The notes under the pieces: generated by a model
The model's input: only the letters and a program-made list of their open reading frames with translations
Database searches by the model: none
What the model was told of the DNA's origin: nothing
Assembly (NCBI RefSeq): GCF_030285625.1
Contig: NZ_CP127294.1
Span: 4,622,501-4,686,500, forward strand
DNA: 64,000 nucleotides
Direction: 5' to 3'
Source of the DNA: Amycolatopsis sp. 2-15
GTDB taxonomy: Bacteria; Actinomycetota; Actinomycetes; Mycobacteriales; Pseudonocardiaceae
In this document: positions 1-64,000 of the stretch, in pieces
Layout of the letters: every line of letters starts with the position of its first letter
Position numbering within the stretch: the first letter of the stretch is position 1
Position numbers and translations under genes: made by a program

Positions 1-1602
1 CTCGACGTAGTCCACCAGCTCGTCGGCGACGACCTTGTGCCCGCGCAGCTTGCGGCCGAACCCGGCGTCGAGGCCGAGCCCGCCGCCGAGGTGCACCTGG
101 AAACCCTCGACCTGGCGGCCGTCGGCGTCGGTGACGATCTGGCCTTTCAGCCCGATGTCGGCGGTCTGGATGCGGGCGCAGGAGTTGGGGCAGCCGTTGA
201 GGTGCACGCTGACGGGGTTCTCCAGGTCGCCCTGGACGTCGGCGAGGCGCTTCTCGAGGTCGGTCACCAGCGCCAGCGCGCGGGCCTTGGTCTCGACGAT
301 CGCGAGCTTGCAGAACTCCAGCCCGGTGCACGCCATCACGCTGCGCCGCCACGGCGAGGGCTTGGTGTGCAGGCCCAGCTCGGCGAGCTCGGTCTCCAGG
401 CCCGGCACCTCGGACTCGGGCACGTCGAGGACCACGAGCTTCTGCTGCGGCGTCAGGCGCACGCGCGCCGAGCCCGCGCGTTCGGCGGCCTTGGCCACGG
501 CCAGCAGCGTCTCGCCGTTCACGCGGCCGGCAACGGGCGCCGCGCCGACGTAGAACTTGCCGTCGACCTGCCGGTGCACGCCCACGTGGTCGATCGGGGC
601 GGGCGGCACTTCGGGCGCGGGGCCGTCGAGCAGCGGGCGCTTGAGGTACTTCTCCTCCAGCACCTCGCGGAACTTGGCGGCGCCCCAGTCCTTGACCAGG
701 AACTTGATGCGGGCGCGCGAGCGCAGGCGGCGGTAGCCGTAGTCGCGGAAGACGCTGATCACGCCTTCCCACACGTCCGGCACCTCGTCGCGCGGCACCC
801 AGGCGCCGAGGCGCTGGCCGATCATCGGGTTGGTCGAGAGGCCGCCGCCGACCCAGACGTCGAAGCCCGGGCCGTGCTCGGGGTGGTTCACGCCGACGAA
901 CGCGACATCGTGGATCTCGTGCGCCACGTCCGCCTGGCCCGACACCGCCGTCTTGAACTTGCGCGGCAGGTTCGCGTACTGCGGGTCGCCGATGTAGCGG
1001 CGCTTGATCTCCTCGATGGCGGGCGTGCCGTCGATGATCTCGTCGGCCGCGATCCCGGCGACGGGCGAGCCGAGGATCACGCGGGGGCTGTCGCCGCACG
1101 CCTCCATGGTGGTCATGCCCGCGTTCTCGAGCTTCTGCCAGATCGTAGGCACGTCCTCGATCCGGATCCAGTGGTACTGGATGTTCTGCCGGTCGGTGAT
1201 GTCGGCCGTGCCGCGCGCGTGTGTCTGCGAGATCTCCGCCAGTACGGCGAGCTGCTGCGTGGTGAGCATGCCGCCGTCGAGGCGCACACGCATCATGAAG
1301 TAGCGGGCGTCCAGCTCTTCGGGCTCGAGCGTGGCCGTGCGGCCGCCGTCGATGCCTTCCTTGCGCTGGGTGTAGAGGCCGAACCAGCGGAACCGGCCGC
1401 GCAGGTCACCGGGGTCGATCGAGTCGAAGCCGCCGCGGGCGTAGATGTTCTCGATGCGCGCGCGGGCGTTGAGCGGGTTGTCGTCTTTCTTCGACCGCTC
1501 GTTGGGGTTCAGCGGCTCTCGGTAGCCGAGCGCCCACTGTCCCTCGCCGCGCTTCTGCCGCGGACGGCTCTTCGCGGGGGTTTCGCGCGTGGGTGAGGCC
1601 AT
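1..1602 (-). CDS. sirA: Ferredoxin-dependent sulfite/nitrite reductase, C-terminus beyond window
   Basis: Siroheme/[4Fe-4S] reductase that takes six electrons from ferredoxin to reduce sulfite to sulfide (or nitrite to ammonia) in the cytoplasm. 534 codons are visible and the gene leaves the left edge; the family is about 555-570 aa, so little is missing. The cluster cysteines are C425 and C431 (CTGLEFC) and C471 and C475 (NGCPNSC). Y77 (LYTQR) and C169 (ACGDSPR) are 92 residues apart, the same spacing as the Tyr69-Cys161 crosslink known in the M. tuberculosis enzyme. The ATG at 1602 follows a GGAGGA sequence about 8 nt upstream. The sulfur-linked leader peptide upstream favours a sulfite reductase over an assimilatory nitrite reductase. 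Confidence 0.93.
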   Translation of the reverse strand, partial: MASPTRETPAKSRPRQKRGEGQWALGYREPLNPNERSKKDDNPLNARARIENIYARGGFDSIDPGDLRGRFRWFGLYTQRKEGIDGGRTATLEPEELDARYFMMRVRLDGGMLTTQQLAVLAEISQTHARGTADITDRQNIQYHWIRIEDVPTIWQKLENAGMTTMEACGDSPRVILGSPVAGIAADEIIDGTPAIEEIKRRYIGDPQYANLPRKFKTAVSGQADVAHEIHDVAFVGVNHPEHGPGFDVWVGGGLSTNPMIGQRLGAWVPRDEVPDVWEGVISVFRDYGYRRLRSRARIKFLVKDWGAAKFREVLEEKYLKRPLLDGPAPEVPPAPIDHVGVHRQVDGKFYVGAAPVAGRVNGETLLAVAKAAERAGSARVRLTPQQKLVVLDVPESEVPGLETELAELGLHTKPSPWRRSVMACTGLEFCKLAIVETKARALALVTDLEKRLADVQGDLENPVSVHLNGCPNSCARIQTADIGLKGQIVTDADGRQVEGFQVHLGGGLGLDAGFGRKLRGHKVVADELVDYVE

Positions 1603-1743
1603 GAGGAGTCCTCCGGTTCGTGGCTCCGGACGCCGCTGAAGTCGTGCCGCTTTATGGCGGGCAACGGGGGATCGCGGCGGGTCCGGCGCCTGCGGTCCAG
1701 CTTCGGTGGGCTGAGCGTGGTGGGCTGGGTCGGGCGTCGGGAG

Positions 1744-1830
1744 TCAGCGGGCAGGTCGGCAGAGCGCGCTCGCGACCCGCAGAAGGTCGACGTGGCGGCG
1801 CGCCACGAGAAGGACACCGGCAGGACTCAC
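1744..1830 (-). CDS. Short conserved leader peptide upstream of sirA (28 aa)
   Basis: A GTG-started ORF of 28 codons ends in TGA at 1744-1746, on the same strand as sirA and 141 nt before its start. Its product has the pattern ARRHVDLLRVASALCRPAR, which I recognise as the actinobacterial putative leader peptide family (RRHVDL...C) found ahead of sulfur-assimilation genes. It has one cysteine codon, four codons before the last residue. The start lies 6 nt downstream of a plausible -10 hexamer, so the message may be leaderless. Related actinobacterial leader ORFs act through cysteine-dependent attenuation; that this one does is an inference. Confidence 0.8.
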   Translation of the reverse strand: MSPAGVLLVARRHVDLLRVASALCRPAR

Positions 1831-1836
1831 CGGCCC

Positions 1837-1866
1837 AGATAACCACGCGTTCAGAACGTGGTTCAA
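1837..1866 (-). promoter_or_regulatory. Candidate promoter for the sirA leader transcript
   Basis: On the minus strand TTGAAC (1866-1861) is separated by 18 nt from TTATCT (1842-1837), which lies 6 nt before the GTG of the leader peptide. This fits a sigma-70-like promoter making a leaderless mRNA. The spacer sits inside an inverted repeat, ACGCGTT (1845-1851) and AACGCGT (1866-1872), that could bind a regulator. Confidence 0.45.
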
Positions 1867-2091
1867 ACGCGTCCGGATGGTGGGAGGGCCCGGGCGCGGG
1901 GCTTGCGTGTGGACCGCCGCTGTGGGTGAGCGGTGCTCGCTGCCTGCGGTTTTGCGGCGCGGGGCGGATGTTTCGGGCAGCTGTTGGGATGCGGTCAGGG
2001 CCGGTTCGGGCGACGGTGTGGTTCGTTCGGCGGCCGAACTTCCGCCCGGGTGGAGCAGGGTGCGGGGAGCACCGGTGCGGTGCGAGGGACA

Positions 2092-3309
2092 ATGGACGTC
2101 GTGCCTGACGTAGCCGAGCTGCCTGCCGAGACCGGATTGCCCGAAAGCGCCCTGGAGGGGCTGGGGCGGCGGCCGTTCGGGGTCTACGTGCACGTGCCGT
2201 TCTGCGCGACGCGCTGCGGGTACTGCGATTTCAACACCTACACCGCCGGTGAGCTGGGGTCGGCGGCGTCGCCGAAGTCGTGGCTCGACGGGCTGCGCAG
2301 CGAGCTGGAGCTGGCCGCGCGGGTGCTGGGGGAGCCGCCGGCGGCGGACACGGTGTTCGTGGGCGGGGGCACGCCGTCGTTGCTGGGCGCGGACGGGCTG
2401 GCGGAGGTGCTCGAGGTCGTGCGCGGCGCGTTCGGGCTGGCGCCCGGTGCCGAGGTCACGACCGAGTCCAATCCCGAGTCGACCTCGCCGGAGTTCTTCG
2501 AACGCATCCGGGCGGCCGGGTACACGCGAGTGTCGCTGGGGATGCAGTCGGCCGCGCGGCACGTGCTGCAGGTGCTCGACCGCGTGCACACGCCCGGCCG
2601 GCCCGTGGACGCCGCGCGCGAGGCCCGGGCCGCCGGGTTCGAGCACGTGAACCTCGACGTCATCTACGGCACGCCCGGCGAGCGCCCGGAGGACCTGCGG
2701 GCCTCGCTCGACGCCGTGCTGTCCGCGGGCGTGGACCACGTGTCGGCGTACGCGCTGATCGTCGAGGAGGGCACCGCGCTCGCCCGCCGCGTGCGCCGCG
2801 GCGAGCTGCCCGCGCCCGACGACGACGTGCTGGCCACCGACTACGAGATGATCGACTCCGTGCTCTCGGCCGCCGGCCTGCGCTGGTACGAGGTGTCCAA
2901 CTGGGCCACGGACGACGCGGCCCGCTGCCGGCACAACCTCGGCTACTGGCAGGGCGGCGACTGGTGGGGCGCGGGTCCCGGCGCGCACAGCCACGTGGGC
3001 GGTGTGCGCTGGTGGAACGTCAAGCACCCGGCCAAGTACGCGTCGCTGCTGGCGGAGGGCAACAGTCCCGAAGCCGGCCGTGAGCTGCTCACCGAAGAGG
3101 ACCGGCACCTCGAACGCATCATGCTCGAACTCCGTGTCGCGGAAGGACTCGCGCTCGACGCACTCGACGCCGCCGGCATCGAAGAAGCTCGCGCCGCGGC
3201 GGCGGAAGGTCTCCTGGAACCGTCCGTTCTGGACAGTCGCGGCCGTGCCGTGCTGACGGACCGCGGGCGGCTGCTCGCCGACGGTGTGGTTCGTCGCCTG
3301 GCCGGCTGA
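2092..3309 (+). CDS. hemW: Radical SAM heme chaperone HemW
   Basis: Encodes 405 aa. HemW is a radical SAM protein related to coproporphyrinogen dehydrogenase that handles heme rather than performing the HemN decarboxylation. The cluster motif is C38-X3-C42-X2-C45 within CATRCGYCDFN, followed by the GGGTPS glycine motif near residue 87. It lacks the fourth cysteine of true HemN (CX3CX2CXC), which supports HemW. I chose the ATG at 2092 because it is the first start with a purine-rich sequence (GAGGGAC) upstream and gives a family-sized N-terminus; GTG 2101 is possible. The gene is divergent from the sirA leader. Confidence 0.93.
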   Translation: MDVVPDVAELPAETGLPESALEGLGRRPFGVYVHVPFCATRCGYCDFNTYTAGELGSAASPKSWLDGLRSELELAARVLGEPPAADTVFVGGGTPSLLGADGLAEVLEVVRGAFGLAPGAEVTTESNPESTSPEFFERIRAAGYTRVSLGMQSAARHVLQVLDRVHTPGRPVDAAREARAAGFEHVNLDVIYGTPGERPEDLRASLDAVLSAGVDHVSAYALIVEEGTALARRVRRGELPAPDDDVLATDYEMIDSVLSAAGLRWYEVSNWATDDAARCRHNLGYWQGGDWWGAGPGAHSHVGGVRWWNVKHPAKYASLLAEGNSPEAGRELLTEEDRHLERIMLELRVAEGLALDALDAAGIEEARAAAAEGLLEPSVLDSRGRAVLTDRGRLLADGVVRRLAG

Positions 3310-3381
3310 ATTTTCGCTCAGCGGGCATAAACCCGGCGGATGGTTCGTTGGTCGAAGTATCGACGAGCGAGGGAGTCGCGC

Positions 3382-4302
3382 ATGCCGCAGGCGGTCAGGT
3401 ACAGCGAACACGGCGGGATCGACGTCCTGAGAGTGGAAGAGGTCGTTCGTCCGGTGCCCGGCCCCGGTCAGGTGCTCGTGGAGGTCAGAGCCGCCGGGAT
3501 CAACCCCGGTGAAGCCGCCATCCGCGAAGGCGTGTTCGCGCGGCAGTTCCCTTCGACGTTCCCGTCCGGGCAGGGCAGTGACCTCGCCGGCGTGGTCGCC
3601 GAGCTGAGTGCCGACGTGGAGGAGATCCAGGTCGGCGACGAGGTCATCGGTTTCGTGCACACGCGGTCCAGCCAGGCCGAGTTCGTGCTGGTGAACGCCG
3701 AGAACCTGACCCCGAAGCCCAGCGGCGTGTCGTGGGAAGCGGCGGGCGGGCTGTTCGTCGCCGGCACCACCGCGTACGCCGCCGTGCGCGCGACCGGCCT
3801 GCGCGAGGACGACACCCTCGTGGTGTCCGGCGCGGCGGGCGGTGTCGGCTCCCTGGTCGTGCAGCTGGCGAAGCTCACCGGCGCGACCGTGGTCGGGATC
3901 GCGAGCGAGGCCAACCACGCGTGGCTGAAGGAGCAGGACGTGCTCCCGGTGGCCTACGGCGAGGGCCTCGAAGAGCGCATCCGCGAGATCACCGGCGGCA
4001 AGGTCGACGCGTTCATCGACACCTACGGCGACGGGTACGTCGAGCTCGCGCTGCGCCTGGGTGTCTACACAGGACGGATCGACACCGTGATCGACTTCGC
4101 CGCCGCCCAGAAGTACAACGTGAAGACCGACGGGAACATGGCCGCCGCGACCGCGGAAGTCATGCGCGACCTCGCCGCGCTCGTGGACAAGGGCCTGCTG
4201 GAGGTGCCCGTCGCGGCCACCTATCCGCTGGCGCGGGTGCAGGACGCCTACCGTGAGCTGGAGCAGCGCCACACGCGCGGCAAGATCGTGCTCAAGCCCT
4301 GA
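3382..4302 (+). CDS. NADP-dependent zinc-less MDR oxidoreductase (quinone reductase-like)
   Basis: Encodes 306 aa of the medium-chain dehydrogenase/reductase superfamily, quinone oxidoreductase branch. The N-terminal GroES-like fold contains AAGINPGEAAIREG, and the nucleotide-binding motif is GAAGGVGSLVVQLAK around residues 153-167. No catalytic zinc ligands are visible, as expected for this branch. It ends with the ARGKIVL-type sequence (TRGKIVLKP) common to the family. The ATG at 3382 is preceded by GAGGGAG about 8 nt upstream. Its 3' end overlaps the convergent TetR gene by 11 nt. The natural substrate is unknown. Confidence 0.9.
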   Translation: MPQAVRYSEHGGIDVLRVEEVVRPVPGPGQVLVEVRAAGINPGEAAIREGVFARQFPSTFPSGQGSDLAGVVAELSADVEEIQVGDEVIGFVHTRSSQAEFVLVNAENLTPKPSGVSWEAAGGLFVAGTTAYAAVRATGLREDDTLVVSGAAGGVGSLVVQLAKLTGATVVGIASEANHAWLKEQDVLPVAYGEGLEERIREITGGKVDAFIDTYGDGYVELALRLGVYTGRIDTVIDFAAAQKYNVKTDGNMAAATAEVMRDLAALVDKGLLEVPVAATYPLARVQDAYRELEQRHTRGKIVLKP

Positions 4303-4999
4303 CGAGGCTCTGCAGTCCGCCCACGAACATCGCGAGGGCGAACTCGAAGCGGTCCTTGCTCGTCTCGCCGGTGAAGAACTGCCCGGACAACAACAGGTTC
4401 GGGAACGCACCGGCCGGCAGGGACCGCATGTAGTCGGCCATCTGACGGCCGCGTTCGGCGACTTCCGCCTCGTCGTAGTCGCCGAACGTCCAGCTGCTCG
4501 CTTCGTAGGCATACGCCTTGGCGTACAAGCTCAACGCGTCGCCCGCGAACACCGCCTGCTTCAGATCCAGGCCCCCGGCGCGCAGGATCGCGAGCATCGC
4601 CTCGCCCTGGCGCAGCGAGTTGGGCGTGACGGGCACGGGCGTGTTCCACGCGACCTTCGCGATGCCGGGATAGGCGACCATCGCGCGGACCTGGTGCCGC
4701 ACCTGCTCTTTCACCTGCTCGGCCCAGTTTGCGGGATCCGGCTGCGGCACCGGCACGTCGCCCAGGACCGCGTCGAGCATGAGCTCGTCGAGCTCCTCCT
4801 TGTTGGCCACGTGCGCGTAGAGCGACGCGGGCCCGGTCTCCAGCTGCTGAGCGATCCTTCGCATCGACACGGCCTCGAAGCCCTCGGCGGCGAGCAGGTC
4901 CAGCGCCGTCTTCACCACCAGATCCCGTGACAGCAACGGCTTTTCGGCGCGCCGGCGGGGGCTCGGGCTACGGCGCCACGGCGGGGGCGGGACGGTCAT
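4292..4999 (-). CDS. TetR/AcrR family repressor
   Basis: Encodes 235 aa. The N-terminal helix-turn-helix spans about residues 25-70 (ALDLLAAEGFEAVSMRRIAQ, then LYAHVANKEEL), and the rest resembles the TetR_C ligand domain. It is divergent from the SnoaL-like gene at 5096, and three related palindromes fill the shared intergenic region, so it probably represses both itself and that gene. A possible -10 (TAGGCT, 5012-5007) lies 7 nt before the ATG, which would make its mRNA leaderless. The ligand cannot be inferred. Confidence 0.9.
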   Translation of the reverse strand: MTVPPPPWRRSPSPRRRAEKPLLSRDLVVKTALDLLAAEGFEAVSMRRIAQQLETGPASLYAHVANKEELDELMLDAVLGDVPVPQPDPANWAEQVKEQVRHQVRAMVAYPGIAKVAWNTPVPVTPNSLRQGEAMLAILRAGGLDLKQAVFAGDALSLYAKAYAYEASSWTFGDYDEAEVAERGRQMADYMRSLPAGAFPNLLLSGQFFTGETSKDRFEFALAMFVGGLQSLVRA

Positions 5000-5025
5000 G
5001 GACAGCAGCCTAGACGAATCGGGCC

Positions 5026-5054
5026 TTGACTCGAACGCCGTTCGTCGATAGAAC
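5026..5054 (+). promoter_or_regulatory. Promoter of the SnoaL-like gene
   Basis: TTGACT (5026-5031) and TAGAAC (5049-5054) are separated by 17 nt. Operator copy 1 lies in the spacer and operator copy 2 overlaps the -10, an arrangement that fits repression by the divergent TetR protein. Confidence 0.55.
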
Positions 5055-5080
5055 GGTGTTCGTTAGAGCGAACGCCGTTC
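5033..5080. promoter_or_regulatory. Three tandem TetR operator palindromes
   Basis: GAACGCCGTTC occurs at 5033-5043 and 5070-5080, and a variant, GAACGGTGTTC, at 5051-5061. Centres are 18 and 19 bp apart. They occupy the gap between the TetR gene and the SnoaL-like gene and cover the promoter, so they are the likely binding sites of that repressor. Confidence 0.7.
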
Positions 5081-5095
5081 GACAAGGAGCTCACC

Positions 5096-5503
5096 ATGAC
5101 CGATCGAGAAGAAGTCCTCGCCGTGCTCGGCCGTCTCGCCGACGCGTGGAACAGCGGCGACGCGGCCGCGTACGCGAGCTTGTTCACCGAGGACGCCGAC
5201 TACGTGACGTTCTTCGGGATGCAGCTGCCCGGCCGGGAGCTGATCGAGAGCTCGCACCGCGCGTTGTTCGGGGGGCCGCTGCGCGGATCGAAGATCGGGG
5301 GACCCGGCGACGCGTCGGTGCGGTTCCCGCGCGAGGACGTCGCCATCGTCGTGTCCGGCGGCGGTTCCGCGCTCGACGGGGGCGACGCCGTGGCCCAGGG
5401 GCGGGAGAGCACGGTGACGTTCGTGCTGGTCCGCTCGGAAACGGGCTGGTTGATCACGGCGTTCCAGAACACCCGGGTGAGCGATCCGCGCGCGGCGGCG
5501 TGA
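5096..5503 (+). CDS. SnoaL/NTF2-like protein (SgcJ/EcaC type)
   Basis: Encodes 135 aa with the NTF2-like fold seen in SgcJ/EcaC proteins: an N-terminal helix (VLAVLGRLADAWNSGD), then FTEDADYVTFFG, and a closing strand GWLITAFQNTR. Proteins of this type are small cytosolic enzymes or binding proteins; no specific reaction can be assigned. The ATG has AAGGAG 6 nt upstream. The gene is under three operator copies shared with the divergent TetR gene. The amidohydrolase fragment starts 7 nt after its stop. Confidence 0.85.
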   Translation: MTDREEVLAVLGRLADAWNSGDAAAYASLFTEDADYVTFFGMQLPGRELIESSHRALFGGPLRGSKIGGPGDASVRFPREDVAIVVSGGGSALDGGDAVAQGRESTVTFVLVRSETGWLITAFQNTRVSDPRAAA

Positions 5504-5510
5504 CGCGGTT

Positions 5511-6002
5511 TTGCCGGACCGCCGCGCTACGGTCTCCGAGTCGGTGAGCCGCCGGGTGATCGACGACTTCGCCGAGCTGGACGTCGCGATGACCACGGTG
5601 GCGCCGTCTTCCGCCGGGCAGCTTTCCTTGCTGGACCTCGTTTCCGCCGGCGTGCGGATCGGCTTGGGGGAGGACGGGCAGCGCGACTATTGGAGCCCGT
5701 ACGGCAACTGCGACCTGCTGGACCGGACCTGGCAGCTGGCGTTCACACGCGGGTTCCGCCGGGACGAGCACATCGAGCTGGCCTTGGCCGCGGTGACGAT
5801 GGGCGGGGCCTCGATCATGAGCCACGACGTGCCGCGCCTGGCCGGGGTGCCGGACCGCCCGGAGCTGGCCGCCGGCGACCGGGCGGACCTCGTCCTGGTG
5901 GACGGGGAGACGCCGCCGAGCGCGGTGGAGATGGACCGCGGCCGGGACTGGACGATCCTGCACGAAGGCGCGGTCGTGGTCGAGGGGCTTGCCGTTCTCT
6001 GA
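5511..6002 (+). pseudogene. C-terminal fragment of a cytosine deaminase-like amidohydrolase
   Basis: The 163-codon frame resembles only the C-terminal half of the cytosine deaminase/AtzC-type amidohydrolases: DLVSAGVRIGLGEDG, a GNCDLLDRTWQLAF segment in place of the usual GDxLE region, and the end-of-barrel strand RADLVLVDGETPPSAVE. The N-terminal metal-binding HxH and the central histidines are absent, so it cannot be an active enzyme as it stands. Similarity begins near residue 5, only about 20 nt after the SnoaL-like gene ends, which suggests a deletion joined the two. The start is uncertain (TTG 5511 or GTG 5544). Confidence 0.7.
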
Positions 6003-6064
6003 GCCGCCGCGTGACCGATGCCGCTAGGCGGGACGGGGGAGGGGCGCGTACGGTGGAAGCCGGA

Positions 6065-6083
6065 TTAGGTAAGCCTTAGTGAA
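6065..6083 (+). promoter_or_regulatory. Candidate iron box (IdeR/DmdR-type operator)
   Basis: TTAGGTAAGCCTTAGTGAA matches the actinobacterial iron-box consensus TTAGGTTAGGCTAACCTAA at 13 of 19 positions, with an intact left half. It ends 13 bp before the ATG of a siderophore-interacting protein gene, the kind of gene such boxes control. Confidence 0.6.
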
Positions 6084-6096
6084 TGGGTGGTGTCCG

Positions 6097-6912
6097 ATGG
6101 TCGAAGCTCCGGCGCGCAAGGGGAACCCGGGAGTGCGCTTGTCGGTTCTGCGCAAGGAGAACCTGACCCCGCACATGATCCGGATCGTGGCCGGGGGCGA
6201 AGGCCTGCGCGATTTCCAGCCCAACGCGTTCACCGACGCGTACGTGAAGGTGATCTTCAAGGTGCCGGGCGTCGAGTACCCGGAGCCCTTCGACCTGCAG
6301 CGCATCCGCGCGGAGTTCCCGCGCGAGCAGTGCCCGCGGATGCGTTCGTACACCGTGCGTTCCTACGACGAAGCGGCCGGCGAGCTCGTGCTCGACTTCG
6401 TGGTGCACGGCGACGAGGGGCTGGCCGGTCCGTGGGCGATGCGGGCGCAGCCGGGCGACGAGCTGCTGCTCTCGGGCCCCGGTGGTGTGTACGCGCCGCG
6501 CGCCGACGCGGGCTGGCACCTGCTCGTGGGCGACGAAGCCGCGTTGCCGGCCATCGCCGCGTCGCTGGAGGTCATGCCGGCCGGCGCGCGGGCGCACGTG
6601 TTCCTGCTCGTGTCCGACGCCTCGGAGGAGCAGCCGCTGGTGACGAAGGCCGACGCGCAGATCACGTGGCTGCACCGATCCTCCGGCGCCGACCTCGCGG
6701 CCGCCGTGAAGGCGCTGCCGTGGCCGGGTGAGGACGTGCACGCGTTCGTCCACGGCGAGGCCGGCTTCGTGCGCGAGCTGCGGCGTTACCTGTTCGCCGA
6801 GCGCGGCGTGGCGAAGGAGTCGGTGTCGATCTCCGGCTACTGGCGCGAGGGCAAGAACGACGAGGCGTGGCGCGAGGAGAAGGCGGCCGAGCGGGCGCGC
6901 GAAAGGGCGTAA
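6097..6912 (+). CDS. Siderophore-interacting protein (FAD-dependent ferric-siderophore reductase)
   Basis: Encodes 271 aa of the SIP family, cytosolic flavoproteins that reduce ferric siderophores with NAD(P)H or reduced ferredoxin to release iron. The FAD-binding motif is MRSYTVRSYD (RxYTxR), followed by HGDEGLAGPWAMRAQPGDEL, LVGDEAALPAI and the C-terminal ISGYWREGKNDEAWREEK typical of the family. I chose the ATG at 6097 with GGGTGG upstream, rather than GTG 6079, because the latter lies within the iron box. Regulation by iron through that box is likely. Confidence 0.93.
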   Translation: MVEAPARKGNPGVRLSVLRKENLTPHMIRIVAGGEGLRDFQPNAFTDAYVKVIFKVPGVEYPEPFDLQRIRAEFPREQCPRMRSYTVRSYDEAAGELVLDFVVHGDEGLAGPWAMRAQPGDELLLSGPGGVYAPRADAGWHLLVGDEAALPAIAASLEVMPAGARAHVFLLVSDASEEQPLVTKADAQITWLHRSSGADLAAAVKALPWPGEDVHAFVHGEAGFVRELRRYLFAERGVAKESVSISGYWREGKNDEAWREEKAAERARERA

Positions 6913-6922
6913 TGTCGCCGGC

Positions 6923-8143
6923 ATGAACGTGGAGACCGACCCGTCTTCGGCGGGGTTCGACGCTGACCGTCTGAAACGGATCGACCGGCACTTCGACGCC
7001 TATGTGGACGACGGGCGGCTGCCCGGTTACCTCGCGGTGGTGAGCAGGCACGGGCGCATCGTCCACGTCGCTTCCCACGGCAAGCGGGACGTCGAATCGG
7101 GCGCCCCCGTGGAGCCCGACACCATCTGGCGCATCTTCTCGATGACCAAGCCGATCACCTCGGTGGCGGCGATGACCTTCGTCGAAGAGGGCCTGATCGA
7201 CCTCACCGACCCGATCTCCCGCTGGCTCCCGGAGTTCGCGGCGCCGCAGGTGTACGTGAAGGGCTCGGCACTGAGCCCGATGACGGTGCCCGCGACCGAG
7301 CCCATCCGCCTGTGGCACCTGCTCACCCACACCAGCGGTCTCACCTACGGCTTCCACCACACGCACCCCATCGACACGATCTACCGCGCCGCGGGCTTCG
7401 AATGGGGCACCCCGCCGGGTCTGGACCTCGCCGCCTGCACCCGCGCGCTGGCCGAGCTCCCCCTCGTCTTCCAGCCGGGCAGCGAATGGAACTACTCCGT
7501 GTCCACCGACGTCCTCGGCCGTCTCGTGGAGGTTCTCGCGGGCAAGCCCCTGGACGAGGTCTTCGCGGAGCGGATCTTCGGGCCACTGGGCATGACGGAC
7601 ACGGGCTTCTTCACGAAGGACACGGACCGCCTGGCGGCGCTGTACGTCGCTCACCCGCGGACCAAGCTGCCCACCCGCAACGAGGCTTTCGGCTCCATCG
7701 GCGTTTCGCGGCCGGACTCGTTCTCGGGCGGCGGCGGCCTCGTATCCACCGCGGCCGACTACCACCGCTTCACGCAGATGCTCCTGCGCGGCGGCGCACT
7801 GGACGACGCCCGGATCCTCGGCCCGCGCACGGTCGACCTCATGGCGAGCAACCACCTGCCGGGCCACGTGGACCTGGAAGCGTTCGGGCGGCCGCTGTTC
7901 GCGGAGATGCCCTTCGACGGCTTCGGCTTCGGTCTGGGCTTCTCCGTGCTGGAAGACCCGGTCAAAGCCAAAACCCTCTCCAGCCCCGGCGAATATGCCT
8001 GGGGCGGCGCCGCGTCGACGGCGTTCTGGGTGGACCCGGTGGAGGATCTGACGGTGGCGTTCTACACGCAGCTGCTTCCGTCGAGCACACATCCGATCCG
8101 GCAGCAGTTGCGGCAACTGGTGTATCAGGCGATCGTCGACTGA
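6923..8143 (+). CDS. Serine beta-lactamase family hydrolase (class C/EstB-like)
   Basis: Encodes 406 aa with the class C beta-lactamase fold. The nucleophile motif is S73-M-T-K76 (FSMTKPITS), a YxN-like element appears at NYSVSTDVLG, and the third motif is in the WGGAAST region. There is no signal peptide, so it is probably cytosolic. Such proteins are mostly esterases or peptidases; antibiotic hydrolysis should not be assumed. It begins 10 nt after the siderophore-interacting protein gene ends and may be co-transcribed with it. Confidence 0.88.
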   Translation: MNVETDPSSAGFDADRLKRIDRHFDAYVDDGRLPGYLAVVSRHGRIVHVASHGKRDVESGAPVEPDTIWRIFSMTKPITSVAAMTFVEEGLIDLTDPISRWLPEFAAPQVYVKGSALSPMTVPATEPIRLWHLLTHTSGLTYGFHHTHPIDTIYRAAGFEWGTPPGLDLAACTRALAELPLVFQPGSEWNYSVSTDVLGRLVEVLAGKPLDEVFAERIFGPLGMTDTGFFTKDTDRLAALYVAHPRTKLPTRNEAFGSIGVSRPDSFSGGGGLVSTAADYHRFTQMLLRGGALDDARILGPRTVDLMASNHLPGHVDLEAFGRPLFAEMPFDGFGFGLGFSVLEDPVKAKTLSSPGEYAWGGAASTAFWVDPVEDLTVAFYTQLLPSSTHPIRQQLRQLVYQAIVD

Positions 8144-8243
8144 GGTCGATTGCCTGAGGGAGTGAAACCACCCCTGCCGTCCCGGGTTTGCCTGGTTAGC
8201 TGCCGGCACAGGCTTTCCCGGGGCGGGGGATCGGTGGTGCCGG

Positions 8244-8501
8244 ATGCGAGGCCAGGCGGGCGCCGCCCTGGTCGCGGGGAACGGGTTCCACTACGTGTCG
8301 CCCTGGGCGACCATCGCGGCGTGGCTCGTCTTCGGTCCGAAGGATACGGCGTTGCGCAACGTCGTGCTCGTCGTTGTGGTGGCCGCTGTGTTCGCCGTCT
8401 TGGTCACGCTCCTGGGCCGGCGGCTTCCGGCCCTGCGAACGTCCACTCACTCGCTCCGTGAGGCTCTGCCGAGGCGACCCCCACAGCGCGCCGCAGGGTG
8501 A
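8244..8501 (+). pseudogene. Possible remnant of a Pr6Pr-type membrane protein
   Basis: An 85-codon frame carries HYVSPWATIAAWLVFGPK and a hydrophobic stretch ending AVLVTLLGRRLP. These resemble two separate parts of actinobacterial Pr6Pr membrane proteins, with the middle (the WYPYPF region) missing. The last 30 or so codons are antisense to the end of the convergent PPOX gene and look like shadow sequence. It is best read as a relic with an internal deletion; it may also be meaningless. Confidence 0.3.
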
Positions 8502-8946
8502 GCCGGTACAGGTGCCACGGGGGAGTGCCGGCGCTGGGGGCGCTGTAAGGAGCCGTGAAAGCCGACTCGCTGACGGTGGCGGGCCAGCCGACGGAGCGGT
8601 AGACGGCGGCGAGACGTTCGAGGGTGTCCGGGCCCGTGACGCGGGATGCCCACCCTTCCAAGGTGAGGTCGACACCGGTGAGGCGGACGCCGAAGCTGCA
8701 CCACGGGTTGCCGGCCAGCAAGCGGGACTTGAGGGTGCCCGGGCCGCTCACGAAGTAGAGCGTGCCGGAGTCCCAGACAGCGCCCACGCCGGCCGTGTGG
8801 GGGCGGCCGTCAGGGCGGACGGTGGTGAGAAAGAAAGCCAGGTCGGCGGTGGGGGTGTCGGACCTGAGCAGCTCGAGGGGACGGCTCCAGGGGAGTTCGG
8901 CGTGGCCGTAGATGTCCAGGTTGCGGGTTCGGATGAGTTCAGTCAT
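8404..8946 (-). CDS. PPOX-family pyridoxamine 5'-phosphate oxidase-like protein
   Basis: Encodes 180 aa with the split-barrel flavin-binding fold. Visible family features are ADLAFFLTTVRPDGRPHTAGVGAVWDSGTLYFVSGPGTLKSRLL near the N-terminus and an EWTFAG ending similar to the usual WRF. Members bind FMN or F420. I chose the ATG at 8946 (MTELIRTRN); an in-frame upstream ATG at 8982 would add 12 residues. It starts 39 nt after the F420-dependent oxidoreductase stop and is probably the last gene of that operon. Confidence 0.85.
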   Translation of the reverse strand: MTELIRTRNLDIYGHAELPWSRPLELLRSDTPTADLAFFLTTVRPDGRPHTAGVGAVWDSGTLYFVSGPGTLKSRLLAGNPWCSFGVRLTGVDLTLEGWASRVTGPDTLERLAAVYRSVGWPATVSESAFTAPYSAPSAGTPPWHLYRLTLRRAVGVASAEPHGASEWTFAGPEAAGPGA

Positions 8947-8985
8947 GCCTACGCGTCGGACGGCGATACCGGGAATCGACAATCC

Positions 8986-9984
8986 CTAAGCGGAGAGCTT
9001 CCCGACGACCTGACTCCCGTACGCGGCCAACGTCTCCTCGCGTTCGTCGTGCATCAGGTACAGGGCGAACTGGTTCACGCCCAGTTCCGCGAGTTCCTGC
9101 AGGCGTGCGATGTGCGCGGGGGCGGGCCCGAGCAGGCAGAACCGGTCGACGATCTCGTCCGGCACGAAGTCGGTGGACGGGTTGCCGGCGCGGCCGTGGT
9201 GGTTGTAGTCGTAGCCGGTGCGGGCGCGGATGTAGTCGGTGAGCTCGTGGGGCACCGGGCCGGAATCGCCGTAGCGCGCGACGAGGTCCGCGACGTGGTT
9301 GCCGACCATGCCGCCGAACCAGCGCAGCTGTTCGCGCTGGTGGGCGAGGTCTTCGCCGACGTACGCGGGCGCGGCCACGCAGATCGTGATGCCACCCGGG
9401 TCGCGCCCGGCGGCGCGCGCGGCCTCGCGCACCGCGCCGATCGTCCAGCGCGCGATGGCCGGGTCGGCGCACTGCAGGATGAAGCCGTCGGCGTGCTCGC
9501 CCACGGTCTTCAGGGCCTTCGGCCCGTAGCCGGCCATCCACATCTCCAGCCGCCCGTTGCGGACCCACGGGATGCGCACGGCGGTGTCGTTCATCGTGAC
9601 CTCGCGCCCCTCGGCGAGGTCACGCACCACCCGCATGCAGTCGCGCAGCGTGGCCAAAGTGGACGGTGGCTTCCCGACGACCCGGTGCGCCGAGTCGCCG
9701 CGGCCGATGCCGCACACCGTGCGGTTGCCGTGCATGTCGTTGAGCGTGGCGAAGGTCGACGCCATCACCGACCAGTCACGTGTCGCCGGCGAGGTGACCA
9801 TCGGCCCCACCACCAGCGAAGACGTCTCCGCCAGGATCCGCGAGTAGATCACGAACGGTTCCTGCCACAGCACGGCCGAGTCGAACGTCCAGCCGTACCG
9901 GAACCCCTGGTCCTCGGCGGCCTTCATCAGCCGCACGACGTTCGACGCCGGTGGGTCTGTCTGCAGCACTATCCCGAAATCCAT
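8986..9984 (-). CDS. LLM-class F420-dependent oxidoreductase (TIGR03842-like)
   Basis: Encodes 332 aa of the luciferase-like monooxygenase fold that uses coenzyme F420. The start MDFGIVLQTDPPA and the segments RYGWTFDSAVLWQEPF and GIGRGDSAHRVVGKPPST match the group that I associate with dihydropyrimidinase gene clusters (TIGR03842). It is 7 nt downstream of the hydantoinase gene in a leftward operon. A role in making or using reduced pyrimidine-like substrates is inferred from context only. Confidence 0.9.
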   Translation of the reverse strand: MDFGIVLQTDPPASNVVRLMKAAEDQGFRYGWTFDSAVLWQEPFVIYSRILAETSSLVVGPMVTSPATRDWSVMASTFATLNDMHGNRTVCGIGRGDSAHRVVGKPPSTLATLRDCMRVVRDLAEGREVTMNDTAVRIPWVRNGRLEMWMAGYGPKALKTVGEHADGFILQCADPAIARWTIGAVREAARAAGRDPGGITICVAAPAYVGEDLAHQREQLRWFGGMVGNHVADLVARYGDSGPVPHELTDYIRARTGYDYNHHGRAGNPSTDFVPDEIVDRFCLLGPAPAHIARLQELAELGVNQFALYLMHDEREETLAAYGSQVVGKLSA

Positions 9985-9991
9985 CTGCCCC

Positions 9992-11374
9992 TCAATTCAG
10001 GTACTGGTTCAACCCGCGAGACAGGAACTTCCCGTGGCCGACGGAACCACTGAACCCCGCAGGCGACACCACGACCCGGCCCCTCGACAGGACAGTGTGG
10101 ACTTTCCCGGTCAACGAAAAGCCCTCGTACGCCGAGTAATCCACGTTCATGTGATGCGTCGAAGCCGACAACGTCTGCTTCGCCGCGGGATCGTAGATCA
10201 CGATGTCCGCGTCCGAACCGGCCGCGATCACGCCCTTGCGCGGATACAGCCCGAACATTCGCGCCGGTGTCGCCGAGCACGTCTCGACCCAGCGGCCCAG
10301 CGTGATCTCGCCCGCGACCACGCCCTGGTGCAGCAGGTCCATCCGGTGCTCGACGCCCGGGATCCCGTTGGGGATCGCGCGGAAGTCGTCGCGGCCCAGC
10401 TCCTTCTGGTCCTTGAAACAGAACGGGCAGTGGTCCGTCGACACCACCGACAGGTCGTTGGTCCGCAGCCCCCGCCAGAGGTCGGCCTGGTGCGACTTCT
10501 CCCGCAACGGCGGCGACGCCACGAACTTCGCGCCCTCGAAGCCCGGCCGCGCCAGGTCCTCGATGGACAGGTACAGGTACTGCGGGCACGTCTCGGCGAA
10601 CACGTTCTGCCCGGCCTCGCGCGCCTCCGCCACGGCCGCAAGCGCTTGCGCCGCCGAGAGGTGCACGATGTAGAGCGGCGAGCCCGTCACGGCCGCGAGC
10701 GCGATGGCCCGCGACGTCGCCTCGCCCTCCAGCTCGGGTGGCCGCGTGAGGCCGTGCTGCACCGGGTCCACCCGGCCCGCCGCGACGGCCTGCGCGGCCA
10801 GCTGGTCGATCGCGATGCCGTTCTCCGCGTGCATCATGATCGTCGTGCCGATCTCACGCGCCTGCTGCATCGCCAGCAGGATCTCGCCGTCGGTCGAATA
10901 GAACACACCCGGGTAGGCCATGAACATCTTGAACGAACCGACGCCCGCGTCCACACAGGACCGCATTTCCTTGAGCGTGGAGTCGTTGACGTCCGACATG
11001 ATCATGTGGAACCCGTAGTCGATCGCGCAGTTGCCGTCGGCCTTCGAGTGCCACTTGTCCAGCGTGGACTGCAACGACGTGCCTTTGGCCTGCACGGCGA
11101 AGTCGATGATCGTAGTCGTCCCGCCCCACGCCGCCGCGGTGGTGCCGGTCTCGAACGTGTCGACCGAATGGGTACCGCCGAACGGCATCTCCATGTGCGT
11201 GTGCGCGTCGATCCCGCCCGGCAGCACGTACTTGCCGGTGGCGTCGATCGTCTCGTCGGCACTGAGCACGCCGGGCGCGGCGACGGCGGCGATGCGCTCG
11301 CCGTCCACCAGCACGTCGGCGAGCACGGCGCCCGACGGCGAGACGACCTGACCTCCCTTGATCAGCGTGGTCAT
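9992..11374 (-). CDS. hydA: Dihydropyrimidinase / D-hydantoinase
   Basis: Encodes 460 aa that open the ring of dihydrouracil, dihydrothymine or 5-substituted hydantoins to N-carbamoyl amino acids. All metal ligands of the binuclear zinc site are present: H58 and H60 (HTHMEM), carbamylated K149 (SFKMFMAY), H182 (MMHAEN), H238 (VHLS) and D314 (STDHCPF). The ATG at 11374 overlaps the stop of the upstream amidase gene by one base (TGATG), so translation is coupled. The product of this enzyme is the substrate of that amidase. Confidence 0.95.
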   Translation of the reverse strand: MTTLIKGGQVVSPSGAVLADVLVDGERIAAVAAPGVLSADETIDATGKYVLPGGIDAHTHMEMPFGGTHSVDTFETGTTAAAWGGTTTIIDFAVQAKGTSLQSTLDKWHSKADGNCAIDYGFHMIMSDVNDSTLKEMRSCVDAGVGSFKMFMAYPGVFYSTDGEILLAMQQAREIGTTIMMHAENGIAIDQLAAQAVAAGRVDPVQHGLTRPPELEGEATSRAIALAAVTGSPLYIVHLSAAQALAAVAEAREAGQNVFAETCPQYLYLSIEDLARPGFEGAKFVASPPLREKSHQADLWRGLRTNDLSVVSTDHCPFCFKDQKELGRDDFRAIPNGIPGVEHRMDLLHQGVVAGEITLGRWVETCSATPARMFGLYPRKGVIAAGSDADIVIYDPAAKQTLSASTHHMNVDYSAYEGFSLTGKVHTVLSRGRVVVSPAGFSGSVGHGKFLSRGLNQYLN

Positions 11375-12216
11375 CAGGCCTCCGTCAGGGGTCCGTAACT
11401 GTCCGGGCGGCGGTCGCGGTAGAACGCCCACAGGTCACGCACCTCGGCGAGCCGGCCCATGTCGAGGTCGCGCACCACGATCTCCTCCTCGGTGTCCGAA
11501 GCGGCTTCGCCCACCAGCTGCCCGCGCGGGTCCGCGAAGTACGACTGGCCGTAGAAGTCGTTGTCACCCAAGGGTTCCACGCCGACCCGGTTGATCGTGC
11601 CCACGTAGTACTCGTTCGCCACTGCGGCCGCCGGCTGCTCCAGGCGCCACAGGTACTCCGACAGGCCGCGGCTCGTCGCCGACGGGTTGAACACGATCTT
11701 CGCCCCCGCCAGGCCCAGCGCGCGCCAGCCCTCGGGGAAGTGGCGCTCGTAGCAGATGTACACGCCGATGCGGCCCACCGCCGTGTCGAACACCGGGTAA
11801 CCGAGGTTGCCGGGCCGGAAGTAGAACTTCTCCCAGAACCCCTTCACCTGCGGGATGTGGTTCTTGCGGTGCTTGCCCAGGTACTTGCCATCGGCGTCGA
11901 TCACCGCCGCGGTGTTGTAGTAGACGCCCGGCTGCTCCTGCTCGTACATCGGCACCACCAGCACCACGCCGTGGCGCTCGGCCACTTCCTGCATGAGCTT
12001 CGTGGTCGGGCCGTCGGGGATGCCCTCGGTGTAGGAGTAGTAGTCGGCGTCCTGGATCTGGCAGAAGTACGGGCCGTAGAACAGCTCCTGCAGGCAGACG
12101 ACCTGAGTTCCCTGCGAGGCCGCCTTGCCGATGGCGTCGACGGCGTTCGCGATCATCGAGTCCTTGTCACCCGTCCACCGCTGCTGGATCAATCCGGCTC
12201 GAACCAGGTCGCTCAC
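11374..12216 (-). CDS. Nitrilase-superfamily N-carbamoyl amino acid amidase (beta-ureidopropionase type)
   Basis: Encodes 280 aa. The nitrilase-superfamily catalytic triad is E44 (CLQELFYGPYF), K118 (HRKNHIP) and C155 (ICYERHFPEG). Sequence pattern and context indicate hydrolysis of N-carbamoyl-beta-alanine or related carbamoyl amino acids to the amino acid, ammonia and carbon dioxide. The GTG start at 12216 follows a strong GGAGGAG. Its first 50 nt lie inside the end of the permease gene, an unusually long overlap. It is the second gene of the leftward operon. Confidence 0.93.
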   Translation of the reverse strand: MSDLVRAGLIQQRWTGDKDSMIANAVDAIGKAASQGTQVVCLQELFYGPYFCQIQDADYYSYTEGIPDGPTTKLMQEVAERHGVVLVVPMYEQEQPGVYYNTAAVIDADGKYLGKHRKNHIPQVKGFWEKFYFRPGNLGYPVFDTAVGRIGVYICYERHFPEGWRALGLAGAKIVFNPSATSRGLSEYLWRLEQPAAAVANEYYVGTINRVGVEPLGDNDFYGQSYFADPRGQLVGEAASDTEEEIVVRDLDMGRLAEVRDLWAFYRDRRPDSYGPLTEA

Positions 12217-13708
12217 TTGTCTCCTCCTTCTTCACGGGCAGGGCGAGCAGCCAGTACACGACGAACGCGCCGGCGAAGCCGATCACCCAGTTGTAGTCGT
12301 AGAGCGGTTTGAGGAACGGGATGAGACCGTCCGCGGGGAAGGGGCCGCCGTAGGCTCCGCCGACGGCGAGCACCGCCCCCACCAGCGTCGCGACGAGGGC
12401 GCGCCAGTTCCAGCCCCCGCGGAACCAGTACACCCCATCGGGTGTGTAGAGGTCGCGCAAGCGAAGCCGCGTCCGGTTCACCACCCAGTAGCCGGCCACC
12501 AGCACGCCGGCGACGGCGCCGAGCAGGCCACCGTAGAACCCGAGCCACGCGAAGATGTAGATGCTCGGGTCGGAGTAGAGCCGCCACGGCTGGATCGCGA
12601 TGCCGAGGATGCCCGTGATCAGGCCGCCGATCGCGAAGGTGATGCGCTTCGGGAAGGCGTTGGAGAAGTCGTAGGACGGGCTCACGACGTTGGCCGCCAG
12701 GTTCGCCGAGATCGTGGCGAATACCAGCGCGGCCAGCGCCACGACCACCACGACCGGGCTGGAGAAGCGGTCCGCGAGCTGCGCGGGGTCCCAGATGTCC
12801 TCGCCGTAGAGCACGTGCCCGCCCGACGTCGTGAGGATCGCGACGATCGCGATGAAAGTCATCGTGGTCGGCAGGCCGAGGATCTGCCCGCGCACCTGCT
12901 TGCGCTGGCTGCCGCCGAAGCGCGTGAAGTCCGGCATGTTCAGCGAGAGCGTGGACCAGAACGCGATCATCGCCATCAGCGACGGCGCGAACACCTTCCA
13001 GAAGTCCGGGCCCCAGCCGAGCTTGCCGCCGTCTTCGAGGATCGGGCCGAGGCCACCGGCCTTGACGAGCACGTAGCCGAGCATGATGAGGAACCCGACC
13101 GACACGAGCGGCGCCGTCCAGTTCTCGAACTTGCGCACCGCCTCCATGCCGCGCCAGATGATCAGCATCTGCACGATCCAGAACACGGCGAAACTCAGCC
13201 ACAGTGTCCAGTGCTGCCCGAGGATCACAGTGGAATCGCGCCAGCCGGAGCCGGCGAGGCGCCCGACGATCACGTAGATCGCCTCGCCGCCCACCCACGT
13301 CTGGATGCCGAACCAGCCGCACGCGATGAACGCGCGCAGCAGCGCGGCCAGGTTGGCACCGCGCAGGCCGTAGAACGCACGGGCGAACACCGGGAACGGG
13401 ATGCCGTACTTCGTGCCGGCGTGGCTGTTGAGCAGCATCGGCGCGAGCACGACGATGTTGCCGATGGTGATCGTGATGAGCGCCTGGACCCAGTTCATGC
13501 CGAGCGCGATGAGCGACGCGGCCAGGGCGTAGCTGGGGATGTTGTGCGCCATCCCCATCCAGAGCGCGAAGTAGTTGTACGTCGTCCAGGTGCGTTTGGC
13601 GACTGGGACGGGGGCCAGTTCCTCGTTGAAGAACCGGCTGCCCGCGAGGGACCGCACATCGGCGAGTTCCACGCGGCCGTCGGCGTGTTCGCGTGTCGTC
13701 GGCTCCAT
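12167..13708 (-). CDS. NCS1-family permease for hydantoin/allantoin/pyrimidine-like substrates
   Basis: Encodes 513 aa with about 12 membrane segments. It matches the NCS1 family (Mhp1, PucI, uracil permease): RTWTTYNYFALWMGMAHN near residue 39, then GIPFPVFARAFYGLRGAN and QTWVGGEAIY, which include substrate-binding helices. As first gene of the operon with hydantoinase and carbamoyl amidase, it most likely imports the ring compound. It is divergent from the OmpR-type regulator at 13939 across 230 bp. It overlaps the following gene by 50 nt. Confidence 0.92.
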   Translation of the reverse strand: MEPTTREHADGRVELADVRSLAGSRFFNEELAPVPVAKRTWTTYNYFALWMGMAHNIPSYALAASLIALGMNWVQALITITIGNIVVLAPMLLNSHAGTKYGIPFPVFARAFYGLRGANLAALLRAFIACGWFGIQTWVGGEAIYVIVGRLAGSGWRDSTVILGQHWTLWLSFAVFWIVQMLIIWRGMEAVRKFENWTAPLVSVGFLIMLGYVLVKAGGLGPILEDGGKLGWGPDFWKVFAPSLMAMIAFWSTLSLNMPDFTRFGGSQRKQVRGQILGLPTTMTFIAIVAILTTSGGHVLYGEDIWDPAQLADRFSSPVVVVVALAALVFATISANLAANVVSPSYDFSNAFPKRITFAIGGLITGILGIAIQPWRLYSDPSIYIFAWLGFYGGLLGAVAGVLVAGYWVVNRTRLRLRDLYTPDGVYWFRGGWNWRALVATLVGAVLAVGGAYGGPFPADGLIPFLKPLYDYNWVIGFAGAFVVYWLLALPVKKEETSERPGSSRIDPAAVDG

Positions 13709-13938
13709 TGCGGAATCCTGCGCGCCGGTCGAGGGCGGGTGGCAGAGGCAGACTGTTCACTCTTCGCGTGCGCTCGGCGCAGACTGTCGATTGCGCTTGG
13801 CCGCCCGGCGGTGCATGACGTGCGTCACAATCTGCCGGTATCTTCTGCGCAAAGTGAACGAAACACGGCGGCAGTTCTCCACAAGATCTCCACAGCTCAC
13901 CCGGATGGTCTCCACGCCGGTTCCCTAGAGTCAGCGGC

Positions 13939-14634
13939 ATGGACAGAGGGGGACGGCGGGTGCTGGTCGTCGAGGACGACCTCACGATCGCCGCGTCGAT
14001 CGCGGCGCGGCTGCGGGCCGAGGGGTTCACCGTGGACGTGGCCCACGACGGTCCGGCCGCGGTGGCGGGCGAAGCCGAGTTCGGCCCGGACCTCGTGGTG
14101 CTCGACGTGATGCTGCCGGGGTTCGACGGGCTCGAGGTGTGCCGCCGGATCCAGGCGCGGCGGCCGGTGCCGGTGCTCATGCTCACCGCCCGCGCCGACG
14201 AGACCGACCTGCTCGTGGGCCTCGGCGTGGGTGCCGACGACTACCTGACCAAGCCGTTTTCGATGCGCGTGCTCAGCGCCCGGGTGAGCGCCCTGCTCCG
14301 ACGGGTCGAACGGTCGGCGCAGGTCACGGCCCCGGAGCGGATCGTGCTGGGCGACCTGGAGATCGACATCGACCAGCGCCGGGTGGCCCGCGGCGGTGTG
14401 CCCGCGCAGCTCACGCCCATCGAGTTCGACCTGCTGGTGCACTTCGCGCGCCGGCCGCGAGCGGTCCAGCCGCGCGAACGGCTGCTCAGCGAGGTGTGGG
14501 ACTGGGACGTGCCGACAGGCGGCGCCGGCACCCGCGCGGTTGACAGCCACATCAAGGCATTGCGGCGCAAGCTCGGCGCGGATCTCATCCGCACCGTGCA
14601 CGGGGTGGGGTATGCGTTGGAGGTGCCGGCGTGA
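13939..14634 (+). CDS. OmpR/PhoB-family response regulator
   Basis: Encodes 231 aa. The receiver domain has the acidic pair E12-D13-D14, phospho-acceptor D56 (VVLDVMLPG) and K105 (LTKPF). The C-terminal winged helix contains LTPIEFDLLVHFARRP and ends RTVHGVGYALE. It overlaps the kinase gene (GTGA) and is translationally coupled to it. The DUF4153-type membrane gene downstream is a plausible target or partner. Confidence 0.95.
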   Translation: MDRGGRRVLVVEDDLTIAASIAARLRAEGFTVDVAHDGPAAVAGEAEFGPDLVVLDVMLPGFDGLEVCRRIQARRPVPVLMLTARADETDLLVGLGVGADDYLTKPFSMRVLSARVSALLRRVERSAQVTAPERIVLGDLEIDIDQRRVARGGVPAQLTPIEFDLLVHFARRPRAVQPRERLLSEVWDWDVPTGGAGTRAVDSHIKALRRKLGADLIRTVHGVGYALEVPA

Positions 14635-15677
14635 AGGCGCTGCTGTCGAGGGCCGTCGACTTCCTGCCGCGGCCACTCGACCCGATCCGGTCGATCAAAC
14701 TCAAGCTGGCGATCCTCATGCTGGCCGCGGGCGCGATCGCGTTCCTCTTCTTCTGGTCCCGCATCGGCTGGCTGCCGCCCGCGACCACGATCACGGCCAT
14801 GCTCATCGCCCTGGTCACGTCGCAGATCCTGGCCCACGGCATGACGCGCCCGCTGCGCGAGATGACGGCGGCGGCGCGCGCGATGGCGAAGGGCGACTAC
14901 ACGCGCCGCATCCGCGCGACGGCGCGCGACGAGGTCGGTGAGCTCGCCCAGGCGTTCAACCAGATGGCCGCCGACCTCGCGACCGCCGACCAGCAGCGGC
15001 GCGAGCTGATCGCGAACGTGTCGCACGAGCTGCGCACGCCCATCACCGCGCTGAGCGGCGTGCTGGAGAACCTGGTCGACGGCGTTTCGTCGCCCGACGC
15101 CGCGACGCTGCGCACCGCCCTGCACCAGAGCGAACGGCTGGGCCGGCTCGTCACCGAGCTGCTGGACCTCTCGCGCATCGACGCCGGCACGCTGTCGCTG
15201 GACCTTTCGCGCGTGGACCTGGAGGAGCTGCTGGCCGAGGTCGCCGCCGAGGCGGAGGCCATGGCCGCGGCGGCGGGGCGCGGCGTGCGCTTCGACGTGT
15301 CGGTGTCGCCCCCGGGTGCGTGCGTGCGGGCGGATCGGGAGCGGCTGTACCAGGTCGTGGTGAACCTGCTGGAGAACGCGGCTCGCCACGGTCCAGCCGG
15401 TGGTTCGGTGGAGGTCCGCGCGGTCGTGACCGCGGGGGAGACCCGAATCGAGGTCCGCGACGAAGGCCCCGGCATCCCCGCCGCCGACCGCGACCGCGTC
15501 TTCGAGCGCTTCACGCGCGGTGAACGCGCCGGTGGCGGCGGGACTGGCCTCGGCCTGGCCATCGCGCGCTGGGTCGTGGAGCTGCACGGCGGGACCATCG
15601 CCGTGGTCGAACCCGCGGCCGGCGCCGGGCCCGGCGCGGCGCCGGGGTGCCGGATCCGCGTGACGTTGCCGGCCTGA
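14631..15677 (+). CDS. Membrane sensor histidine kinase
   Basis: Encodes 348 aa. Two membrane helices near residues 24-42 and 50-70 are separated by only a few residues, so there is almost no external sensor domain. A HAMP domain follows (TRPLREMTAAARAMAKGDY), then the HisKA motif with H132 (SHELRTP) and an ATPase domain with NLLENAARHG, DEGPGIP and GGTGLGLAI. The very short extracytoplasmic loop suggests it senses the membrane itself or a partner membrane protein, possibly the DUF4153-type protein encoded 71 nt downstream. Confidence 0.95.
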   Translation: MKALLSRAVDFLPRPLDPIRSIKLKLAILMLAAGAIAFLFFWSRIGWLPPATTITAMLIALVTSQILAHGMTRPLREMTAAARAMAKGDYTRRIRATARDEVGELAQAFNQMAADLATADQQRRELIANVSHELRTPITALSGVLENLVDGVSSPDAATLRTALHQSERLGRLVTELLDLSRIDAGTLSLDLSRVDLEELLAEVAAEAEAMAAAAGRGVRFDVSVSPPGACVRADRERLYQVVVNLLENAARHGPAGGSVEVRAVVTAGETRIEVRDEGPGIPAADRDRVFERFTRGERAGGGGTGLGLAIARWVVELHGGTIAVVEPAAGAGPGAAPGCRIRVTLPA

Positions 15678-15748
15678 TCTTCCTGGCGCTTCCCATCGGG
15701 AGCTGCTTTGCTCGAAGATTTGCTAACGCGAACACGGAGGCTGTTTTC

Positions 15749-17311
15749 GTGACCGAGGAAAAACCGAGACCGGCCCACGCGGTACCGCCGGAGAACGCGG
15801 CGGGTGGGGCAGTCGAGGGGGCTGCCCCACCCGCCGCGGACGCGGGGGCCGCTGGCTCAGGAGGTGGCGTCGCCGTCGCGGAGCCGTTCACGCCGGTGCT
15901 GGTGGGGCCTGTGCCGAAGTCGGCGGTGGTGCCGATGGTGGCCGGGGTGTTGCCGGCCGTCGCGGTGGCCGGCGTGGTGACCGCGACGCTGGTACCCCTG
16001 GATCGGCCCGGGATCGGGTGGCTGCTGGCGGCGCTCGTGGTGACGGCGTTGATCGTGGTCGTGGATCGCCGTGCCCGGGCGGAGAAGACGACCCGGCGGG
16101 CGAGTGTCGCGTGGGCGGCGCTGGCGCTCGCGCTGGTGGCGGTCGGCGCGGTGCGAGCGTCGGAGTGGCTGTTCGGGTTGTGCGTCGTGGCCGCGCTGGT
16201 GGCCGGGTCGCTGGCGGTAGTGGGGCCGCGGTCGGTGAACTCGGCGCTCTACGACGCGCTCGCCGTGCCGCTGGAGGCGTTCCACGCGATCCCGTGGGTC
16301 GCGCGCGGGTTGAGGGGCCGGGGAACGCAGCGTGGTCGCGTGCTGGGGGCCGCGCTCGGAGCGGCCGCGGTGCTGGCGGTGTTCCTGCCGTTGCTGACGA
16401 GCGCGGATGCGACCTTCGCGCACTTCGTCGGGGCGCTGGTTCCCGATCTGCGCGCGGATTCGGCCGTGCAGTGGGGATTCCTGTTCTGCGCCGGCACGTT
16501 CGGCACAGCCGGGGCGTACTACGTGCTGGCCGCGCCACCGCGCCGCGCGACCGACGGCAACCGCAAGGCCCAGGGCGACAGTCTCTTGTGGACGGTCCCA
16601 CTCGCGACGCTGGTGGCGCTGTTCGCCGCCTACGTCGTGGTGCGGATCGTGGAGTTGTTCGGTGGCACGGACTACGTGCTGCGCACCGGTGGCCTCACGT
16701 CGGCCGAATACGCGCGCGGCGGCTTCTGGCAGCTGTGTGCGTGCACGGCGCTCACACTCGGCATCATCGCGCTGGCGTTGCGCTGGGCGCCACGGGAGAC
16801 GGCCGCGGAACGATTGCGGCAGCGGGTGCTGCTCGGTGCGCTGGCGGCGCTGAGCCTCGTGCTCGTGGTGTCCGCGCTCAGTCGCATGTGGACGTACCAG
16901 CAGGCCTACGGCTTCACCGTGCTGCGTCTGCTCGTGGAGGTCTGCGAGCTCTGGCTCGGCTGCGTGTTCCTGCTCGTCGGGGCGGCGCTGGTCACCCTGT
17001 GCTCGTCGTGGCTGCCGCGCGCGGCCATCGCGACGGCCGCCGGCGCGTTGCTGGCGCTCGCCGTCGCGAATCCGGAGGCGCTCATCGCCGGCGCGAACCT
17101 CGACCGCGCGCAGCACGGGAAATCGCTCGACCTGGCCTACCTGCGCGGGTTCTCCACCGACATCTTCCCCGTGGTCGCCGAACGCCTGCCGGACGCCGAC
17201 TGCGTGCTCGGGCCGATGCTGCTGCGGCTCGACGACGACAGCTGGCCCGGCTGGAACCTCAGCCGGGCCAGGGCTCTGGACGTCGAGCTACCGCCGCCGG
17301 GACACTGCTAG
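15749..17311 (+). CDS. DUF4153/DUF4173-type multi-pass membrane protein
   Basis: Encodes 520 aa. A Gly/Ala/Pro-rich cytoplasmic N-terminus of about 55 residues precedes roughly 11-12 membrane helices; the C-terminal 70 residues look soluble. Segments such as FLPLLTSADATFAHFV and TYQQAYGFTVLRLLVEVCELW are typical of DUF4153/DUF4173 proteins, which often sit beside OmpR-type two-component genes in actinobacteria. The GTG at 15749 has GGAGG 8 nt upstream. Function is unknown. The last 4 nt overlap the convergent inhibitor gene. Confidence 0.8.
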   Translation: MTEEKPRPAHAVPPENAAGGAVEGAAPPAADAGAAGSGGGVAVAEPFTPVLVGPVPKSAVVPMVAGVLPAVAVAGVVTATLVPLDRPGIGWLLAALVVTALIVVVDRRARAEKTTRRASVAWAALALALVAVGAVRASEWLFGLCVVAALVAGSLAVVGPRSVNSALYDALAVPLEAFHAIPWVARGLRGRGTQRGRVLGAALGAAAVLAVFLPLLTSADATFAHFVGALVPDLRADSAVQWGFLFCAGTFGTAGAYYVLAAPPRRATDGNRKAQGDSLLWTVPLATLVALFAAYVVVRIVELFGGTDYVLRTGGLTSAEYARGGFWQLCACTALTLGIIALALRWAPRETAAERLRQRVLLGALAALSLVLVVSALSRMWTYQQAYGFTVLRLLVEVCELWLGCVFLLVGAALVTLCSSWLPRAAIATAAGALLALAVANPEALIAGANLDRAQHGKSLDLAYLRGFSTDIFPVVAERLPDADCVLGPMLLRLDDDSWPGWNLSRARALDVELPPPGHC

Positions 17312-17679
17312 AAGCCGAACACACCCGAGGTCTGGGCGTCGGCCGCGCACTTGTTCGAGAACGTGGCGTGGAACGTGACGGGCTTGCCGTGCCACGTGCC
17401 GAAGGCGGCGGCGTCGACCGGCGCGTAGATCATCGTGCAGCGCTGCAGCCGCGGCTTGATGTGGGCGATGTCGCCGTCGGCGCCCGTGAGGGTGGCACAG
17501 GCCGCGTCGGACTTGGGGTGGCTGCCGCCGGCCGGGTCGCAGGTGAGCGAAACCGAGCTGAGACGGCCCGTCGTCTCGTGCAGGCTCAGCTGGAGCGTGG
17601 ACGCGGGCAGCTGCGGGGCCGCGACACCACTGAGGCCGAGCACACACGCGGCGATCGGAGCGAAAGAAGAAAACACCAT
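17308..17679 (-). CDS. SSI-type subtilisin inhibitor, secreted
   Basis: Encodes 123 aa. A signal-peptide-like N-terminus ending near LSGVAAP precedes a Streptomyces subtilisin inhibitor domain. Disulfide pairs are predicted as C47-C61 (TCDPAGGSHPKSDAAC) and C81-C111, matching the SSI pattern. The reactive-site loop reads CTMIYAPV against CPMVYDPV in SSI, which puts P1 at M83 and suggests subtilisin-like targets. P2 is Thr instead of Pro. The ribosome site is weak, so the start could lie further upstream. Confidence 0.85.
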   Translation of the reverse strand: MVFSSFAPIAACVLGLSGVAAPQLPASTLQLSLHETTGRLSSVSLTCDPAGGSHPKSDAACATLTGADGDIAHIKPRLQRCTMIYAPVDAAAFGTWHGKPVTFHATFSNKCAADAQTSGVFGF

Positions 17680-17707
17680 ACTTCGGCTATCGGCAGCCGG
17701 AAGCTGA

Positions 17708-19357
17708 TCACTGTGCTGCACGTCCGGGTGAGTTTTCCTCCCCCGAAAGGGTGGGGTCACCGGTCAGGTCGTGGGCCAGGAGCGCGACGTAGAGCGACAG
17801 CATCGACTCCGGGTCTTCCAGCCGCACGCCGAGGACCTGCTCGATCCGCGCCAGCTGCTGGTAGTAAGCCGTGCGCGAGGTGTGGGCCGCGACGGCCGCC
17901 GCCGACTTGTTGCCGCCGTGGGCGCAGTAGTGCCGCAGCGCCTGCACCAGCCGGCTGCCCGAAGCGGCGTCGCGCTGCAGCAGCGGTCCCAGCTCGCGCG
18001 CGGCGAACGACGTCACGCGCTCGTCGTCGGCCAGCAGGTGCAGCAGGCCGCGCAGCCGCACGTCGCGCAGCCGGTGCAGGGGGCGTTCGGTTTCTTCGGT
18101 CAACGCGGCCGCGGCCACCTGCGCGGCCTCGACCAGCGTCCGCCGGGCCTCGGCGGGCCCGGTCACGGTCGTGCCGACGGCGAGCACGGCGGGCGCGCTC
18201 GCGCGGGCTTCGTGGATGTCGGCGGCCAGCCGCTGCAGCACGGCATCGGCGTGGGCTTCAGGCGAAAGGGCGAGCAACGCCCGCACGCCTGTCTCGTCGG
18301 TCGCCACGAGCGCCGATACCTTCGCCCGGCGCGCCGCCAACGCCGTCGCCTCGGCCAGCTCCCGCAGCAGCAACGGGGTCGACAGCGACTGCCGCGTGGT
18401 GGCGGTGATGCGCGGGCGCACCGCGAGGCCGATCAGCCGCCGCCCGGTCAGCGGCACGGCCAGCGCCGAGGCCCGCGCGAGCAGTTCCGCCGACGCCGCC
18501 GGCGAAGCCAGCAGCTCCGTGACCACGGCCCGGTGCGCGAGGCGTTCCAGCGTGTCGGAGTCGCGGGCCACCAGCCGGTGCACGGCCAGCGCCGACGCCG
18601 CCCGTTCGGCCACCACGCGGTGGCGGTGCGGCGGGGGCTCCGCACAGACGAGCACGAGCCGGCCCCAGTCGTGGCCGCGGGCGCCGACCACCGTCACGAG
18701 CCAGCCCGCGTTCGCGTGGTAGCCCGTGCGTTCGCCGAGCTGCACCACGCGCGAGCGCGCCGGCCAGCCCGTCAGCAGCTCGGCCGGGTCCGTGCCGGCC
18801 GCGTCGTAGGCGAGCACCTCGTGGGCCAGCGTCTCCAGCACCACCGGCTGCTCGGTCAGCCGCGTGACCTCGCCGAGCACCACCCCGGGCTCCGCGCCCG
18901 CGACGGTGAGCGCGGTGAACGTCTCGTGCACCCGCTCGGCCGCGCGCAGCTCGGCCACTTGCGCGTCGACGATCAGCCCGTTCACGGCCTCGGTCACGGC
19001 GACGTAGCGGGTCTCGCGTGACAGTGTGATCAGCGGCAGGCCGCGGTGCTCGGCCGCCTCGACCAGGGCGTTCGGCAGACGGTCGCTCCAGTGCCGGACG
19101 AGCTCCACGACCACGCCGGCCACGCCCACCTCGGCGAGGTCGGCGACGTAGCGGGTCAGCGACGGGCCATCGTCCGGCAGCGCGACGCCGGTGGTGAGCA
19201 CCAGCTCGCCGCCGCGCAGGAGATGGGCGATGTCGGCGACCTCGGCCACGTGCGCCCAGCGCACCGACCGGTCGAGCCCGGCGCTGCCCGCCACGACGTG
19301 GGGCCGGCCCTGGCGCAGGGCCGGCAGCGCGAGCACCTCGGAGACGGTCGGGTACAT
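17708..19357 (-). CDS. PucR-family transcriptional regulator
   Basis: Encodes 549 aa. An N-terminal PucR sensory domain (VSEVLALPALRQGRPHVVAG, then VRWAHVAEVADIAHLLRGGELVLTTG) is followed by a central domain and a C-terminal PucR-type helix-turn-helix (LRHYCAHGGNKSAAAVAAHTSRTAYYQQLARIE, about 480-513). PucR proteins usually activate purine or related nitrogen catabolism, so it may control both the adjacent dehydrogenase gene and the hydantoinase operon. I used the ATG at 19357 with GAGGGG upstream. An inverted repeat lies between it and the divergent dehydrogenase gene. Confidence 0.9.
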   Translation of the reverse strand: MYPTVSEVLALPALRQGRPHVVAGSAGLDRSVRWAHVAEVADIAHLLRGGELVLTTGVALPDDGPSLTRYVADLAEVGVAGVVVELVRHWSDRLPNALVEAAEHRGLPLITLSRETRYVAVTEAVNGLIVDAQVAELRAAERVHETFTALTVAGAEPGVVLGEVTRLTEQPVVLETLAHEVLAYDAAGTDPAELLTGWPARSRVVQLGERTGYHANAGWLVTVVGARGHDWGRLVLVCAEPPPHRHRVVAERAASALAVHRLVARDSDTLERLAHRAVVTELLASPAASAELLARASALAVPLTGRRLIGLAVRPRITATTRQSLSTPLLLRELAEATALAARRAKVSALVATDETGVRALLALSPEAHADAVLQRLAADIHEARASAPAVLAVGTTVTGPAEARRTLVEAAQVAAAALTEETERPLHRLRDVRLRGLLHLLADDERVTSFAARELGPLLQRDAASGSRLVQALRHYCAHGGNKSAAAVAAHTSRTAYYQQLARIEQVLGVRLEDPESMLSLYVALLAHDLTGDPTLSGEENSPGRAAQ

Positions 19358-19398
19358 CCGCTCTTCGCCCCTCTTTTCGCACACCGGCAGGCACAGAC

Positions 19399-19426
19399 TG
19401 TACGGCCGGGCGCGGGACTCCGTACA
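19399..19426. promoter_or_regulatory. Inverted repeat between pucR-type gene and mmsA, candidate operator
   Basis: TGTACGG (19399-19405) and CCGTACA (19420-19426) are perfect 7-bp arms whose centres are 21 bp apart, two helical turns. It lies in the 157-bp gap between divergent genes and could be the PucR-type regulator's site. Confidence 0.45.
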
Positions 19427-19514
19427 CGTTGCCGATGGCGTCCGCGTGGCGCGCGAGCCGAGACTCGGGGTGGACAGCGACCCCACAGTGACCACAACGC
19501 GAGGAGCCGACGTC

Positions 19515-21005
19515 GTGACCGACCGCATCAGCCACTGGATCGACGGCAAGCCGTACACCGGCGCGGCCGGGCGCACCGGTGACGTGTACGACCCCGCGAC
19601 CGGCGAGGTCCGGGCGAAGGTGGACTTCGCGGGCCAGGCCGAGGTCGACCAGGCGGTGGCGGCCGCCGCGGCCGCGTTGCCGGGATGGCGCGGCACGTCG
19701 CTGGCCGGGCGCACGCGGGTGCTGTTCGCGTTCCGCGAGCTGCTGTCGGCGCGCAAGCACGAGCTGGCGAAGATCATCACGAGCGAGCACGGCAAGGTCG
19801 AGTCCGACGCGGCCGGCGAGATTTCGCGGGCGATCGAGAACGTCGAATACGCGTGCGGCGCCGCGCAGCTGCTCAAGGGCGGTTTCAGCGAGAACGCCTC
19901 CACCGGCGTGGACGTGTACTCGATCCTGCAGCCGCTGGGCGTGGTCGGCGTGATCTCGCCGTTCAACTTCCCCGCGATGGTGCCGCTGTGGTTCGTGCCC
20001 AACGCGCTGGCGTGCGGCAACACCGTGGTGCTCAAGCCGAGTGAGAAGGACCCGTCGGCGTCGCTGTTCATCGCCGAGCTGCTCGCCGAGGCCGGGCTGC
20101 CCGCGGGCGCGCTCAACGTGTTGCACGGCGACAAGGCCGCAGTCGACGGACTGCTGGAACACCGGGACGTGAAGGCGATCTCGTTCGTCGGCTCCACGCC
20201 GATCGCGCGCTACGTCTACGAGACGGGCACCCGTCACGGCAAGCGCGTGCAGGCGCTCGGCGGGGCGAAGAACCACATGGTCGTGCTTCCCGACGCAGAC
20301 CTCGACCTCGCGGCCGACGCCGCCGTGTCGGCCGGGTTCGGGTCCGCGGGGGAGCGGTGCATGGCGGTGTCGGTGGTGGTGGCCGTCGACCCGGTCGGCG
20401 ACGAGCTGGTCGCGAAGATCACCGAGCGGATGTCCCGGCTGCGCGTCGGCGATGGCCGGGAACCCGAGTCGGAGATGGGTCCGTTGGTGACGAAGGCGCA
20501 CCACGAGCGGGTGACGTCCTATGTGGACGCCGGCGTCGCCGAAGGTGCCGAGCTCGTGGTGGACGGCCGGGGGATCGAGATCGACGGGGACGGTTTCTGG
20601 CTCGGCCCGACGTTGTTCGACCGCGTCGGGCCCGGGATGTCGGTCTACACCGACGAGATCTTCGGCCCCGTGCTCTCCGTGGCGCGCGCGACGAGCTTCG
20701 ACGACGCGCTCGGCCTGGTCAACGCCAGCCCGTACGGCAACGGCACCGCGATCTTCACCGGCGACGGCGCGGCCGCGCGGCGCTACCAGAACGAGGTGGA
20801 GGTGGGCATGGTCGGCGTGAACGTGCCCATCCCGGTGCCGGTCGGGTACTACTCGTTCGGCGGCTGGAAGGACTCGCTCTTCGGCGACACCCACGCGTAC
20901 GGGCCCGAGGGGTTCCACTTTTTCACGCGCACCAAGGTGGTCACCTCGCGCTGGCCGGACACCTCACACGCCGGGGTGAACCTGGGCTTCCCGAAGAACA
21001 CCTGA
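19515..21005 (+). CDS. mmsA: CoA-acylating methylmalonate-semialdehyde dehydrogenase
   Basis: Encodes 496 aa of the aldehyde dehydrogenase superfamily. Visible motifs include the NAD-binding segment FNFPAMVPLWFVPNALACGN, SFVGSTPIARY, and the nucleophile C282 in AGERCMAVS. The sequence type is methylmalonate-semialdehyde dehydrogenase, which converts methylmalonate or malonate semialdehyde to propionyl- or acetyl-CoA in valine, thymine and uracil breakdown. This fits the nearby dihydropyrimidinase pathway, where it would act after a transaminase. The GTG at 19515 has GAGGAG about 8 nt upstream. Confidence 0.93.
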   Translation: MTDRISHWIDGKPYTGAAGRTGDVYDPATGEVRAKVDFAGQAEVDQAVAAAAAALPGWRGTSLAGRTRVLFAFRELLSARKHELAKIITSEHGKVESDAAGEISRAIENVEYACGAAQLLKGGFSENASTGVDVYSILQPLGVVGVISPFNFPAMVPLWFVPNALACGNTVVLKPSEKDPSASLFIAELLAEAGLPAGALNVLHGDKAAVDGLLEHRDVKAISFVGSTPIARYVYETGTRHGKRVQALGGAKNHMVVLPDADLDLAADAAVSAGFGSAGERCMAVSVVVAVDPVGDELVAKITERMSRLRVGDGREPESEMGPLVTKAHHERVTSYVDAGVAEGAELVVDGRGIEIDGDGFWLGPTLFDRVGPGMSVYTDEIFGPVLSVARATSFDDALGLVNASPYGNGTAIFTGDGAAARRYQNEVEVGMVGVNVPIPVPVGYYSFGGWKDSLFGDTHAYGPEGFHFFTRTKVVTSRWPDTSHAGVNLGFPKNT

Positions 21006-21013
21006 GCTCCTGG

Positions 21014-21046
21014 CCCGGGGCAGCTTCGCGGGGTGCTGCACCCGGG
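21014..21046 (+). terminator. Imperfect hairpin after mmsA
   Basis: CCCGGGGCAGC (21014-21024) can pair with GCTGCACCCGGG (21035-21046) with one bulge. It begins 8 nt after the mmsA stop. There is no T-tract, so terminator function is a guess. Confidence 0.35.
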
Positions 21047-21076
21047 TCAGGTTGGCGGGCTCGCCGGAACGGGCGT

Positions 21077-21104
21077 AAAGTGAACTGTACGTTCAGTTCA
21101 CTTT
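21077..21104. promoter_or_regulatory. Palindromic TetR-type operator before the AKR-SDR-TetR operon
   Basis: Arms AAAGTGAACTG (21077-21087) and CAGTTCACTTT (21094-21104) are perfectly complementary with a 6-bp centre, TACGTT. The site is 17 bp upstream of the aldo/keto reductase ATG. The TetR gene at the end of the same operon is the obvious candidate for binding it. Confidence 0.75.
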
Positions 21105-21120
21105 TGAAGGAGAACGTTCC

Positions 21121-21987
21121 ATGTCAGCACAGCCCGCGAAGTCGTCCGGCACGTTCGCGATCGGCGGGGATCTGCCCGTCGTGCGGCTCGGGTTCGGCGC
21201 GATGCAGCTGCCCGGCCCCGGTGTATGGGGCGAGTCGCGTGACCCGGAGGGGGCCGTGCGCGTGCTGCGCAGGGCCGTCGAGCTCGGGGTCAACCTCATC
21301 GACACCGCCGACTCGTACGGTCCGTTCGTGGCCGACCTGCTCATCCGCGAGGCCCTCCACCCGTATGCCGACGACCTGGTGATCGCCACCAAGGCCGGCT
21401 TCACCCGGCAGGGCCCCAACCAGTGGATCCCCGTCGGCCGGCCCGAGTACCTGCGCCAGCAGGTGGAGCTGAACCTGCGCCACCTCGGCCTCGAGCGCAT
21501 CGACCTGCTGCAGCTGCACCGCATCGACCCGAAGGTGCCCGTCGCGGACCAGGTCGGGGAGCTCGCCGCGATGCAGACGGAGGGGAAGATCCGGCACATC
21601 GGCCTGTCGGAGGTCTCGGTCGAGGATCTCGTCGAGGCCCAGAAGACGGCCACGATCGTCTCGGTGCAGAACCGCTTCAACCTGGCCGACCGGTACTCCG
21701 AGCCGTTGCTGGACCACGTAACCGCCGCGGGTATCGCGTTCATCCCGTGGTTCCCGCTGGCCACGGGTTCCCTGGCGGGCCCGGACAGCCCGCTTTCGCA
21801 GGTGTCGAAGGAGCACGGCGCGTCGCCTTCCCAGCTCGCGCTGGCGTGGCTGCTCAAGCGTTCGCCGGTGATGCTGCCGATCCCGGGCACGTCCAGCGTC
21901 GACCACCTCGAGGACAACGTGGCGGCGGCCGAGATCGAGCTGACCGACGACGAGTTCGCGGCACTGAGCGCGGCGGCTTCTCGATGA
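21121..21987 (+). CDS. Aldo/keto reductase
   Basis: Encodes 288 aa of the (beta/alpha)8 AKR superfamily, NADPH-dependent. The catalytic tetrad is D61, Y66 (DTADSY), K91 (IATKAGF) and H133 (LLQLHRID). The start MSAQPAKSSGTFAIGG and GASPSQLALAWLLKRSPVMLPIPGTSS near the end are typical of the YajO/Tas-like branch. AAGGAG lies about 9 nt before the ATG. It is the first gene of a three-gene operon under the palindrome at 21077 and overlaps the next gene by 4 nt. Substrate unknown. Confidence 0.93.
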   Translation: MSAQPAKSSGTFAIGGDLPVVRLGFGAMQLPGPGVWGESRDPEGAVRVLRRAVELGVNLIDTADSYGPFVADLLIREALHPYADDLVIATKAGFTRQGPNQWIPVGRPEYLRQQVELNLRHLGLERIDLLQLHRIDPKVPVADQVGELAAMQTEGKIRHIGLSEVSVEDLVEAQKTATIVSVQNRFNLADRYSEPLLDHVTAAGIAFIPWFPLATGSLAGPDSPLSQVSKEHGASPSQLALAWLLKRSPVMLPIPGTSSVDHLEDNVAAAEIELTDDEFAALSAAASR

Positions 21988-22811
21988 GCGTCTGGTTCGT
22001 CACCGGCGCGTCTCGGGGTTTCGGCCTCGAGATCGCGCGGGCGGCGCTGGAGCGGGGTGACCAGGTGGTGGCCACCGCGCGTGAGGCGTCGGCCGTGGAG
22101 AAGGAGTTTCCGGGCAACCCCTCGGTTTTGGCGGTGGCGCTCGACGTGACCGACGAGGCCGCCGCTGCCGCGGCTGTCGGTGCTGCTTTGGAGCGGTTCG
22201 GGCGCGTCGACGTGCTGGTGAACAACGCCGGCCGCGGCCTGCTCGGCGCGGTGGAGGAGTCGTCGGACGCGGCCGTGCGTGCGGTGTTCGACGCCAACGT
22301 GTTCGGGCTGCTCTCCGTGACGCGCGCGGTGCTGCCCGTGCTTAGGCGCCAGCGTTCGGGGCACGTGGTCAACATCAGCTCGGTCGGCGGGTTCACGACC
22401 GGCCCGGGCTGGGGCGTGTACGGGGCGACGAAGTTCGCCGTCGAGGCGCTTTCCGAGGCACTGCATGGAGAACTGGCGCCGCTCGGCGTGCACGTGACGG
22501 TGGTCGAGCCGGGCTTCTTCCGCACGGACTTCCTCGATTCGTCGAGCCTGCACCGGGCCGAGGGCCAGATCGCGGACTACGCTGTTACCGTCGGCGCGAC
22601 GCGGGCAACGGCGGATTCCCGCAACCACGCCCAGCCAGGCGACCCGGCCAAGGCCGCCTCGGCGATCGTTTCGGTGGTCGCTTCCTCCTCGCCGCCCCTG
22701 CGCATCCAGCTGGGCGCCGACTCCGTCGCCCGCGTCGAGGCGAAGCTCGACTTCGTCCGCGACGAACTTTCGCGCTGGCGCGAACTTTCGGTCTCCACGG
22801 ACCATGACTGA
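21984..22811 (+). CDS. Short-chain dehydrogenase/reductase
   Basis: Encodes 275 aa of the classical SDR family. The cofactor motif is TGASRGFG (residues 7-14), NNAG lies at about 80-83, and the catalytic residues are S132/S133, Y146 and K150 (YGATK). The pattern after the catalytic site (VEPGFFRTDFL) is usual for SDR enzymes of the oxidoreductase type with broad substrates. ATGA overlap with the aldo/keto reductase and an 8-nt overlap with the TetR gene show a tightly coupled operon. Confidence 0.93.
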   Translation: MSVWFVTGASRGFGLEIARAALERGDQVVATAREASAVEKEFPGNPSVLAVALDVTDEAAAAAAVGAALERFGRVDVLVNNAGRGLLGAVEESSDAAVRAVFDANVFGLLSVTRAVLPVLRRQRSGHVVNISSVGGFTTGPGWGVYGATKFAVEALSEALHGELAPLGVHVTVVEPGFFRTDFLDSSSLHRAEGQIADYAVTVGATRATADSRNHAQPGDPAKAASAIVSVVASSSPPLRIQLGADSVARVEAKLDFVRDELSRWRELSVSTDHD

Positions 22812-23391
22812 GCTGACCCGGCCGCTCTCCCCTCGCAGCGCGCGCGCCCACGCCACCGCCCTGGCAGCGGCGCGCGCCCTGCTGGGCGAGGGCGGCCTCC
22901 CCGCCGCGACGGTCGACGCGATCAGCCTGCGCTCCGGCGTCAGCAAGGCGACGCTGTACAAGCACTGGCCCAGCCGCACCGCCCTGGCCGCCGAGGCCTT
23001 CGGCCGCGAGATGGCGGACGCCCTTCCTTTGCCTTCTACTGGCGATCCGCGGGCAGACCTGGTCGAGCAGGTGCGACAGGTGAGCGCCTTTTACGCGGGG
23101 GCGAAGGGGGAGGTTTTCGCGCAACTGCTCGCCGCGTGCGTGACCGACCCTTCGGCGGCTCCGTACTTTCGTGAGTTCTTTTTGGACGGTCGGCGGGCGG
23201 CTATTTCGGTTTTGTGGCAGCGGTTGGTGGAGAGTGGCCTGGCCTCGCCGACGGTGGACGCCGAAACGGCGACGGACCTGTTGTTCGGGCCGTTGATCTT
23301 CCGCCGCCTGACGGGGCACGCGCCTTTGACGTTCGCCGAGGCGGACGCGATCTCGTCGGCGGCGCTGGAGGGATTGCTCAAGCGCGAATGA
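22804..23391 (+). CDS. TetR/AcrR family regulator
   Basis: Encodes 195 aa. The helix-turn-helix runs from about residue 18 to 62 (ALAAARALLGEGGLPAATVDAI, then GVSKATLYKHWPSRTAL), with a TetR_C-like ligand domain. It closes the AKR-SDR operon and probably represses it through the palindrome at 21077. Its 3' end overlaps the convergent membrane protein gene by 14 nt. Confidence 0.92.
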   Translation: MTELTRPLSPRSARAHATALAAARALLGEGGLPAATVDAISLRSGVSKATLYKHWPSRTALAAEAFGREMADALPLPSTGDPRADLVEQVRQVSAFYAGAKGEVFAQLLAACVTDPSAAPYFREFFLDGRRAAISVLWQRLVESGLASPTVDAETATDLLFGPLIFRRLTGHAPLTFAEADAISSAALEGLLKRE

Positions 23392-23869
23392 CGTTGATGA
23401 TCTGTTTCCGGTTGGGGATCAGCACGATCGTGTTTTCCTGGTCCGGCCGGACCCGCTTGTGGAGGCCACGGAGAATGGGACGGCGCAGGCTGTCGAAGTC
23501 GGCCCAGTAGTTCCAGCCGGCTCGGATGTGTCCGGAGCGGACCACGATGGGGTAGCGCTCCGGCGGCGGACGCGGCAGGTGGTCTGCGGCGTTGTGCGTA
23601 TAACCGGAGAACAGCACCACCTTGCCGCGCCAGACGATGCTGAGCCGGTAGAGGCAGTACCACGCGCACGCTGCCATCCCGACCCCGATGGCCACCGCGG
23701 CGACCGTAATGGTGGTGGCGCCGTAGTGAAGCGTGGCCAGCGCCAGGACGCCGATCACGAACATGAACACCACGAGCCAGAAGGCGATGTCGATGATGCT
23801 CCAGCGCTGTGACGGGTGCAGTCGGCCTTCGCGGTTGAACCGGTCGACTTCGGCCTGGTCGGCTTTCAC
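23378..23869 (-). CDS. Two-helix membrane protein, third of three tandem paralogues
   Basis: Encodes 163 aa, unrecognised. The N-terminus KADQAEVDRFNREGRLHPSQ is followed by two membrane helices at about 25-50 and 55-75 and a cytosolic domain ending ENTIVLIPNRKQIINVI. It is a close copy of the gene upstream, with 38 identical bases at the 3' end. The GTG start overlaps the upstream stop (GTGA). The position at the end of a type VII-like cassette makes an immunity or accessory role conceivable, but nothing in the sequence proves it. Confidence 0.8.
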   Translation of the reverse strand: MKADQAEVDRFNREGRLHPSQRWSIIDIAFWLVVFMFVIGVLALATLHYGATTITVAAVAIGVGMAACAWYCLYRLSIVWRGKVVLFSGYTHNAADHLPRPPPERYPIVVRSGHIRAGWNYWADFDSLRRPILRGLHKRVRPDQENTIVLIPNRKQIINVIRA

Positions 23870-24363
23870 GACGGGATCACGTTGATGATCTGTTTCCGGT
23901 TGGGGATCAGCACGATGGTGTTTTCCTGATCCGGCTGGACCCGTGCGTGGAGAGCGTCGGGGAGCAGGGGACGGCGGAGGCCGTCGAAGCGGGCCCAGTA
24001 GTACGGATTGTTGCCTCGGCTGCGTTCGGTGTAGACGAGGATCGGGTAGCGCTCTGCCGGGGGGAGCGGGCGGTGCTCCTCGGCGTCGTGGGTGTAGCCG
24101 GTGAAGGTCACCACCTTGCCGCGCCGGACGATGCTGAGCCGGTAGAGGCAGTAGCCGGCGCACAACGCCAAGCCGACACCGATCGCCACTGCGGCGACGG
24201 TGATGTCGATGGTGCCGTAGGGCAGCGTGGCGAGGGCGAGGATGCCGATCGCGAACACGATCACCACGAGCCAGAAGACGATGTTGATGACGGCCCAGCG
24301 CTGGGCGGGATGAAGTCGGCCGTCGCGGGTGAAGCGGTCGACTTCCGCCTGATCGGCTTTCAC
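23866..24363 (-). CDS. Two-helix membrane protein, second of three tandem paralogues
   Basis: Encodes 165 aa, unrecognised. It has the same plan as its neighbours: KADQAEVDRFTRDGRLHPAQ, two membrane helices, GKVVTFTGYTHDAEEHRPLP, a GNNPYYWARFDGLRRP segment and the ending ENTIVLIPNRKQIINVI. GTGA overlaps on both sides indicate one translationally coupled operon. It is closest to the downstream copy, so that pair probably arose by the more recent duplication. Confidence 0.8.
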   Translation of the reverse strand: MKADQAEVDRFTRDGRLHPAQRWAVINIVFWLVVIVFAIGILALATLPYGTIDITVAAVAIGVGLALCAGYCLYRLSIVRRGKVVTFTGYTHDAEEHRPLPPAERYPILVYTERSRGNNPYYWARFDGLRRPLLPDALHARVQPDQENTIVLIPNRKQIINVIPS

Positions 24364-24860
24364 GAGGGGATGACGTTGACGATCACCTTGCCGTTGGGGG
24401 TGAGGCAGATCGTGTTCTCGTGCTCGGGGTGGAACTTGGCGTGGACGTCGTGGTCGATGGACCTTCTGAGGCCGTTGAAAGCGACAGTGTGCATCGGGTT
24501 GCCGCCCTGGCTTTTGATTGTGTAAAGCAGGATCGGGTAGTTCTTCGGCAGCGGTCGGCTCAGCGCGGCGTCGTGCGTGAAGCCCGTAAAGGTCGTGATC
24601 GTGCCTTTGCGTAGGAAGAGCAGACGGCGTACGCAGAAGGCCAGGAGCAGCAGCATGATGACGATGACCGGGACGGCGAACATGTAGCCGTACCCCTCTT
24701 GGTAGCCGGGAATGCGCACCAGTGCGTAGACACCGGCGACGAGGAGGACCACGGCGAACCAGAAGTTAAATTCGAGCACCTTGCGCCACTGTGAGGGGTG
24801 GAGCCGGCCCTCGCGGTTGAAGCGGTTGACTTCGGCCTGGTCCACGTTCTTGTCGCTCAC
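24360..24860 (-). CDS. Two-helix membrane protein, first of three tandem paralogues
   Basis: Encodes 166 aa, unrecognised. It is the most divergent of the three: N-terminus SDKNVDQAEVNRFNREGRLHPSQW, two membrane helices, FTGFTHDAALSRPLPKNYPILLY, GGNPMHTVAFNGLRRS, and the ending ENTICLTPNGKVIVNVI. The GTG start overlaps the stop of the 417-aa type VII substrate candidate by 4 nt (GTGA), so the two are translated together. Conservation of the soluble C-terminal part suggests it binds a partner. Confidence 0.8.
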   Translation of the reverse strand: MSDKNVDQAEVNRFNREGRLHPSQWRKVLEFNFWFAVVLLVAGVYALVRIPGYQEGYGYMFAVPVIVIMLLLLAFCVRRLLFLRKGTITTFTGFTHDAALSRPLPKNYPILLYTIKSQGGNPMHTVAFNGLRRSIDHDVHAKFHPEHENTICLTPNGKVIVNVIPS

Positions 24861-26110
24861 TCGGGCTTTTCCTCGCTGCCGCCTTCGGGCGCGCCGGCCT
24901 TCTCGCCTTCGCCGCCTTCGGACTCTTCCTTGTGTTCTTCCTCGTAGGCTTCGGATCCTTCGTGGTAGCGATCGGCTTGCTCGTTCGCCTGCCGACGTGC
25001 TTCGGTGCCGACGCCGAGAGTGTCCGCGTCCTTCCAATCCGGAACCCCGTCGCCCTTCCCCCACTCCGAGGGCTTGAGGAAGCTGCGGCCGTCTTCGGAG
25101 TACTTCTCACCGAACTTCGTTTCGCTCTCGGTCTTCGGGAAGAGCTTGTCCGCCGTGCCTTCCTTCCACCCCTCCGCGCGTTCGGCGGCAGTCTTGGCGT
25201 GGGCGGCGTCCTTGAGTTCGCCGCCCTTCTTCTCGAGGTTCACCGCGGCGTCGAGGCTCTTGTCGGAGATCTTGTCGGCGACCTTGCCGAGCTTCTGGAG
25301 CGCCTTGGACGCTTCCTCGATGGCGCCCTTGGCCTTGCCGGCGCTCTCGGCGAGCTTGTCGAGCTTCGCGACGACCTGCGCGATCCGGCTGCTGATCTTC
25401 TCCGCGAGGATGCCGCCCTCGACGAGAGTGTCGGCGATGAAGGCGGCGATCGTGCCGCCGAACGTGCACCACGACGCGGCGAGGGCGGCTAGCGCCTTGA
25501 TGATCAGTTCGCCGACGAACGACGAGATCATGTCGCGGATCAGCCCGCGTTCGGTACCGACGAGCGCGCCCGCGACGTTCATCGCGCCCGAGGCGCCCGT
25601 GGCCTGCCCTGCGGCGCCTCGAAGGACCGCGACGTAACCCTGCGCCGACTTCTGGTAGGCCTGGCCACCCGAGCCCTGGAAGTCGGGTGCCACTTTCGCG
25701 GCGGCCTGCTCGTACTGGTCCGCGCTCGCCGAGAGCTGCTTGGAGATGTTCGTCCAGGTCACGGCCTTGGCGGTGATCTCCTCGGGGTTACCCGCGAGCT
25801 TGTCGAGGCCCTCCTTGAGGAAGCTGATGTGTTCGATCAGCCAGCCGACCCCGGCGCTCGCCAGCGAGCCGAGCGGGTCCATCGCCATACCCAGCAGGTC
25901 GAGACCGTCGGTGGCGACGTCCATGCCGAAGTTGAGCCAGTCACCGTTGCGAAAATCGGTGATCGACGAGGCCGCGTCGCTGAAGATGCCGCTGCCCGCG
26001 TACTGAGCGTTGAGGTTGTCCAACTCGTTGCTCGACGAACCCATCTGGGTCATGAGCCCGCTCGTCGGCTCCGTGGTCGCGACCAGCGGGTTCTCCTGCG
26101 TCTCGGTCAT
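24857..26110 (-). CDS. WXG-like type VII secretion substrate candidate
   Basis: Encodes 417 aa. An alpha-helical N-terminal region of about 300 residues includes a WXG100-like turn (DFQGSGGQAYQKSAQGY, with Phe in place of Trp) and hydrophobic helices around 190-230. A Lys/Ala-rich coiled-coil-like stretch follows, then a charged C-terminus rich in Glu/Gly (EEEHKEESEGGEGEK). I see no known toxin domain. The start overlaps the EspC-like gene upstream (ATGA). The context suggests a type VII cargo or its carrier; a cytosolic role is not excluded. Confidence 0.7.
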   Translation of the reverse strand: MTETQENPLVATTEPTSGLMTQMGSSSNELDNLNAQYAGSGIFSDAASSITDFRNGDWLNFGMDVATDGLDLLGMAMDPLGSLASAGVGWLIEHISFLKEGLDKLAGNPEEITAKAVTWTNISKQLSASADQYEQAAAKVAPDFQGSGGQAYQKSAQGYVAVLRGAAGQATGASGAMNVAGALVGTERGLIRDMISSFVGELIIKALAALAASWCTFGGTIAAFIADTLVEGGILAEKISSRIAQVVAKLDKLAESAGKAKGAIEEASKALQKLGKVADKISDKSLDAAVNLEKKGGELKDAAHAKTAAERAEGWKEGTADKLFPKTESETKFGEKYSEDGRSFLKPSEWGKGDGVPDWKDADTLGVGTEARRQANEQADRYHEGSEAYEEEHKEESEGGEGEKAGAPEGGSEEKPE

Positions 26111-26430
26111 GCCGGGAGCTCCTTGCCGAACGAGTTGACCTTGTCCTTCGTGTTCTGTTCGTTCGTGTCGTAGTGGTCGTGGGCTTGCTGGAGCTTGTCG
26201 GCGATGCCGTCGGCGCACGTAGCGACCAGGCCGATGAACTCCGTCGCCGACGAGAGGTACGTCTGCAACGGGAGAGCGAACACCTGTCCGACGATGCCGA
26301 ACGCCCAGTCGTTCAAGGCCTGACCGGACGCCGTCGCGTCGGCGGCGGTGTGGACTCCGCCCGCGATGTCCTGCACCTCACCCTTGTGCGTCTGCAACGC
26401 CGTGAGATTCACCTGCTGCGTGCCTGCCAT
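26107..26430 (-). CDS. EspC/DUF2580-like type VII secretion target
   Basis: Encodes 107 aa, all helical, without a signal peptide. Length and pattern (VNLTALQTHKGEVQDIAGGVHTAAD and a central WAFGIVG) fit the EspC-like ESX targets. Near the C-terminus the sequence YDTNE matches the YxxxD/E secretion signal of mycobacterial type VII substrates. It is coupled to the YbaB-like gene upstream (TGATG) and to the 417-aa gene downstream (ATGA). No ESX core component (EccC, EccB, EccD) is visible in the window. Confidence 0.75.
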   Translation of the reverse strand: MAGTQQVNLTALQTHKGEVQDIAGGVHTAADATASGQALNDWAFGIVGQVFALPLQTYLSSATEFIGLVATCADGIADKLQQAHDHYDTNEQNTKDKVNSFGKELPA

Positions 26431-26975
26431 CAGTAGCCCCTCCCCAGGATCGAGCCGCCGTTGTAGTAGTCGTCGTCATCGGAGGGGTCGGCCGGGGGCC
26501 GGGCCGGGCGCGAAGGCCGGGCCGGGGGCGCGGGCGGGGCCGGAGGAGCCGGCGGCCGAGGCGGAGCAGGCGGCGGTGCTCCACCATCCTCATCCCGATT
26601 GAAGAATTGTCGCGTTTCCGGCTGCGCCGGCGTCTCCTCGGGCACTTCCGGGGTGGGAATCTGCTCGTCGAGGAATTTCATCGCGTCGCTGTTTTCGCCG
26701 ATGAGCGGGGCCATGATGGCGTGCAGTTGCTGGGCCGCCTGGGCCTGGGCGCGGTGCGCCGTGGCGACGACGGCGGCGGCGAGCGCGCTGCGGCTGATCT
26801 CGTCGGCGCGGGGGCCGAAGCTGAGCTGCTGCAGGGCTCCGCTCGTGTTCACGGTGACGGTGACCGCGCCGTCGTTGCTCGTCGCCGTGGCGGCGACGCG
26901 CTTGAGGCGCTCCTGGGCCTCCGCGGCTCGCTGTCCGATTTCGGCGATTTCGGGTGCGCGCCCGTTATTGTCCAC
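26430..26975 (-). CDS. YbaB/EbfC-family nucleoid-associated-like protein with proline-rich tail
   Basis: Encodes 181 aa. The first 100 residues resemble the YbaB/EbfC fold (VTVTVNTSGALQQLSFGPRADEISRSALAAAVVATAHRAQAQAAQ). The C-terminus is a low-complexity Pro/Ala/Arg run followed by an acidic DDDDYYNGG segment. YbaB-like genes often head type VII target clusters in Pseudonocardiales; there they are better seen as cluster components than as chromosome-organising proteins. The GTG at 26975 has GAGGG 5-6 nt upstream. Confidence 0.8.
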   Translation of the reverse strand: MDNNGRAPEIAEIGQRAAEAQERLKRVAATATSNDGAVTVTVNTSGALQQLSFGPRADEISRSALAAAVVATAHRAQAQAAQQLHAIMAPLIGENSDAMKFLDEQIPTPEVPEETPAQPETRQFFNRDEDGGAPPPAPPRPPAPPAPPAPPARPSRPARPPADPSDDDDYYNGGSILGRGY

Positions 26976-27080
26976 GACTGCCCTCGGCTCTTGGGGATCC
27001 ACCACGTTCTTCTGAGGCAGCAAACCGGTTAACGGTTCCCCTAGCAAGCGAAGATTTGATTTGTCCGGTTCGCCGTTATT

Positions 27081-27097
27081 AATGGCTATTTGCCATT
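27081..27097. promoter_or_regulatory. Inverted repeat in AT-rich divergent intergenic region
   Basis: AATGGC (27081-27086) and GCCATT (27092-27097) flank TATTT. It lies in a strikingly AT-rich stretch (about 27030-27115) upstream of the type VII cassette, where an operator or silencing by an Lsr2-like protein could occur. AACCG and CGGTT arms at about 27024-27038 form a second small palindrome. Confidence 0.35.
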
Positions 27098-27224
27098 CAT
27101 TTACCTTGAAGCAGTGGTCACCCGCAGGCGGCCGAGACACCACCGTGTCCGCGGGGTTGAGCGCCGGGCACTCAGGCTTCCGTAAACTCGTTGTGAGTAG
27201 CGGGTCGAAAGCAGGGAGGTGCCG

Positions 27225-28250
27225 GTGGCGAACACGGACGAGCGTCGCTTCGAGGTGCTGCGCGCGATCGTGGCCGACTACGTCTCGAACCAGGAGCCGG
27301 TCGGTTCCAAGACGATCGTCGAGCGGCACAACCTGGGCGTTTCGAGCGCGACCGTGCGTAACGACATGGCCGCGCTCGAGGAAGAGGGGTACATCACCCA
27401 GCCGCACACGAGCGCGGGGCGGATCCCCACGGACAAGGGCTACCGGCTGTTCGTGGACAAGCTCTCGGAGATCAAACCGCTCTCGGCGGCCGAGCGGCGG
27501 GCGATCACGTCGTTCCTCGACTCGGGCACGGACCTCGACGACGTGCTGCGCCGGTCGGTGCGGCTGCTCGCGCAGCTGACCCGGCAGGTCGCGGTGGTGC
27601 AGTACCCGATGCTGACCAACGCGGCGGTGCGCCACCTCGAGGTGGTCCCGCTCACGCCGGCGCGGCTCATGCTCGTGCTCATCACCGACTCGGGCCGGGT
27701 GGACCAGCGCACGGTCGACCTCGGCGACGTGCTCACCGAGGAGAACGTGCTGCGCCTGCGGACCGTGCTCAACGGCGCCCTGGCCGGGCGCCGGCTCGTC
27801 GAGGCGGCCGTGCGGGTGGCCGAGCTGCCCGAAGTGGCGCCGAACGAGCTGCGCGACAGCCTCACCCGCATCTGCACGGTGCTGGTCGAGTCGCTGGTCG
27901 AGCACCCGGAGGAACGCCTGGTGCTGGGCGGCACGGCCAACCTCACCCGCAACGTCGCGGACTTCCCCGGGTCGCTGCGCCAGGTCCTCGAAGCGCTCGA
28001 GGAGCAGGTGGTCGTGCTCAAGCTGCTGGCCGCGGCTCGCAACCCCGGTGCGGTGACGGTCCTCATCGGCGAGGAAAATGAAGACGAGCAGATGCGCAGC
28101 ACCTCGGTCGTGTCGATCGGCTACGGCCGGGACGACATGCTGCTGGGAGGCATGGGCATCGTCGGACCCACCCGGATGGACTACCCGGGCACCATCGCGG
28201 CCGTCCGCGCGGTGGCCAACTACGTGGGGCAGATCCTGTCCGGCCGCTGA
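27225..28250 (+). CDS. hrcA: Heat-inducible transcription repressor HrcA
   Basis: Encodes 341 aa. The N-terminal winged helix ([28 protein letters not shown], then [35 protein letters not shown]) and the C-terminal GAF-like domain ([41 protein letters not shown]) are complete. HrcA represses class I heat-shock genes through CIRCE. I found no good CIRCE in the upstream region. GTG 27225 is preferred over GTG 27219 because GGGAGG sits 5 nt before it. dnaJ follows after 36 nt. Confidence 0.95.
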
Positions 28251-28286
28251 CGGCCCGGACAGAGCAGAAGGAGAAGGCAGAAAAAC

Positions 28287-29453
28287 GTGGCGAGGGACTA
28301 CTACGGGATCCTCGGGGTGGCCAAGAACGCGTCGGATCAGGAGATCAAGCGCGCGTACCGCAAGCTGGCCCGTGAGCTGCACCCCGACGTGAACCCGTCG
28401 GAGGACGCGCAGCACAAGTTCGGCGAGGTGACCACCGCCTACGAGGTGCTCTCCGACCCGCAGAAGCGCAAGATCGTCGACCTCGGCGGCGACCCGATGG
28501 ATTCGGGCGCGCGCGGCGGTGGTGGCGGCGACCCGTTCGCCGGCTTCGGCGGGCTCGGCGACATCATGGACGCGTTCTTCGGCGCCGCCGGCGGTGGTGG
28601 CGGAGGCCGCGGCCGGGGACCGCGCAGCCGCGTGCAGCCGGGCTCCGATGCGCTGATCCGCCTCGCGCTCACGCTCGAGGAGTGCGCCACCGGCGCCGAC
28701 CGCGAGATCACCGTCGACACGGCCGTGGTCTGCGACCTGTGCCGAGGCGCGGGCACCGCGGAGGGCACCACCACCAAGACGTGCGACACCTGCGGTGGCG
28801 CCGGTGAGGTGCAGTCGGTGCAGCGCTCGTTCCTCGGCCAGGTCGTCACGGCCCGCCCGTGCCCGGTCTGCCGTGGTTTCGGCGAGGTCATCCCCGACCC
28901 GTGCCGCCAGTGCGGCGGCGACGGGCGCATCCGCGCGCGCCGCAACGTCACGGCGAAGATCCCGCCGGGCGTCGGTGACGGCATGCGTATCCGGCTCTCC
29001 GGCCAGGGTGAGGTCGGCCCCGGCGGCGGCCCCGCGGGCGACCTGTACGTGGAGATCGACGAGCTGCCCCACGAGGTGTTCGTGCGCGAGGGCAACGAGC
29101 TGCACTGCAACTTCCGCATCCCGATGACCACGGCGGCGCTCGGCGCGACCGTGCCGATCAGCACGCTCGTCGACGGCGACTACGAGCTCGACGTCGAGCC
29201 CGGCACCCAGCCCAACACCGAGCTCGTGCTCACCGGCAAGGGCATGCCGCGGCTGCGCTCCTCCGGGCGCGTCGACGGCCGCGGTGACCTCCACGTGCAC
29301 ATCGACGTGGTGGTGCCGACCAAGCTCGACGAGGCGCAGCGCGACCTGCTCGTGGAGCTGGCCCAGCAGCGCGGCGAAGAGGTGCCCACGCTGGCGTCCA
29401 ACGGCAGCAAGCACGGCGGCCTGTTCTCCAAGCTGCGCACGAAGCACCGCTGA
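28287..29453 (+). CDS. dnaJ: Chaperone protein DnaJ (DnaJ2)
   Basis: Encodes 388 aa. It has a J-domain with H32-P33-D34, a Gly/Phe-rich region with GGGGG runs, four CXXCXGXG zinc repeats ([32 protein letters not shown]) and the C-terminal peptide-binding domain. It stimulates DnaK ATPase and delivers unfolded clients. Linkage to hrcA instead of dnaK-grpE marks it as the DnaJ2 paralogue of actinobacteria. The GTG at 28287 has GAAGGAGAAGG upstream. Confidence 0.96.
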
Positions 29454-29456
29454 GCC

Positions 29457-30209
29457 GTGCCCGACACCACGCTGCCGGTCTTCCTCGCCACCGCTGTGCC
29501 CGACCGCGGCTCGGCCGTGCTCGACGGTGAGGAAGCCCGGCACGCCGCCACCGTGCGCCGGCTGCGCGTGGGGGAGCAGCTCGTGCTCTCCGACGGCGCC
29601 GGCGCCATGGCCCGCTGCACCGTCGACGCGGTGCAGGCCGGGCGAGACGCCTCCCTCACCCTGACGGTCGTCGAACGCTGGACCGAGGAGCCGCCGGCGC
29701 TGCGCGTCCACGTCGCGCAGGCGCTGGCCAAAGGCGACCGCGGTGAGCTGGCCGTGGAGCTCGCCACCGAGGCGGGCGCCGACGCGATCGTGCCGTGGCG
29801 CGCCGCCCGCAGCGTCGCGAAGTGGGAAGACGGCACGCGCGGCGACAAGGCACTGGCCCGCTGGCGCGCGACCGCCCGCGCCGCCGCCAAACAAGCCCGC
29901 CGCGCGCACGTGCCCGAGGTGATCGAGCCCGTCGGCACCCGCGAGCTCGCCCAGCTGGCCGCCACGATGTCCCGCACGCTCGTGCTGGAATCCGGCGTGA
30001 CCAGCCGCCTCACGGAGATCGACCTCCCCGACACCGGCGACATCCTGCTCGTCGTCGGCCCCGAAGGCGGCATCACCGACGAAGAGCTGACCACGCTCGA
30101 AGCCGCCGGCGCCACCACCGTGCGCCTCGGCCCGACTGTGCTGCGCACCTCCACCGCGGCCGCCGTCGCCCTCGGCGCCCTCGGCGCGCTGACCGGCCGC
30201 TGGAAGTGA
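29457..30209 (+). CDS. rsmE: 16S rRNA (uracil(1498)-N(3))-methyltransferase
   Basis: Encodes 250 aa of the SPOUT family. An N-terminal PUA-like part (ARHAATVRRLRVGEQLVLSDG) precedes the SAM-binding trefoil knot with VVGPEGGITDEEL and LRLG-type TVRLGPTVLRTSTAA. It methylates N3 of U1498 in the small ribosomal subunit. It starts 3 nt after the dnaJ stop, so they share a transcript with hrcA. Confidence 0.95.
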   Translation: MPDTTLPVFLATAVPDRGSAVLDGEEARHAATVRRLRVGEQLVLSDGAGAMARCTVDAVQAGRDASLTLTVVERWTEEPPALRVHVAQALAKGDRGELAVELATEAGADAIVPWRAARSVAKWEDGTRGDKALARWRATARAAAKQARRAHVPEVIEPVGTRELAQLAATMSRTLVLESGVTSRLTEIDLPDTGDILLVVGPEGGITDEELTTLEAAGATTVRLGPTVLRTSTAAAVALGALGALTGRWK

Positions 30210-30429
30210 CCCGGGAACACCGAAGCGGCCACATTTTGCGGCGAGTCATGGCGCGATCACACTCCGAGCAGCTACGCTCGTCACCAACGCGCAACAAGTT
30301 TCGGCGCGCCACTGGGTGGGTAACCCCCGATGGCGCGTACCCGAAGAACCCCGCCGGGCACCTCCCCCCTCGGTCCGGCGGCGCCGCGGCGGCGCGGTGG
30401 GCCGACCCCCAGGGCCCACCGCCCCCGCG

Positions 30430-30494
30430 GCATCTCCTCGTCGTCGGTTGTCTTCGTAGATCCTTTGGATCTTCTTCGCCATCCGAGGAGATGC
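30430..30494. repeat. Nested inverted repeat element
   Basis: Outer arms GCATCTCCTCG (30430-30440) and CGAGGAGATGC (30484-30494) are perfectly complementary. Inside them is a second palindrome, AGATCC (30458-30463) and GGATCT (30467-30472). The layout resembles a REP-like or mobile palindromic element. Confidence 0.6.
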
Positions 30495-30501
30495 GTATCG
30501 T

Positions 30502-30520
30502 CCGGGGGCCGAGCCCCCGG
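30502..30520. terminator. GC-rich hairpin
   Basis: CCGGGGGC (30502-30509) and GCCCCCGG (30513-30520) form an 8-bp stem with a 3-nt loop. It could end the hrcA-dnaJ-rsmE transcript, although there is no T-tract. Confidence 0.4.
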
Positions 30521-30530
30521 AGCCCCGACG

Positions 30531-30766
30531 GTGCGGTCGGTGGCTATGTCTGCGTGGTTGGGGAGGGCGCTGGAGTTCCGAGGGTGCGGTCGGTGGCCGT
30601 GTCTGCGTGGTTGGGGAGGGCGCTGGAGTTCCGAGGGTGCGGTCGGTGGCCGTGTCTGCGTGGTCGGGGAGGGCGCTGGAGTTCCGAGGGTGCGGTCGGT
30701 GGCCGTGTCTGCGTGGTTGGGGAGGGCGCTGGAGTTCCGAGGGTGCGGTCGGTGGCCGTGTCTGCA
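30531..30766. repeat. 53-bp tandem repeat, four full copies and a partial fifth
   Basis: Copies begin with GTGCGGTCGG at 30531, 30584, 30637, 30690 and 30743, exactly 53 bp apart. They differ at only a few positions (for example GTGGTTGGGG or GTGGTCGGGG). Because 53 is not a multiple of three, no single repeat peptide is preserved, which argues against a coding role. Confidence 0.95.
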
Positions 30767-30842
30767 GGGTCGGCCAGGACCTCCGGGGCCCCGCGGTGCG
30801 GTGGGCGCCGATCATGGCGGGGTGGCTTTGTAGGGTGGGCGC

Positions 30843-31199
30843 ATGAGTGATGCGGAGACGTTGTTCGAGCGGATCATCGCCGGGGAGATTCCGGCGGACG
30901 TCGTGTACGAGGACGACAAGACGTTCGCGTTCAGGGACATTAATCCGCAGGCCAAGGTGCACGTGCTGGTGGTGCCGAAGAAGCGCTTCCGCAACGTGGG
31001 CGAGCTGGCCGCTTCGGATCCGGAGCTGCTGAGCGCGGTGGTGCTCAGCGCCCGCAAGGTGGCGGAGCTCGAGGGCATCGCGGAGTCCGGGTACCGCGTG
31101 GTGTTCAACACCGACGGCGACGCGGGACAGACGGTGTTCCACGTCCACGCGCATGTGCTGGGCGGGGAGCAGCTCGGATTGTTCGGGCGCCACGCCTAA
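30843..31199 (+). CDS. HIT domain protein (HINT-like nucleotide hydrolase)
   Basis: Encodes 118 aa. The histidine-triad motif HVHAHVLGG lies near residues 99-107, and the N-terminus has FERIIAGEIPADVVYEDD typical of HINT proteins, which hydrolyse purine nucleoside phosphoramidates. Short, cytosolic and complete. It precedes phoH and ybeY in the conserved block. Confidence 0.94.
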   Translation: MSDAETLFERIIAGEIPADVVYEDDKTFAFRDINPQAKVHVLVVPKKRFRNVGELAASDPELLSAVVLSARKVAELEGIAESGYRVVFNTDGDAGQTVFHVHAHVLGGEQLGLFGRHA

Positions 31200-31289
31200 A
31201 CCGACCTGCGGTGGAGAGTCGCGAGCAAGTAGCATCGGCAACGTCAGAAGTCCGTCAGGCGAAGCAGCAGAAAGCAGGCCAGAGGCCAC

Positions 31290-32369
31290 GTGGCCGGAAC
31301 CGCACAGGGTGGAGCCGCCCGACCCGACGCCACCGCCGGCAAGGCGGCGCAGTCGAAGAACGAGGACGCCACCCCCGTGGCCCAGTCCCGCTTCCCCATC
31401 CCCGAAGCCGCCGTGCTGAGCCTGCTCGGCTCGCGTGACGAGAACCTGCGCGTCGCCGAGGAGCTCCTCGCCGCCGACGTGCACGTCCGCGGCAACGAAG
31501 TGACTCTCACCGGCGCGCCCGCCGACGTGGCGTTCGCCGAACGCGTCTTCGCCGACCTCGTGCAGCTCGCCACCGGCGGCCAGCAGGTCGGCCCCGACAC
31601 GGTGCGCCGCACCATCGGCATGCTGTCCTCCGGCGACGCTTCCCCGGCCGAGGTCCTGAGCCTCAACATCGTCTCCCGCCGCGGCAAGACGATCCGGCCC
31701 AAGACGCTCAACCAGAAGCGCTACGTCGACGCCATCGACAAGCACACCATCGTTTTCGGCATCGGCCCCGCCGGTACCGGCAAGACGTACCTCGCGATGG
31801 CCAAGGCCGTGCAGGCGCTGCAGGCCAAGCAGGTCACGCGCATCGTGCTGACGCGCCCGGCCGTCGAGGCGGGCGAGCGGCTCGGCTACCTGCCCGGCAC
31901 GCTCAACGAGAAGATCGACCCGTACCTGCGCCCGCTCTACGACGCGCTGCACGACATGGTCGAGCCCGAGTCGATCCCACGCCTCATGCAGGCGGGCACG
32001 ATCGAGATCGCGCCGCTGGCCTACATGCGCGGCCGCACGCTGAACGACGCCTTCATCATCCTCGACGAAGCCCAGAACACCACTCCCGAGCAGATGAAGA
32101 TGTTCCTCACGCGCCTCGGCATGGGCTCGAAGATCGTGGTCACCGGTGACGTCACGCAGGTCGACCTGCCCAACGGCCAGAAGAGCGGCCTGCGTGTGGT
32201 CCGCGACATCCTCGACGGTGTCAACGACCTGCACTTCGCCGAGCTGACCAGCCAGGACGTGGTGCGCCACCGGCTCGTCGGCGACATCGTCGACGCGTAC
32301 GAGAAGTGGCAGGCCGTGCAGGACGCCCAGGACCAGCAGCAGGGCGGCTGGAAGGGCAACCGCCGATGA
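31290..32369 (+). CDS. phoH: PhoH-family ATPase
   Basis: Encodes 359 aa. Walker A is GPAGTGKT (residues 159-166), and a [17 protein letters not shown] segment provides the Walker B-like site. An extra N-terminal region ([22 protein letters not shown]) is the KH-like domain usual in PhoH1 proteins. It is an RNA-linked ATPase of uncertain role. The GTG at 31290 is the first good start; the 3' end overlaps ybeY by ATGA. Confidence 0.94.
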
Positions 32370-32947
32370 GCATCGAGATCGCCAACGAGTCGGGTGTCGA
32401 CGTCGACGAGGCGTCGGTCGTCTCGGCCGCGCGCTACGCCCTGGACAAGATGGAGGTCAGCCCGCTCGCCGAGCTGTCCATCCTGCTCGTCACGCTCGAA
32501 GTCATGGAAGACCTGCACGAACGCTGGATGGACCTGCCCGGGCCCACCGACGTGATGGCCTTCCCGATGGACGAGCTCGACTCGTCGCGCCGCCCCGACG
32601 CACCCGACGCGTCGCCGGCACTGCTGGGTGACATCGTGCTGTGCCCGGCGTTCGCGAAGGACCAGGCGAAGACCGCGGGCCACGCGCTGATCGACGAGCT
32701 GCACCTGCTCACCGTCCACGGCGTGCTGCACCTGCTCGGCTACGACCACGCCGAACCGGCCGAGGAACGCGAGATGTTCGGCCTGCAGAAGCGCATCCTG
32801 ACGGAGTTCCAGTCGGCCGTGGCCGAGCTGAACCGGAAGAACGCGCAGCGCAACGCCGACGACCGCGTGCTCGGCATCGCGGGCTTGGACACGCCGGACG
32901 CGGCGACGACCCCGACCGCGGCGAAACCGGTCGAGGAAACCCCCTAG
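32366..32947 (+). CDS. ybeY: Endoribonuclease YbeY
   Basis: Encodes 193 aa. The zinc-binding motif H118-G-V-L-H122-L-L-G-Y-D-H128 is intact. YbeY takes part in 16S rRNA 3'-end maturation and ribosome quality control. It has a C-terminal extension of about 40 residues, Ala/Thr-rich, beyond the usual fold. Coupled to phoH by a 4-nt overlap and followed after 9 nt by the CNNM gene. Confidence 0.95.
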
Positions 32948-32956
32948 GCAGCGATC

Positions 32957-34306
32957 ATGGGCAGTCCCACGACACAGCTCGTCGTCGCGGTGGCGCTCGT
33001 GCTGCTGGCGGGAGTGTTCGCGGCGGCCGACGCGGCCGTCAGCACCGTCTCGCAGGCCCGCACCGAAGGGCTCGTGCGCATCGGCCGGGCCGGTGCGCGC
33101 CAGCTCGCCGCCGTCGTCGCTGAGCGCCGCCGCCACATCAACCTGCTCCTGCTGCTGCGCCTCGGCTGCGAGCTCACGGCCACGGTGCTCGTCACCGTGT
33201 CGTTCCTCGCCTGGTTCGGCAAGCTGTGGCTCGCTGTGCTCGTCTCCGCCGTGGTGATGGTGGTGGTGAGCTACGTGCTCATCGGCGTCGGGCCGCGCAC
33301 CATCGGCCGCCAGCACCCCTACCGCGTCGGCACGATGGTCGCCGGGCCGGTGCGGGTCCTCGGCTCGATCCTCGGCCCGCTCTCGCGGCTGCTGATCGTG
33401 ATCGGTAACGCGATCACCCCCGGTCAGGGCTTCCGCGAAGGCCCGTTCACCTCCGAAGTCGAGCTGCGCGAGCTGGTCGACCTCGCGCAGGAACGCGGCG
33501 TGGTCGAGGACTCCGAACGCGAGATGATCCACTCGGTGTTCGAGCTGGGCGACACGATCGCGCGCGAGGTGATGGTGCCGCGCACCGAGATCGTGTGGAT
33601 CGAGCGCACCAAGACCGTGCGCCAGGCGCTCGCGCTCGCCCTGCGCACCGGGTTCACGCGGGTGCCGGTGATCGACGAGTCCGTGGACGACATCGTCGGC
33701 GTGGTCAACATCAAGGACCTGATGCCGGCGTACATGGATCCGGACGGCCCGAGCACCGTCGTGGACCAGGTGATGAACCCGGCGAGCTTCGTGCCCGACT
33801 CCAAGCGGCTCGACGACCTGCTCAAGGAGATGCAGCGCACGCACAACCACATGGCGATCGCGGTCGATGAATACGGCGGCACCGCGGGCCTGCTGACCAT
33901 CGAGGACATCCTCGAGGAGATCGTCGGCGAGATCACCGACGAGTCCGACACCGACGAGCGGCCCGACGTCGAGGAGCTCGAGGGCGGCGCGGTGCGCGTG
34001 TCGTCGCGGCTGAGCGTCGACGACCTCGGTGAGCTGTTCGGAATCGACCTCGAAGACCACGACGTGGAGACCGTGGGCGGGCTGCTCGCGGAACGACTGG
34101 GTAGGGTCCCCCTTCCGGGGGCCGAAGCCGAGGTCGCCGGTCTTCGGCTGTTCGCCGAAGGGGGCAAGGACCGCCGCGGCCGCATGCGGATCACGTCGGT
34201 CGTCGTCCACCCGGCCGACGCGGACGCCGTGACCGAGTCCGGCACGCGCCGGCGCACCCGGGTGCCCCAGCCCGAAGAACGCGACAGGAGAGTCGAACAT
34301 GCCTGA
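32957..34306 (+). CDS. CNNM/HlyC-CorC family membrane protein with CBS domains
   Basis: Encodes 449 aa. A DUF21 transmembrane domain covers about residues 1-175, then a CBS pair (EVMVPRTEIVWIERTKTVRQAL ... VVNIKDLMP) and a CorC/HlyC domain near 345-430. Related CNNM proteins transport or regulate magnesium. The GXXRVPVIDE and HMAIAVDEYGGTAGLLTIEDILEEIVGEI segments are family hallmarks. It lies between ybeY and era as in other actinobacteria and overlaps the next gene by 8 nt. Confidence 0.93.
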   Translation: MGSPTTQLVVAVALVLLAGVFAAADAAVSTVSQARTEGLVRIGRAGARQLAAVVAERRRHINLLLLLRLGCELTATVLVTVSFLAWFGKLWLAVLVSAVVMVVVSYVLIGVGPRTIGRQHPYRVGTMVAGPVRVLGSILGPLSRLLIVIGNAITPGQGFREGPFTSEVELRELVDLAQERGVVEDSEREMIHSVFELGDTIAREVMVPRTEIVWIERTKTVRQALALALRTGFTRVPVIDESVDDIVGVVNIKDLMPAYMDPDGPSTVVDQVMNPASFVPDSKRLDDLLKEMQRTHNHMAIAVDEYGGTAGLLTIEDILEEIVGEITDESDTDERPDVEELEGGAVRVSSRLSVDDLGELFGIDLEDHDVETVGGLLAERLGRVPLPGAEAEVAGLRLFAEGGKDRRGRMRITSVVVHPADADAVTESGTRRRTRVPQPEERDRRVEHA

Positions 34307-34634
34307 CCTCGAGGCCGAGGACCAGAAGCTCGTCACGCTGGCCCGGTCGTCACGCGCCCGCGTCGGCGCCGAGGAGGGCGCGGCCGTGCGCGACACCGAC
34401 GGCCGGACGTACACCGCGGTGACTGTCGACCAGCCCTCGTTCAAGCTCACCGCCGTGCAGGCCGCTGTGGCGGCCGCGCTGTCGAGCGGCGCCGAAGGGC
34501 TCGAGGCGGCGGCCGTGGTGACGGGCGACGCGCTGGTGCAGGAGGCGTCGGTGCACGCGGTGCGTGACGTCGCGAAGACCGCGCCGATCATCCTCGCCGA
34601 CCCGAACGGCGACGTCGTCGAGGTGCTGCGCTGA
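34299..34634 (+). CDS. Cytidine deaminase-like protein without catalytic residues
   Basis: Encodes 111 aa that resemble the cytidine deaminase fold (SSRARVGAEEGAAVRDTDGRTYTAVTVD). The zinc ligands are missing: there is no HAE or CAE motif and no cysteine at all. It is therefore not a deaminase as such. The same kind of small protein is found between CNNM and era genes in related bacteria, suggesting a conserved non-catalytic role. The stop overlaps the era ATG by one base. Confidence 0.8.
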   Translation: MPDLEAEDQKLVTLARSSRARVGAEEGAAVRDTDGRTYTAVTVDQPSFKLTAVQAAVAAALSSGAEGLEAAAVVTGDALVQEASVHAVRDVAKTAPIILADPNGDVVEVLR

Positions 34635-35533
34635 TGGCCGGCGCGCACCGCTCCGGCTTCGCGTGCTTCGTCGGGAGGCCCAACGCGGGCAAGTCGACGC
34701 TCACGAACGCGCTCGTGGGCTCGAAGGTCGCCATCACCTCCAGCAAGCCGCAGACGACCCGGCACGCGATCCGCGGCATCGTGCACCGCGAGGACGCGCA
34801 GCTGGTCATCATCGACACGCCGGGGCTGCACCGCCCGCGCACGCTGCTCGGCCAGCGGCTCAACGACGTGGTGCACGAGACGTGGTCCGAAGTGGACGTC
34901 GTCGGGTTCTGCGTGCCCGCCAACGAAAAGATCGGCCCCGGCGACAAGTTCATCGCCGCGGAGCTGACGAAGATCGCGCAGCGTACCCCGGTGATCGGCG
35001 TGGTCACGAAGACCGACCTGGTGAAGCCCGAGCAGGTGGCCGAGCAGCTGCTGGCGCTGCAGGGCGTGATGGAGTTCGCCGACCTCGTGCCGGTGTCCGC
35101 TGTGGACGGTTTTCAGGTGCAGACGGTCGCCGACCTGCTCGTGGCGCGGCTGCCGGAGGGCCCGCAGCTCTACCCGGGCGGCGAGCTCACCGACGAGCCC
35201 GAGATGACGCTCGTGGCCGAACTGATCCGCGAGGCCGCGCTCGAAGGCGTGCGCGACGAGCTGCCGCACTCCATCGCCGTGACGGTGGAGGAGATGCTGC
35301 CGCGCGAAGGCCGCGACGACCTCGTGGACGTGCACGCGTTCCTGTACGTGGAGCGGCCCAGCCAGAAGGGCATCATCCTCGGGCACAAGGGTGAACGCCT
35401 GCGTGAAGTCGGAGCCGCGGCCCGCAAGCAGATCGAGGGCCTGCTGGGGTCGAAGGTGTACCTCGACCTGCACATCAAGGTGGCCAAGGACTGGCAGCGC
35501 GACCCGAAGCAGTTGCGCCGCCTCGGCTTTTGA
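34634..35533 (+). CDS. era: GTPase Era
   Basis: Encodes 299 aa. G1 is GRPNAGKS (14-21), G3 is DTPG (in IIDTPGLHRPR) and G4 is TKTD. The C-terminal KH domain contains GIILGHKGERLREVGAAARKQIEGLLG. Era binds the 3' end of 16S rRNA and helps assemble the 30S subunit, in keeping with ybeY and rsmE nearby. Confidence 0.97.
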   Translation: MAGAHRSGFACFVGRPNAGKSTLTNALVGSKVAITSSKPQTTRHAIRGIVHREDAQLVIIDTPGLHRPRTLLGQRLNDVVHETWSEVDVVGFCVPANEKIGPGDKFIAAELTKIAQRTPVIGVVTKTDLVKPEQVAEQLLALQGVMEFADLVPVSAVDGFQVQTVADLLVARLPEGPQLYPGGELTDEPEMTLVAELIREAALEGVRDELPHSIAVTVEEMLPREGRDDLVDVHAFLYVERPSQKGIILGHKGERLREVGAAARKQIEGLLGSKVYLDLHIKVAKDWQRDPKQLRRLGF

Positions 35534-35593
35534 CCGGCGGCCGCGGGCGGTAGCGTCAGCACTCTCGCCCACGACCGACAGCAGGGGGACTCG

Positions 35594-35953
35594 ATGACCG
35601 GCCCGTACCCGCCACCCGGCGGGCAGTACCCGCCGCCGCCCGGCGGCCCGTACTACTACGGCGGCCCGCAGCCGAACTTCCCGCCGCCGCCGGACAACCG
35701 GCTCGCGTGGGGCATCCTCACCACGATCTTCTGCTGCCTGCCCCTCGGGATCGTCTCCATCGTGAAGGCCAACGAGGTCAACTCCCTGTGGTACCAGGGC
35801 CGCTTCGCCGAAGCGCAGCACGCCGCGGACCAGGCGGGCAAGTGGGCAATGTGGTCGGCACTGGCGATTCCCATCGGCATCGTGGCGTACCTGCTGGTGG
35901 TGCTGTTCGTGTTCCTGATCGCGGGCACGTCCGCCGGGTTCTGGTCGTCGTGA
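35594..35953 (+). CDS. CD225/dispanin-family membrane protein
   Basis: Encodes 119 aa. A Pro/Gly/Tyr-rich N-terminus (PPPGGQYPPPPGGPYYYGG) precedes two membrane helices with the dispanin signature between them: KANEVNSLWYQGRFAEAQHAADQAGKWA. Function unknown; bacterial members are small membrane proteins that are commonly found with similar genes. The stop overlaps the next gene (GTGA). Confidence 0.85.
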   Translation: MTGPYPPPGGQYPPPPGGPYYYGGPQPNFPPPPDNRLAWGILTTIFCCLPLGIVSIVKANEVNSLWYQGRFAEAQHAADQAGKWAMWSALAIPIGIVAYLLVVLFVFLIAGTSAGFWSS

Positions 35954-36399
35954 GCACCGTCTACACGGGAATCCCGGCGCGGGGCGCGCGAGCCACGGCG
36001 CGGGCGCTGGCCGGCCCGGCGGCGGTGGTCGCGGGGCTCGGCGTGTGCTGCGCGGCCGTGTGGCTCGGCGATCCGACGACACCGGGCGGGCCGTTGCCGG
36101 TGTGCCCCACCAAGTTCCTCTTCGGCATCGACTGTCCGGGTTGCGGCGGCATGCGGATGGCCTACAGCCTCATGCACGGCGACCTCGCCGGCGCCGTGCA
36201 CTACAACGCGGTGGCGCTCGTGTTCGTGGCGCTGTTCGTGTGGAGCGGTGTCGCGTGGACCGTCGGGCGGCTGCGCGGCCGGGCGGTCCGGTCGTGGCTG
36301 CATTGGCGCCGCACGCCGCTCGTGGTGGCGGTGGTGTTCGCGATCTGGTTCGTGGTGCGGAACCTGCCTTTCGCGCCGTTCACCGGCTTGTCGGTCTGA
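35950..36399 (+). CDS. DUF2752 membrane protein
   Basis: Encodes 149 aa. Three hydrophobic helices and the DUF2752 hallmark CPTKFLFGIDCPGCGGMRMAY (a CPxCG-like motif facing the membrane surface) identify the family. DUF2752 genes are frequently adjacent to CD225 genes, as here, where the two overlap by 4 nt. The function is unknown; the paired cysteines might bind metal. Confidence 0.9.
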   Translation: MSTVYTGIPARGARATARALAGPAAVVAGLGVCCAAVWLGDPTTPGGPLPVCPTKFLFGIDCPGCGGMRMAYSLMHGDLAGAVHYNAVALVFVALFVWSGVAWTVGRLRGRAVRSWLHWRRTPLVVAVVFAIWFVVRNLPFAPFTGLSV

Positions 36400-36594
36400 G
36401 TTTTCCTTCCGCCGGAACCGTCTTCGCTTCCCGTTCGTCGTACGGGTTTCGGGCTGCCACCCGGTGCGGACGCCTACGTGGGCCGACCGCGTCCGGACCA
36501 GGTACGCTCCCGCGCACCGGCCCGTCCTCATCGGACTCGGCCGGTTCTCGCGTGCCACCGCGCGCGAGTCAGGACGAGCGAGGGGGAGAACACG

Positions 36595-37824
36595 ATGACC
36601 GATCCCTACGGCCGGCCCATGGGGCAGCCGCAGGGCCAGCCGCCCTTCGGACAACCGCAAGGGCAGCAGCCGTTCGGTGCACCCGGCGGCTTCGGCCAGC
36701 AACCGCCTTCGGGCGGGTTCCCCCAGCAGTCCGGCGGTTTCGGGCAACAGCCCGGTTTCGGACAGCCGGGTCAGGCGCAGCCGGGCTTCGGCCAGCCGGA
36801 CGCGCAGGGCCAGCCGGGCTTCGGACAGCCCGGGTTCGGTCAGCCGCCCGCCGGTGGTTTCGGCCAGCCGCCCGGGTTCGGGCAGCCCGGTGGGTTCGGT
36901 CAGCCGAACCCGTACGGCCCGCCCGGCGGGGGCGCCTATGCGAACTGGGGCCAGCGCGCCGGCGCCTACCTGATCGACTTCGGGCCGTTCCTCGCCGCCA
37001 TCATCATCGCCCTGCTGGTCTCCATCGCCTCGTGGAGCGCCGGGGCGATCATCTACGGGCTCGCGATCTTCGGGAACATCGGCTGGCAGATCTACAACCG
37101 CTGGATCACGGCCGGGAACACGGGGCAGTCGCTCGGCAAGCGCGTCGTCGGCATCAAGCTCGTCAGCGAGGCCACCGGGCAGCCCATCGGCGCCGGCATG
37201 GCGTTCCTGCGCGACCTCGCGCACGTGCTCGACGGCTTCCTCTGCGGCCTCGGTTACCTGTGGCCGCTGTGGGACGACAAGTCGCAGACGTTCTCGGACA
37301 AGATCGTCAGCACGATCGTGGTGCCCGCCGACGCCGCGCCCGCGGGCCAATTCGGGCAGCCGGGCTTCGGCCAGCAGCAGCCCTTCGGTGGCGGGTTCCC
37401 GCCCGCCGGCCAGCACCCGGGTGGGTTCGCCCAGCAGCCCGCCGGGTTCGGGCAGCAGCCGAGTGGGTTCGGCGCGCAGCCCGGGTTCGGGCAGCCGGGT
37501 CAGCCGGCCGCCGGCGGTTTCGGTCAGCCGGGCGAGTTCGGCCAGCCGCCGTCGGGTGGCTTCGGCCAGCCAGGTGCCCCCGCCAATGGCGGGTTCGTGC
37601 AGCCGGTCGCCGAGTCGCCGGGCGCGACCGCGTTCGAGCAGGCCGAGCCCACGCAGATGCTCAAGCCGGGCGGCGCCGCCGCGCAGCCCGAGAGCGGCGC
37701 GTTCGACGGAGCCGAGCGCACGCAGATGCTGCAGCCGGGTTCGCCGGCCGTGGAAGCGCCCGCGCAGCCCGAAGAGACGCAGAAGGTCCAGCCGGGCGAG
37801 TTCGGCCAGCCGCCGCAGCATTGA
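36595..37824 (+). CDS. RDD-family membrane protein with long GFGQP-repeat flanks
   Basis: Encodes 409 aa. Residues 1-115 and 245-360 consist mostly of Gly/Phe/Gln/Pro repeats (GFGQP, GQPPSGGFGQ). In the middle is an RDD domain with the start NWGQRAGAYLIDF, membrane helices, and TAGNTGQSLGKRVVGIKLV. The tail carries two TQMLxPG segments that resemble FHA-binding phospho-threonine motifs (EPTQMLKPGG, ERTQMLQPGS). The ATG at 36595 follows GAGGGGG. The repeats suggest a flexible, perhaps phase-separating, domain; the function is unknown. Confidence 0.85.
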   Translation: MTDPYGRPMGQPQGQPPFGQPQGQQPFGAPGGFGQQPPSGGFPQQSGGFGQQPGFGQPGQAQPGFGQPDAQGQPGFGQPGFGQPPAGGFGQPPGFGQPGGFGQPNPYGPPGGGAYANWGQRAGAYLIDFGPFLAAIIIALLVSIASWSAGAIIYGLAIFGNIGWQIYNRWITAGNTGQSLGKRVVGIKLVSEATGQPIGAGMAFLRDLAHVLDGFLCGLGYLWPLWDDKSQTFSDKIVSTIVVPADAAPAGQFGQPGFGQQQPFGGGFPPAGQHPGGFAQQPAGFGQQPSGFGAQPGFGQPGQPAAGGFGQPGEFGQPPSGGFGQPGAPANGGFVQPVAESPGATAFEQAEPTQMLKPGGAAAQPESGAFDGAERTQMLQPGSPAVEAPAQPEETQKVQPGEFGQPPQH

Positions 37825-37945
37825 CCCGCGAAGCTGCTGCACTGATCGACATCGCCGGGCCGCGGCTTCGATCGGGCAGGGGCGCGGAGCAAGACCCGCG
37901 GCGGGGGGAGCTCGCCGGAAGCACGAGGAGTTTGGGGAACCAGTC

Positions 37946-38413
37946 ATGACCAATCCGTACGGTCAGCCGCAGCCGCCCTACGGCCAGCAGCCGTATGGCA
38001 CGCCGTCCGGCCCGATGCCGACGCCCTACGGCCAGCAAGGCCAGTACGGCCAGCAGGGTCAGTACGGCCAGCAGGCGCCGTTCGGGCAGCCCGGTTACGG
38101 CCCCGGCATGGGGATGCCGCCGGGTGGCGACATCAACGCCATCAAGGAGTACAAGGGCTGGGCGATCGGCTGCATCTTCCTGATGTGGATCCTCGCGATC
38201 TTCGCGATCATGAAGTCCAACGAGGTCCGCACCTTCAAGATGCAGGGCAACTACGCGATGGCCCAGCAGGCGTCGCAGACCACGAAGACGCTGTGCCTGA
38301 TCGCCACGATCGTCGGCGGCATCGGCTACGCGCTCGCGATCACGTTCCTCATCATCGGGATCGTCGCGGCGACCACGGTCACCACGTACTGCACCGGTTA
38401 CTACGGCTGTTGA
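37946..38413 (+). CDS. CD225/dispanin-family membrane protein with YGQQ repeats
   Basis: Encodes 155 aa. The first 60 residues are Tyr/Gly/Gln-rich repeats (YGQQGQYGQQGQYGQQ), then two membrane helices with a dispanin-like loop (KSNEVRTFKMQGNYAMAQQASQTTKT). It is a second CD225-type protein in the same cluster, similar in design to the one at 35594. The last residues contain three cysteines (CTGYYGC preceded by C in TTYC). Function unknown. Confidence 0.85.
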   Translation: MTNPYGQPQPPYGQQPYGTPSGPMPTPYGQQGQYGQQGQYGQQAPFGQPGYGPGMGMPPGGDINAIKEYKGWAIGCIFLMWILAIFAIMKSNEVRTFKMQGNYAMAQQASQTTKTLCLIATIVGGIGYALAITFLIIGIVAATTVTTYCTGYYGC

Positions 38414-38470
38414 CGCGCTGAACCAGGGTGTCACCGCCCCGGCGTCGCCCGGAAGTGGGACGATGTCGGG

Positions 38471-39232
38471 GTGGTGAACCTCTACCGCGACACCGGAGTG
38501 GTGCTGCGCACGCACAAGCTGGGTGAGGCCGACCGGATCGTCACCCTGCTGACCCGCCGGCACGGGAAGGTCCGTGCCGTGGCCAAGGGCGTGCGCCGCA
38601 CCTCGTCGCGGTTCGGGGCCCGGCTGGAGCCCTTCGGGCACGTGGACGTGCAGTTCTACACCGGCCGCACGCTCGACGTGATCACCCAGGTCGAGACCGT
38701 GGACGCGTTCGCGCTGCCGCTGGTCGCCGACTACCAGCGCTACACCGCGGCGAGCGCGATCGCCGAGACCGCCGACCGGCTCTCGGCCGAAGAGGGCGAG
38801 CCGGTCCTGAAGCTGTACCTGCTGGTCGTGGGCGCGTTGCGCGCGCTCGCGGGCGGCGAACGCGACGCCTCCCTCGTTCTCGACGCGTTCTTCCTGCGGG
38901 CCATGGCCTACGCCGGCTGGGCGCCCGCCATCACCGAGTGCGCCCGCTGCGGCCTGCCCGGCCCGCACGCCGCGTTCAACGTGGCCGCCGGCGGCTCGAT
39001 GTGCCCGGACTGCCGCATCGCGGGTTCCGTGCACCCCGCGCCCGAGGTGCTCACCCTGCTCGAAGCCCTGTTGCACGGCGAATGGCCGGTGGCGGAGGCC
39101 TCGCACGGTGTGACCCGGCGTGACGCGTCGGGCCTGGTGGCGGCTCACCTGCAGTGGCACCTCGAACGCCAGCTGCGTTCTCTTCCACTGGTCGAAAGGC
39201 GTGCCCGGGAGACCGTGACACCGGCCAAGTAG
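38471..39232 (+). CDS. recO: DNA repair protein RecO
   Basis: Encodes 253 aa. An N-terminal OB-fold ([41 protein letters not shown]) is followed by helices and a zinc site built from CARCG and CPDC (near residues 157-180). RecO loads RecA on SSB-coated DNA with RecR. GTG 38474 is an alternative start with little change. Confidence 0.95.
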
Positions 39233-39275
39233 GGTCTTGCGCGTAGGAAATTTTCACTCTTCCAGGAGGCGCGAA

Positions 39276-40112
39276 GTGCTGCGCAGGGGACGCGAGGTCC
39301 GGGCGTCGGGGTACGAGCTGCGGGCACCGGAGCCGCACCCGTCGGGAGCCAGGCCACCGGAGATCCCGAAGGATCTCGTGCCGAAGCACGTGGCGCTGGT
39401 GATGGACGGCAACGGGCGCTGGGCCAACCAGCGCGGCCTGCCCCGCATCGAGGGCCACAAGCGCGGCGAGGCCGTGATGATCGATGTGGCCAGCGGCGCC
39501 GTCGAGCTCGGCGTGAAGTGGCTTTCGGTCTACGCGTTCTCCACGGAGAATTGGAAGCGCAGCCCGGAGGAGGTGCGCTTCCTCATGGGCTTCAACCGCG
39601 ACACCATCCGGCGCCAGGTCGACTACCTGGGCTCGATCGGCGTGCGCATCCGCTGGGCGGGGCGGCGGCCGAAGCTGTGGGCCAGCGTGATCAAGGAGCT
39701 GCAGGTCGCGGAAGAGAAGACCAAGAACAACACCAGGCTCAACATGACGATGTGCGTCAACTACGGCGGCCGCGCCGAGCTGGGCGACGCGATGCGCCGG
39801 ATCGGCCAGGACGTGGCCGCGGGCAAGCTCAACCCGGACAAGATCGACGAGCGCACGATCGGGAAGTACCTGTACCAGCCCGAGATGCCCGACGTCGATC
39901 TATTCCTGCGGCCCTCGGGCGAGCAGCGGACGTCGAACTTCATGCTGTGGCAGTCGGCGTACGCGGAGATGGTCTACCAGGACACGCTCTTCCCCGACTT
40001 CGACCGGATGCACCTGTGGAACGCGTGCCTCGAGTTCGCCAAGCGTGACCGCCGGTTCGGTGCCGCGGTCGACCAGGCGGAAGCCGAGCGCGCGGCCGGG
40101 GAAGCGTCGTGA
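39276..40112 (+). CDS. uppS: Isoprenyl transferase (undecaprenyl/decaprenyl diphosphate synthase)
   Basis: Encodes 278 aa of the cis-prenyltransferase family. [23 protein letters not shown] carries the catalytic Asp and phosphate-binding residues, [15 protein letters not shown] follows, and the C-terminal [20 protein letters not shown] contains the conserved Arg and Ser. It makes the lipid carrier for cell-wall synthesis. The GTG at 39276 has AGGAGG 6 nt upstream. It overlaps the next gene by 4 nt. Confidence 0.95.
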
Positions 40113-40531
40113 GTACTTCCGAGGCGGCCGACACGGCCGCGCTGCTCGCGCTCGCGCGCGAGGCCCTGGAGCGCTACCTCGACGTGCACGTGGACGACGA
40201 CGGCGCGATCACCTTCCGCCACGCCGAGGTTCCGTGCGTCATCCAGGCCACGCGCCTGGCCGACGGGCTCACGGTGCTGAGCCTGACCTGCGTGGTCGCG
40301 TGGGACCTGCCCGACAACCCGGCGATCGCCGTCGCCGTGGCCGAACGCGCGGGGCAGGGCCTGTTCGGCACGCTCGGTGTCGGCCACACCGACAGCGGGG
40401 TCGACGTGACACTGCGCTACGCGTTCCCGGCCGAGGGCATGGACCCGTCGGCGCTGGGCACGTTGCTGATGCTCGTGGTCTCCACCGCGTCGCAGCTGCG
40501 GACGGAACTGCCGGGGCTGGGCCAGGACTGA
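40109..40531 (+). CDS. YbjN-like/T3SS chaperone-fold protein
   Basis: Encodes 140 aa with an alpha/beta chaperone-like fold ([32 protein letters not shown] pattern). It resembles YbjN-domain proteins, which are small, cytosolic and of unknown role. The GTG start overlaps the uppS stop (GTGA), and the position after uppS is conserved in actinobacteria. A hairpin follows immediately. Confidence 0.75.
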
Positions 40532-40532
40532 C

Positions 40533-40570
40533 GTTCGCGCCCTGCTTGTCCGGTTGACGGGGGCGCGAAC
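40533..40570 (+). terminator. Stem-loop after the uppS operon
   Basis: GTTCGCGCCC (40533-40542) and GGGCGCGAAC (40561-40570) form a perfect 10-bp stem with an 18-nt loop. It starts 1 nt after the YbjN-like stop and lacks a T-tract, common for actinobacterial terminators. Confidence 0.6.
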
Positions 40571-40660
40571 GGCGGATTCGGGCCGAAATCGGTCCGAGCG
40601 GTCCCCTCGCGCTGTGTCCCGCTGGGATTGCGACGGTGCCGACTGGCATCATCGGGCCTC

Positions 40661-41680
40661 GTGAAAACCCTTGTCGACAACGCGCCCGAGCAGAAGCGGC
40701 GCGCGCGGCGGATCCGGGTCAGCTCGATCGAGATCCTCTGCGCGGTGCTGCTCGTTGCGATCCTCGCGCAGGGCCGGTTGCAGGACCTGTTCGACGTGCC
40801 CGCGCTGCGCACGGGCTCGACGGTGTTTGTGGCCGTGTGTGTGCAGGCGCTGCCGTTCCTCGTGCTCGGCGTGCTGATCAGCGGTGCGATCGCCGCGTTC
40901 GTGCCCGCGCGGGTGCTGGAACGCGTGCTGCCGAAGCGCGCGGGCGCGGCGGTGGGGGTCGCCGGGCTCGCCGGTGTCGCGCTGCCGGGGTGCGAGTGCG
41001 CGTCCGTGCCGGTGGCGCGGCGGCTGATCGGCCAGGGGGTCGCGCCGGCCGCGGCGCTCACCTTCCTGCTGGCCGCGCCCGCGGTGAACCCGGTGGTGCT
41101 GGTGGCCACGGCCGTCGCGTTCCCCGGGCGGCCGGAGATGGTGCTGGCGCGCTTTCTCGGTTCGCTCGCGACGTCGATGGTGATGGGCTGGATCTGGGCC
41201 CGCTGGGGCAAGCTCTCGTGGATCACCGAACGCGCGTTGCGGCGGCTGCCCGACGTCGAGCCGGGACAGCGCTGGAAGGTCTTCGCGGAGACGGCGCGCA
41301 CGGATCTCGTCGAGGCCGGCGGATTTCTGGTCTTGGGGGCGCTGATCTCGGCGACGCTCAACGTGCTCGTGCCCGCTCAGTGGTTCGGGGTGCTGGCGGA
41401 CCAGGTCGTGGTCGGCGTGATCGTGATGGCGGTGCTGGCCGTGGTGCTCGCGCTGTGCAGTGAGGCCGACGCGTTCGTGGCCGCCTCGCTCACGGCGGTG
41501 CCGCTGCTGCCGAAGCTCGTGTTCCTCGTGGTCGGCCCGGCGATCGACGTGAAGCTGTTCGCGCTGCAGGCCGGCACGTTCGGGAAGTCGTTCGCGGTGC
41601 GGTTCGCGCCGGTGACGTTCGTGGTGGCGCTGGCGTGCGGCACGGTCGTGGGCGCGTTGCTGCTGGGGGGTGCGCGATGA
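40661..41680 (+). CDS. UPF0718/COG0701 permease
   Basis: Encodes 339 aa with about eight to ten membrane helices. Hallmarks are LPGCECASVPVARRL near residue 107, LAAPAVNPVVLVATAVAF, and LCSEADAFVAASL. Members act with TIGR03943 proteins, and this pair is coupled to the next gene by ATGA. In several bacteria the pair belongs to zinc-responsive regulons; zur is the next gene, which supports that reading. Transported species unproven. Confidence 0.88.
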   Translation: MKTLVDNAPEQKRRARRIRVSSIEILCAVLLVAILAQGRLQDLFDVPALRTGSTVFVAVCVQALPFLVLGVLISGAIAAFVPARVLERVLPKRAGAAVGVAGLAGVALPGCECASVPVARRLIGQGVAPAAALTFLLAAPAVNPVVLVATAVAFPGRPEMVLARFLGSLATSMVMGWIWARWGKLSWITERALRRLPDVEPGQRWKVFAETARTDLVEAGGFLVLGALISATLNVLVPAQWFGVLADQVVVGVIVMAVLAVVLALCSEADAFVAASLTAVPLLPKLVFLVVGPAIDVKLFALQAGTFGKSFAVRFAPVTFVVALACGTVVGALLLGGAR

Positions 41681-42447
41681 GGCGTGAAACGCAGAACGTG
41701 CTGCTGATCCTGCTCGGCGGGGCGCTGGTGAAGATCGCGGTGAACGGCGACTACCTGCGCTACGTCAAGCCCGCGCAGCAGCCGTGGATCATCGCGGGCG
41801 GCGTGGTGATGCTGGTGCTCGGCGCGGTCGCGATCCTGCGTGACCTCGTGGCGGCGCGGGCCACGGTGAAGGCGGCGGCGCCGGAGTCCTCACCGGCCGG
41901 TCATGAAGCCCACGACCACGTCGACGACGGCCACGGGCATGCCCACCCCGCGCGCTCGGCCTGGCTGCTGGTGGTGCCCGTGCTCGCGGTGTTCCTCGTG
42001 GCCCCGCCCGCGCTCGGCGCCGACTCGGTCACGCGCACCACGGCGCGCGTGCCGCAGAGCGCCGCGACCACGTCCGCGGCCGCGTTCCCGCCGTTGCCGG
42101 CGGGCAAGGTCGTGGAGCTGGCGATGAACGAGGTCGTCACGCGCGCGGGCTGGGACTCCAACGGGACGATGAACGGCCGCACCATCGGCATGTCCGGGTT
42201 CGTCGTGCACGAGGGCAGCACCACGCTGCTCGCGCGCCTGGTGATCAGCTGCTGCGCCGCCGACGCCGCACCCGTCACCGTGCACCTGAAGGGCGGCGGC
42301 GCCGACCGGTTCCCGAGCGACACCTGGCTGCGGGTCACCGGGCAGGTCGTGCCCGGCACGGCCAACGAGAACAACTCGTACACGCCCGATTTCGTGCCGG
42401 CGACCGTCGAGCGGATCGCCGCACCGAAGGACCCGTACGAGTACTGA
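41677..42447 (+). CDS. TIGR03943-family membrane protein (permease partner)
   Basis: Encodes 256 aa. Two N-terminal helices, a His/Asp-rich loop (HEAHDHVDDGHGHAHP, residues 75-90), a third helix and an outside domain with GFVVHEGSTTLLARLVISCCAADAAP, the CC motif typical of the family. The histidine cluster could bind zinc. Coupled to the UPF0718 permease and convergent with zur. Confidence 0.88.
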   Translation: MRRETQNVLLILLGGALVKIAVNGDYLRYVKPAQQPWIIAGGVVMLVLGAVAILRDLVAARATVKAAAPESSPAGHEAHDHVDDGHGHAHPARSAWLLVVPVLAVFLVAPPALGADSVTRTTARVPQSAATTSAAAFPPLPAGKVVELAMNEVVTRAGWDSNGTMNGRTIGMSGFVVHEGSTTLLARLVISCCAADAAPVTVHLKGGGADRFPSDTWLRVTGQVVPGTANENNSYTPDFVPATVERIAAPKDPYEY

Positions 42448-42454
42448 GGGCGCG

Positions 42455-42904
42455 TCAGCCCGCGTGTTCGGCGCAGGTGCCCGTGATCTCCACGGTGTGG
42501 CTGATTTCGGAGAATCCGTGCTCGGAGGCGATTTTCTCGGCCCAGCGCTCCACGGCGGGGCCCTCGACCTCCACCGTGCGCCCGCACACGCGGCACACGA
42601 GATGATGGTGGTGGTGCGTGGAGCAGCGGCGGTAGATCGCCTCGCCGGAGTCGGTGCGCAGCACGTCGATCTCGCCGGCCTCCGACAGCGACTGCAGCGT
42701 GCGGTACACGGTGGTCAGGCCGATGCCGTCGCCGCGCTTGCGCAGCTCGTCGTGCAGCTCCTGCGCGGAGCGGAAGTCGTCGACCGTGCTGAGCAGGTCG
42801 ACCACCGCCGCGCGCTGCTTGGTCGAGCGGCGCCCGGGCACCGGGGCCGGGTTGGAGTTCGGGGTGGGCGCCGATGGGGCCGCCGAGTGGGGGGTCGAGG
42901 TCAT
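42455..42904 (-). CDS. zur: Fur-family regulator, Zur type
   Basis: Encodes 149 aa. A winged helix (TKQRAAVVDLLSTVDDFRSAQELHDELRKRGDGIGLTTVYRTLQ) is followed by the metal-binding domain with five consecutive histidines (97-101) and C104-R-V-C107. The usual second C-terminal CxxC is reduced to one Cys (C144) with His nearby (TCAEHAG). Orientation and pairing with an SmtB-like gene match zur-smtB of mycobacteria, which control zinc uptake and efflux. GTG 42910 is an alternative start that overlaps the upstream stop. Confidence 0.9.
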   Translation of the reverse strand: MTSTPHSAAPSAPTPNSNPAPVPGRRSTKQRAAVVDLLSTVDDFRSAQELHDELRKRGDGIGLTTVYRTLQSLSEAGEIDVLRTDSGEAIYRRCSTHHHHHLVCRVCGRTVEVEGPAVERWAEKIASEHGFSEISHTVEITGTCAEHAG

Positions 42905-42906
42905 GG

Positions 42907-43302
42907 TCACTTCCCTTCCTGCACGTGGGTGACCGCGTCGACGACGATGTGGGCCAGGTGGTCGTCCACCAGGCGGTACACGACTTCCCGGCCCCGGCGC
43001 TCACCCTGCACCACGCCCGCCGTCTTCAGCACCCGCAGGTGCTGGCTGATCAGCGGCTGAGCGACGTCGAGGGCGTCCACCAGCTCGTGGACACACCGGT
43101 CGGCCTCGCGCAGCTGCAGCACGATGGCGATCCGGACGGGGGCGGCGAGCGCGCGCAGCAGATCACCGGCGTCGGCGAGCGCGGAGCCCGACGGACCCAG
43201 CGGACCCGATGCGGGAGCCTCGATCGGGCCGGCCGGCGCTGTCGCCGGGTCACCGGACGTGCCGGTGCCGGCCGAAAGAGCGCCTGTGCTGGCCGGTGCC
43301 AT
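42907..43302 (-). CDS. ArsR/SmtB-family metal sensor repressor
   Basis: Encodes 131 aa. A disordered N-terminal 40 residues precede a winged helix (LRALAAPVRIAIVLQLREADRCVHELVDALDVAQPLISQHLRVLKTAGVV). The alpha-5 zinc site is complete: D113-x-H115 and H126-x2-E129, the spacing of CzrA/SmtB. I chose the ATG at 43302, which follows GGGGAGG; longer frames start at 43374. It is co-transcribed with zur. TTGTCGACAA (43365-43374) is a palindrome upstream. Confidence 0.9.
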   Translation of the reverse strand: MAPASTGALSAGTGTSGDPATAPAGPIEAPASGPLGPSGSALADAGDLLRALAAPVRIAIVLQLREADRCVHELVDALDVAQPLISQHLRVLKTAGVVQGERRGREVVYRLVDDHLAHIVVDAVTHVQEGK

Positions 43303-43364
43303 CGTTGCCTCCCCTTGCGCGCGAAGCCGCCGGACGAGCCGGCGGGTTCCGAAGTCGGATGTCA

Positions 43365-43374
43365 TTGTCGACAA
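43365..43374. promoter_or_regulatory. Palindrome upstream of the arsR-zur operon
   Basis: TTGTCGACAA is a perfect 10-bp palindrome 62 bp before the ArsR start. The same 10 bp occur at 40671-40680, at the start of the UPF0718 permease gene. It may be a metal-regulator site or a coincidence. Confidence 0.3.
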
Positions 43375-43581
43375 CGGTCACGGTCATCGTAGTGTTCCCC
43401 TCCGTGGCTCCTGTCGGTCACCGTCACTCACACCAGCCTCACCCGATCGGGTGAGTTCGTCAGGAATCGGCACTTCGGCTTCGCAACCGGTGGCCGACGG
43501 TGCAAGGTTGACGCGGGGCGTTTCGTCGCTTCTCGTACGCTGACGATCCGCCCGAATCGAGGCGGAGGCAGTGGGGAGACA

Positions 43582-44685
43582 ATGACTCGTTTCGTGACGA
43601 AGGCGGCGATCCTGGCGGTGGCGGCGTTGCCCGCGCTCGCTCCGGTGGCCGCCGCCCAGACGACGCAGACCGTGAAGGCCGTCGACGAGAAGACCGGTCC
43701 CGTGTCGTTCGCCAACGTGGCGTCGGTGCGGCTGGGCTCCGACCCGCAGCACGGCGGCTCGCTGATCACCGAGACGCAGCGGTCACCGCTCACCCCCGGC
43801 CAGTCGAAGCTCTCGGCCGACCGCGTGGCCGTGCCGAAGAACGACGGCGAGCGCTCGACCTTCGGCGGCAACTGGGAGATCGACCTCGGCAAGTTCGGCG
43901 ACGCGCCCACGAGCCCGTACCCGGCCGGGATCGCGAGCCGCGACCACAACGTCGTCGCGGCCCTGCAGGCCACGAACGTGCCGGCGGCCGTCGCCGAGAC
44001 CAACTACGCCCTGCGCGACAACGCCCGCGGCAAGGCCCGCCCGGTCGACAACACGATGCTGGTGCTGGAGAACGCGCGCAGCGCCGCCGACTGCTCGGCC
44101 CCGAACAAGGTCACCGGCACCACCACGCTCACCCGGCTCTGGGTGCGCGGCGAGGACGACACCCTCAAGCAGGTCACGATGCCCGCGGGCTCGGGTTCGC
44201 TGAGCGTGAAGAACCTGCGCCTGGGCGCGCCCAGGGCCGTCGAGGGGGCCGACGCGACCAAGTCGCTCTCGGACGTCGTGGTGTCCCGTGTGTCCTCGTT
44301 CGACCAGCTGATCAGGCAGGACGGCTGGCGCAACGGCGACGTCACGGCTCAGGCCGGCTGGCGCGTCGACGTGACCACCCACGTGCGCAACGAGTCGGGC
44401 GACCCGCTGCCGGACGTGAGCACCACGCTGGTGCTCGGCGGCGTGAGCTGCTCGATCCCGAAGAACTTCGTGGCCGTGTCCGGTGGCAGCGGAAACGGCG
44501 CGACGGCGACGCAGCCGCCGGTGCCCACCGAGGTCCCGGCCGGTTATCTCGGTACGGCCGCAGCCGCTCCGTCGAGCGACTACCGGCTGCCGCTCGGCCT
44601 CGGCCTGCTGGTCGCCGGTCTGGTGTTCGGCGGGCTCGCGATCGGGCTGGGCCGCCGGCGCACGGCGCGCTCGCGCGGCGAGTAG
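43582..44685 (+). CDS. Secreted membrane-anchored protein upstream of class F sortases
   Basis: Encodes 367 aa, unrecognised. A signal peptide (residues 1-25, ending AAA) precedes an extracellular domain of about 300 residues, probably beta-rich, with two cysteines (CSAPNK and VSCSI). A C-terminal helix (LPLGLGLLVAGLVFGGLAIGLG) and an Arg-rich tail form a surface-anchor layout. No LPxTG motif is present before the helix. It lies 6 nt before a sortase gene, so it may be the substrate or a partner. Confidence 0.8.
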   Translation: MTRFVTKAAILAVAALPALAPVAAAQTTQTVKAVDEKTGPVSFANVASVRLGSDPQHGGSLITETQRSPLTPGQSKLSADRVAVPKNDGERSTFGGNWEIDLGKFGDAPTSPYPAGIASRDHNVVAALQATNVPAAVAETNYALRDNARGKARPVDNTMLVLENARSAADCSAPNKVTGTTTLTRLWVRGEDDTLKQVTMPAGSGSLSVKNLRLGAPRAVEGADATKSLSDVVVSRVSSFDQLIRQDGWRNGDVTAQAGWRVDVTTHVRNESGDPLPDVSTTLVLGGVSCSIPKNFVAVSGGSGNGATATQPPVPTEVPAGYLGTAAAAPSSDYRLPLGLGLLVAGLVFGGLAIGLGRRRTARSRGE

Positions 44686-44691
44686 GTCCCC

Positions 44692-45330
44692 GTGCTGCGC
44701 ACCGCGCTGGCCGTCGTGTCAGCGGTGGTCGCCGTGCTCGCGCTGGCCGCGGGCGTGGTCGTGCTGACCTGGGGCCCCGCGCCCGTGCCCGCCGCCGCGG
44801 CGGAACCGCCGCCCGGCTCGCTGCCGGGGGAGGACGGCGCGCCCGCCGAGCTGCCCGCGGACGGCGCCGCCGTGGGCGTGCAACGGCCCGGCAGCGTCCG
44901 GCTGCCCGACGGGTCGGAGGCCCGGCTCGTGCGCACCGAGGTGACGCGCGACGGGATCCTGCCGATCCCGCGTGGCCTCGGCGACGCCGCGTGGTGGGGC
45001 GCGCGCCTCGGCTCGAAGCAGGGCGCGGCCGTGCTGTCCGGTCACGTCAACTGGGCCGGCACGAAGGGACCGTTCGACGACCTGTGGCGCGTGCGCACGG
45101 GCGACAACGTGAGCATCGTCGACTCCTCGGGCGGGCGCTGGCTCTACCGCGTGACCGGTGCGGCGACCGTGCGCAAGGAGCAGCTCCCGGAGCAGGCGCC
45201 GCAGTGGTTCGCGCAGTCCGGGCCGCACCGGCTGGTGCTCGTGACGTGCGGCGGCGACTACGTCGGCGGCACCGAGGGCTACGACGAGAACCGCATCGTC
45301 ACGGCGAACCTGGTCTCGCGTCCGGACTGA
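44692..45330 (+). CDS. Class F sortase
   Basis: Encodes 212 aa. An N-terminal membrane anchor is followed by a Pro/Ala-rich linker and a sortase domain with H118 (SGHVNW), C186 (LVLVTCGGDY) and R201 (ENRIV), the His-Cys-Arg catalytic set. Sortases cleave a sorting motif and attach proteins to the cell wall. The spacing of these residues is identical in the next sortase. Starts 6 nt after the secreted protein gene. Confidence 0.93.
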   Translation: MLRTALAVVSAVVAVLALAAGVVVLTWGPAPVPAAAAEPPPGSLPGEDGAPAELPADGAAVGVQRPGSVRLPDGSEARLVRTEVTRDGILPIPRGLGDAAWWGARLGSKQGAAVLSGHVNWAGTKGPFDDLWRVRTGDNVSIVDSSGGRWLYRVTGAATVRKEQLPEQAPQWFAQSGPHRLVLVTCGGDYVGGTEGYDENRIVTANLVSRPD

Positions 45331-45405
45331 GCACGATCGGGTGCAACCCCGCCCGCGTCCCGCGGCATGTCTTCCTGCGCACGACACACCGGAGCAGGGA
45401 GCACG

Positions 45406-46059
45406 ATGCAAGGGACACAGGAACGGCCCGCGAGGACCAAGTGGGTACTGGGCGCCGTCGGGGCCGTGGTGGTGGCGGCGCTCGTCGTCGCCCTCCTGAT
45501 CTTCACCGGAAAGGATGAACCCGGTCTCGCCAGCGGCGCGGCTTCTGTACCGGTACCGGCGGCGGGAGCGGGTGCGGCGCAGCAGTCGGCACAGAAGCAG
45601 GCCGACCCGGGGCAGACGCCCGGCACCGTGCTGCTGCCCGGCGGCGGCACCGCGAAACTCGTGCAGGAACCCGTGGGTGACGACGGCGCGCTGGTGATCC
45701 CGCAGAGCCTCGCCGAAGCCGCGTGGTGGGGCTCGGGCCTGGGCGCCGACCAGGGCGTCACGCTGTTCTCCGGGCACGTGAACTGGAAGGGCCGCACCGG
45801 GCCGTTCGACCAGCTGTGGCAGGTGGAGCAGGGCCAGGCCGTGACGGTCACCGACACCTCGGGCGGCAAGTGGAGCTACCGCGTCGACGAGGTCCGCACG
45901 ATCCACAAGTCCGGGCTCGCCGCGGAGTCCGCGAAGCTGTTTTCCCCGGACGGGCCCCACAAACTGGTGCTCGTCACGTGCGGCGGCGACTACGTCGGCG
46001 GCACCGAGGGCTACGACGACAACCGGGTCGTCACGGCGTCGCTGACGGGCCGGCCCTGA
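45406..46059 (+). CDS. Class F sortase (second copy)
   Basis: Encodes 217 aa. A cytoplasmic tail, a membrane helix (VLGAVGAVVVAALVVALLIF) and a linker precede the sortase domain with H124, C192 and R207. The His-to-Cys (68) and Cys-to-Arg (15) distances equal those of the preceding sortase, so they are tandem duplicates. The ATG at 45406 follows GCAGGGAGC. The copies share strong identity around the active site. Confidence 0.93.
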   Translation: MQGTQERPARTKWVLGAVGAVVVAALVVALLIFTGKDEPGLASGAASVPVPAAGAGAAQQSAQKQADPGQTPGTVLLPGGGTAKLVQEPVGDDGALVIPQSLAEAAWWGSGLGADQGVTLFSGHVNWKGRTGPFDQLWQVEQGQAVTVTDTSGGKWSYRVDEVRTIHKSGLAAESAKLFSPDGPHKLVLVTCGGDYVGGTEGYDDNRVVTASLTGRP

Positions 46060-46153
46060 GCCCTGCTCACCTCGCCGGAAGGGCCGCGGGGGCGGCCGGA
46101 TACGCTGGACCTCTTAGTCAGATAACCGTCCCCGCATGCGTCCGGAGCGTGGA

Positions 46154-47542
<1,389 letters not shown>

Positions 47543-47554
47543 CACTTTTCGTAC

Positions 47555-47587
47555 ACGGCCCTTCCCCGGATCACGGGGGAGGGCCGT
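47555..47587 (+). terminator. Terminator hairpin after glyS
   Basis: ACGGCCCTTCCCC (47555-47567) pairs with GGGGGAGGGCCGT (47575-47587) with one wobble and a 7-nt loop. It begins 13 nt after the glyS stop and is followed by a short TTTG stretch. Confidence 0.75.
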
Positions 47588-47688
47588 TGTGCTTTGTCGG
47601 GCCGGGCCGCGACCCCTGACACCTGTCACGGTCACGACGTGACGCTCGGCCTGCGGACCCACGCCCCAATCCCGGCAGTCTTCAAGGC

Positions 47689-48651
47689 ATGGAAACCACA
47701 CAGGCCACGCGCGGGACGCGGGACGTCGCGGCGGGGGCCGCCGTTCGGTTGAGCGGGTTGAGGAAGCACTACGGCGAGGTGCGGGCCGTCGATGGGGTCG
47801 AGCTGACGATCGCGCCGGGGGAGGTGGTGGCGCTGCTCGGGCCGAATGGCGCGGGCAAGTCCACCACCGTCGACATGATCTTGGGGCTCAGCAAGCCCGA
47901 CGCGGGTGAGGTCACGGTGTTCGGCAAGACGCCGGGCGACGCGGTGCGCGCCGGGATGATCGGGGCGATGCTGCAGGGCGGCACTCTTCTCGACGACCTG
48001 ACCGTGCGCGAGACGGTGCGCATGGTCGCGAAGCTGCACCGCACGCCGATGCCGCTCGAGCAGGCGCTGCGGCAGGCGGGGATCGACGACATCGCCGACC
48101 GGCGGGCCAACAAGCTCTCCGGCGGGCAGAAGCAGCGGGTGCGCTTCGCCGTCGCGCTGGTGTCGGACCCCGATCTGCTGGTGCTCGACGAGCCGACGGC
48201 GGCCATGGACGTGGGCACGCGGCGCGAGTTCTGGAAATCCATGTACTCCTTCACCGAGAGCGGCCGCACGGTGCTGTTCGCGACGCATTACCTGGAGGAG
48301 GCCGAGGAGTTCGCCGACCGGGTGGTGCTGATGCGGTCCGGCCGGGTCGTCGCCGACGGGTCGGTCGCGCAGGTGCGCGCACTGGCCGGCGGCCGCACCA
48401 TCCGCGCGGTGCTGCCGGATGCCACCGGGGAGACCGAACGTCTCGTGGCGACGCTGCCCGCGGTGACCGACTTCGAGCTGCGCGGCGAGCGCGCCGCGAT
48501 CTCCAGCAGCGATTCGGACGCCACGCTGCGAGCGCTGATGGCCGCCGTGCCGGCCGTGCACGACATCGAGATCAGCGCCGTCGGCCTCGAAGGCGCGTTC
48601 CTTTCGCTGACCGCGGAAGACCACACCGAACCGGAAGAAGCAGCCCGATGA
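47689..48651 (+). CDS. ABC transporter ATP-binding protein (drug-export type)
   Basis: Encodes 320 aa. Walker A GPNGAGKST, signature LSGGQKQR, Walker B LLVLDEPT and the H-loop (FATHYLEE) are intact, followed by a C-terminal region typical of ABC-2 exporters. It forms a transporter with the permease encoded next (ATGA overlap). The downstream two-component system probably controls it. Substrate unknown. Confidence 0.93.
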   Translation: METTQATRGTRDVAAGAAVRLSGLRKHYGEVRAVDGVELTIAPGEVVALLGPNGAGKSTTVDMILGLSKPDAGEVTVFGKTPGDAVRAGMIGAMLQGGTLLDDLTVRETVRMVAKLHRTPMPLEQALRQAGIDDIADRRANKLSGGQKQRVRFAVALVSDPDLLVLDEPTAAMDVGTRREFWKSMYSFTESGRTVLFATHYLEEAEEFADRVVLMRSGRVVADGSVAQVRALAGGRTIRAVLPDATGETERLVATLPAVTDFELRGERAAISSSDSDATLRALMAAVPAVHDIEISAVGLEGAFLSLTAEDHTEPEEAAR

Positions 48652-49388
48652 ACCCGTCCTACCTGGCCGTCGAGATCAAGCGGCTGTTCCGTTCCATGCG
48701 GTTCCTCATCTTCGTCGTCGCTTTCCCGGTGTTGATGTTCTTGTTGCAGGCCAACGTTTTCACCAAGGCGAGCGACCCGGACCACGCGGCGATCGTGGCC
48801 GTGGTCATGGTCAACATGATGGCGTTCGGAATGTTCGCCGCCGCCACGACCAACGGAGCCCGGCTCGCGATCGAGCGCGCGAGTGGCTGGCAGCGACAGC
48901 TGCGGCTGACCCCGCTCTCGGGGGCTTCGTACCTCGGCGGCAAGGCCGTGTCCGGCCTGCTCGTGGGGCTGCCCGCGCTGTTGCTGGTGCCACTCGTGGC
49001 GATCTTCATCGAACACGTGCACCTCGGCGGCGGTGACTGGCTGCGGATCATCGCCGGCCTGTGGCTCGGCACCATCCCGCTCGTGCTGCTGGGCCTGCTG
49101 CTCGGCCAGCTCGCCACGCCGGAGTCGCTGCAGCCCATCTCGATGATCGTGATGCTCGGCATGGGTTTCCTCGGCGGCCTGTGGATCCCGATCGAGAGCA
49201 TGCCCTCGTGGATGCACGACGTCGCGCAGCTGCTGCCCACCTACTGGCTGATCGGGCTGGTGCGCCCGGCCGTGACCAACGAGCTGCTCGTGAGCTTCCC
49301 GACCGCGGTCGCGGTGCTGGCGGGCTGGGCCGTGGTCCTCGGAGCGCTCGTGATCAGGCGATACCGTAAGGACAGCGCCCGGGTCTGA
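48648..49388 (+). CDS. ABC-2 type transporter permease
   Basis: Encodes 246 aa with six membrane helices and the ABC-2 signature (NGARLAIERASGWQRQLRLTPLS, LGMGFLGGLWIPIESMPSWMHDVAQLLPTYWL). It is the membrane partner of the preceding ATPase. The kinase gene starts 21 nt downstream, so the four genes likely form an operon. Confidence 0.92.
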   Translation: MNPSYLAVEIKRLFRSMRFLIFVVAFPVLMFLLQANVFTKASDPDHAAIVAVVMVNMMAFGMFAAATTNGARLAIERASGWQRQLRLTPLSGASYLGGKAVSGLLVGLPALLLVPLVAIFIEHVHLGGGDWLRIIAGLWLGTIPLVLLGLLLGQLATPESLQPISMIVMLGMGFLGGLWIPIESMPSWMHDVAQLLPTYWLIGLVRPAVTNELLVSFPTAVAVLAGWAVVLGALVIRRYRKDSARV

Positions 49389-49409
49389 CCGGGACGGGAG
49401 GGAACGACG

Positions 49410-50633
49410 GTGCAGCGGACGAAGGAAGAGCCCGCGTCGATTGCGCAGACCCGGTTCCGGTTCGCGCTGGGCGACCGGTCCTCGTGGTGGGACGACCCGA
49501 TGATCGGGCACCGGGGAGGTCCGAACAAGATCGGCTGGCCGATCTTCGCGGTGCTCTTCCTGCTGCCCTTCCTCGTCCCGGTCACCCGCGAGCTCGCCAC
49601 GGGTGGCGAGCCGCTGTGGACGCGGGTGCTGATGGCGCTGCTGGTTTACGGCTACGGCGCGTGTTACGTGGTCTTCCCGACGGTGTTCCGCAAGCCGCGG
49701 CAGGTGAAGCTCACGTTCGGTGCCGTGATGCTGGCGCTGGGCCTGCTCGCGACGCTGCTGGTGGACACGAGCCCGTACATCCTGCTCTACGCGACGGCCA
49801 CGCTCGCCTTCCTCTTCCCGGCGGGCTGGGCCGCGATCCTCGACACGCTGGCGCTGGGTGCGGTGGCCGTGGTGCTGCTGGCCGACGGCCGGATCCAAAC
49901 CGACGGCGGTGATCTGATCTCGGTCGGCGCGATCACGCTGGCGATGTTCTTCATGGCCAACCTCGTCCGGGCGGTGCGCCGGCTGGAGCTGGCCAACCAG
50001 GAGATCGCCACGCTCGCGGTGGCCAACGAGCGCCAGCGCGTGGCCCGCGACCTGCACGACCTGCTGGGCCACAGCCTCACCACGATCACGGTGAAGGCCG
50101 GTTTGGCGCGGCGGGTGCTGGAGAGCTCCGGCGACGTCGGGCGCGCGGTCGAGGAGATCCGCGAGGTCGAGGGACTGACCCGCAGCGCGCTGTCGGACGT
50201 GCGGCTGACCGTGTCGGAGTACCGCGAGGTGTCGCTGGCCGCGGAGCTCGCCGGGGCGCGCGCGGCGCTGCGGGCGGCGGAGATCGAGGCGGACTTGCCC
50301 TACGCCGTGGACAACGTGCTGCCACAGCTGCAGAGCACCTTCGGATACGTGCTGCGCGAAGCGGTCACCAACGTGTTGCGCCACTCCGGGGCCGAGCGCG
50401 TCGGCGTGCGGTTCGGGCGCGACTGGCTCGAGGTGGCCGACGACGGCGCCGGGGCCGAAGCGGCGCAGGGCAACGGGCTGCGCGGGCTCACCGAACGCGT
50501 CGGCGGCGTCGGGGGGACGCTGCACAGCGGGCCGCGGCCCGGGGGAGGATGGGTGGTCCGGGCGGAGGTTCCGGAAGCTGAGCCGCCGGCCGTCCAGGCC
50601 GTGCGTGCCGAACCCGCGGGAGGACTTGCGTGA
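49410..50633 (+). CDS. NarL/DesK-type sensor histidine kinase
   Basis: Encodes 407 aa. About five membrane helices (residues 42-185) replace an external sensor domain. The HisKA_3 motif with H216 (RVARDLHDLLGHSL) and an HATPase domain (VTNVLRHSGAE, GNGLRGLTERV) follow. DesK-like kinases respond to membrane or cell-envelope stress. The 4-nt GTGA overlap with the regulator gene couples the two. Confidence 0.94.
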   Translation: MQRTKEEPASIAQTRFRFALGDRSSWWDDPMIGHRGGPNKIGWPIFAVLFLLPFLVPVTRELATGGEPLWTRVLMALLVYGYGACYVVFPTVFRKPRQVKLTFGAVMLALGLLATLLVDTSPYILLYATATLAFLFPAGWAAILDTLALGAVAVVLLADGRIQTDGGDLISVGAITLAMFFMANLVRAVRRLELANQEIATLAVANERQRVARDLHDLLGHSLTTITVKAGLARRVLESSGDVGRAVEEIREVEGLTRSALSDVRLTVSEYREVSLAAELAGARAALRAAEIEADLPYAVDNVLPQLQSTFGYVLREAVTNVLRHSGAERVGVRFGRDWLEVADDGAGAEAAQGNGLRGLTERVGGVGGTLHSGPRPGGGWVVRAEVPEAEPPAVQAVRAEPAGGLA

Positions 50634-51235
50634 TCCGCGTTCTGCTGGCCGACGACCAGGCGATGGTGCGCGGAGCCCTGGCCACCGTGCTCGGGCTGGA
50701 GGCCGACATCGAGGTCGTGGCGCAGGTCGGGTCGGGCGACGAGGTGCTGGCCGCGGCGAAGGAGGCGGCGCCGGACGTCGCGCTGCTCGACGTGCAGATG
50801 CCCGGCAAGGACGGTCTCGCCGCGGCCGCGGAGCTGCACGCCGCGCTGCCCTCGTGCCGTGTGATCATCTGCACGACCTTCGGCCGGCCCGGGTACCTGG
50901 CGCGGGCGATGGCCGCGGGCGCCGCCGGGTTCGTGGTGAAGGACGCGCCGCCGGAGCAGCTCGTGGAGGCCGTCCGGCGAGTCCACAGTGGACTGCGGGT
51001 GGTGGATCCCGCGCTGGCGGCCGAATCGCTGGCGACCGGGGCGAGCCCGCTCACCGGGCGGGAGGGCGACGTCCTCTCGACCGCGCGCGACGGCAGCACC
51101 GTCGCGGACATCGCGAAGGCGCTGTTCCTCTCGGAAGGCACTGTGCGCAACCACCTTTCGGCCGCGATCGGCAAGACGGGCGCCCGCACGCGCGCCGAGG
51201 CCGTGCGGCTGGCGGAGGAACGCGGCTGGCTGTGA
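50630..51235 (+). CDS. NarL/FixJ-family response regulator
   Basis: Encodes 201 aa. The receiver domain has D54 as phospho-acceptor (LLDVQMPGKDG) and a Lys (VVKDAPPEQL). The LuxR-type helix-turn-helix is near residues 143-190 (LTGREGDVLSTARDGSTVADIAKALFLSEGTVRNHLSAAIGKTGARTRAEAVRLAEERGWL pattern). It likely regulates the exporter operon that includes it. Confidence 0.95.
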   Translation: MIRVLLADDQAMVRGALATVLGLEADIEVVAQVGSGDEVLAAAKEAAPDVALLDVQMPGKDGLAAAAELHAALPSCRVIICTTFGRPGYLARAMAAGAAGFVVKDAPPEQLVEAVRRVHSGLRVVDPALAAESLATGASPLTGREGDVLSTARDGSTVADIAKALFLSEGTVRNHLSAAIGKTGARTRAEAVRLAEERGWL

Positions 51236-51286
51236 CGCCGGGGTGCCTGCGCCGGAATCGCGTGCGGCTCTGAAAAGATGGCGGGC

Positions 51287-51928
51287 ATGAGAACACCACC
51301 CACGTGGGCGAACTGGCTGCGCCGCATCGCGTTCGGCGCGGTGCTCGTGGTGCTCGCCGTCGTCGGCGGTACGGCGTTTCGCGTGTGGCAGGTCGCGCGC
51401 GAGAACGACCGCACGCCGGCCGACGTGATCGTGGTGCTGGGGGCCGCGCAGTACAACGGCAAGCCGTCGGGCATCTTCACCGCACGGCTGGAGAAGGCGC
51501 GCCAGCTCTACGACGCGGGTGTCGCGAAGACCGTGGTGACCGCTGGGGGCAAGAAGGCGGCTGACAACTTCACCGAGGCCGCGGCCGGCGCGCGGTGGCT
51601 GACGCAGCACGGCGTGCCCGCGTCCGCGACGCTGGCGGTCGGCGAGGGCAGCGACACGCTGCGGAGCCTGCGGGCCGTGGCCGACCAGGTGCAGGCGCGC
51701 GGCTGGCACACGGCGGTGCTCGTGAGCGACCCGTGGCACTCCTACCGCGCGCGGACGATGGCGGCGGACCTCGGCCTCGACGCGTGGACCGCGCCGACGC
51801 ACAGCGGCCCGATCGTGCAGGAGCGCGTGACGCAGGTCCGCTACATCTTCCGCGAGACGGGCGCGCTGCTGTTCTACGAGCTCACGAAATCGCCGGCCGA
51901 CGAGCTGTTCGACACGTTCATGGGCTGA
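51287..51928 (+). CDS. YdcF/SanA (DUF218) membrane protein
   Basis: Encodes 213 aa. A single N-terminal membrane helix anchors a DUF218 domain (DVIVVLGAAQYNGKPSGIFTARLEKARQLYDAG, TAGGKKAADNFTEAAAGARWL, then VLVSDPWHSYRARTMA). SanA/YdcF-like proteins act at the envelope, possibly in lipid carrier or glycan metabolism. ATG 51278 would add three residues. Confidence 0.88.
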   Translation: MRTPPTWANWLRRIAFGAVLVVLAVVGGTAFRVWQVARENDRTPADVIVVLGAAQYNGKPSGIFTARLEKARQLYDAGVAKTVVTAGGKKAADNFTEAAAGARWLTQHGVPASATLAVGEGSDTLRSLRAVADQVQARGWHTAVLVSDPWHSYRARTMAADLGLDAWTAPTHSGPIVQERVTQVRYIFRETGALLFYELTKSPADELFDTFMG

Positions 51929-51971
51929 ACTTCCCCGGGGAATTGTCGGTGGCCGCGCTTAAGCTGGCCGG

Positions 51972-53249
51972 GTGAGCGACGGGTACTCCGAGTACGACCG
52001 CGCCCGGGTGCTGGCCGAGGCACCCAAGGGCGCGGCGCTGGCCGGCGCGCGGCCGGACGGCCGCAGCGACTTCGCGCGCGACCGCGCCCGCGTGCTGCAT
52101 TCGGCCGCGCTGCGCCGGCTGGCGGGCAAGACGCAGGTGGTCGGCCCCGGCGAGGGGGCCGAGGTCAGCGGCGTGCCGCGCACGCGGCTCACGCACTCGC
52201 TGGAGGTCGCGCAGATCGGGCGCGGCATCGCCGAGGAGCTGGGCGCCGACCCGGACCTCGTCGACACGGCCGGGCTCGCGCACGACATCGGGCACCCGCC
52301 GTTCGGGCACAACGGCGAGCAGGCGCTCGACGACGTCGCCCAGGCGTGCGGCGGGTTCGAGGGCAACGCGCAGACGTTGCGCATCCTCACGCGCCTGGAA
52401 CCGAAGTCGCTCGACGAAGCCGGCGCGGCGGCGGGCCTCAACCTCACGCGCGCCTGCCTCGACGCGACCACGAAGTACCCGTGGCGGCGCCGGCCGGGGC
52501 AGCAGAAGTACGGCGTGTATGCCGACGACGTGCCCGTGTTCGAGTGGGTGCGCTCCCGGGCACCGGGCGAGCGGCGATGCCTCGAGGCCCAGATCATGGA
52601 CTGGTCCGACGACGTGGCCTACTCCGTCCACGACGTCGAGGACGGTGTACTGGCAGGACGCATCTCGCTGAGCGTGCTGGCGGATCCGGACGAACGCGCG
52701 GCCGTCGCGGAAGCCGCGGCGCGGCACTTCTCCACGCTGTCGGCGTCCACTTTGGAGGGCGCGGCCAAGGAGCTGCTCGACCTGCCCGTGGTGGCCGCCC
52801 TCGTCGGCACCGCCCCGGACGGCTCGCTGCGCGCCCAGGTGGCGTTGAAGCAGCTGACGAGCGAGCTCGTGGGCCGCTTCGCGTCCGCCGCGGTCACCGG
52901 CACCCGCAGCGTCTACGGCGAGGGCCCGCTGCTGCGCTACGGCGCCCGCCTCGCCGTCCCGGACCAGGTCGCGGCGGAGGTCGCGCTGCTCAAGGCCCTG
53001 GCTCTGCGCTATGTCATGAGCGACCGCCGCCGCCTCGCCATGCAGGACGGCCAGCGCGAGCTGATCGCGCAGCTGGTCGCCGCTCTCCTGCGCCGCGCCC
53101 CGGAGTCCCTGGACCCGCTCTTCGTGCCCCCGTGGCACGCCGCGGCCGACGACGCCGCGCGCCTGCGGGTGGTCGTCGACCAGGTTGCCTCGCTCACCGA
53201 CGCGCAGGCCCACGAATGGCACCGCTGGCACGTGGGGCGGCACGCCTGA
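51972..53249 (+). CDS. dgt: Deoxyguanosinetriphosphate triphosphohydrolase (dGTPase-like)
   Basis: Encodes 425 aa of the HD superfamily. The metal site is in [18 protein letters not shown] and [16 protein letters not shown] (His and the HD pair), with further ligands in [17 protein letters not shown]. These enzymes cleave dNTPs to nucleoside and triphosphate. In M. tuberculosis dgt lies next to dnaG; here 5 kb of other genes separate them. Confidence 0.94.
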
Positions 53250-53466
53250 GCTCCCGCTCTCCCGACCACTCGTCTGCTGCCCACCCCGCCCCGATGCGGC
53301 GTTGGTTGCTCCATCCATGCCTCCGCCGCCACCCTCAACGGAGGCGCCGCGCGCACGTGCCCGATTCAGCGCACCGAACGCCGCATTAGGGTGCTTGAGG
53401 GGCAGAGCGGGGGGCGGCTGATCGGTTCGGTGCCGCCGGAACCACCCGGTCGGGTACGGTCGCCGC

Positions 53467-54555
53467 ATGGCCGTGGACAGCCACTTGGACTTCACGCTCG
53501 CCCTGGGACGCACCGCAGCGGCGGGTGGGGGTGACGCGTGTTTTTCGCCGTACTCCGCGGCCAGCGCGCTGGGCCTCGCGGCCCGGGCGGCGCGCGGGCG
53601 GACCGCCGAGGAGCTGCGAAAGCTCCTGGCCACCAGTGACGTCGACCTCGACGCGCACGCCATCGTGCTGCGCGACGCCTCGACGCTCGGCGATGAAGCC
53701 CAGCTGGCCGTCGCCAACACACTCTGGGCGTCCGACGCGATCACCGTCGAGAGTGCCTTCGTCGACGAGCTCGTCACCTGGCCCGGCGGCAAAGCCGAGA
53801 CCGCGCCCTTCACCACCGATCCCGAAGCCGCGCGCGGCCTGATCAACACCGACGTGGACCGGATCACCCACGGCCTGATCCCGGAGCTGCTGCCCTCGGG
53901 CACGATCAGCGCCGATACCCGCGCCAGCCTCGTCAACGCGCTATACCTCAAGACCGCCTGGCGCCACCCCTTCCCCGACGGCGCCACCGCCCCCGCGGAC
54001 TTCCACAGCCCCGGGGCCACCCGTCGGGTGCCGACCATGCACCTCGAAGAGACCGTCGGCTACCACCACGCCGGCGGCTGGCAGGTCGTGAGCCTGCCGG
54101 CGCAGGGCGGCGTCGAAGCCGTCGTCCTGCTCCCGGACGGCGATCTCGCACCCGCCGAGGCCGCGCTCGGCACCGCGAGCCTCAAGCAGCTCCTCGCCGG
54201 CCGGAAACGCCGCAAGGTGCGCCTCTCGCTGCCCCAGATCAAGCTCGACGTCCGCACCGACCTCGACGGTGCCCTGCGCGCCCTCGGCGTGCGCGAGGTG
54301 TTCACGCAGGACGCCGACCTCACCGGGCTCACCGCCACGCGGCCGCTGTGGGTCGACAGCGTGGTGCACCAGGCCGTGCTGCGCCTCGACGAGCAGGGTC
54401 TCGAAGGCGCGGCCGCCACGGCGATCCAGATGCGCACGCTGTCCCTGTCCACGGCCGAGCCGCTCGAAGTCGCGGTGGACCGGCCGTTCCTCCTGCTCGT
54501 CCGGCACGCCGGCACCGGCGCGGTGTACTTCTTCGCGCGGGTGGTGCGCCCGTAG
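53467..54555 (+). CDS. Serpin (serine protease inhibitor)
   Basis: Encodes 362 aa without a signal peptide, so probably cytosolic. Helix and sheet landmarks include ACFSPYSAASALGLAARAARG, LVNALYLKTAWRHPF and the C-terminal VAVDRPFLLLVRHAGTGAVYFFARV signature. The hinge DEQGLEGAAATA (308-319) has the small residues needed for loop insertion, so it is probably inhibitory. Counting from the hinge puts the scissile bond at L325-S326 (RTL-SLS); the loop is about 4 residues longer than in antitrypsin on the C-terminal side, so this is approximate. Confidence 0.92.
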   Translation: MAVDSHLDFTLALGRTAAAGGGDACFSPYSAASALGLAARAARGRTAEELRKLLATSDVDLDAHAIVLRDASTLGDEAQLAVANTLWASDAITVESAFVDELVTWPGGKAETAPFTTDPEAARGLINTDVDRITHGLIPELLPSGTISADTRASLVNALYLKTAWRHPFPDGATAPADFHSPGATRRVPTMHLEETVGYHHAGGWQVVSLPAQGGVEAVVLLPDGDLAPAEAALGTASLKQLLAGRKRRKVRLSLPQIKLDVRTDLDGALRALGVREVFTQDADLTGLTATRPLWVDSVVHQAVLRLDEQGLEGAAATAIQMRTLSLSTAEPLEVAVDRPFLLLVRHAGTGAVYFFARVVRP

Positions 54556-56387
54556 TGAGTCTTTTCCAACCGGAAGCGAGGACCGAGCTGATCCCCGCGG
54601 TTCCCGGGCCGTCCGAGCCCGCCGCCACGCCGAAGCCGCGCCCTTCGTGGGCCGACGCCGGCATCGTGGCGGCCTTCCTCGCGTTCGCGTTCATCCTGTA
54701 CGGCGGCCTCTGGGGCGACCTGGGCACGGGCTACCTGTGGAACAGCGCGTCGGACCAGAACCTGTGGGAGTGGTTCTTCGACGTCACCGCGAAATCCGTG
54801 CTGCACCTGCAGAACCCGCTGAACTCGGGCCTGCAGAACTACCCGCTCGGCGTGAACATGATGGCCAACACGGCCATGCTCGGCGTCGGGGTCCCGCTCA
54901 CGCCGATCACGCTCGCGTTCGGTCCCACGGTCACGTGGGCGATCGCGCTCACCGGCAGCCTCGCCGGCACCGCGGCCGCCTGGTATTGGGTGTTCTCGCG
55001 CCACCTCGTCCGGCACCGCGCGGCCGCGGCGATCGGCGGCGCGGTGGCCGGGTTCGCGCCGTCGATGATCTCGCACGGCAACGCGCACCCGAACTTCGTC
55101 GCGTGGTTCGTGCTGCCGTTCCTGGCGGTGAAGGTGATCCACCTGGCGCAGGGCCGAAAGCTCGTGCGCAACGGGATCTGGCTCGGCGTGCTCACCGCGT
55201 ACCAGATCTTCCTCGGCGAAGAGCCGCTGCTGATCTTCGCGCTGGGTTTCGTGATCTTCGCCGTCGCGTACCTCGCGTCGCGCCCGCGGGAGATCAAGGC
55301 GATGGTGCGCCCGCTGCTGCTCGGCGGCGGGCTCGCCGTGGTGATCACCGGCGTGCTGGTGGCTTTCCCGCTGTGGTGGCAGTTCTTCGGCCCGCAGAGC
55401 TACTCCGGCCTGGAGCACGGCCCGGTCGGCAACGACCTCGCCGCGTTCACGCGGTTCGCCACGCAGTCGGTCGCCGGCCAGCCCGACGCCGCGGCCGACG
55501 TGTCGATCAACCGCACCGAGGAGAACGCGTTCTTCGGCTGGCCGCTCATCGCGCTCATGGTCGTGGTGACGATCTGGCTGTGGCGCGAGGTCGTGGCGCG
55601 CTCGCTCGCGATCGCGATGTTCCTCATGGCCTGGCTGTCGATGGGTGTCGAGCTCATGGCCGTGCACGTGGACACGGGCGTGGCCGGGCCGTGGCAGCTG
55701 CTGGCCGACCTGCCGCTGTTCGAGTCGCTGCTGGAGTCGCGCCTGGCGATGGCGTGTGTGCCCGCGATCGGCGCGCTGCTGGCGATCGCCACCGAGCGCG
55801 TGTTCGCCACGGCCGAGACCCTGCCGGACCCGGAAGAGGGCCGGCCCCGGCTGCCCCTGCGCCTGCTCTGGGTGGGCGCGGTGATCGCCGTGCTTCTCCC
55901 GATCGCGCCGACGCAGCTGCTGGTCAAGGACCGCCCGCCCACGCCGGCCTTCTTCGCCGACGGCACCTGGCGCACCTTCGTCGCCCCCGGTGGCACGGTG
56001 GTGCCCGTGCCGTTGCCCGGCTCGGGCGAGTCCGAGCCGCTGCACTGGCAGATGGACGCCGGCCTGGGCTACGCGATGCCCGAGGGCTACTTCGTGGGCC
56101 CGAGCGGCCCGGACGACAAACGCGGCCGCTACGGCTCCTACCAGGTCCCCACGTCGACCCTGCTCGACCGCGTCCGCGACTCGGGCGAGGTCCAGCCCGT
56201 CACCGACGCCGACCGCGACCAGACGATCAAGGACCTGCGCTACTGGAACGCCAGCGTGCTCGTCCTCATCCCGCGCGAACACGCCGACGCCTACCGCGCC
56301 ACCGTCGAGATGCTGCTGCGCAAGCCCGCGCAGTTCGTGGACGGGGTGTGGGTCTGGGACGTGCGTGCGATCACGGCCCACGGTTAG
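54555..56387 (+). CDS. GT-C-like multi-pass membrane glycosyltransferase candidate
   Basis: Encodes 610 aa. About twelve membrane helices precede a C-terminal soluble domain of about 130 residues. The first external loop contains SASDQNLWEWFF, which resembles the acidic motif of GT-C glycosyltransferases that use lipid-linked sugars. No specific family can be assigned. The GTG at 54555 shares one base with the serpin stop (TAGTG), so the two genes are coupled. Why a serpin would be coupled to this is unclear. Confidence 0.7.
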   Translation: MSLFQPEARTELIPAVPGPSEPAATPKPRPSWADAGIVAAFLAFAFILYGGLWGDLGTGYLWNSASDQNLWEWFFDVTAKSVLHLQNPLNSGLQNYPLGVNMMANTAMLGVGVPLTPITLAFGPTVTWAIALTGSLAGTAAAWYWVFSRHLVRHRAAAAIGGAVAGFAPSMISHGNAHPNFVAWFVLPFLAVKVIHLAQGRKLVRNGIWLGVLTAYQIFLGEEPLLIFALGFVIFAVAYLASRPREIKAMVRPLLLGGGLAVVITGVLVAFPLWWQFFGPQSYSGLEHGPVGNDLAAFTRFATQSVAGQPDAAADVSINRTEENAFFGWPLIALMVVVTIWLWREVVARSLAIAMFLMAWLSMGVELMAVHVDTGVAGPWQLLADLPLFESLLESRLAMACVPAIGALLAIATERVFATAETLPDPEEGRPRLPLRLLWVGAVIAVLLPIAPTQLLVKDRPPTPAFFADGTWRTFVAPGGTVVPVPLPGSGESEPLHWQMDAGLGYAMPEGYFVGPSGPDDKRGRYGSYQVPTSTLLDRVRDSGEVQPVTDADRDQTIKDLRYWNASVLVLIPREHADAYRATVEMLLRKPAQFVDGVWVWDVRAITAHG

Positions 56388-56390
56388 CGG

Positions 56391-56759
56391 ATGCCTCGGT
56401 ACCCGTGCCCGTGTTGTGGACACCTCGTGTTCGAGGAGCAGCCGGGCTCCCACGCGATCTGCGCCGTGTGCTTCTGGGAAGACGACGCGATCCAGCTGCG
56501 GTGGCCTGACTGGAGCGGCGGCGCGAATCGCCCGTCGCTGATCGAGTCGCAGCACGCCTACGCCGAACTCGGTGCGATGGAGGGCCGCTTCACCGGCCTC
56601 GTTGGCACAGCGGCCGCGTCCGGACCTGTCGACGACGGCTGGCGTCTCCTCAATCTCGCCGTCGACAACCTCGAGCTTCGGGGCGACCACGGGGCGCCCT
56701 GGCCGGCCGATGGCACCCGGCTCTACTGGTGGCGGCCGAACTGCTGGCGTCGAAGCTGA
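56391..56759 (+). CDS. CPCC-family cysteine-rich protein
   Basis: Encodes 122 aa. The N-terminus RYPCPCCGHLVFEEQPGSHAICAVCFWEDDAIQL is the CPCC domain, with five cysteines that could bind zinc. The rest is mostly uncharacterised but conserved in this family (SLIESQHAYAELGAME). Starts 3 nt after the GT-C-like gene. Function unknown; some CPCC proteins are found near polymorphic toxin genes. Confidence 0.88.
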   Translation: MPRYPCPCCGHLVFEEQPGSHAICAVCFWEDDAIQLRWPDWSGGANRPSLIESQHAYAELGAMEGRFTGLVGTAAASGPVDDGWRLLNLAVDNLELRGDHGAPWPADGTRLYWWRPNCWRRS

Positions 56760-56767
56760 CGCTCAGC

Positions 56768-56794
56768 TGTCACACCCGAGGCGTCCGTCTCGTT
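56768..56794 (+). promoter_or_regulatory. Candidate ECF41 sigma promoter of the AhpD-like gene
   Basis: TGTCACA (56768-56774) and CGTT (56791-56794) are 16 nt apart. The known ECF41 consensus is TGTCACA and CGTC with about this spacing. The site is 32 nt before the ATG of the carboxymuconolactone decarboxylase-like gene, and the ECF41 gene ends just downstream of it. Confidence 0.65.
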
Positions 56795-56826
56795 CCTCCG
56801 TCAGCACCGACGAAGAGGAGACGACC

Positions 56827-57393
56827 ATGCCCCGCATCCCGGCGAAGCGCACCACCGAGGCCGGCCCGCTGCTGAAGCTGTTCTACCGGTTCGCCGGGAA
56901 GCGCTTCGGCGCCGTGCCCGAGCCGATGGCCGTGGTGGCCCACCACCCGGGCCTGCTGCGCGCGGCCGTGGTCCACGAGCTGATGGCCGAGAAGGCGTCG
57001 AAGCGGCTGCCCGCCGACGTGCGCGAGCTGGCGGTGTACCGCGTCGCCACGCGGATCGGGTGCTCGTGGTGCGTGGACTTCGGCACGATGCTGCAGCGCC
57101 ACGACGGCCTCGACATCGAGCGGCTGCGCCACATCGACGACTACGCGACCTCGCCCGCGTTCTCGCGCGCCGAGCGGCTGGCCGTGGCCTACGCCGACGC
57201 GATGTCCGGCGCGCAGGTGAGCGTGACCGACGAGCAGGTGGCCGAGCTGGAAGCCGAGTTCGGCCGCGCCGGCGTGCTGGAGCTGAGCTACCAGATCGCG
57301 CTCGAGAACTCCCGCGCGCGCATGAACAGCGCGCTCGGCATCGTCGACCAGGGCTTCACCTCGGGCGACGCGTGCCAGGTGCCGTTGCCGTGA
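56827..57393 (+). CDS. Carboxymuconolactone decarboxylase/AhpD-like protein
   Basis: Encodes 188 aa. The redox motif C79-S-W-C82 within RIGCSWCVDFG and a downstream Asp/Glu-rich helix identify the AhpD/CMD fold, so it may be a peroxidase- or reductase-like protein. It is the usual partner gene of ECF41 sigma factors. The ATG at 56827 is preceded by GAAGAGGAG. It is convergent with the sigma gene, which ends 5 nt away. Confidence 0.92.
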   Translation: MPRIPAKRTTEAGPLLKLFYRFAGKRFGAVPEPMAVVAHHPGLLRAAVVHELMAEKASKRLPADVRELAVYRVATRIGCSWCVDFGTMLQRHDGLDIERLRHIDDYATSPAFSRAERLAVAYADAMSGAQVSVTDEQVAELEAEFGRAGVLELSYQIALENSRARMNSALGIVDQGFTSGDACQVPLP

Positions 57394-57397
57394 CCGG

Positions 57398-58336
57398 TCA
57401 GGCGGGGCGCGTGATGTGCGTGAGCTTGTCGGGGTTCACGATGTCGTAGATGGCCACGATGCGGCCGTCGCGCAGGCTCATGGACTGGACATGCTCGTCG
57501 ACGGAGAGGAACCCGTCGTGCCCGGGCATCGGCGGGAGCCACAGGCCGAGGTCGCCGTTGACGAGGATCGGCGCGCCACGGCTGATCACGCCGGGCTCGT
57601 ACTTCCGGATCAGGCCCAGGAAGAAGCGCGACAGCTTGTCGGCGCCCACCATGATCTGGCGTGTGGTGCGGCCCTTGCCGTCGGAGTCGCCGATGAGCAC
57701 GACGTCCGGGTGCAGCACCTCGGCCATCGCCCGGATGTCGCCCGCCAGCAGCGCGGTCACGAACTTCTCCAGCACCTGCTGCTGCTCCGTCAGCTCGGCG
57801 CGCGGCGGCGGGTCGGCGCTCTCGAGCGCGCGCCGCGCCCGAGAGCCGTGCTGGCGGGCGGCGTCGGGTGAGCAGCCGAGGATGCCGGCGATCTCGGCGA
57901 ACGGCACGGAGAACGCGTCGTGCAGCACGAACGCGACGCGCTGCTCGGGCGTGAGCTTGTCCAGCACCACGAGCGCGGCCATGCGGATGCCGTCGTCGCG
58001 CACCGCGGCTTCGAGCGGGTCCTCGCTCACCGGCGCGCCGAACGGCGTCACGATCGGTTCGGGCAGCCACTGGCCCACGTACTGCTCGCGCCGCGCCGGC
58101 GCCGAACGCAAGCGGTCGAGGCAGATGCGGCCGACGACGGTGGTCAGCCAGGCCCGCAGGTCGCGGATGCCGGCGCGCCCGGCCTCGTCGAGTGAGGCCA
58201 GGCGCAGCCACGCTTCCTGAACGGCGTCCTCCGCGTCCGCGCGGGTGCTCGTGAGCCGGTACGCCACCCCGACGAGGTGCCCGCGGTGGGCGGCGAACTG
58301 CGTCGCATAGTCGTCCAATGCGGTCGTTGTGCCCAT
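57398..58336 (-). CDS. ECF41-type RNA polymerase sigma factor with SnoaL-like C-terminus
   Basis: Encodes 312 aa. Region 2 (RLTSTRADAEDAVQEAWLRLA, then DLRAWLTTVVGRICLDRLR) and region 4 (LDKLTPEQRVAFVLHDAFSVPFAEIAGILGCSPDAARQHGSRAR) are followed by an NTF2-like domain. That domain has DSDGKG in place of the DGGGK motif and a conserved NPDKL near the C-terminus, both marks of ECF41. These act as intramolecular regulators instead of an anti-sigma factor. The ATG at 58336 is 43 bp from divergent dnaG. Confidence 0.94.
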   Translation of the reverse strand: MGTTTALDDYATQFAAHRGHLVGVAYRLTSTRADAEDAVQEAWLRLASLDEAGRAGIRDLRAWLTTVVGRICLDRLRSAPARREQYVGQWLPEPIVTPFGAPVSEDPLEAAVRDDGIRMAALVVLDKLTPEQRVAFVLHDAFSVPFAEIAGILGCSPDAARQHGSRARRALESADPPPRAELTEQQQVLEKFVTALLAGDIRAMAEVLHPDVVLIGDSDGKGRTTRQIMVGADKLSRFFLGLIRKYEPGVISRGAPILVNGDLGLWLPPMPGHDGFLSVDEHVQSMSLRDGRIVAIYDIVNPDKLTHITRPA

Positions 58337-58379
58337 GAGGCCGAGTGTGCCGCAAAGCCACCGGGGAGGGAGAACTATT

Positions 58380-60299
58380 GTGGAGACCGTGGCAGGACGG
58401 ATTCGGGAGAGCGACATCGCGGAGGTGCGTGAGCGCAACCGGATCGACGAGGTCGTGGGGGAGTACGTCGCGCTGCGGCGGGCCGGGGGCGGCAGCCTGA
58501 AAGGGCTGTGCCCGTTCCACAACGAGAAGACCCCGTCGTTCAACGTGCGCCCCACTCACGGCACGTTCCACTGCTTCGGCTGTGGCGAGGGCGGCGACGT
58601 CATCAAGTTCATCCAGAAGATCGACCTCGTCTCGTTCGTCGAGGCGGTCGAGCGGCTGGCGGACCGCGTCGGCATCCGGCTGAACTACGAGGGCGGCGGC
58701 GGGAGTGTGCAGCGCGACCGCGGCACGCGCGCGCGGCTCATCGAAGCGCACCGGGCGGCGAGCGAGTTCTACATCGAGCAGCTGGTGACCGACGAGGCCC
58801 GCACCGCGCGTGACTTCCTCTCCGAGCGCGGGTTCGACGCCGCCGCGGCCAAGCAGTTCGGCTGCGGTTACGCCCCGGGCGGCTGGGACAAGCTCACGAA
58901 GCACCTGCTCAACCGCGGGTTCGAGGTCAAGGAGCTGCTCGCGGCCGGGTTGTCCAAGGAGGGCCAGCGCGGCCCGATGGACCGCTTCCACCGGCGGCTG
59001 GTGTGGCCGATCCGCGACGTCGGCAACGACGTGGTGGGTTTCGGCGCGCGGCGGCTGTTCGACGACGACCGCATCGAGGCGAAGTACCTCAACACCTCCG
59101 AGACGCAGATCTACAAGAAGTCGCAGGTCATGTTCGGCCTCGACCAGGCCAAGCGCGAGATCGCGAAGCGCCACCAGGTCGTGGTGGTCGAGGGCTACAC
59201 CGACGTGATGGCGATGCACGCGTCCGGCGTGCCGACGGCCGTCGCGTCGTCGGGCACGGCGTTCGGCGAAGACCACATGAAGGTGCTGCGCCGGCTGATG
59301 ATGGACGACGACGCCTTCCGCGGCGAGATCATCTTCACCTTCGACGGCGACGCGGCGGGCCAGAAGGCCGCGCTGAAGGCGTTCGAGGGCGACCAGACCT
59401 TCGCCGGGCAGACCTACATCGCGGTGGCGCCCGACGGCATGGACCCGTGCGAGCTGCGCATCGCGAAGGGCGACGCGGCCGTGAAGGATCTCGTCGCGCG
59501 CCGGACGCCGCTGTTCGAGTTCGTGATCAAGAGCACGCTCAAGCAGTTCGACCTCGACTCGGTCGACGGCCAGGTCTCGGCGCTGCAGAAGACCGTGCCG
59601 ATGGTCGCGGCCATCAAGGACCGCGCGAGCCGCGACGGGTACGCGTCCAAGCTCGCCTGGTGGGTCGGCTGGCAGGACGTGGCGCAGGTCGTGAACCGCG
59701 TGCGCGGCGCCGCCGGGGCCACCGCCAAGCGCGGCGGCCAGACGCCGCAGCTGCGTCAGCCCGCGTCCCGGCAGGCGCCCGCGCCCGAGCCGGAGAAGCA
59801 GGACCTGCCGCGGCCCGCACCGGGCGACCCGCGGTTCATGGGCCAGCGCGAGGCGCTCAAGGCCGCGCTGCAGCAGCCCGCCGTCGCCGGGCCGGAGTAC
59901 GACTCGCTGCCGGAGGAGGCGTTCACGCACCCCGTGTACGTCGCCGTGCACCTGGCGTTGCTGAAGGCCGGCGGCGCCGCGTCGGGGCTCACCGGCTCGG
60001 CCCTGCTCGACGCCGCGAGGCAGCACTGTCCGGAAGGGACGGTGCGGCGCGTGCTGAGCGAGCTGGCCGTGGAACCGTTGCGCGCCTTGGGTGAAGTGGA
60101 CTCGCGCTACATCTCCGGCGTGCTCGCGGGGGTGCAGGAAAGCCTCGTCGGCCGGCAGATCGGCGAGATCAAGTCGAAGCTGCAACGGCTTTCGCCGGTC
60201 GAAGCGCCCGACGATTACCGCGCGCTGTTCGGCGACCTCGTGGCGCTGGAGCAGTACCGCAAGTCGCTGCGCGAGCAGGCCGCGTCCGGATGGGACTGA
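58380..60299 (+). CDS. dnaG: DNA primase DnaG
   Basis: Encodes 639 aa. The zinc finger has C44, H47, C65 and C68 (GLCPFHNEK ... FHCFGCGEGGD). The TOPRIM domain contains VVEGYTDVMAMHASG and FDGDAAGQKAA. The C-terminal helicase-binding domain is present. It makes RNA primers at the replication fork. I chose GTG 58380 with GGGAGGGAG about 10 nt upstream; GTG 58389 would give the usual MAGRIRESDI start. Confidence 0.96.
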   Translation: METVAGRIRESDIAEVRERNRIDEVVGEYVALRRAGGGSLKGLCPFHNEKTPSFNVRPTHGTFHCFGCGEGGDVIKFIQKIDLVSFVEAVERLADRVGIRLNYEGGGGSVQRDRGTRARLIEAHRAASEFYIEQLVTDEARTARDFLSERGFDAAAAKQFGCGYAPGGWDKLTKHLLNRGFEVKELLAAGLSKEGQRGPMDRFHRRLVWPIRDVGNDVVGFGARRLFDDDRIEAKYLNTSETQIYKKSQVMFGLDQAKREIAKRHQVVVVEGYTDVMAMHASGVPTAVASSGTAFGEDHMKVLRRLMMDDDAFRGEIIFTFDGDAAGQKAALKAFEGDQTFAGQTYIAVAPDGMDPCELRIAKGDAAVKDLVARRTPLFEFVIKSTLKQFDLDSVDGQVSALQKTVPMVAAIKDRASRDGYASKLAWWVGWQDVAQVVNRVRGAAGATAKRGGQTPQLRQPASRQAPAPEPEKQDLPRPAPGDPRFMGQREALKAALQQPAVAGPEYDSLPEEAFTHPVYVAVHLALLKAGGAASGLTGSALLDAARQHCPEGTVRRVLSELAVEPLRALGEVDSRYISGVLAGVQESLVGRQIGEIKSKLQRLSPVEAPDDYRALFGDLVALEQYRKSLREQAASGWD

Positions 60300-60300
60300 C

Positions 60301-60822
60301 ATGGGCTGGCTGAACCGTCTGATGGGCGGGGGACTTCCCGCGGACTTCCCGGGCGAGCTCGCTCCGGGCGAGAACGTGATCGCGGTCGCGGGTGTCGAGG
60401 GTGGCGGCGAGCTCGTGGTGACCAGCCTGGGCTTGTGGGTCCCGTCCGAGGGCGGACCCCGGCGCGTCTTCTGGCACCTCGTGGCCAAGGCCGCGTGGGG
60501 CGAGGGTGTCTTCGAGCTCACGGAGTCCGAGGAGACCGGGAAGGTCGGCGCCGTGATGGTGGTCGTCGACCGCCCACCCGTGCGGTTCCGGCTGCCGGCG
60601 CCGGGCAAGGTGCCGCCGCAGGTGCGCCTGCGCGTCGACGGCTCCGTGCGCTCGCGCCACCGCCACGACTTCGGCACCGGCGGCGCGTGGTTCGTGCAGC
60701 GCAAGGTCCCCGGCCGCGACGGCACGGTGCTCCAGGTGCGTCCCGATCCGGGCACCGACCCGGCGCTGGTGGAGGCGATCGCGGGGGAAGTCGCCGAGAA
60801 GCTGGCCAACCCCGGGGAGTGA
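60301..60822 (+). CDS. Hypothetical protein downstream of dnaG
   Basis: Encodes 173 aa, unrecognised. The sequence is rich in beta strands (ELVVTSLGLWVPSEGGPRRVFWHLVAKAAW and GAVMVVVDRPPVRFRLPAPGK) and ends with a helix (DPALVEAIAGEVAEKLANPGE). There is no signal peptide or membrane helix. It starts 1 nt after the dnaG stop and is surely co-transcribed, suggesting a cytosolic role shared with that gene or simple clustering. Confidence 0.85.
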   Translation: MGWLNRLMGGGLPADFPGELAPGENVIAVAGVEGGGELVVTSLGLWVPSEGGPRRVFWHLVAKAAWGEGVFELTESEETGKVGAVMVVVDRPPVRFRLPAPGKVPPQVRLRVDGSVRSRHRHDFGTGGAWFVQRKVPGRDGTVLQVRPDPGTDPALVEAIAGEVAEKLANPGE

Positions 60823-60825
60823 GCA

Positions 60826-60852
60826 GTACGCTCGTACTCAGTACGGGCGTAC
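60826..60852. promoter_or_regulatory. Two palindromes ahead of the methyltransferase gene
   Basis: GTACGCTCGTAC (60826-60837) and GTACGGGCGTAC (60841-60852) are both GTACG-N2-CGTAC palindromes, with centres 15 bp apart. They lie 24-50 bp before the ATG at 60876 and immediately after the hypothetical gene's stop. An operator for an unknown repressor is likely. Confidence 0.6.
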
Positions 60853-60875
60853 GGTTTAGCTTTCGGGAGGCTCGC

Positions 60876-61640
60876 ATGTGGGATCCGGCCAAGTACCTCG
60901 ACTACGCGGACCTGCGGGCCCGCCCCTTCTACGACCTGATCGGGCGAATCTCGTCCGACGCGCCCCGCCGCGTCGTCGACCTGGGCTGTGGCCCGGGCAA
61001 CCTCACGCTCGACCTGGGCCGCCGCTGGCCCGGCGCCACGCTGGAGGCCCTGGACAGCTCGCCGGAGATGGTCGACGCCGCCCGCGCCCGCGGCGTGGAC
61101 GCGCACGTCGCCGATGTCCGCGAGTGGGTGCCGCAGCCGGACACCGACGTGGTCGTCTCCAACGCGGTGCTGCAGTGGGTGCCGGGCCATGACGAGCTGC
61201 TGCGCCGCTGGGCCTCGCAGCTGCCTTCGGGCGCCGTGCTGGCCGTGCAGGTGCCGGGCAACTTCGGCGCGCCGTCGCACCGCATCACGCGCGAGCTGGC
61301 GGCCTCCCCGGCGTGGTCCTCGCGCCTGGCCTCCCTGGTCCTGCGCGAGAACGAGGCCGTGTCGTCGCCCCTGGAGTACGCCTCCCTGCTGGCCGACGCG
61401 GGCTGCCTCATCGACGCCTGGGAGACCACGTACATGCAGCGCCTGGCCGGCGAGAACGCTGTGCTGGAGTGGATCACCGGTACCGCCCTGCGCCCCATCC
61501 GCGCCGCCCTCCCGGACGACGACTGGGCCGCCTTCCGCGCCGAGCTGGCCCCGCTCCTCGACGAGGCCTACCCGCCCCGCGCGGACGGCACGACGTGGTT
61601 CGAGTTCCGCCGCATCTTCTTCGTGGCGCGCACCCCCTGA
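60876..61640 (+). CDS. Trans-aconitate 2-methyltransferase-like SAM methyltransferase
   Basis: Encodes 254 aa. The SAM-binding motif is VVDLGCGPGNLT (residues 33-44), and the overall pattern (MWDPAKYLDYADLRARPFYDLI, ALDSSPEMV, AVLQWVPGHDELLRRW) matches trans-aconitate 2-methyltransferase, which methylates a toxic aconitase by-product. The ATG follows GGGAGG 6 nt upstream. Two palindromes ahead of it suggest dedicated control. Confidence 0.92.
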   Translation: MWDPAKYLDYADLRARPFYDLIGRISSDAPRRVVDLGCGPGNLTLDLGRRWPGATLEALDSSPEMVDAARARGVDAHVADVREWVPQPDTDVVVSNAVLQWVPGHDELLRRWASQLPSGAVLAVQVPGNFGAPSHRITRELAASPAWSSRLASLVLRENEAVSSPLEYASLLADAGCLIDAWETTYMQRLAGENAVLEWITGTALRPIRAALPDDDWAAFRAELAPLLDEAYPPRADGTTWFEFRRIFFVARTP

Positions 61641-61686
61641 CGGTTCCGGGCGCGCTCGCAGGCCCCCTCGGCGGGACGCGTGCGGC

Positions 61687-61863
61687 TCAGCGCCCCCGGC
61701 CGAACTTCTCGCCCACCTTGGCCCGCGCCACTCCCGCGGCGCCCTGGACCATCGGGTGGTCGATCACCTTGCGGTAGGTGCGCACGATCTGCTCGTACCG
61801 TCCCCGGCCGGCCCTGGTCCCCAGCACGTATCCCAGACCCACGCCCAGCAGGAACTTCTTCAT
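61687..61863 (-). CDS. 58-aa protein with N-terminal hydrophobic segment
   Basis: A complete 58-codon gene starts with MKKFLLGVGLGYVLGTRAGRGRYEQI, a short hydrophobic segment with GxGxGY and TRAGRGRYE of the type seen in small YtxH-like membrane-associated proteins, and ends with VARAKVGEKFGRGR. GAGAGG lies about 10 nt before the ATG. The gene is convergent with the methyltransferase. Function unknown. Confidence 0.75.
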   Translation of the reverse strand: MKKFLLGVGLGYVLGTRAGRGRYEQIVRTYRKVIDHPMVQGAAGVARAKVGEKFGRGR

Positions 61864-61996
61864 CAGCGGCCACGCCTCTCATTCGTCGGACTCCCGACTC
61901 TCCATTGTCCAGCAATCCGGCGCCCCCTGGGTGTGATCCGCGAAGAGGGCCCCCCTGTTCGGGTGGCGCAGGCGGTGCGCTAAAGTTCTTTCCATC

Positions 61997-62014
61997 GCAC
62001 CGGCCATCCGGTGC
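61997..62014 (+). other. Hairpin in the 5' leader of tRNA-Asn
   Basis: GCACCGG (61997-62003) and CCGGTGC (62008-62014) form a perfect 7-bp stem with a CCAT loop, 14 nt before the tRNA. It may guide processing of the precursor. Confidence 0.4.
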
Positions 62015-62028
62015 ACAACCGAATACGA

Positions 62029-62101
62029 TCCCCTGTAGCTCAACTGGCAGAGCATTCGGCTGTTAACCGGAGGGTTCTTGGTTCGAGTCCAAGCGGGGGA
62101 G
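62029..62101 (+). tRNA. tRNA-Asn (GTT)
   Basis: A 73-nt cloverleaf with acceptor TCCCCTG/CGGGGGA (one wobble), anticodon loop CTGTTAA with GTT at 62062-62064, the T-loop GGTTCGAGTCC and discriminator G at 62101. CCA is not encoded. The anticodon GTT reads asparagine codons. Confidence 0.97.
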
Positions 62102-62102
62102 C

Positions 62103-62132
62103 AAAGCCCAGGTCACAGACCTGGGCTTTTTT
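62103..62132 (+). terminator. Rho-independent terminator after tRNA-Asn
   Basis: AAAGCCCAGGTC (62103-62114) and GACCTGGGCTTT (62118-62129) form a 12-bp stem with a 3-nt loop and run into a T6 tract ending at 62132. It is the clearest terminator in the window. Confidence 0.95.
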
Positions 62133-63512
62133 GCTACCCATGGGTAGGGCGATTTAGGGCGACAAAAGTTCCGCGGTCCAACGCTGGTTGGCCGTCATCC
62201 GTCGGCTTGGATGGTAGGACTGACGGTAACGAGTAGATAACTCCCTGTCGTCGGTCTGACGCTGGCCTATTGAGCAGCGGGTGGGTGTGCCGCAACGCTT
62301 GGTGGGCTGGTCGCGGAGGTTGAGGGGAGCGTGAGCGCCGCCTCTGCGACAGTCGGCGACGTGGGCGATTGACGGGTCCTGGCCACGCTGGCTTGTGGGC
62401 TTGCTGGGTAGGCGCGCGCTACTCGTGTTGGAGGGTGTGCCGCGGCCGCTGTCAGCACGATGGCTTGCTGGAGTCTAGAGATGCCGGCGGGTCGCACGGT
62501 TGGGTACGGCAGCAGATCGTGAACGCTCAAGGGCAATTCGCGCGCGGGCCATCGAGAATGGTTACGCGGTATCCGACCGTAGCCGGGTCTCCTCCGAGGT
62601 CGTTGCCGCATGCGAGGCGGTCCAGCAGGGGTCAATGAGCCGGCTGAAAAGGGCACACGCAAGCGTGGTGCGCGAAAGAAGGTCGCCGGCTGCGCGGAAA
62701 CGAAGCTGAGGTTGGCGACGGATACTTGTGCCCAAGTGTAAGTGACGATCTGCGGGGCAGCTTATCGTCTGTCGCAGGATCCGCTCTGCGCTCGCCAGGG
62801 GCCAGCTGAGGTTCCGGCACGGATAGCTGTGCGGATCATCGACATCTTTCGTATGACGGGCGGAGCTGGGCAGCTGCAGACCTCGCGCGCTGGAACTGGA
62901 CCAAGGCTGCCCAGACAAGGCGTGGCGGTGGTCTGGCCGTACTCCGTCGCAGTGGTCGCGCCATCTTCGTGGCCTGCGGGGATGCATAACAGTCGTCCGC
63001 GACTGCTTTTCATACCGTTCGCGCTGCTGACCAGGGCGCTGCTGCTGGACATGGACCCGAAAACCAGATGGATATCCAGCTTGCTCCGAAGGCGGGCCCG
63101 CGCCGCCTGAGGACGATGAGGCCGCAGAGGCAGCCGAGGGCGCCGATGAGACATCCGAGTCGGCCACCGAGCGCATCACATCGACAACGGACAGGCAGGA
63201 ATCCCTTTCCGCCGACGGTGAAGCGAGACCCGACAAGCCAGCTTCGACGCGCGACCAATCGCGCGGTGGACTCGGTGTCGGACAGTGCTGCGCGAGACGC
63301 CCGCCAACCCCGAACTGCCCCAGCGCCGAAGAAGCTCCTTGGTAGCAGGCGCCGAAAAAACAACGATCGGCCGTGATCTGCTGTCAGTTTCCCTGTCCGG
63401 ATTTGAGTGGTTCCTGGCTGGACAGAGGCGGCACTGAAGCCGCGTGGTCGGCAGTATAGAGGCGAACAGATCATCGTTTACTCACCGTTAATGGGAATCT
63501 CAGAAAGCTGAC
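62133..63512. other. Gene-poor 1.4-kb region after tRNA-Asn
   Basis: Frames on both strands are short, overlap, and show no family resemblance, apart from the Lsr2-like remnant at 62500-62709. One frame on the plus strand around 63035-63342 is acidic and low in complexity (PPEDDEAAEAAEGADETSE) and may be a decayed gene tail. I see no integrase or direct repeat of the tRNA end. The composition looks less GC-biased than the rest. Confidence 0.6.
62500..62709 (+). pseudogene. Lsr2 C-terminal DNA-binding domain remnant
   Basis: A TTG-started frame of 69 codons contains DRERSRAIRARAIENGYAVSDRSRVSSEVVAACEA, which aligns with the Lsr2 C-terminal domain ([33 protein letters not shown] in M. tuberculosis). 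The invariant RGR has become RSR and the REW tryptophan is lost, while the N-terminal oligomerisation domain is absent and the tail is a run of basic residues. It is probably a broken copy, perhaps from a phage or mobile element. Confidence 0.65.
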
Positions 63513-64000
63513 ATGGCTCTTCCTTCGCTCCTCCTCGTCCCGGGTTCCTGGCACAAATCGGACCATATGAAGCGTCTGGTGGATGAACTACCAGACGTGG
63601 ATGTGCACACAGTGGATCTGACCAGCTCGGGTGATGACCCGGCCACGCTGGGAGACATGTACGAAGACGCGGCGCAGATCGCTGCCGCGGTCGCTGCCAT
63701 CGACGGCCCCGTCGTGGTCTGCGCGCACTCCTACGGCGGAATTCCCGTGACTCAGGCCCTATCGGGTGCGAGCAACGTTAAGCGCATCGTCTACCTGGCC
63801 GCGTTCATGCTCGACGTCGGTGAGTCCATGCTGTCGAGTGTGGGGGGCACGCCCGCCGCCTGGTGGAAGATCAACAGCACGGACGGCGAGAAATACGTCG
63901 AAGCCCTCGATCCCGTGGAGATCTTCTACGGGGATGTCGACCCGGACCTCGCCCAGGAGGCGGTTTCGCAGCTCGGCTACACGTCGTATTCGGCGAATGT
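63513..64000 (+). CDS. Alpha/beta hydrolase, C-terminus beyond window
   Basis: 162 codons are visible from the ATG at 63513 and the gene runs off the right edge. The start ALPSLLLVPGSWHKSDHMKRLVDELPD has the oxyanion-hole strand, and CAHSYGGIPVTQAL contains the nucleophile Ser in the GxSxG-like elbow (AHSYGG). The family is usually 230-260 aa, so about a third is missing. Esterase-like; substrate unknown. Confidence 0.88.
   Translation, partial: MALPSLLLVPGSWHKSDHMKRLVDELPDVDVHTVDLTSSGDDPATLGDMYEDAAQIAAAVAAIDGPVVVCAHSYGGIPVTQALSGASNVKRIVYLAAFMLDVGESMLSSVGGTPAAWWKINSTDGEKYVEALDPVEIFYGDVDPDLAQEAVSQLGYTSYSAN

Follow-up and report, generated by a model that had tools for sequence, protein, structure and literature searches.

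The stretch of 64,000 nucleotides analysed here, called the window, covers positions 4622501–4686500 of a 10.05 Mb contig of the soil actinobacterium Amycolatopsis sp. 2-15 and carries a cassette of six consecutive minus-strand genes that spans 26975 to 23378. The first junction, between the YbaB-like and EspC-like genes, overlaps by 1 nt and the remaining four junctions by 4 nt each. The same six ORFs are chosen by a codon-position gene caller, and the series of six overlapping genes described in an earlier note on this DNA is borne out by both the coordinates and the caller. The cassette is divergent from its neighbour hrcA (27219..28250, +), which anchors the site together with dnaJ and rsmE, and an mmsA-like aldehyde dehydrogenase gene (19515..21005, +) serves as the anchor on the far side. 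Both hrcA and mmsA are present at 38/38 loci of the site.

The first gene of the cassette (26430..26975, −) has a GTG start and encodes a YbaB-like (YbaB/EbfC) protein of 181 aa with a Pro-rich tail. This identity, already given in the earlier note, is confirmed by a match to Pfam PF02575 (E 8.3e-14), and by homology the protein is a possible ESX-type chaperone; the mycobacterial protein EspL is also YbaB-like. The next gene (26107..26430, −) encodes an EspC-like protein of 107 aa that scores 36.4 bits against Pfam PF10824 (cut-off 23.5), and a search of the strain's own genome places this gene at C1:4648634-4648930. Homology makes it the likely partner of the product of the third gene, p417. 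The YxxxE motif that had been read as a signal is present (Y87-E91), but a Y...[DE] motif within the last 45 residues is found in 13 of the 38 genus orthologues, so that the identity of the protein and the motif itself stand and a conserved signal does not. No ESX machinery is visible in the window, as had been stated, but genes for it lie elsewhere in the genome: EccB genes are located at C1:838691 and 9272296 (position 2062821 gives a further match, a short one), EccE genes at C1:841448 and 9274409, and YukD/EccD-like genes at four places.

The third gene (24857..26110, −) encodes p417, a protein of 417 aa that is predicted to be composed of an ESX/PPE-type hairpin (aa ~103–188), a conserved middle and a C-terminal helical region. 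The hairpin is of the WXG100/PPE-type helical form that characterises ESX substrates. The turn of the hairpin is F-x-G or FSDCG in most alleles rather than W-x-G, and the earlier description of a WXG-like protein therefore holds for the hairpin and not for its turn. The protein matches Pfam PF00823 (PPE) with 29.6 bits against a cut-off of 26, and despite this score a Pro-Pro-Glu motif was not found in the p417 sequence. Members of the PPE family proper carry Pro-Pro-Glu near the N-terminus; judged by its sequence, p417 is not a PPE protein proper. At E≤1, profile searches of Pfam, NCBIfam and PADLOC matched p417 to no toxin family, in agreement with the earlier observation that no toxin domain is visible.

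The final three genes encode the paralogues mA (166 aa, 24360..24860, −), mB (165 aa, 23866..24363, −) and mC (163 aa, 23378..23869, −), each predicted to contain two transmembrane helices and a small C-terminal beta domain. They had been described as two-helix proteins of an unrecognised family, which is correct for the helices and the family and leaves out the predicted beta domain. No family scored over its cut-off for the three proteins in Pfam or NCBIfam, and none was found at E≤1 in PADLOC. DUF443 matched none of the three, nor was it among the 11 weak families obtained for 18 members of the membrane family. OB-fold membrane proteins such as DUF2500, which combine one or more transmembrane segments with a small beta barrel, are a possible but uncertain parallel to their predicted layout. 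Two BLASTP comparisons of paralogues gave 47–73% identity, and the alignment gave 41% between mA and mC; the alignment also confirms the reported ENTI-x-L-x-PN-x-K end common to all three.

Distribution of the cassette

All of the 80 genus genomes sampled contain a p417-like match of some kind. A strong orthologue, scoring at least 438 bits, is present in 40 of them, and 43 have the membrane family. A same-strand membrane homologue lies within 600 nt of p417 in 40/40 strong loci, and 38 of these, the window included, occupy a single site adjoining hrcA, divergent from hrcA-dnaJ-rsmE and with mmsA on the far side; the strong p417 loci of G058 and G062 are at other sites. The gene order EspC-p417-membrane gene thereby recurs at one site in 38/80 genomes, with YbaB ahead of EspC at every one of the 38 loci (33 identified by the gene caller and 5 by tblastn). 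One membrane gene is present at 25 of these loci and two at 12, and three are found in the window only.

The earlier note had named, as a finding that would count against it, that the paralogues occur mostly without p417 in other genomes. This is not the case within the genus, as a strong p417 gene is found immediately upstream in 40 of the 43 genomes that have a membrane homologue. Both genes are broken in G050, and G073 retains only remnants of both. In G077 the membrane gene is intact and YbaB, EspC and all of p417 except the last ~20 residues were not found, their place being occupied by a 995-aa NB-ARC/TPR gene. Among the 40 genus genomes lacking a strong p417, G077 is the only one with an intact membrane gene, and orphan immunity islands are therefore not seen.

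Of 297 genomes sampled from the bacterial family, among them part of the genus, 12 carry the membrane family, and these belong to two genera. In the sister genus g26, nine genomes have a p417 match at 1e-60, and eight of these were examined. A membrane homologue is present at three of the eight p417 loci (the G299 copy is in pieces); at the other five none was found in six frames, and the C-terminal region of p417 is present. Triads of YbaB, EspC-like and p417-like genes with no membrane homologue also occur at other Amycolatopsis sites, in Kutzneria and in other genera.

Polymorphism of p417 and of the adjacent membrane gene

Species distance was measured by four flanking proteins (HrcA, DnaJ, RsmE and MmsA). 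In the 21 pairs with flanks at least 98% identical, p417 ranges from 45 to 98% identity over aa 300–400 and from 74 to 99% over aa 100–280. The variable stretch is narrow, covering p417 aa ~311–375 (codons 311–375, 24986..25180, −) between the conserved body and a better conserved segment at 371–380, and the lowest conservation between close species is 48% at aa 351–360. Over the 38 loci this patch falls into discrete alleles, which can differ even where two species are nearly identical. A conserved N-terminus joined to a variable C-terminus is a feature that p417 shares with polymorphic toxins. Swapping of unrelated C-terminal domains is not seen, since the p417 alleles of all 38 loci can be aligned and the sequence of the final helix is kept.

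The patch exhibits a dS of 0.44–1.28 in seven of the eight pairs examined, against 0.03–0.28 for RsmE, DnaJ, HrcA, YbaB and MmsA; in the eighth pair (L047/L052), which shares an allele, the patch dS is 0.05. In the pair L062/L034, dS in p417 is 0.07–0.13 over positions 1–310 and 1.3–1.7 over 311–430, and outside p417 it is 0.75 for the first membrane gene, 0.21 for the second and 0.19 for MmsA. Raised dS within a bounded stretch points to replacement of the patch alleles by recombination rather than to fast point change. As a control, three close pairs of membrane-less p417 triads were compared, in which the C-terminus is 73–87% identical where the N-terminal part is 95–97% identical; the C-terminus is thus fast-evolving there too, though less so than in the cassette.

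Comparison of the window with the locus of a sister species (L035) provides an example of this pattern. HrcA and DnaJ are 99% identical and YbaB 97%, with EspC at 64% and p417 at 67% overall (77% over aa 100–280 and 47% over aa 300–400). The divergence extends to the TetR (dS 0.58) and SDR (dS 0.36) genes, and the tract is therefore wider than the cassette. A tree built from 55 membrane proteins places mB together with the position-1 gene of L035 (81% identity, support 99/75) and mC with the position-2 gene (79% identity, support 100/96). The mA protein forms a separate long branch near these groups (support 91/90) and is 49% identical to the position-1 gene of L035. Since the mB orthologue adjoins p417 in L035, mB and mC seem to be older partners of p417 or partner-less variants, and mA is the likely current partner. 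The same tree would result if L035 had lost an mA-like gene.

Covariation of p417 with the first membrane gene after it (mem1) was measured over 703 pairs from 38 genomes and over a subset of 66 close pairs with flanks at least 96% identical. In the close pairs, identity of the patch (311–375) correlates with that of mem1 with a rho of 0.847; shuffling mem1 within clades gives a mean rho of 0.38 (sd 0.09), and 0 of 1000 shuffles reach the observed value. With the flanks, the N-terminal part of p417 and EspC held constant, the partial rank correlation between p417 aa 300–400 and mem1 is 0.80 over the 66 pairs and 0.52 over the 703 pairs, with 0/500 permutations as high. The N-terminal part of p417 gives −0.06 and 0.23 over the two pair sets when the flanks and C-terminus are held constant. 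The last membrane gene, which is identical with mem1 in single-gene loci, correlates less (0.57 and 0.43). With a threshold of at least 80% identity, patch and mem1 are both the same in 24 of the 66 close pairs and both different in 33. A different mem1 accompanies the same patch in 1 of 25 close pairs (71%), and a mem1 at least 80% alike accompanies a different patch in 8 of 41, six of which involve L070 and two L040. Within a clade of eight genomes with two membrane genes, mem1 is 85% identical in the nine same-patch pairs versus 61% in the 19 different-patch pairs; the second membrane gene (mem2) does not follow the patch (77% versus 75%). The mem1 protein itself drops most at aa 97–136, in the beta domain, when 57 different-patch pairs are compared with 37 same-patch pairs (flanks at least 95%).

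Typing of the 38 loci shows discrete alleles common to several species groups. The p417 type 7 occurs with membrane type 8 in 8/8 loci from four species groups and p417 type 2 with membrane type 7 in 9/12 loci; the 11 loci of p417 type 4 divide among five membrane types. Of 5000 within-group permutations, 4 reach the association seen overall. The 7–8 pair is carried by L060 and L045, and their nearest relatives by flanks (L046 and L055) carry another. The adjacent partner gene is in this way matched to the allele, as in polymorphic toxins, with clear mismatches in L070 and L040: L070 combines a type 2 patch with a type 8 membrane gene, and L040 combines a patch of its own with the membrane gene of its clade.

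Between L046 and L060 identity drops to 62% in the lowest bins of the patch and is 59–89% in the membrane gene, with the p417 tail between them at 96%. The upstream bins are 89–100% identical, and those downstream 93–100% once two poorly aligned bins are passed. With a conserved tail lying between divergent islands, one tract is not a simple explanation for this pair. Independent swaps are put at around ten, an estimate that was not computed, and with so few of them linkage through a single tract could account for most.

Interpretation and relation to known systems

Taken together, the comparisons suggest that the C-terminus of p417 probably has an allele-specific partner in the membrane. The reading that we prefer, with a probability of roughly 0.48, is that the two form a polymorphic ESX effector-immunity or self-recognition pair. 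The YbaB-like protein would act as a chaperone and the EspC-like protein would pair with the p417 hairpin, as their homologies suggest, and the EspC-like/p417 pair would be exported by ESX machinery encoded elsewhere. The patch at aa ~311–375 may then act on, or be read by, neighbouring cells. The product of the adjacent membrane gene would recognise the matching patch, probably via its beta domain (aa ~97–136), and this recognition would protect kin or mark self. The raised dS in bounded stretches supports an exchange of alleles by recombination at this fixed chromosomal site. A more specific version, offered tentatively, is a form of ESX-type self-recognition in which a new family of two-TM beta-domain proteins reads a swappable patch of ~65 residues on a putatively secreted PPE-like protein, with older partners stacked behind the current one. 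On that version the cassette would be for ESX what the toxin-immunity arrays are for the firmicute T7SSb, reached with a tip unlike any known toxin.

An effector-immunity or self-recognition pair is favoured by the tandem partner copies, by the likeness to the immunity arrays of T7SSb and by G077, a single case of a retained membrane gene. This reading is weakened by the missing toxin signature, by the sister-genus loci that lack a membrane gene and by the mismatched loci, as well as by the alignability of all C-termini, which is unlike classical toxin-tip swaps, and by the fast C-terminus of the membrane-less relatives. The effector plus immunity idea of the earlier note, a guess from the gene layout, gains genuine if indirect comparative support from the allelic patch matched to mem1, but not from a toxin domain or from the 5/8 sister-genus loci. 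The cassette may be likened to a T7SS effector that is polymorphic and backed by an immunity array. A toxin domain and the swapping of unrelated tips were both looked for and not found, and the cassette is for this reason not classed among the polymorphic toxins.

Covariation could also arise with no toxicity involved, as binding alone suffices for it. Under this explanation p417 would be a non-toxic secreted or surface protein similar to EspB, the membrane protein would serve it specifically as anchor, receptor or export adaptor, and the patch would be diversified by phage, predators or competitors as the two coevolve through binding. The failure to find a toxin family and the existence of triads that have no membrane homologue agree with such a role, which we nevertheless consider rather unlikely: tandem, unequal extra membrane genes fit protection better, as does the intact gene of G077, though this is a single case in which the loss may be recent.

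Two further explanations dispense with functional pairing or give it little meaning. It is improbable that the p417 C-terminus and mem1 merely hitchhike on shared recombination tracts. The two regions are adjacent, with a 4-nt overlap in the window, and a single continuous divergent tract is seen in L062/L034, L052/L068 and window/L035; against this stand the conserved tail between two islands in L046/L060, the low correlation of the N-terminal part of p417 with mem1, and the failure of mem2, directly behind mem1, to follow the patch in the eight-genome clade. An ordinary ESX housekeeping cassette whose fast membrane genes diverge with little meaning would be in keeping with the fixed site adjoining hrcA in 38 of the 40 genus carriers and with the fast C-terminus of membrane-less relatives. 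That explanation is very improbable, as alleles common to species groups and a patch dS far above background indicate replacement, not drift.

The known systems are compared here as they are described in the parts of the sources cited. One system close in layout is TspA-TsaI of the Staphylococcus aureus T7SSb, in which the C-terminus of TspA depolarises membranes and TsaI is a DUF443 protein with five predicted TM helices (PMC7456083). In both cases a row of membrane-protein genes lies behind a gene with a polymorphic C-terminal part, and in TspA-TsaI at least one of the row confers immunity. TspA is exported by the T7SS (PMC7456083) and p417 would be; the cassette differs in its EspC/PPE-type pair, in the predicted two TM helices and beta domain, and in having no known activity. 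Tandem paralogues are also a feature of the EsaD-EsaG and TelC-TipC arrays, where they are immunity genes reshuffled by homologous recombination through conserved blocks; those are firmicute systems with known toxins, whereas the exchange here involves a patch within p417 and the first partner gene (PMC9484751). EsxX with ExiAB and ExiCD is likewise a T7SS substrate accompanied by membrane immunity proteins, which are putative in the cassette, and ExiCD also occurs with no toxin beside it, but EsxX has an LXG domain, a glycine-zipper toxin and other immunity families (PMC12744356).

Among actinobacteria, WXG-linked toxins have already been predicted (PMC3482391). One of these, Ntox38, has a short C-terminal domain predicted to be non-enzymatic, but at 33–43 residues and three predicted strands it is unlike the predicted helical C-terminus of p417 (PMC3482391), and p417 matched no Ntox family. 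In the EspB-EspL and EspA-EspC sets of mycobacterial ESX-1, a small proposed chaperone, EspL, is encoded beside espB by overlapping genes and EspC partners a larger substrate; the cited part of the source describes these sets without a membrane-protein gene array (PMC6319747). By sequence, p417 matches only the PPE model. AaEAS of Amycolatopsis azurea is a T7SS-linked growth-inhibiting protein from the same genus, but is an enzymatic alarmone synthetase on an LXG domain (PMC12691689).

No account of the cassette was found in the open-licence PubMed Central literature, and the literature found on T7SS competition deals mostly with firmicute T7SSb. The discrete alleles offer ready-made matched and mismatched pairs. 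If the preferred reading is true, ESX-type effector-immunity or self-recognition pairs also exist with a tip unlike known toxins and a membrane family that is unnamed, and searches for toxin domains would therefore miss such pairs.

The G077 locus and the p417-like/RHS pair

In genome G077, the YbaB-like gene, the EspC-like gene and most of the p417 gene (which encodes the 417-aa protein of the Amycolatopsis sp. 2-15 cassette) are absent, and their place is occupied by a gene encoding a 995-aa NB-ARC/TPR protein (positions 7945–10929 of the extracted locus, L019) beside the intact membrane gene. This NB-ARC/TPR gene is possibly a mobile or defence gene. A p417-like protein of 440 aa is also encoded elsewhere in the Amycolatopsis sp. 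2-15 genome, where its gene (L022, 5896–7218) is followed on the same strand by a separate 1273-aa RHS-repeat gene (7441–11262), as if one RHS protein had been divided over two genes; the pair spans C1:935895–941261. Within the window, a tandem repeat with a 53-bp unit (4.5 copies, 97% match) is located between rsmE and a HIT-family gene at 30525–30765.

A membrane protein family in the sister genus

In the sister genus, which also carries p417 loci, a family of 322–374-aa membrane proteins adjoins or is found near the p417 cassette. The members share 40–59% identity, and a Pfam scan of two of them returned no hit at E ≤ 0.01. In L085, L086, L090 and L092 the gene lies on the opposite strand to the cassette; in L087 and L089 it shares the cassette's strand.

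Sets and triads at other sites

Additional YbaB/EspC-like/p417-like triads without a membrane homologue are present at other sites in L026, L028, L029, L030, L032 and L036; the second triad of L028 is flanked by genes encoding a methyltransferase, a DUF6346 protein, a glyoxalase and an EamA transporter. Divergent EspC-p417-membrane sets are sited away from hrcA in L025 (G058) and L027 (G062), and the set may therefore have relocated in the past.
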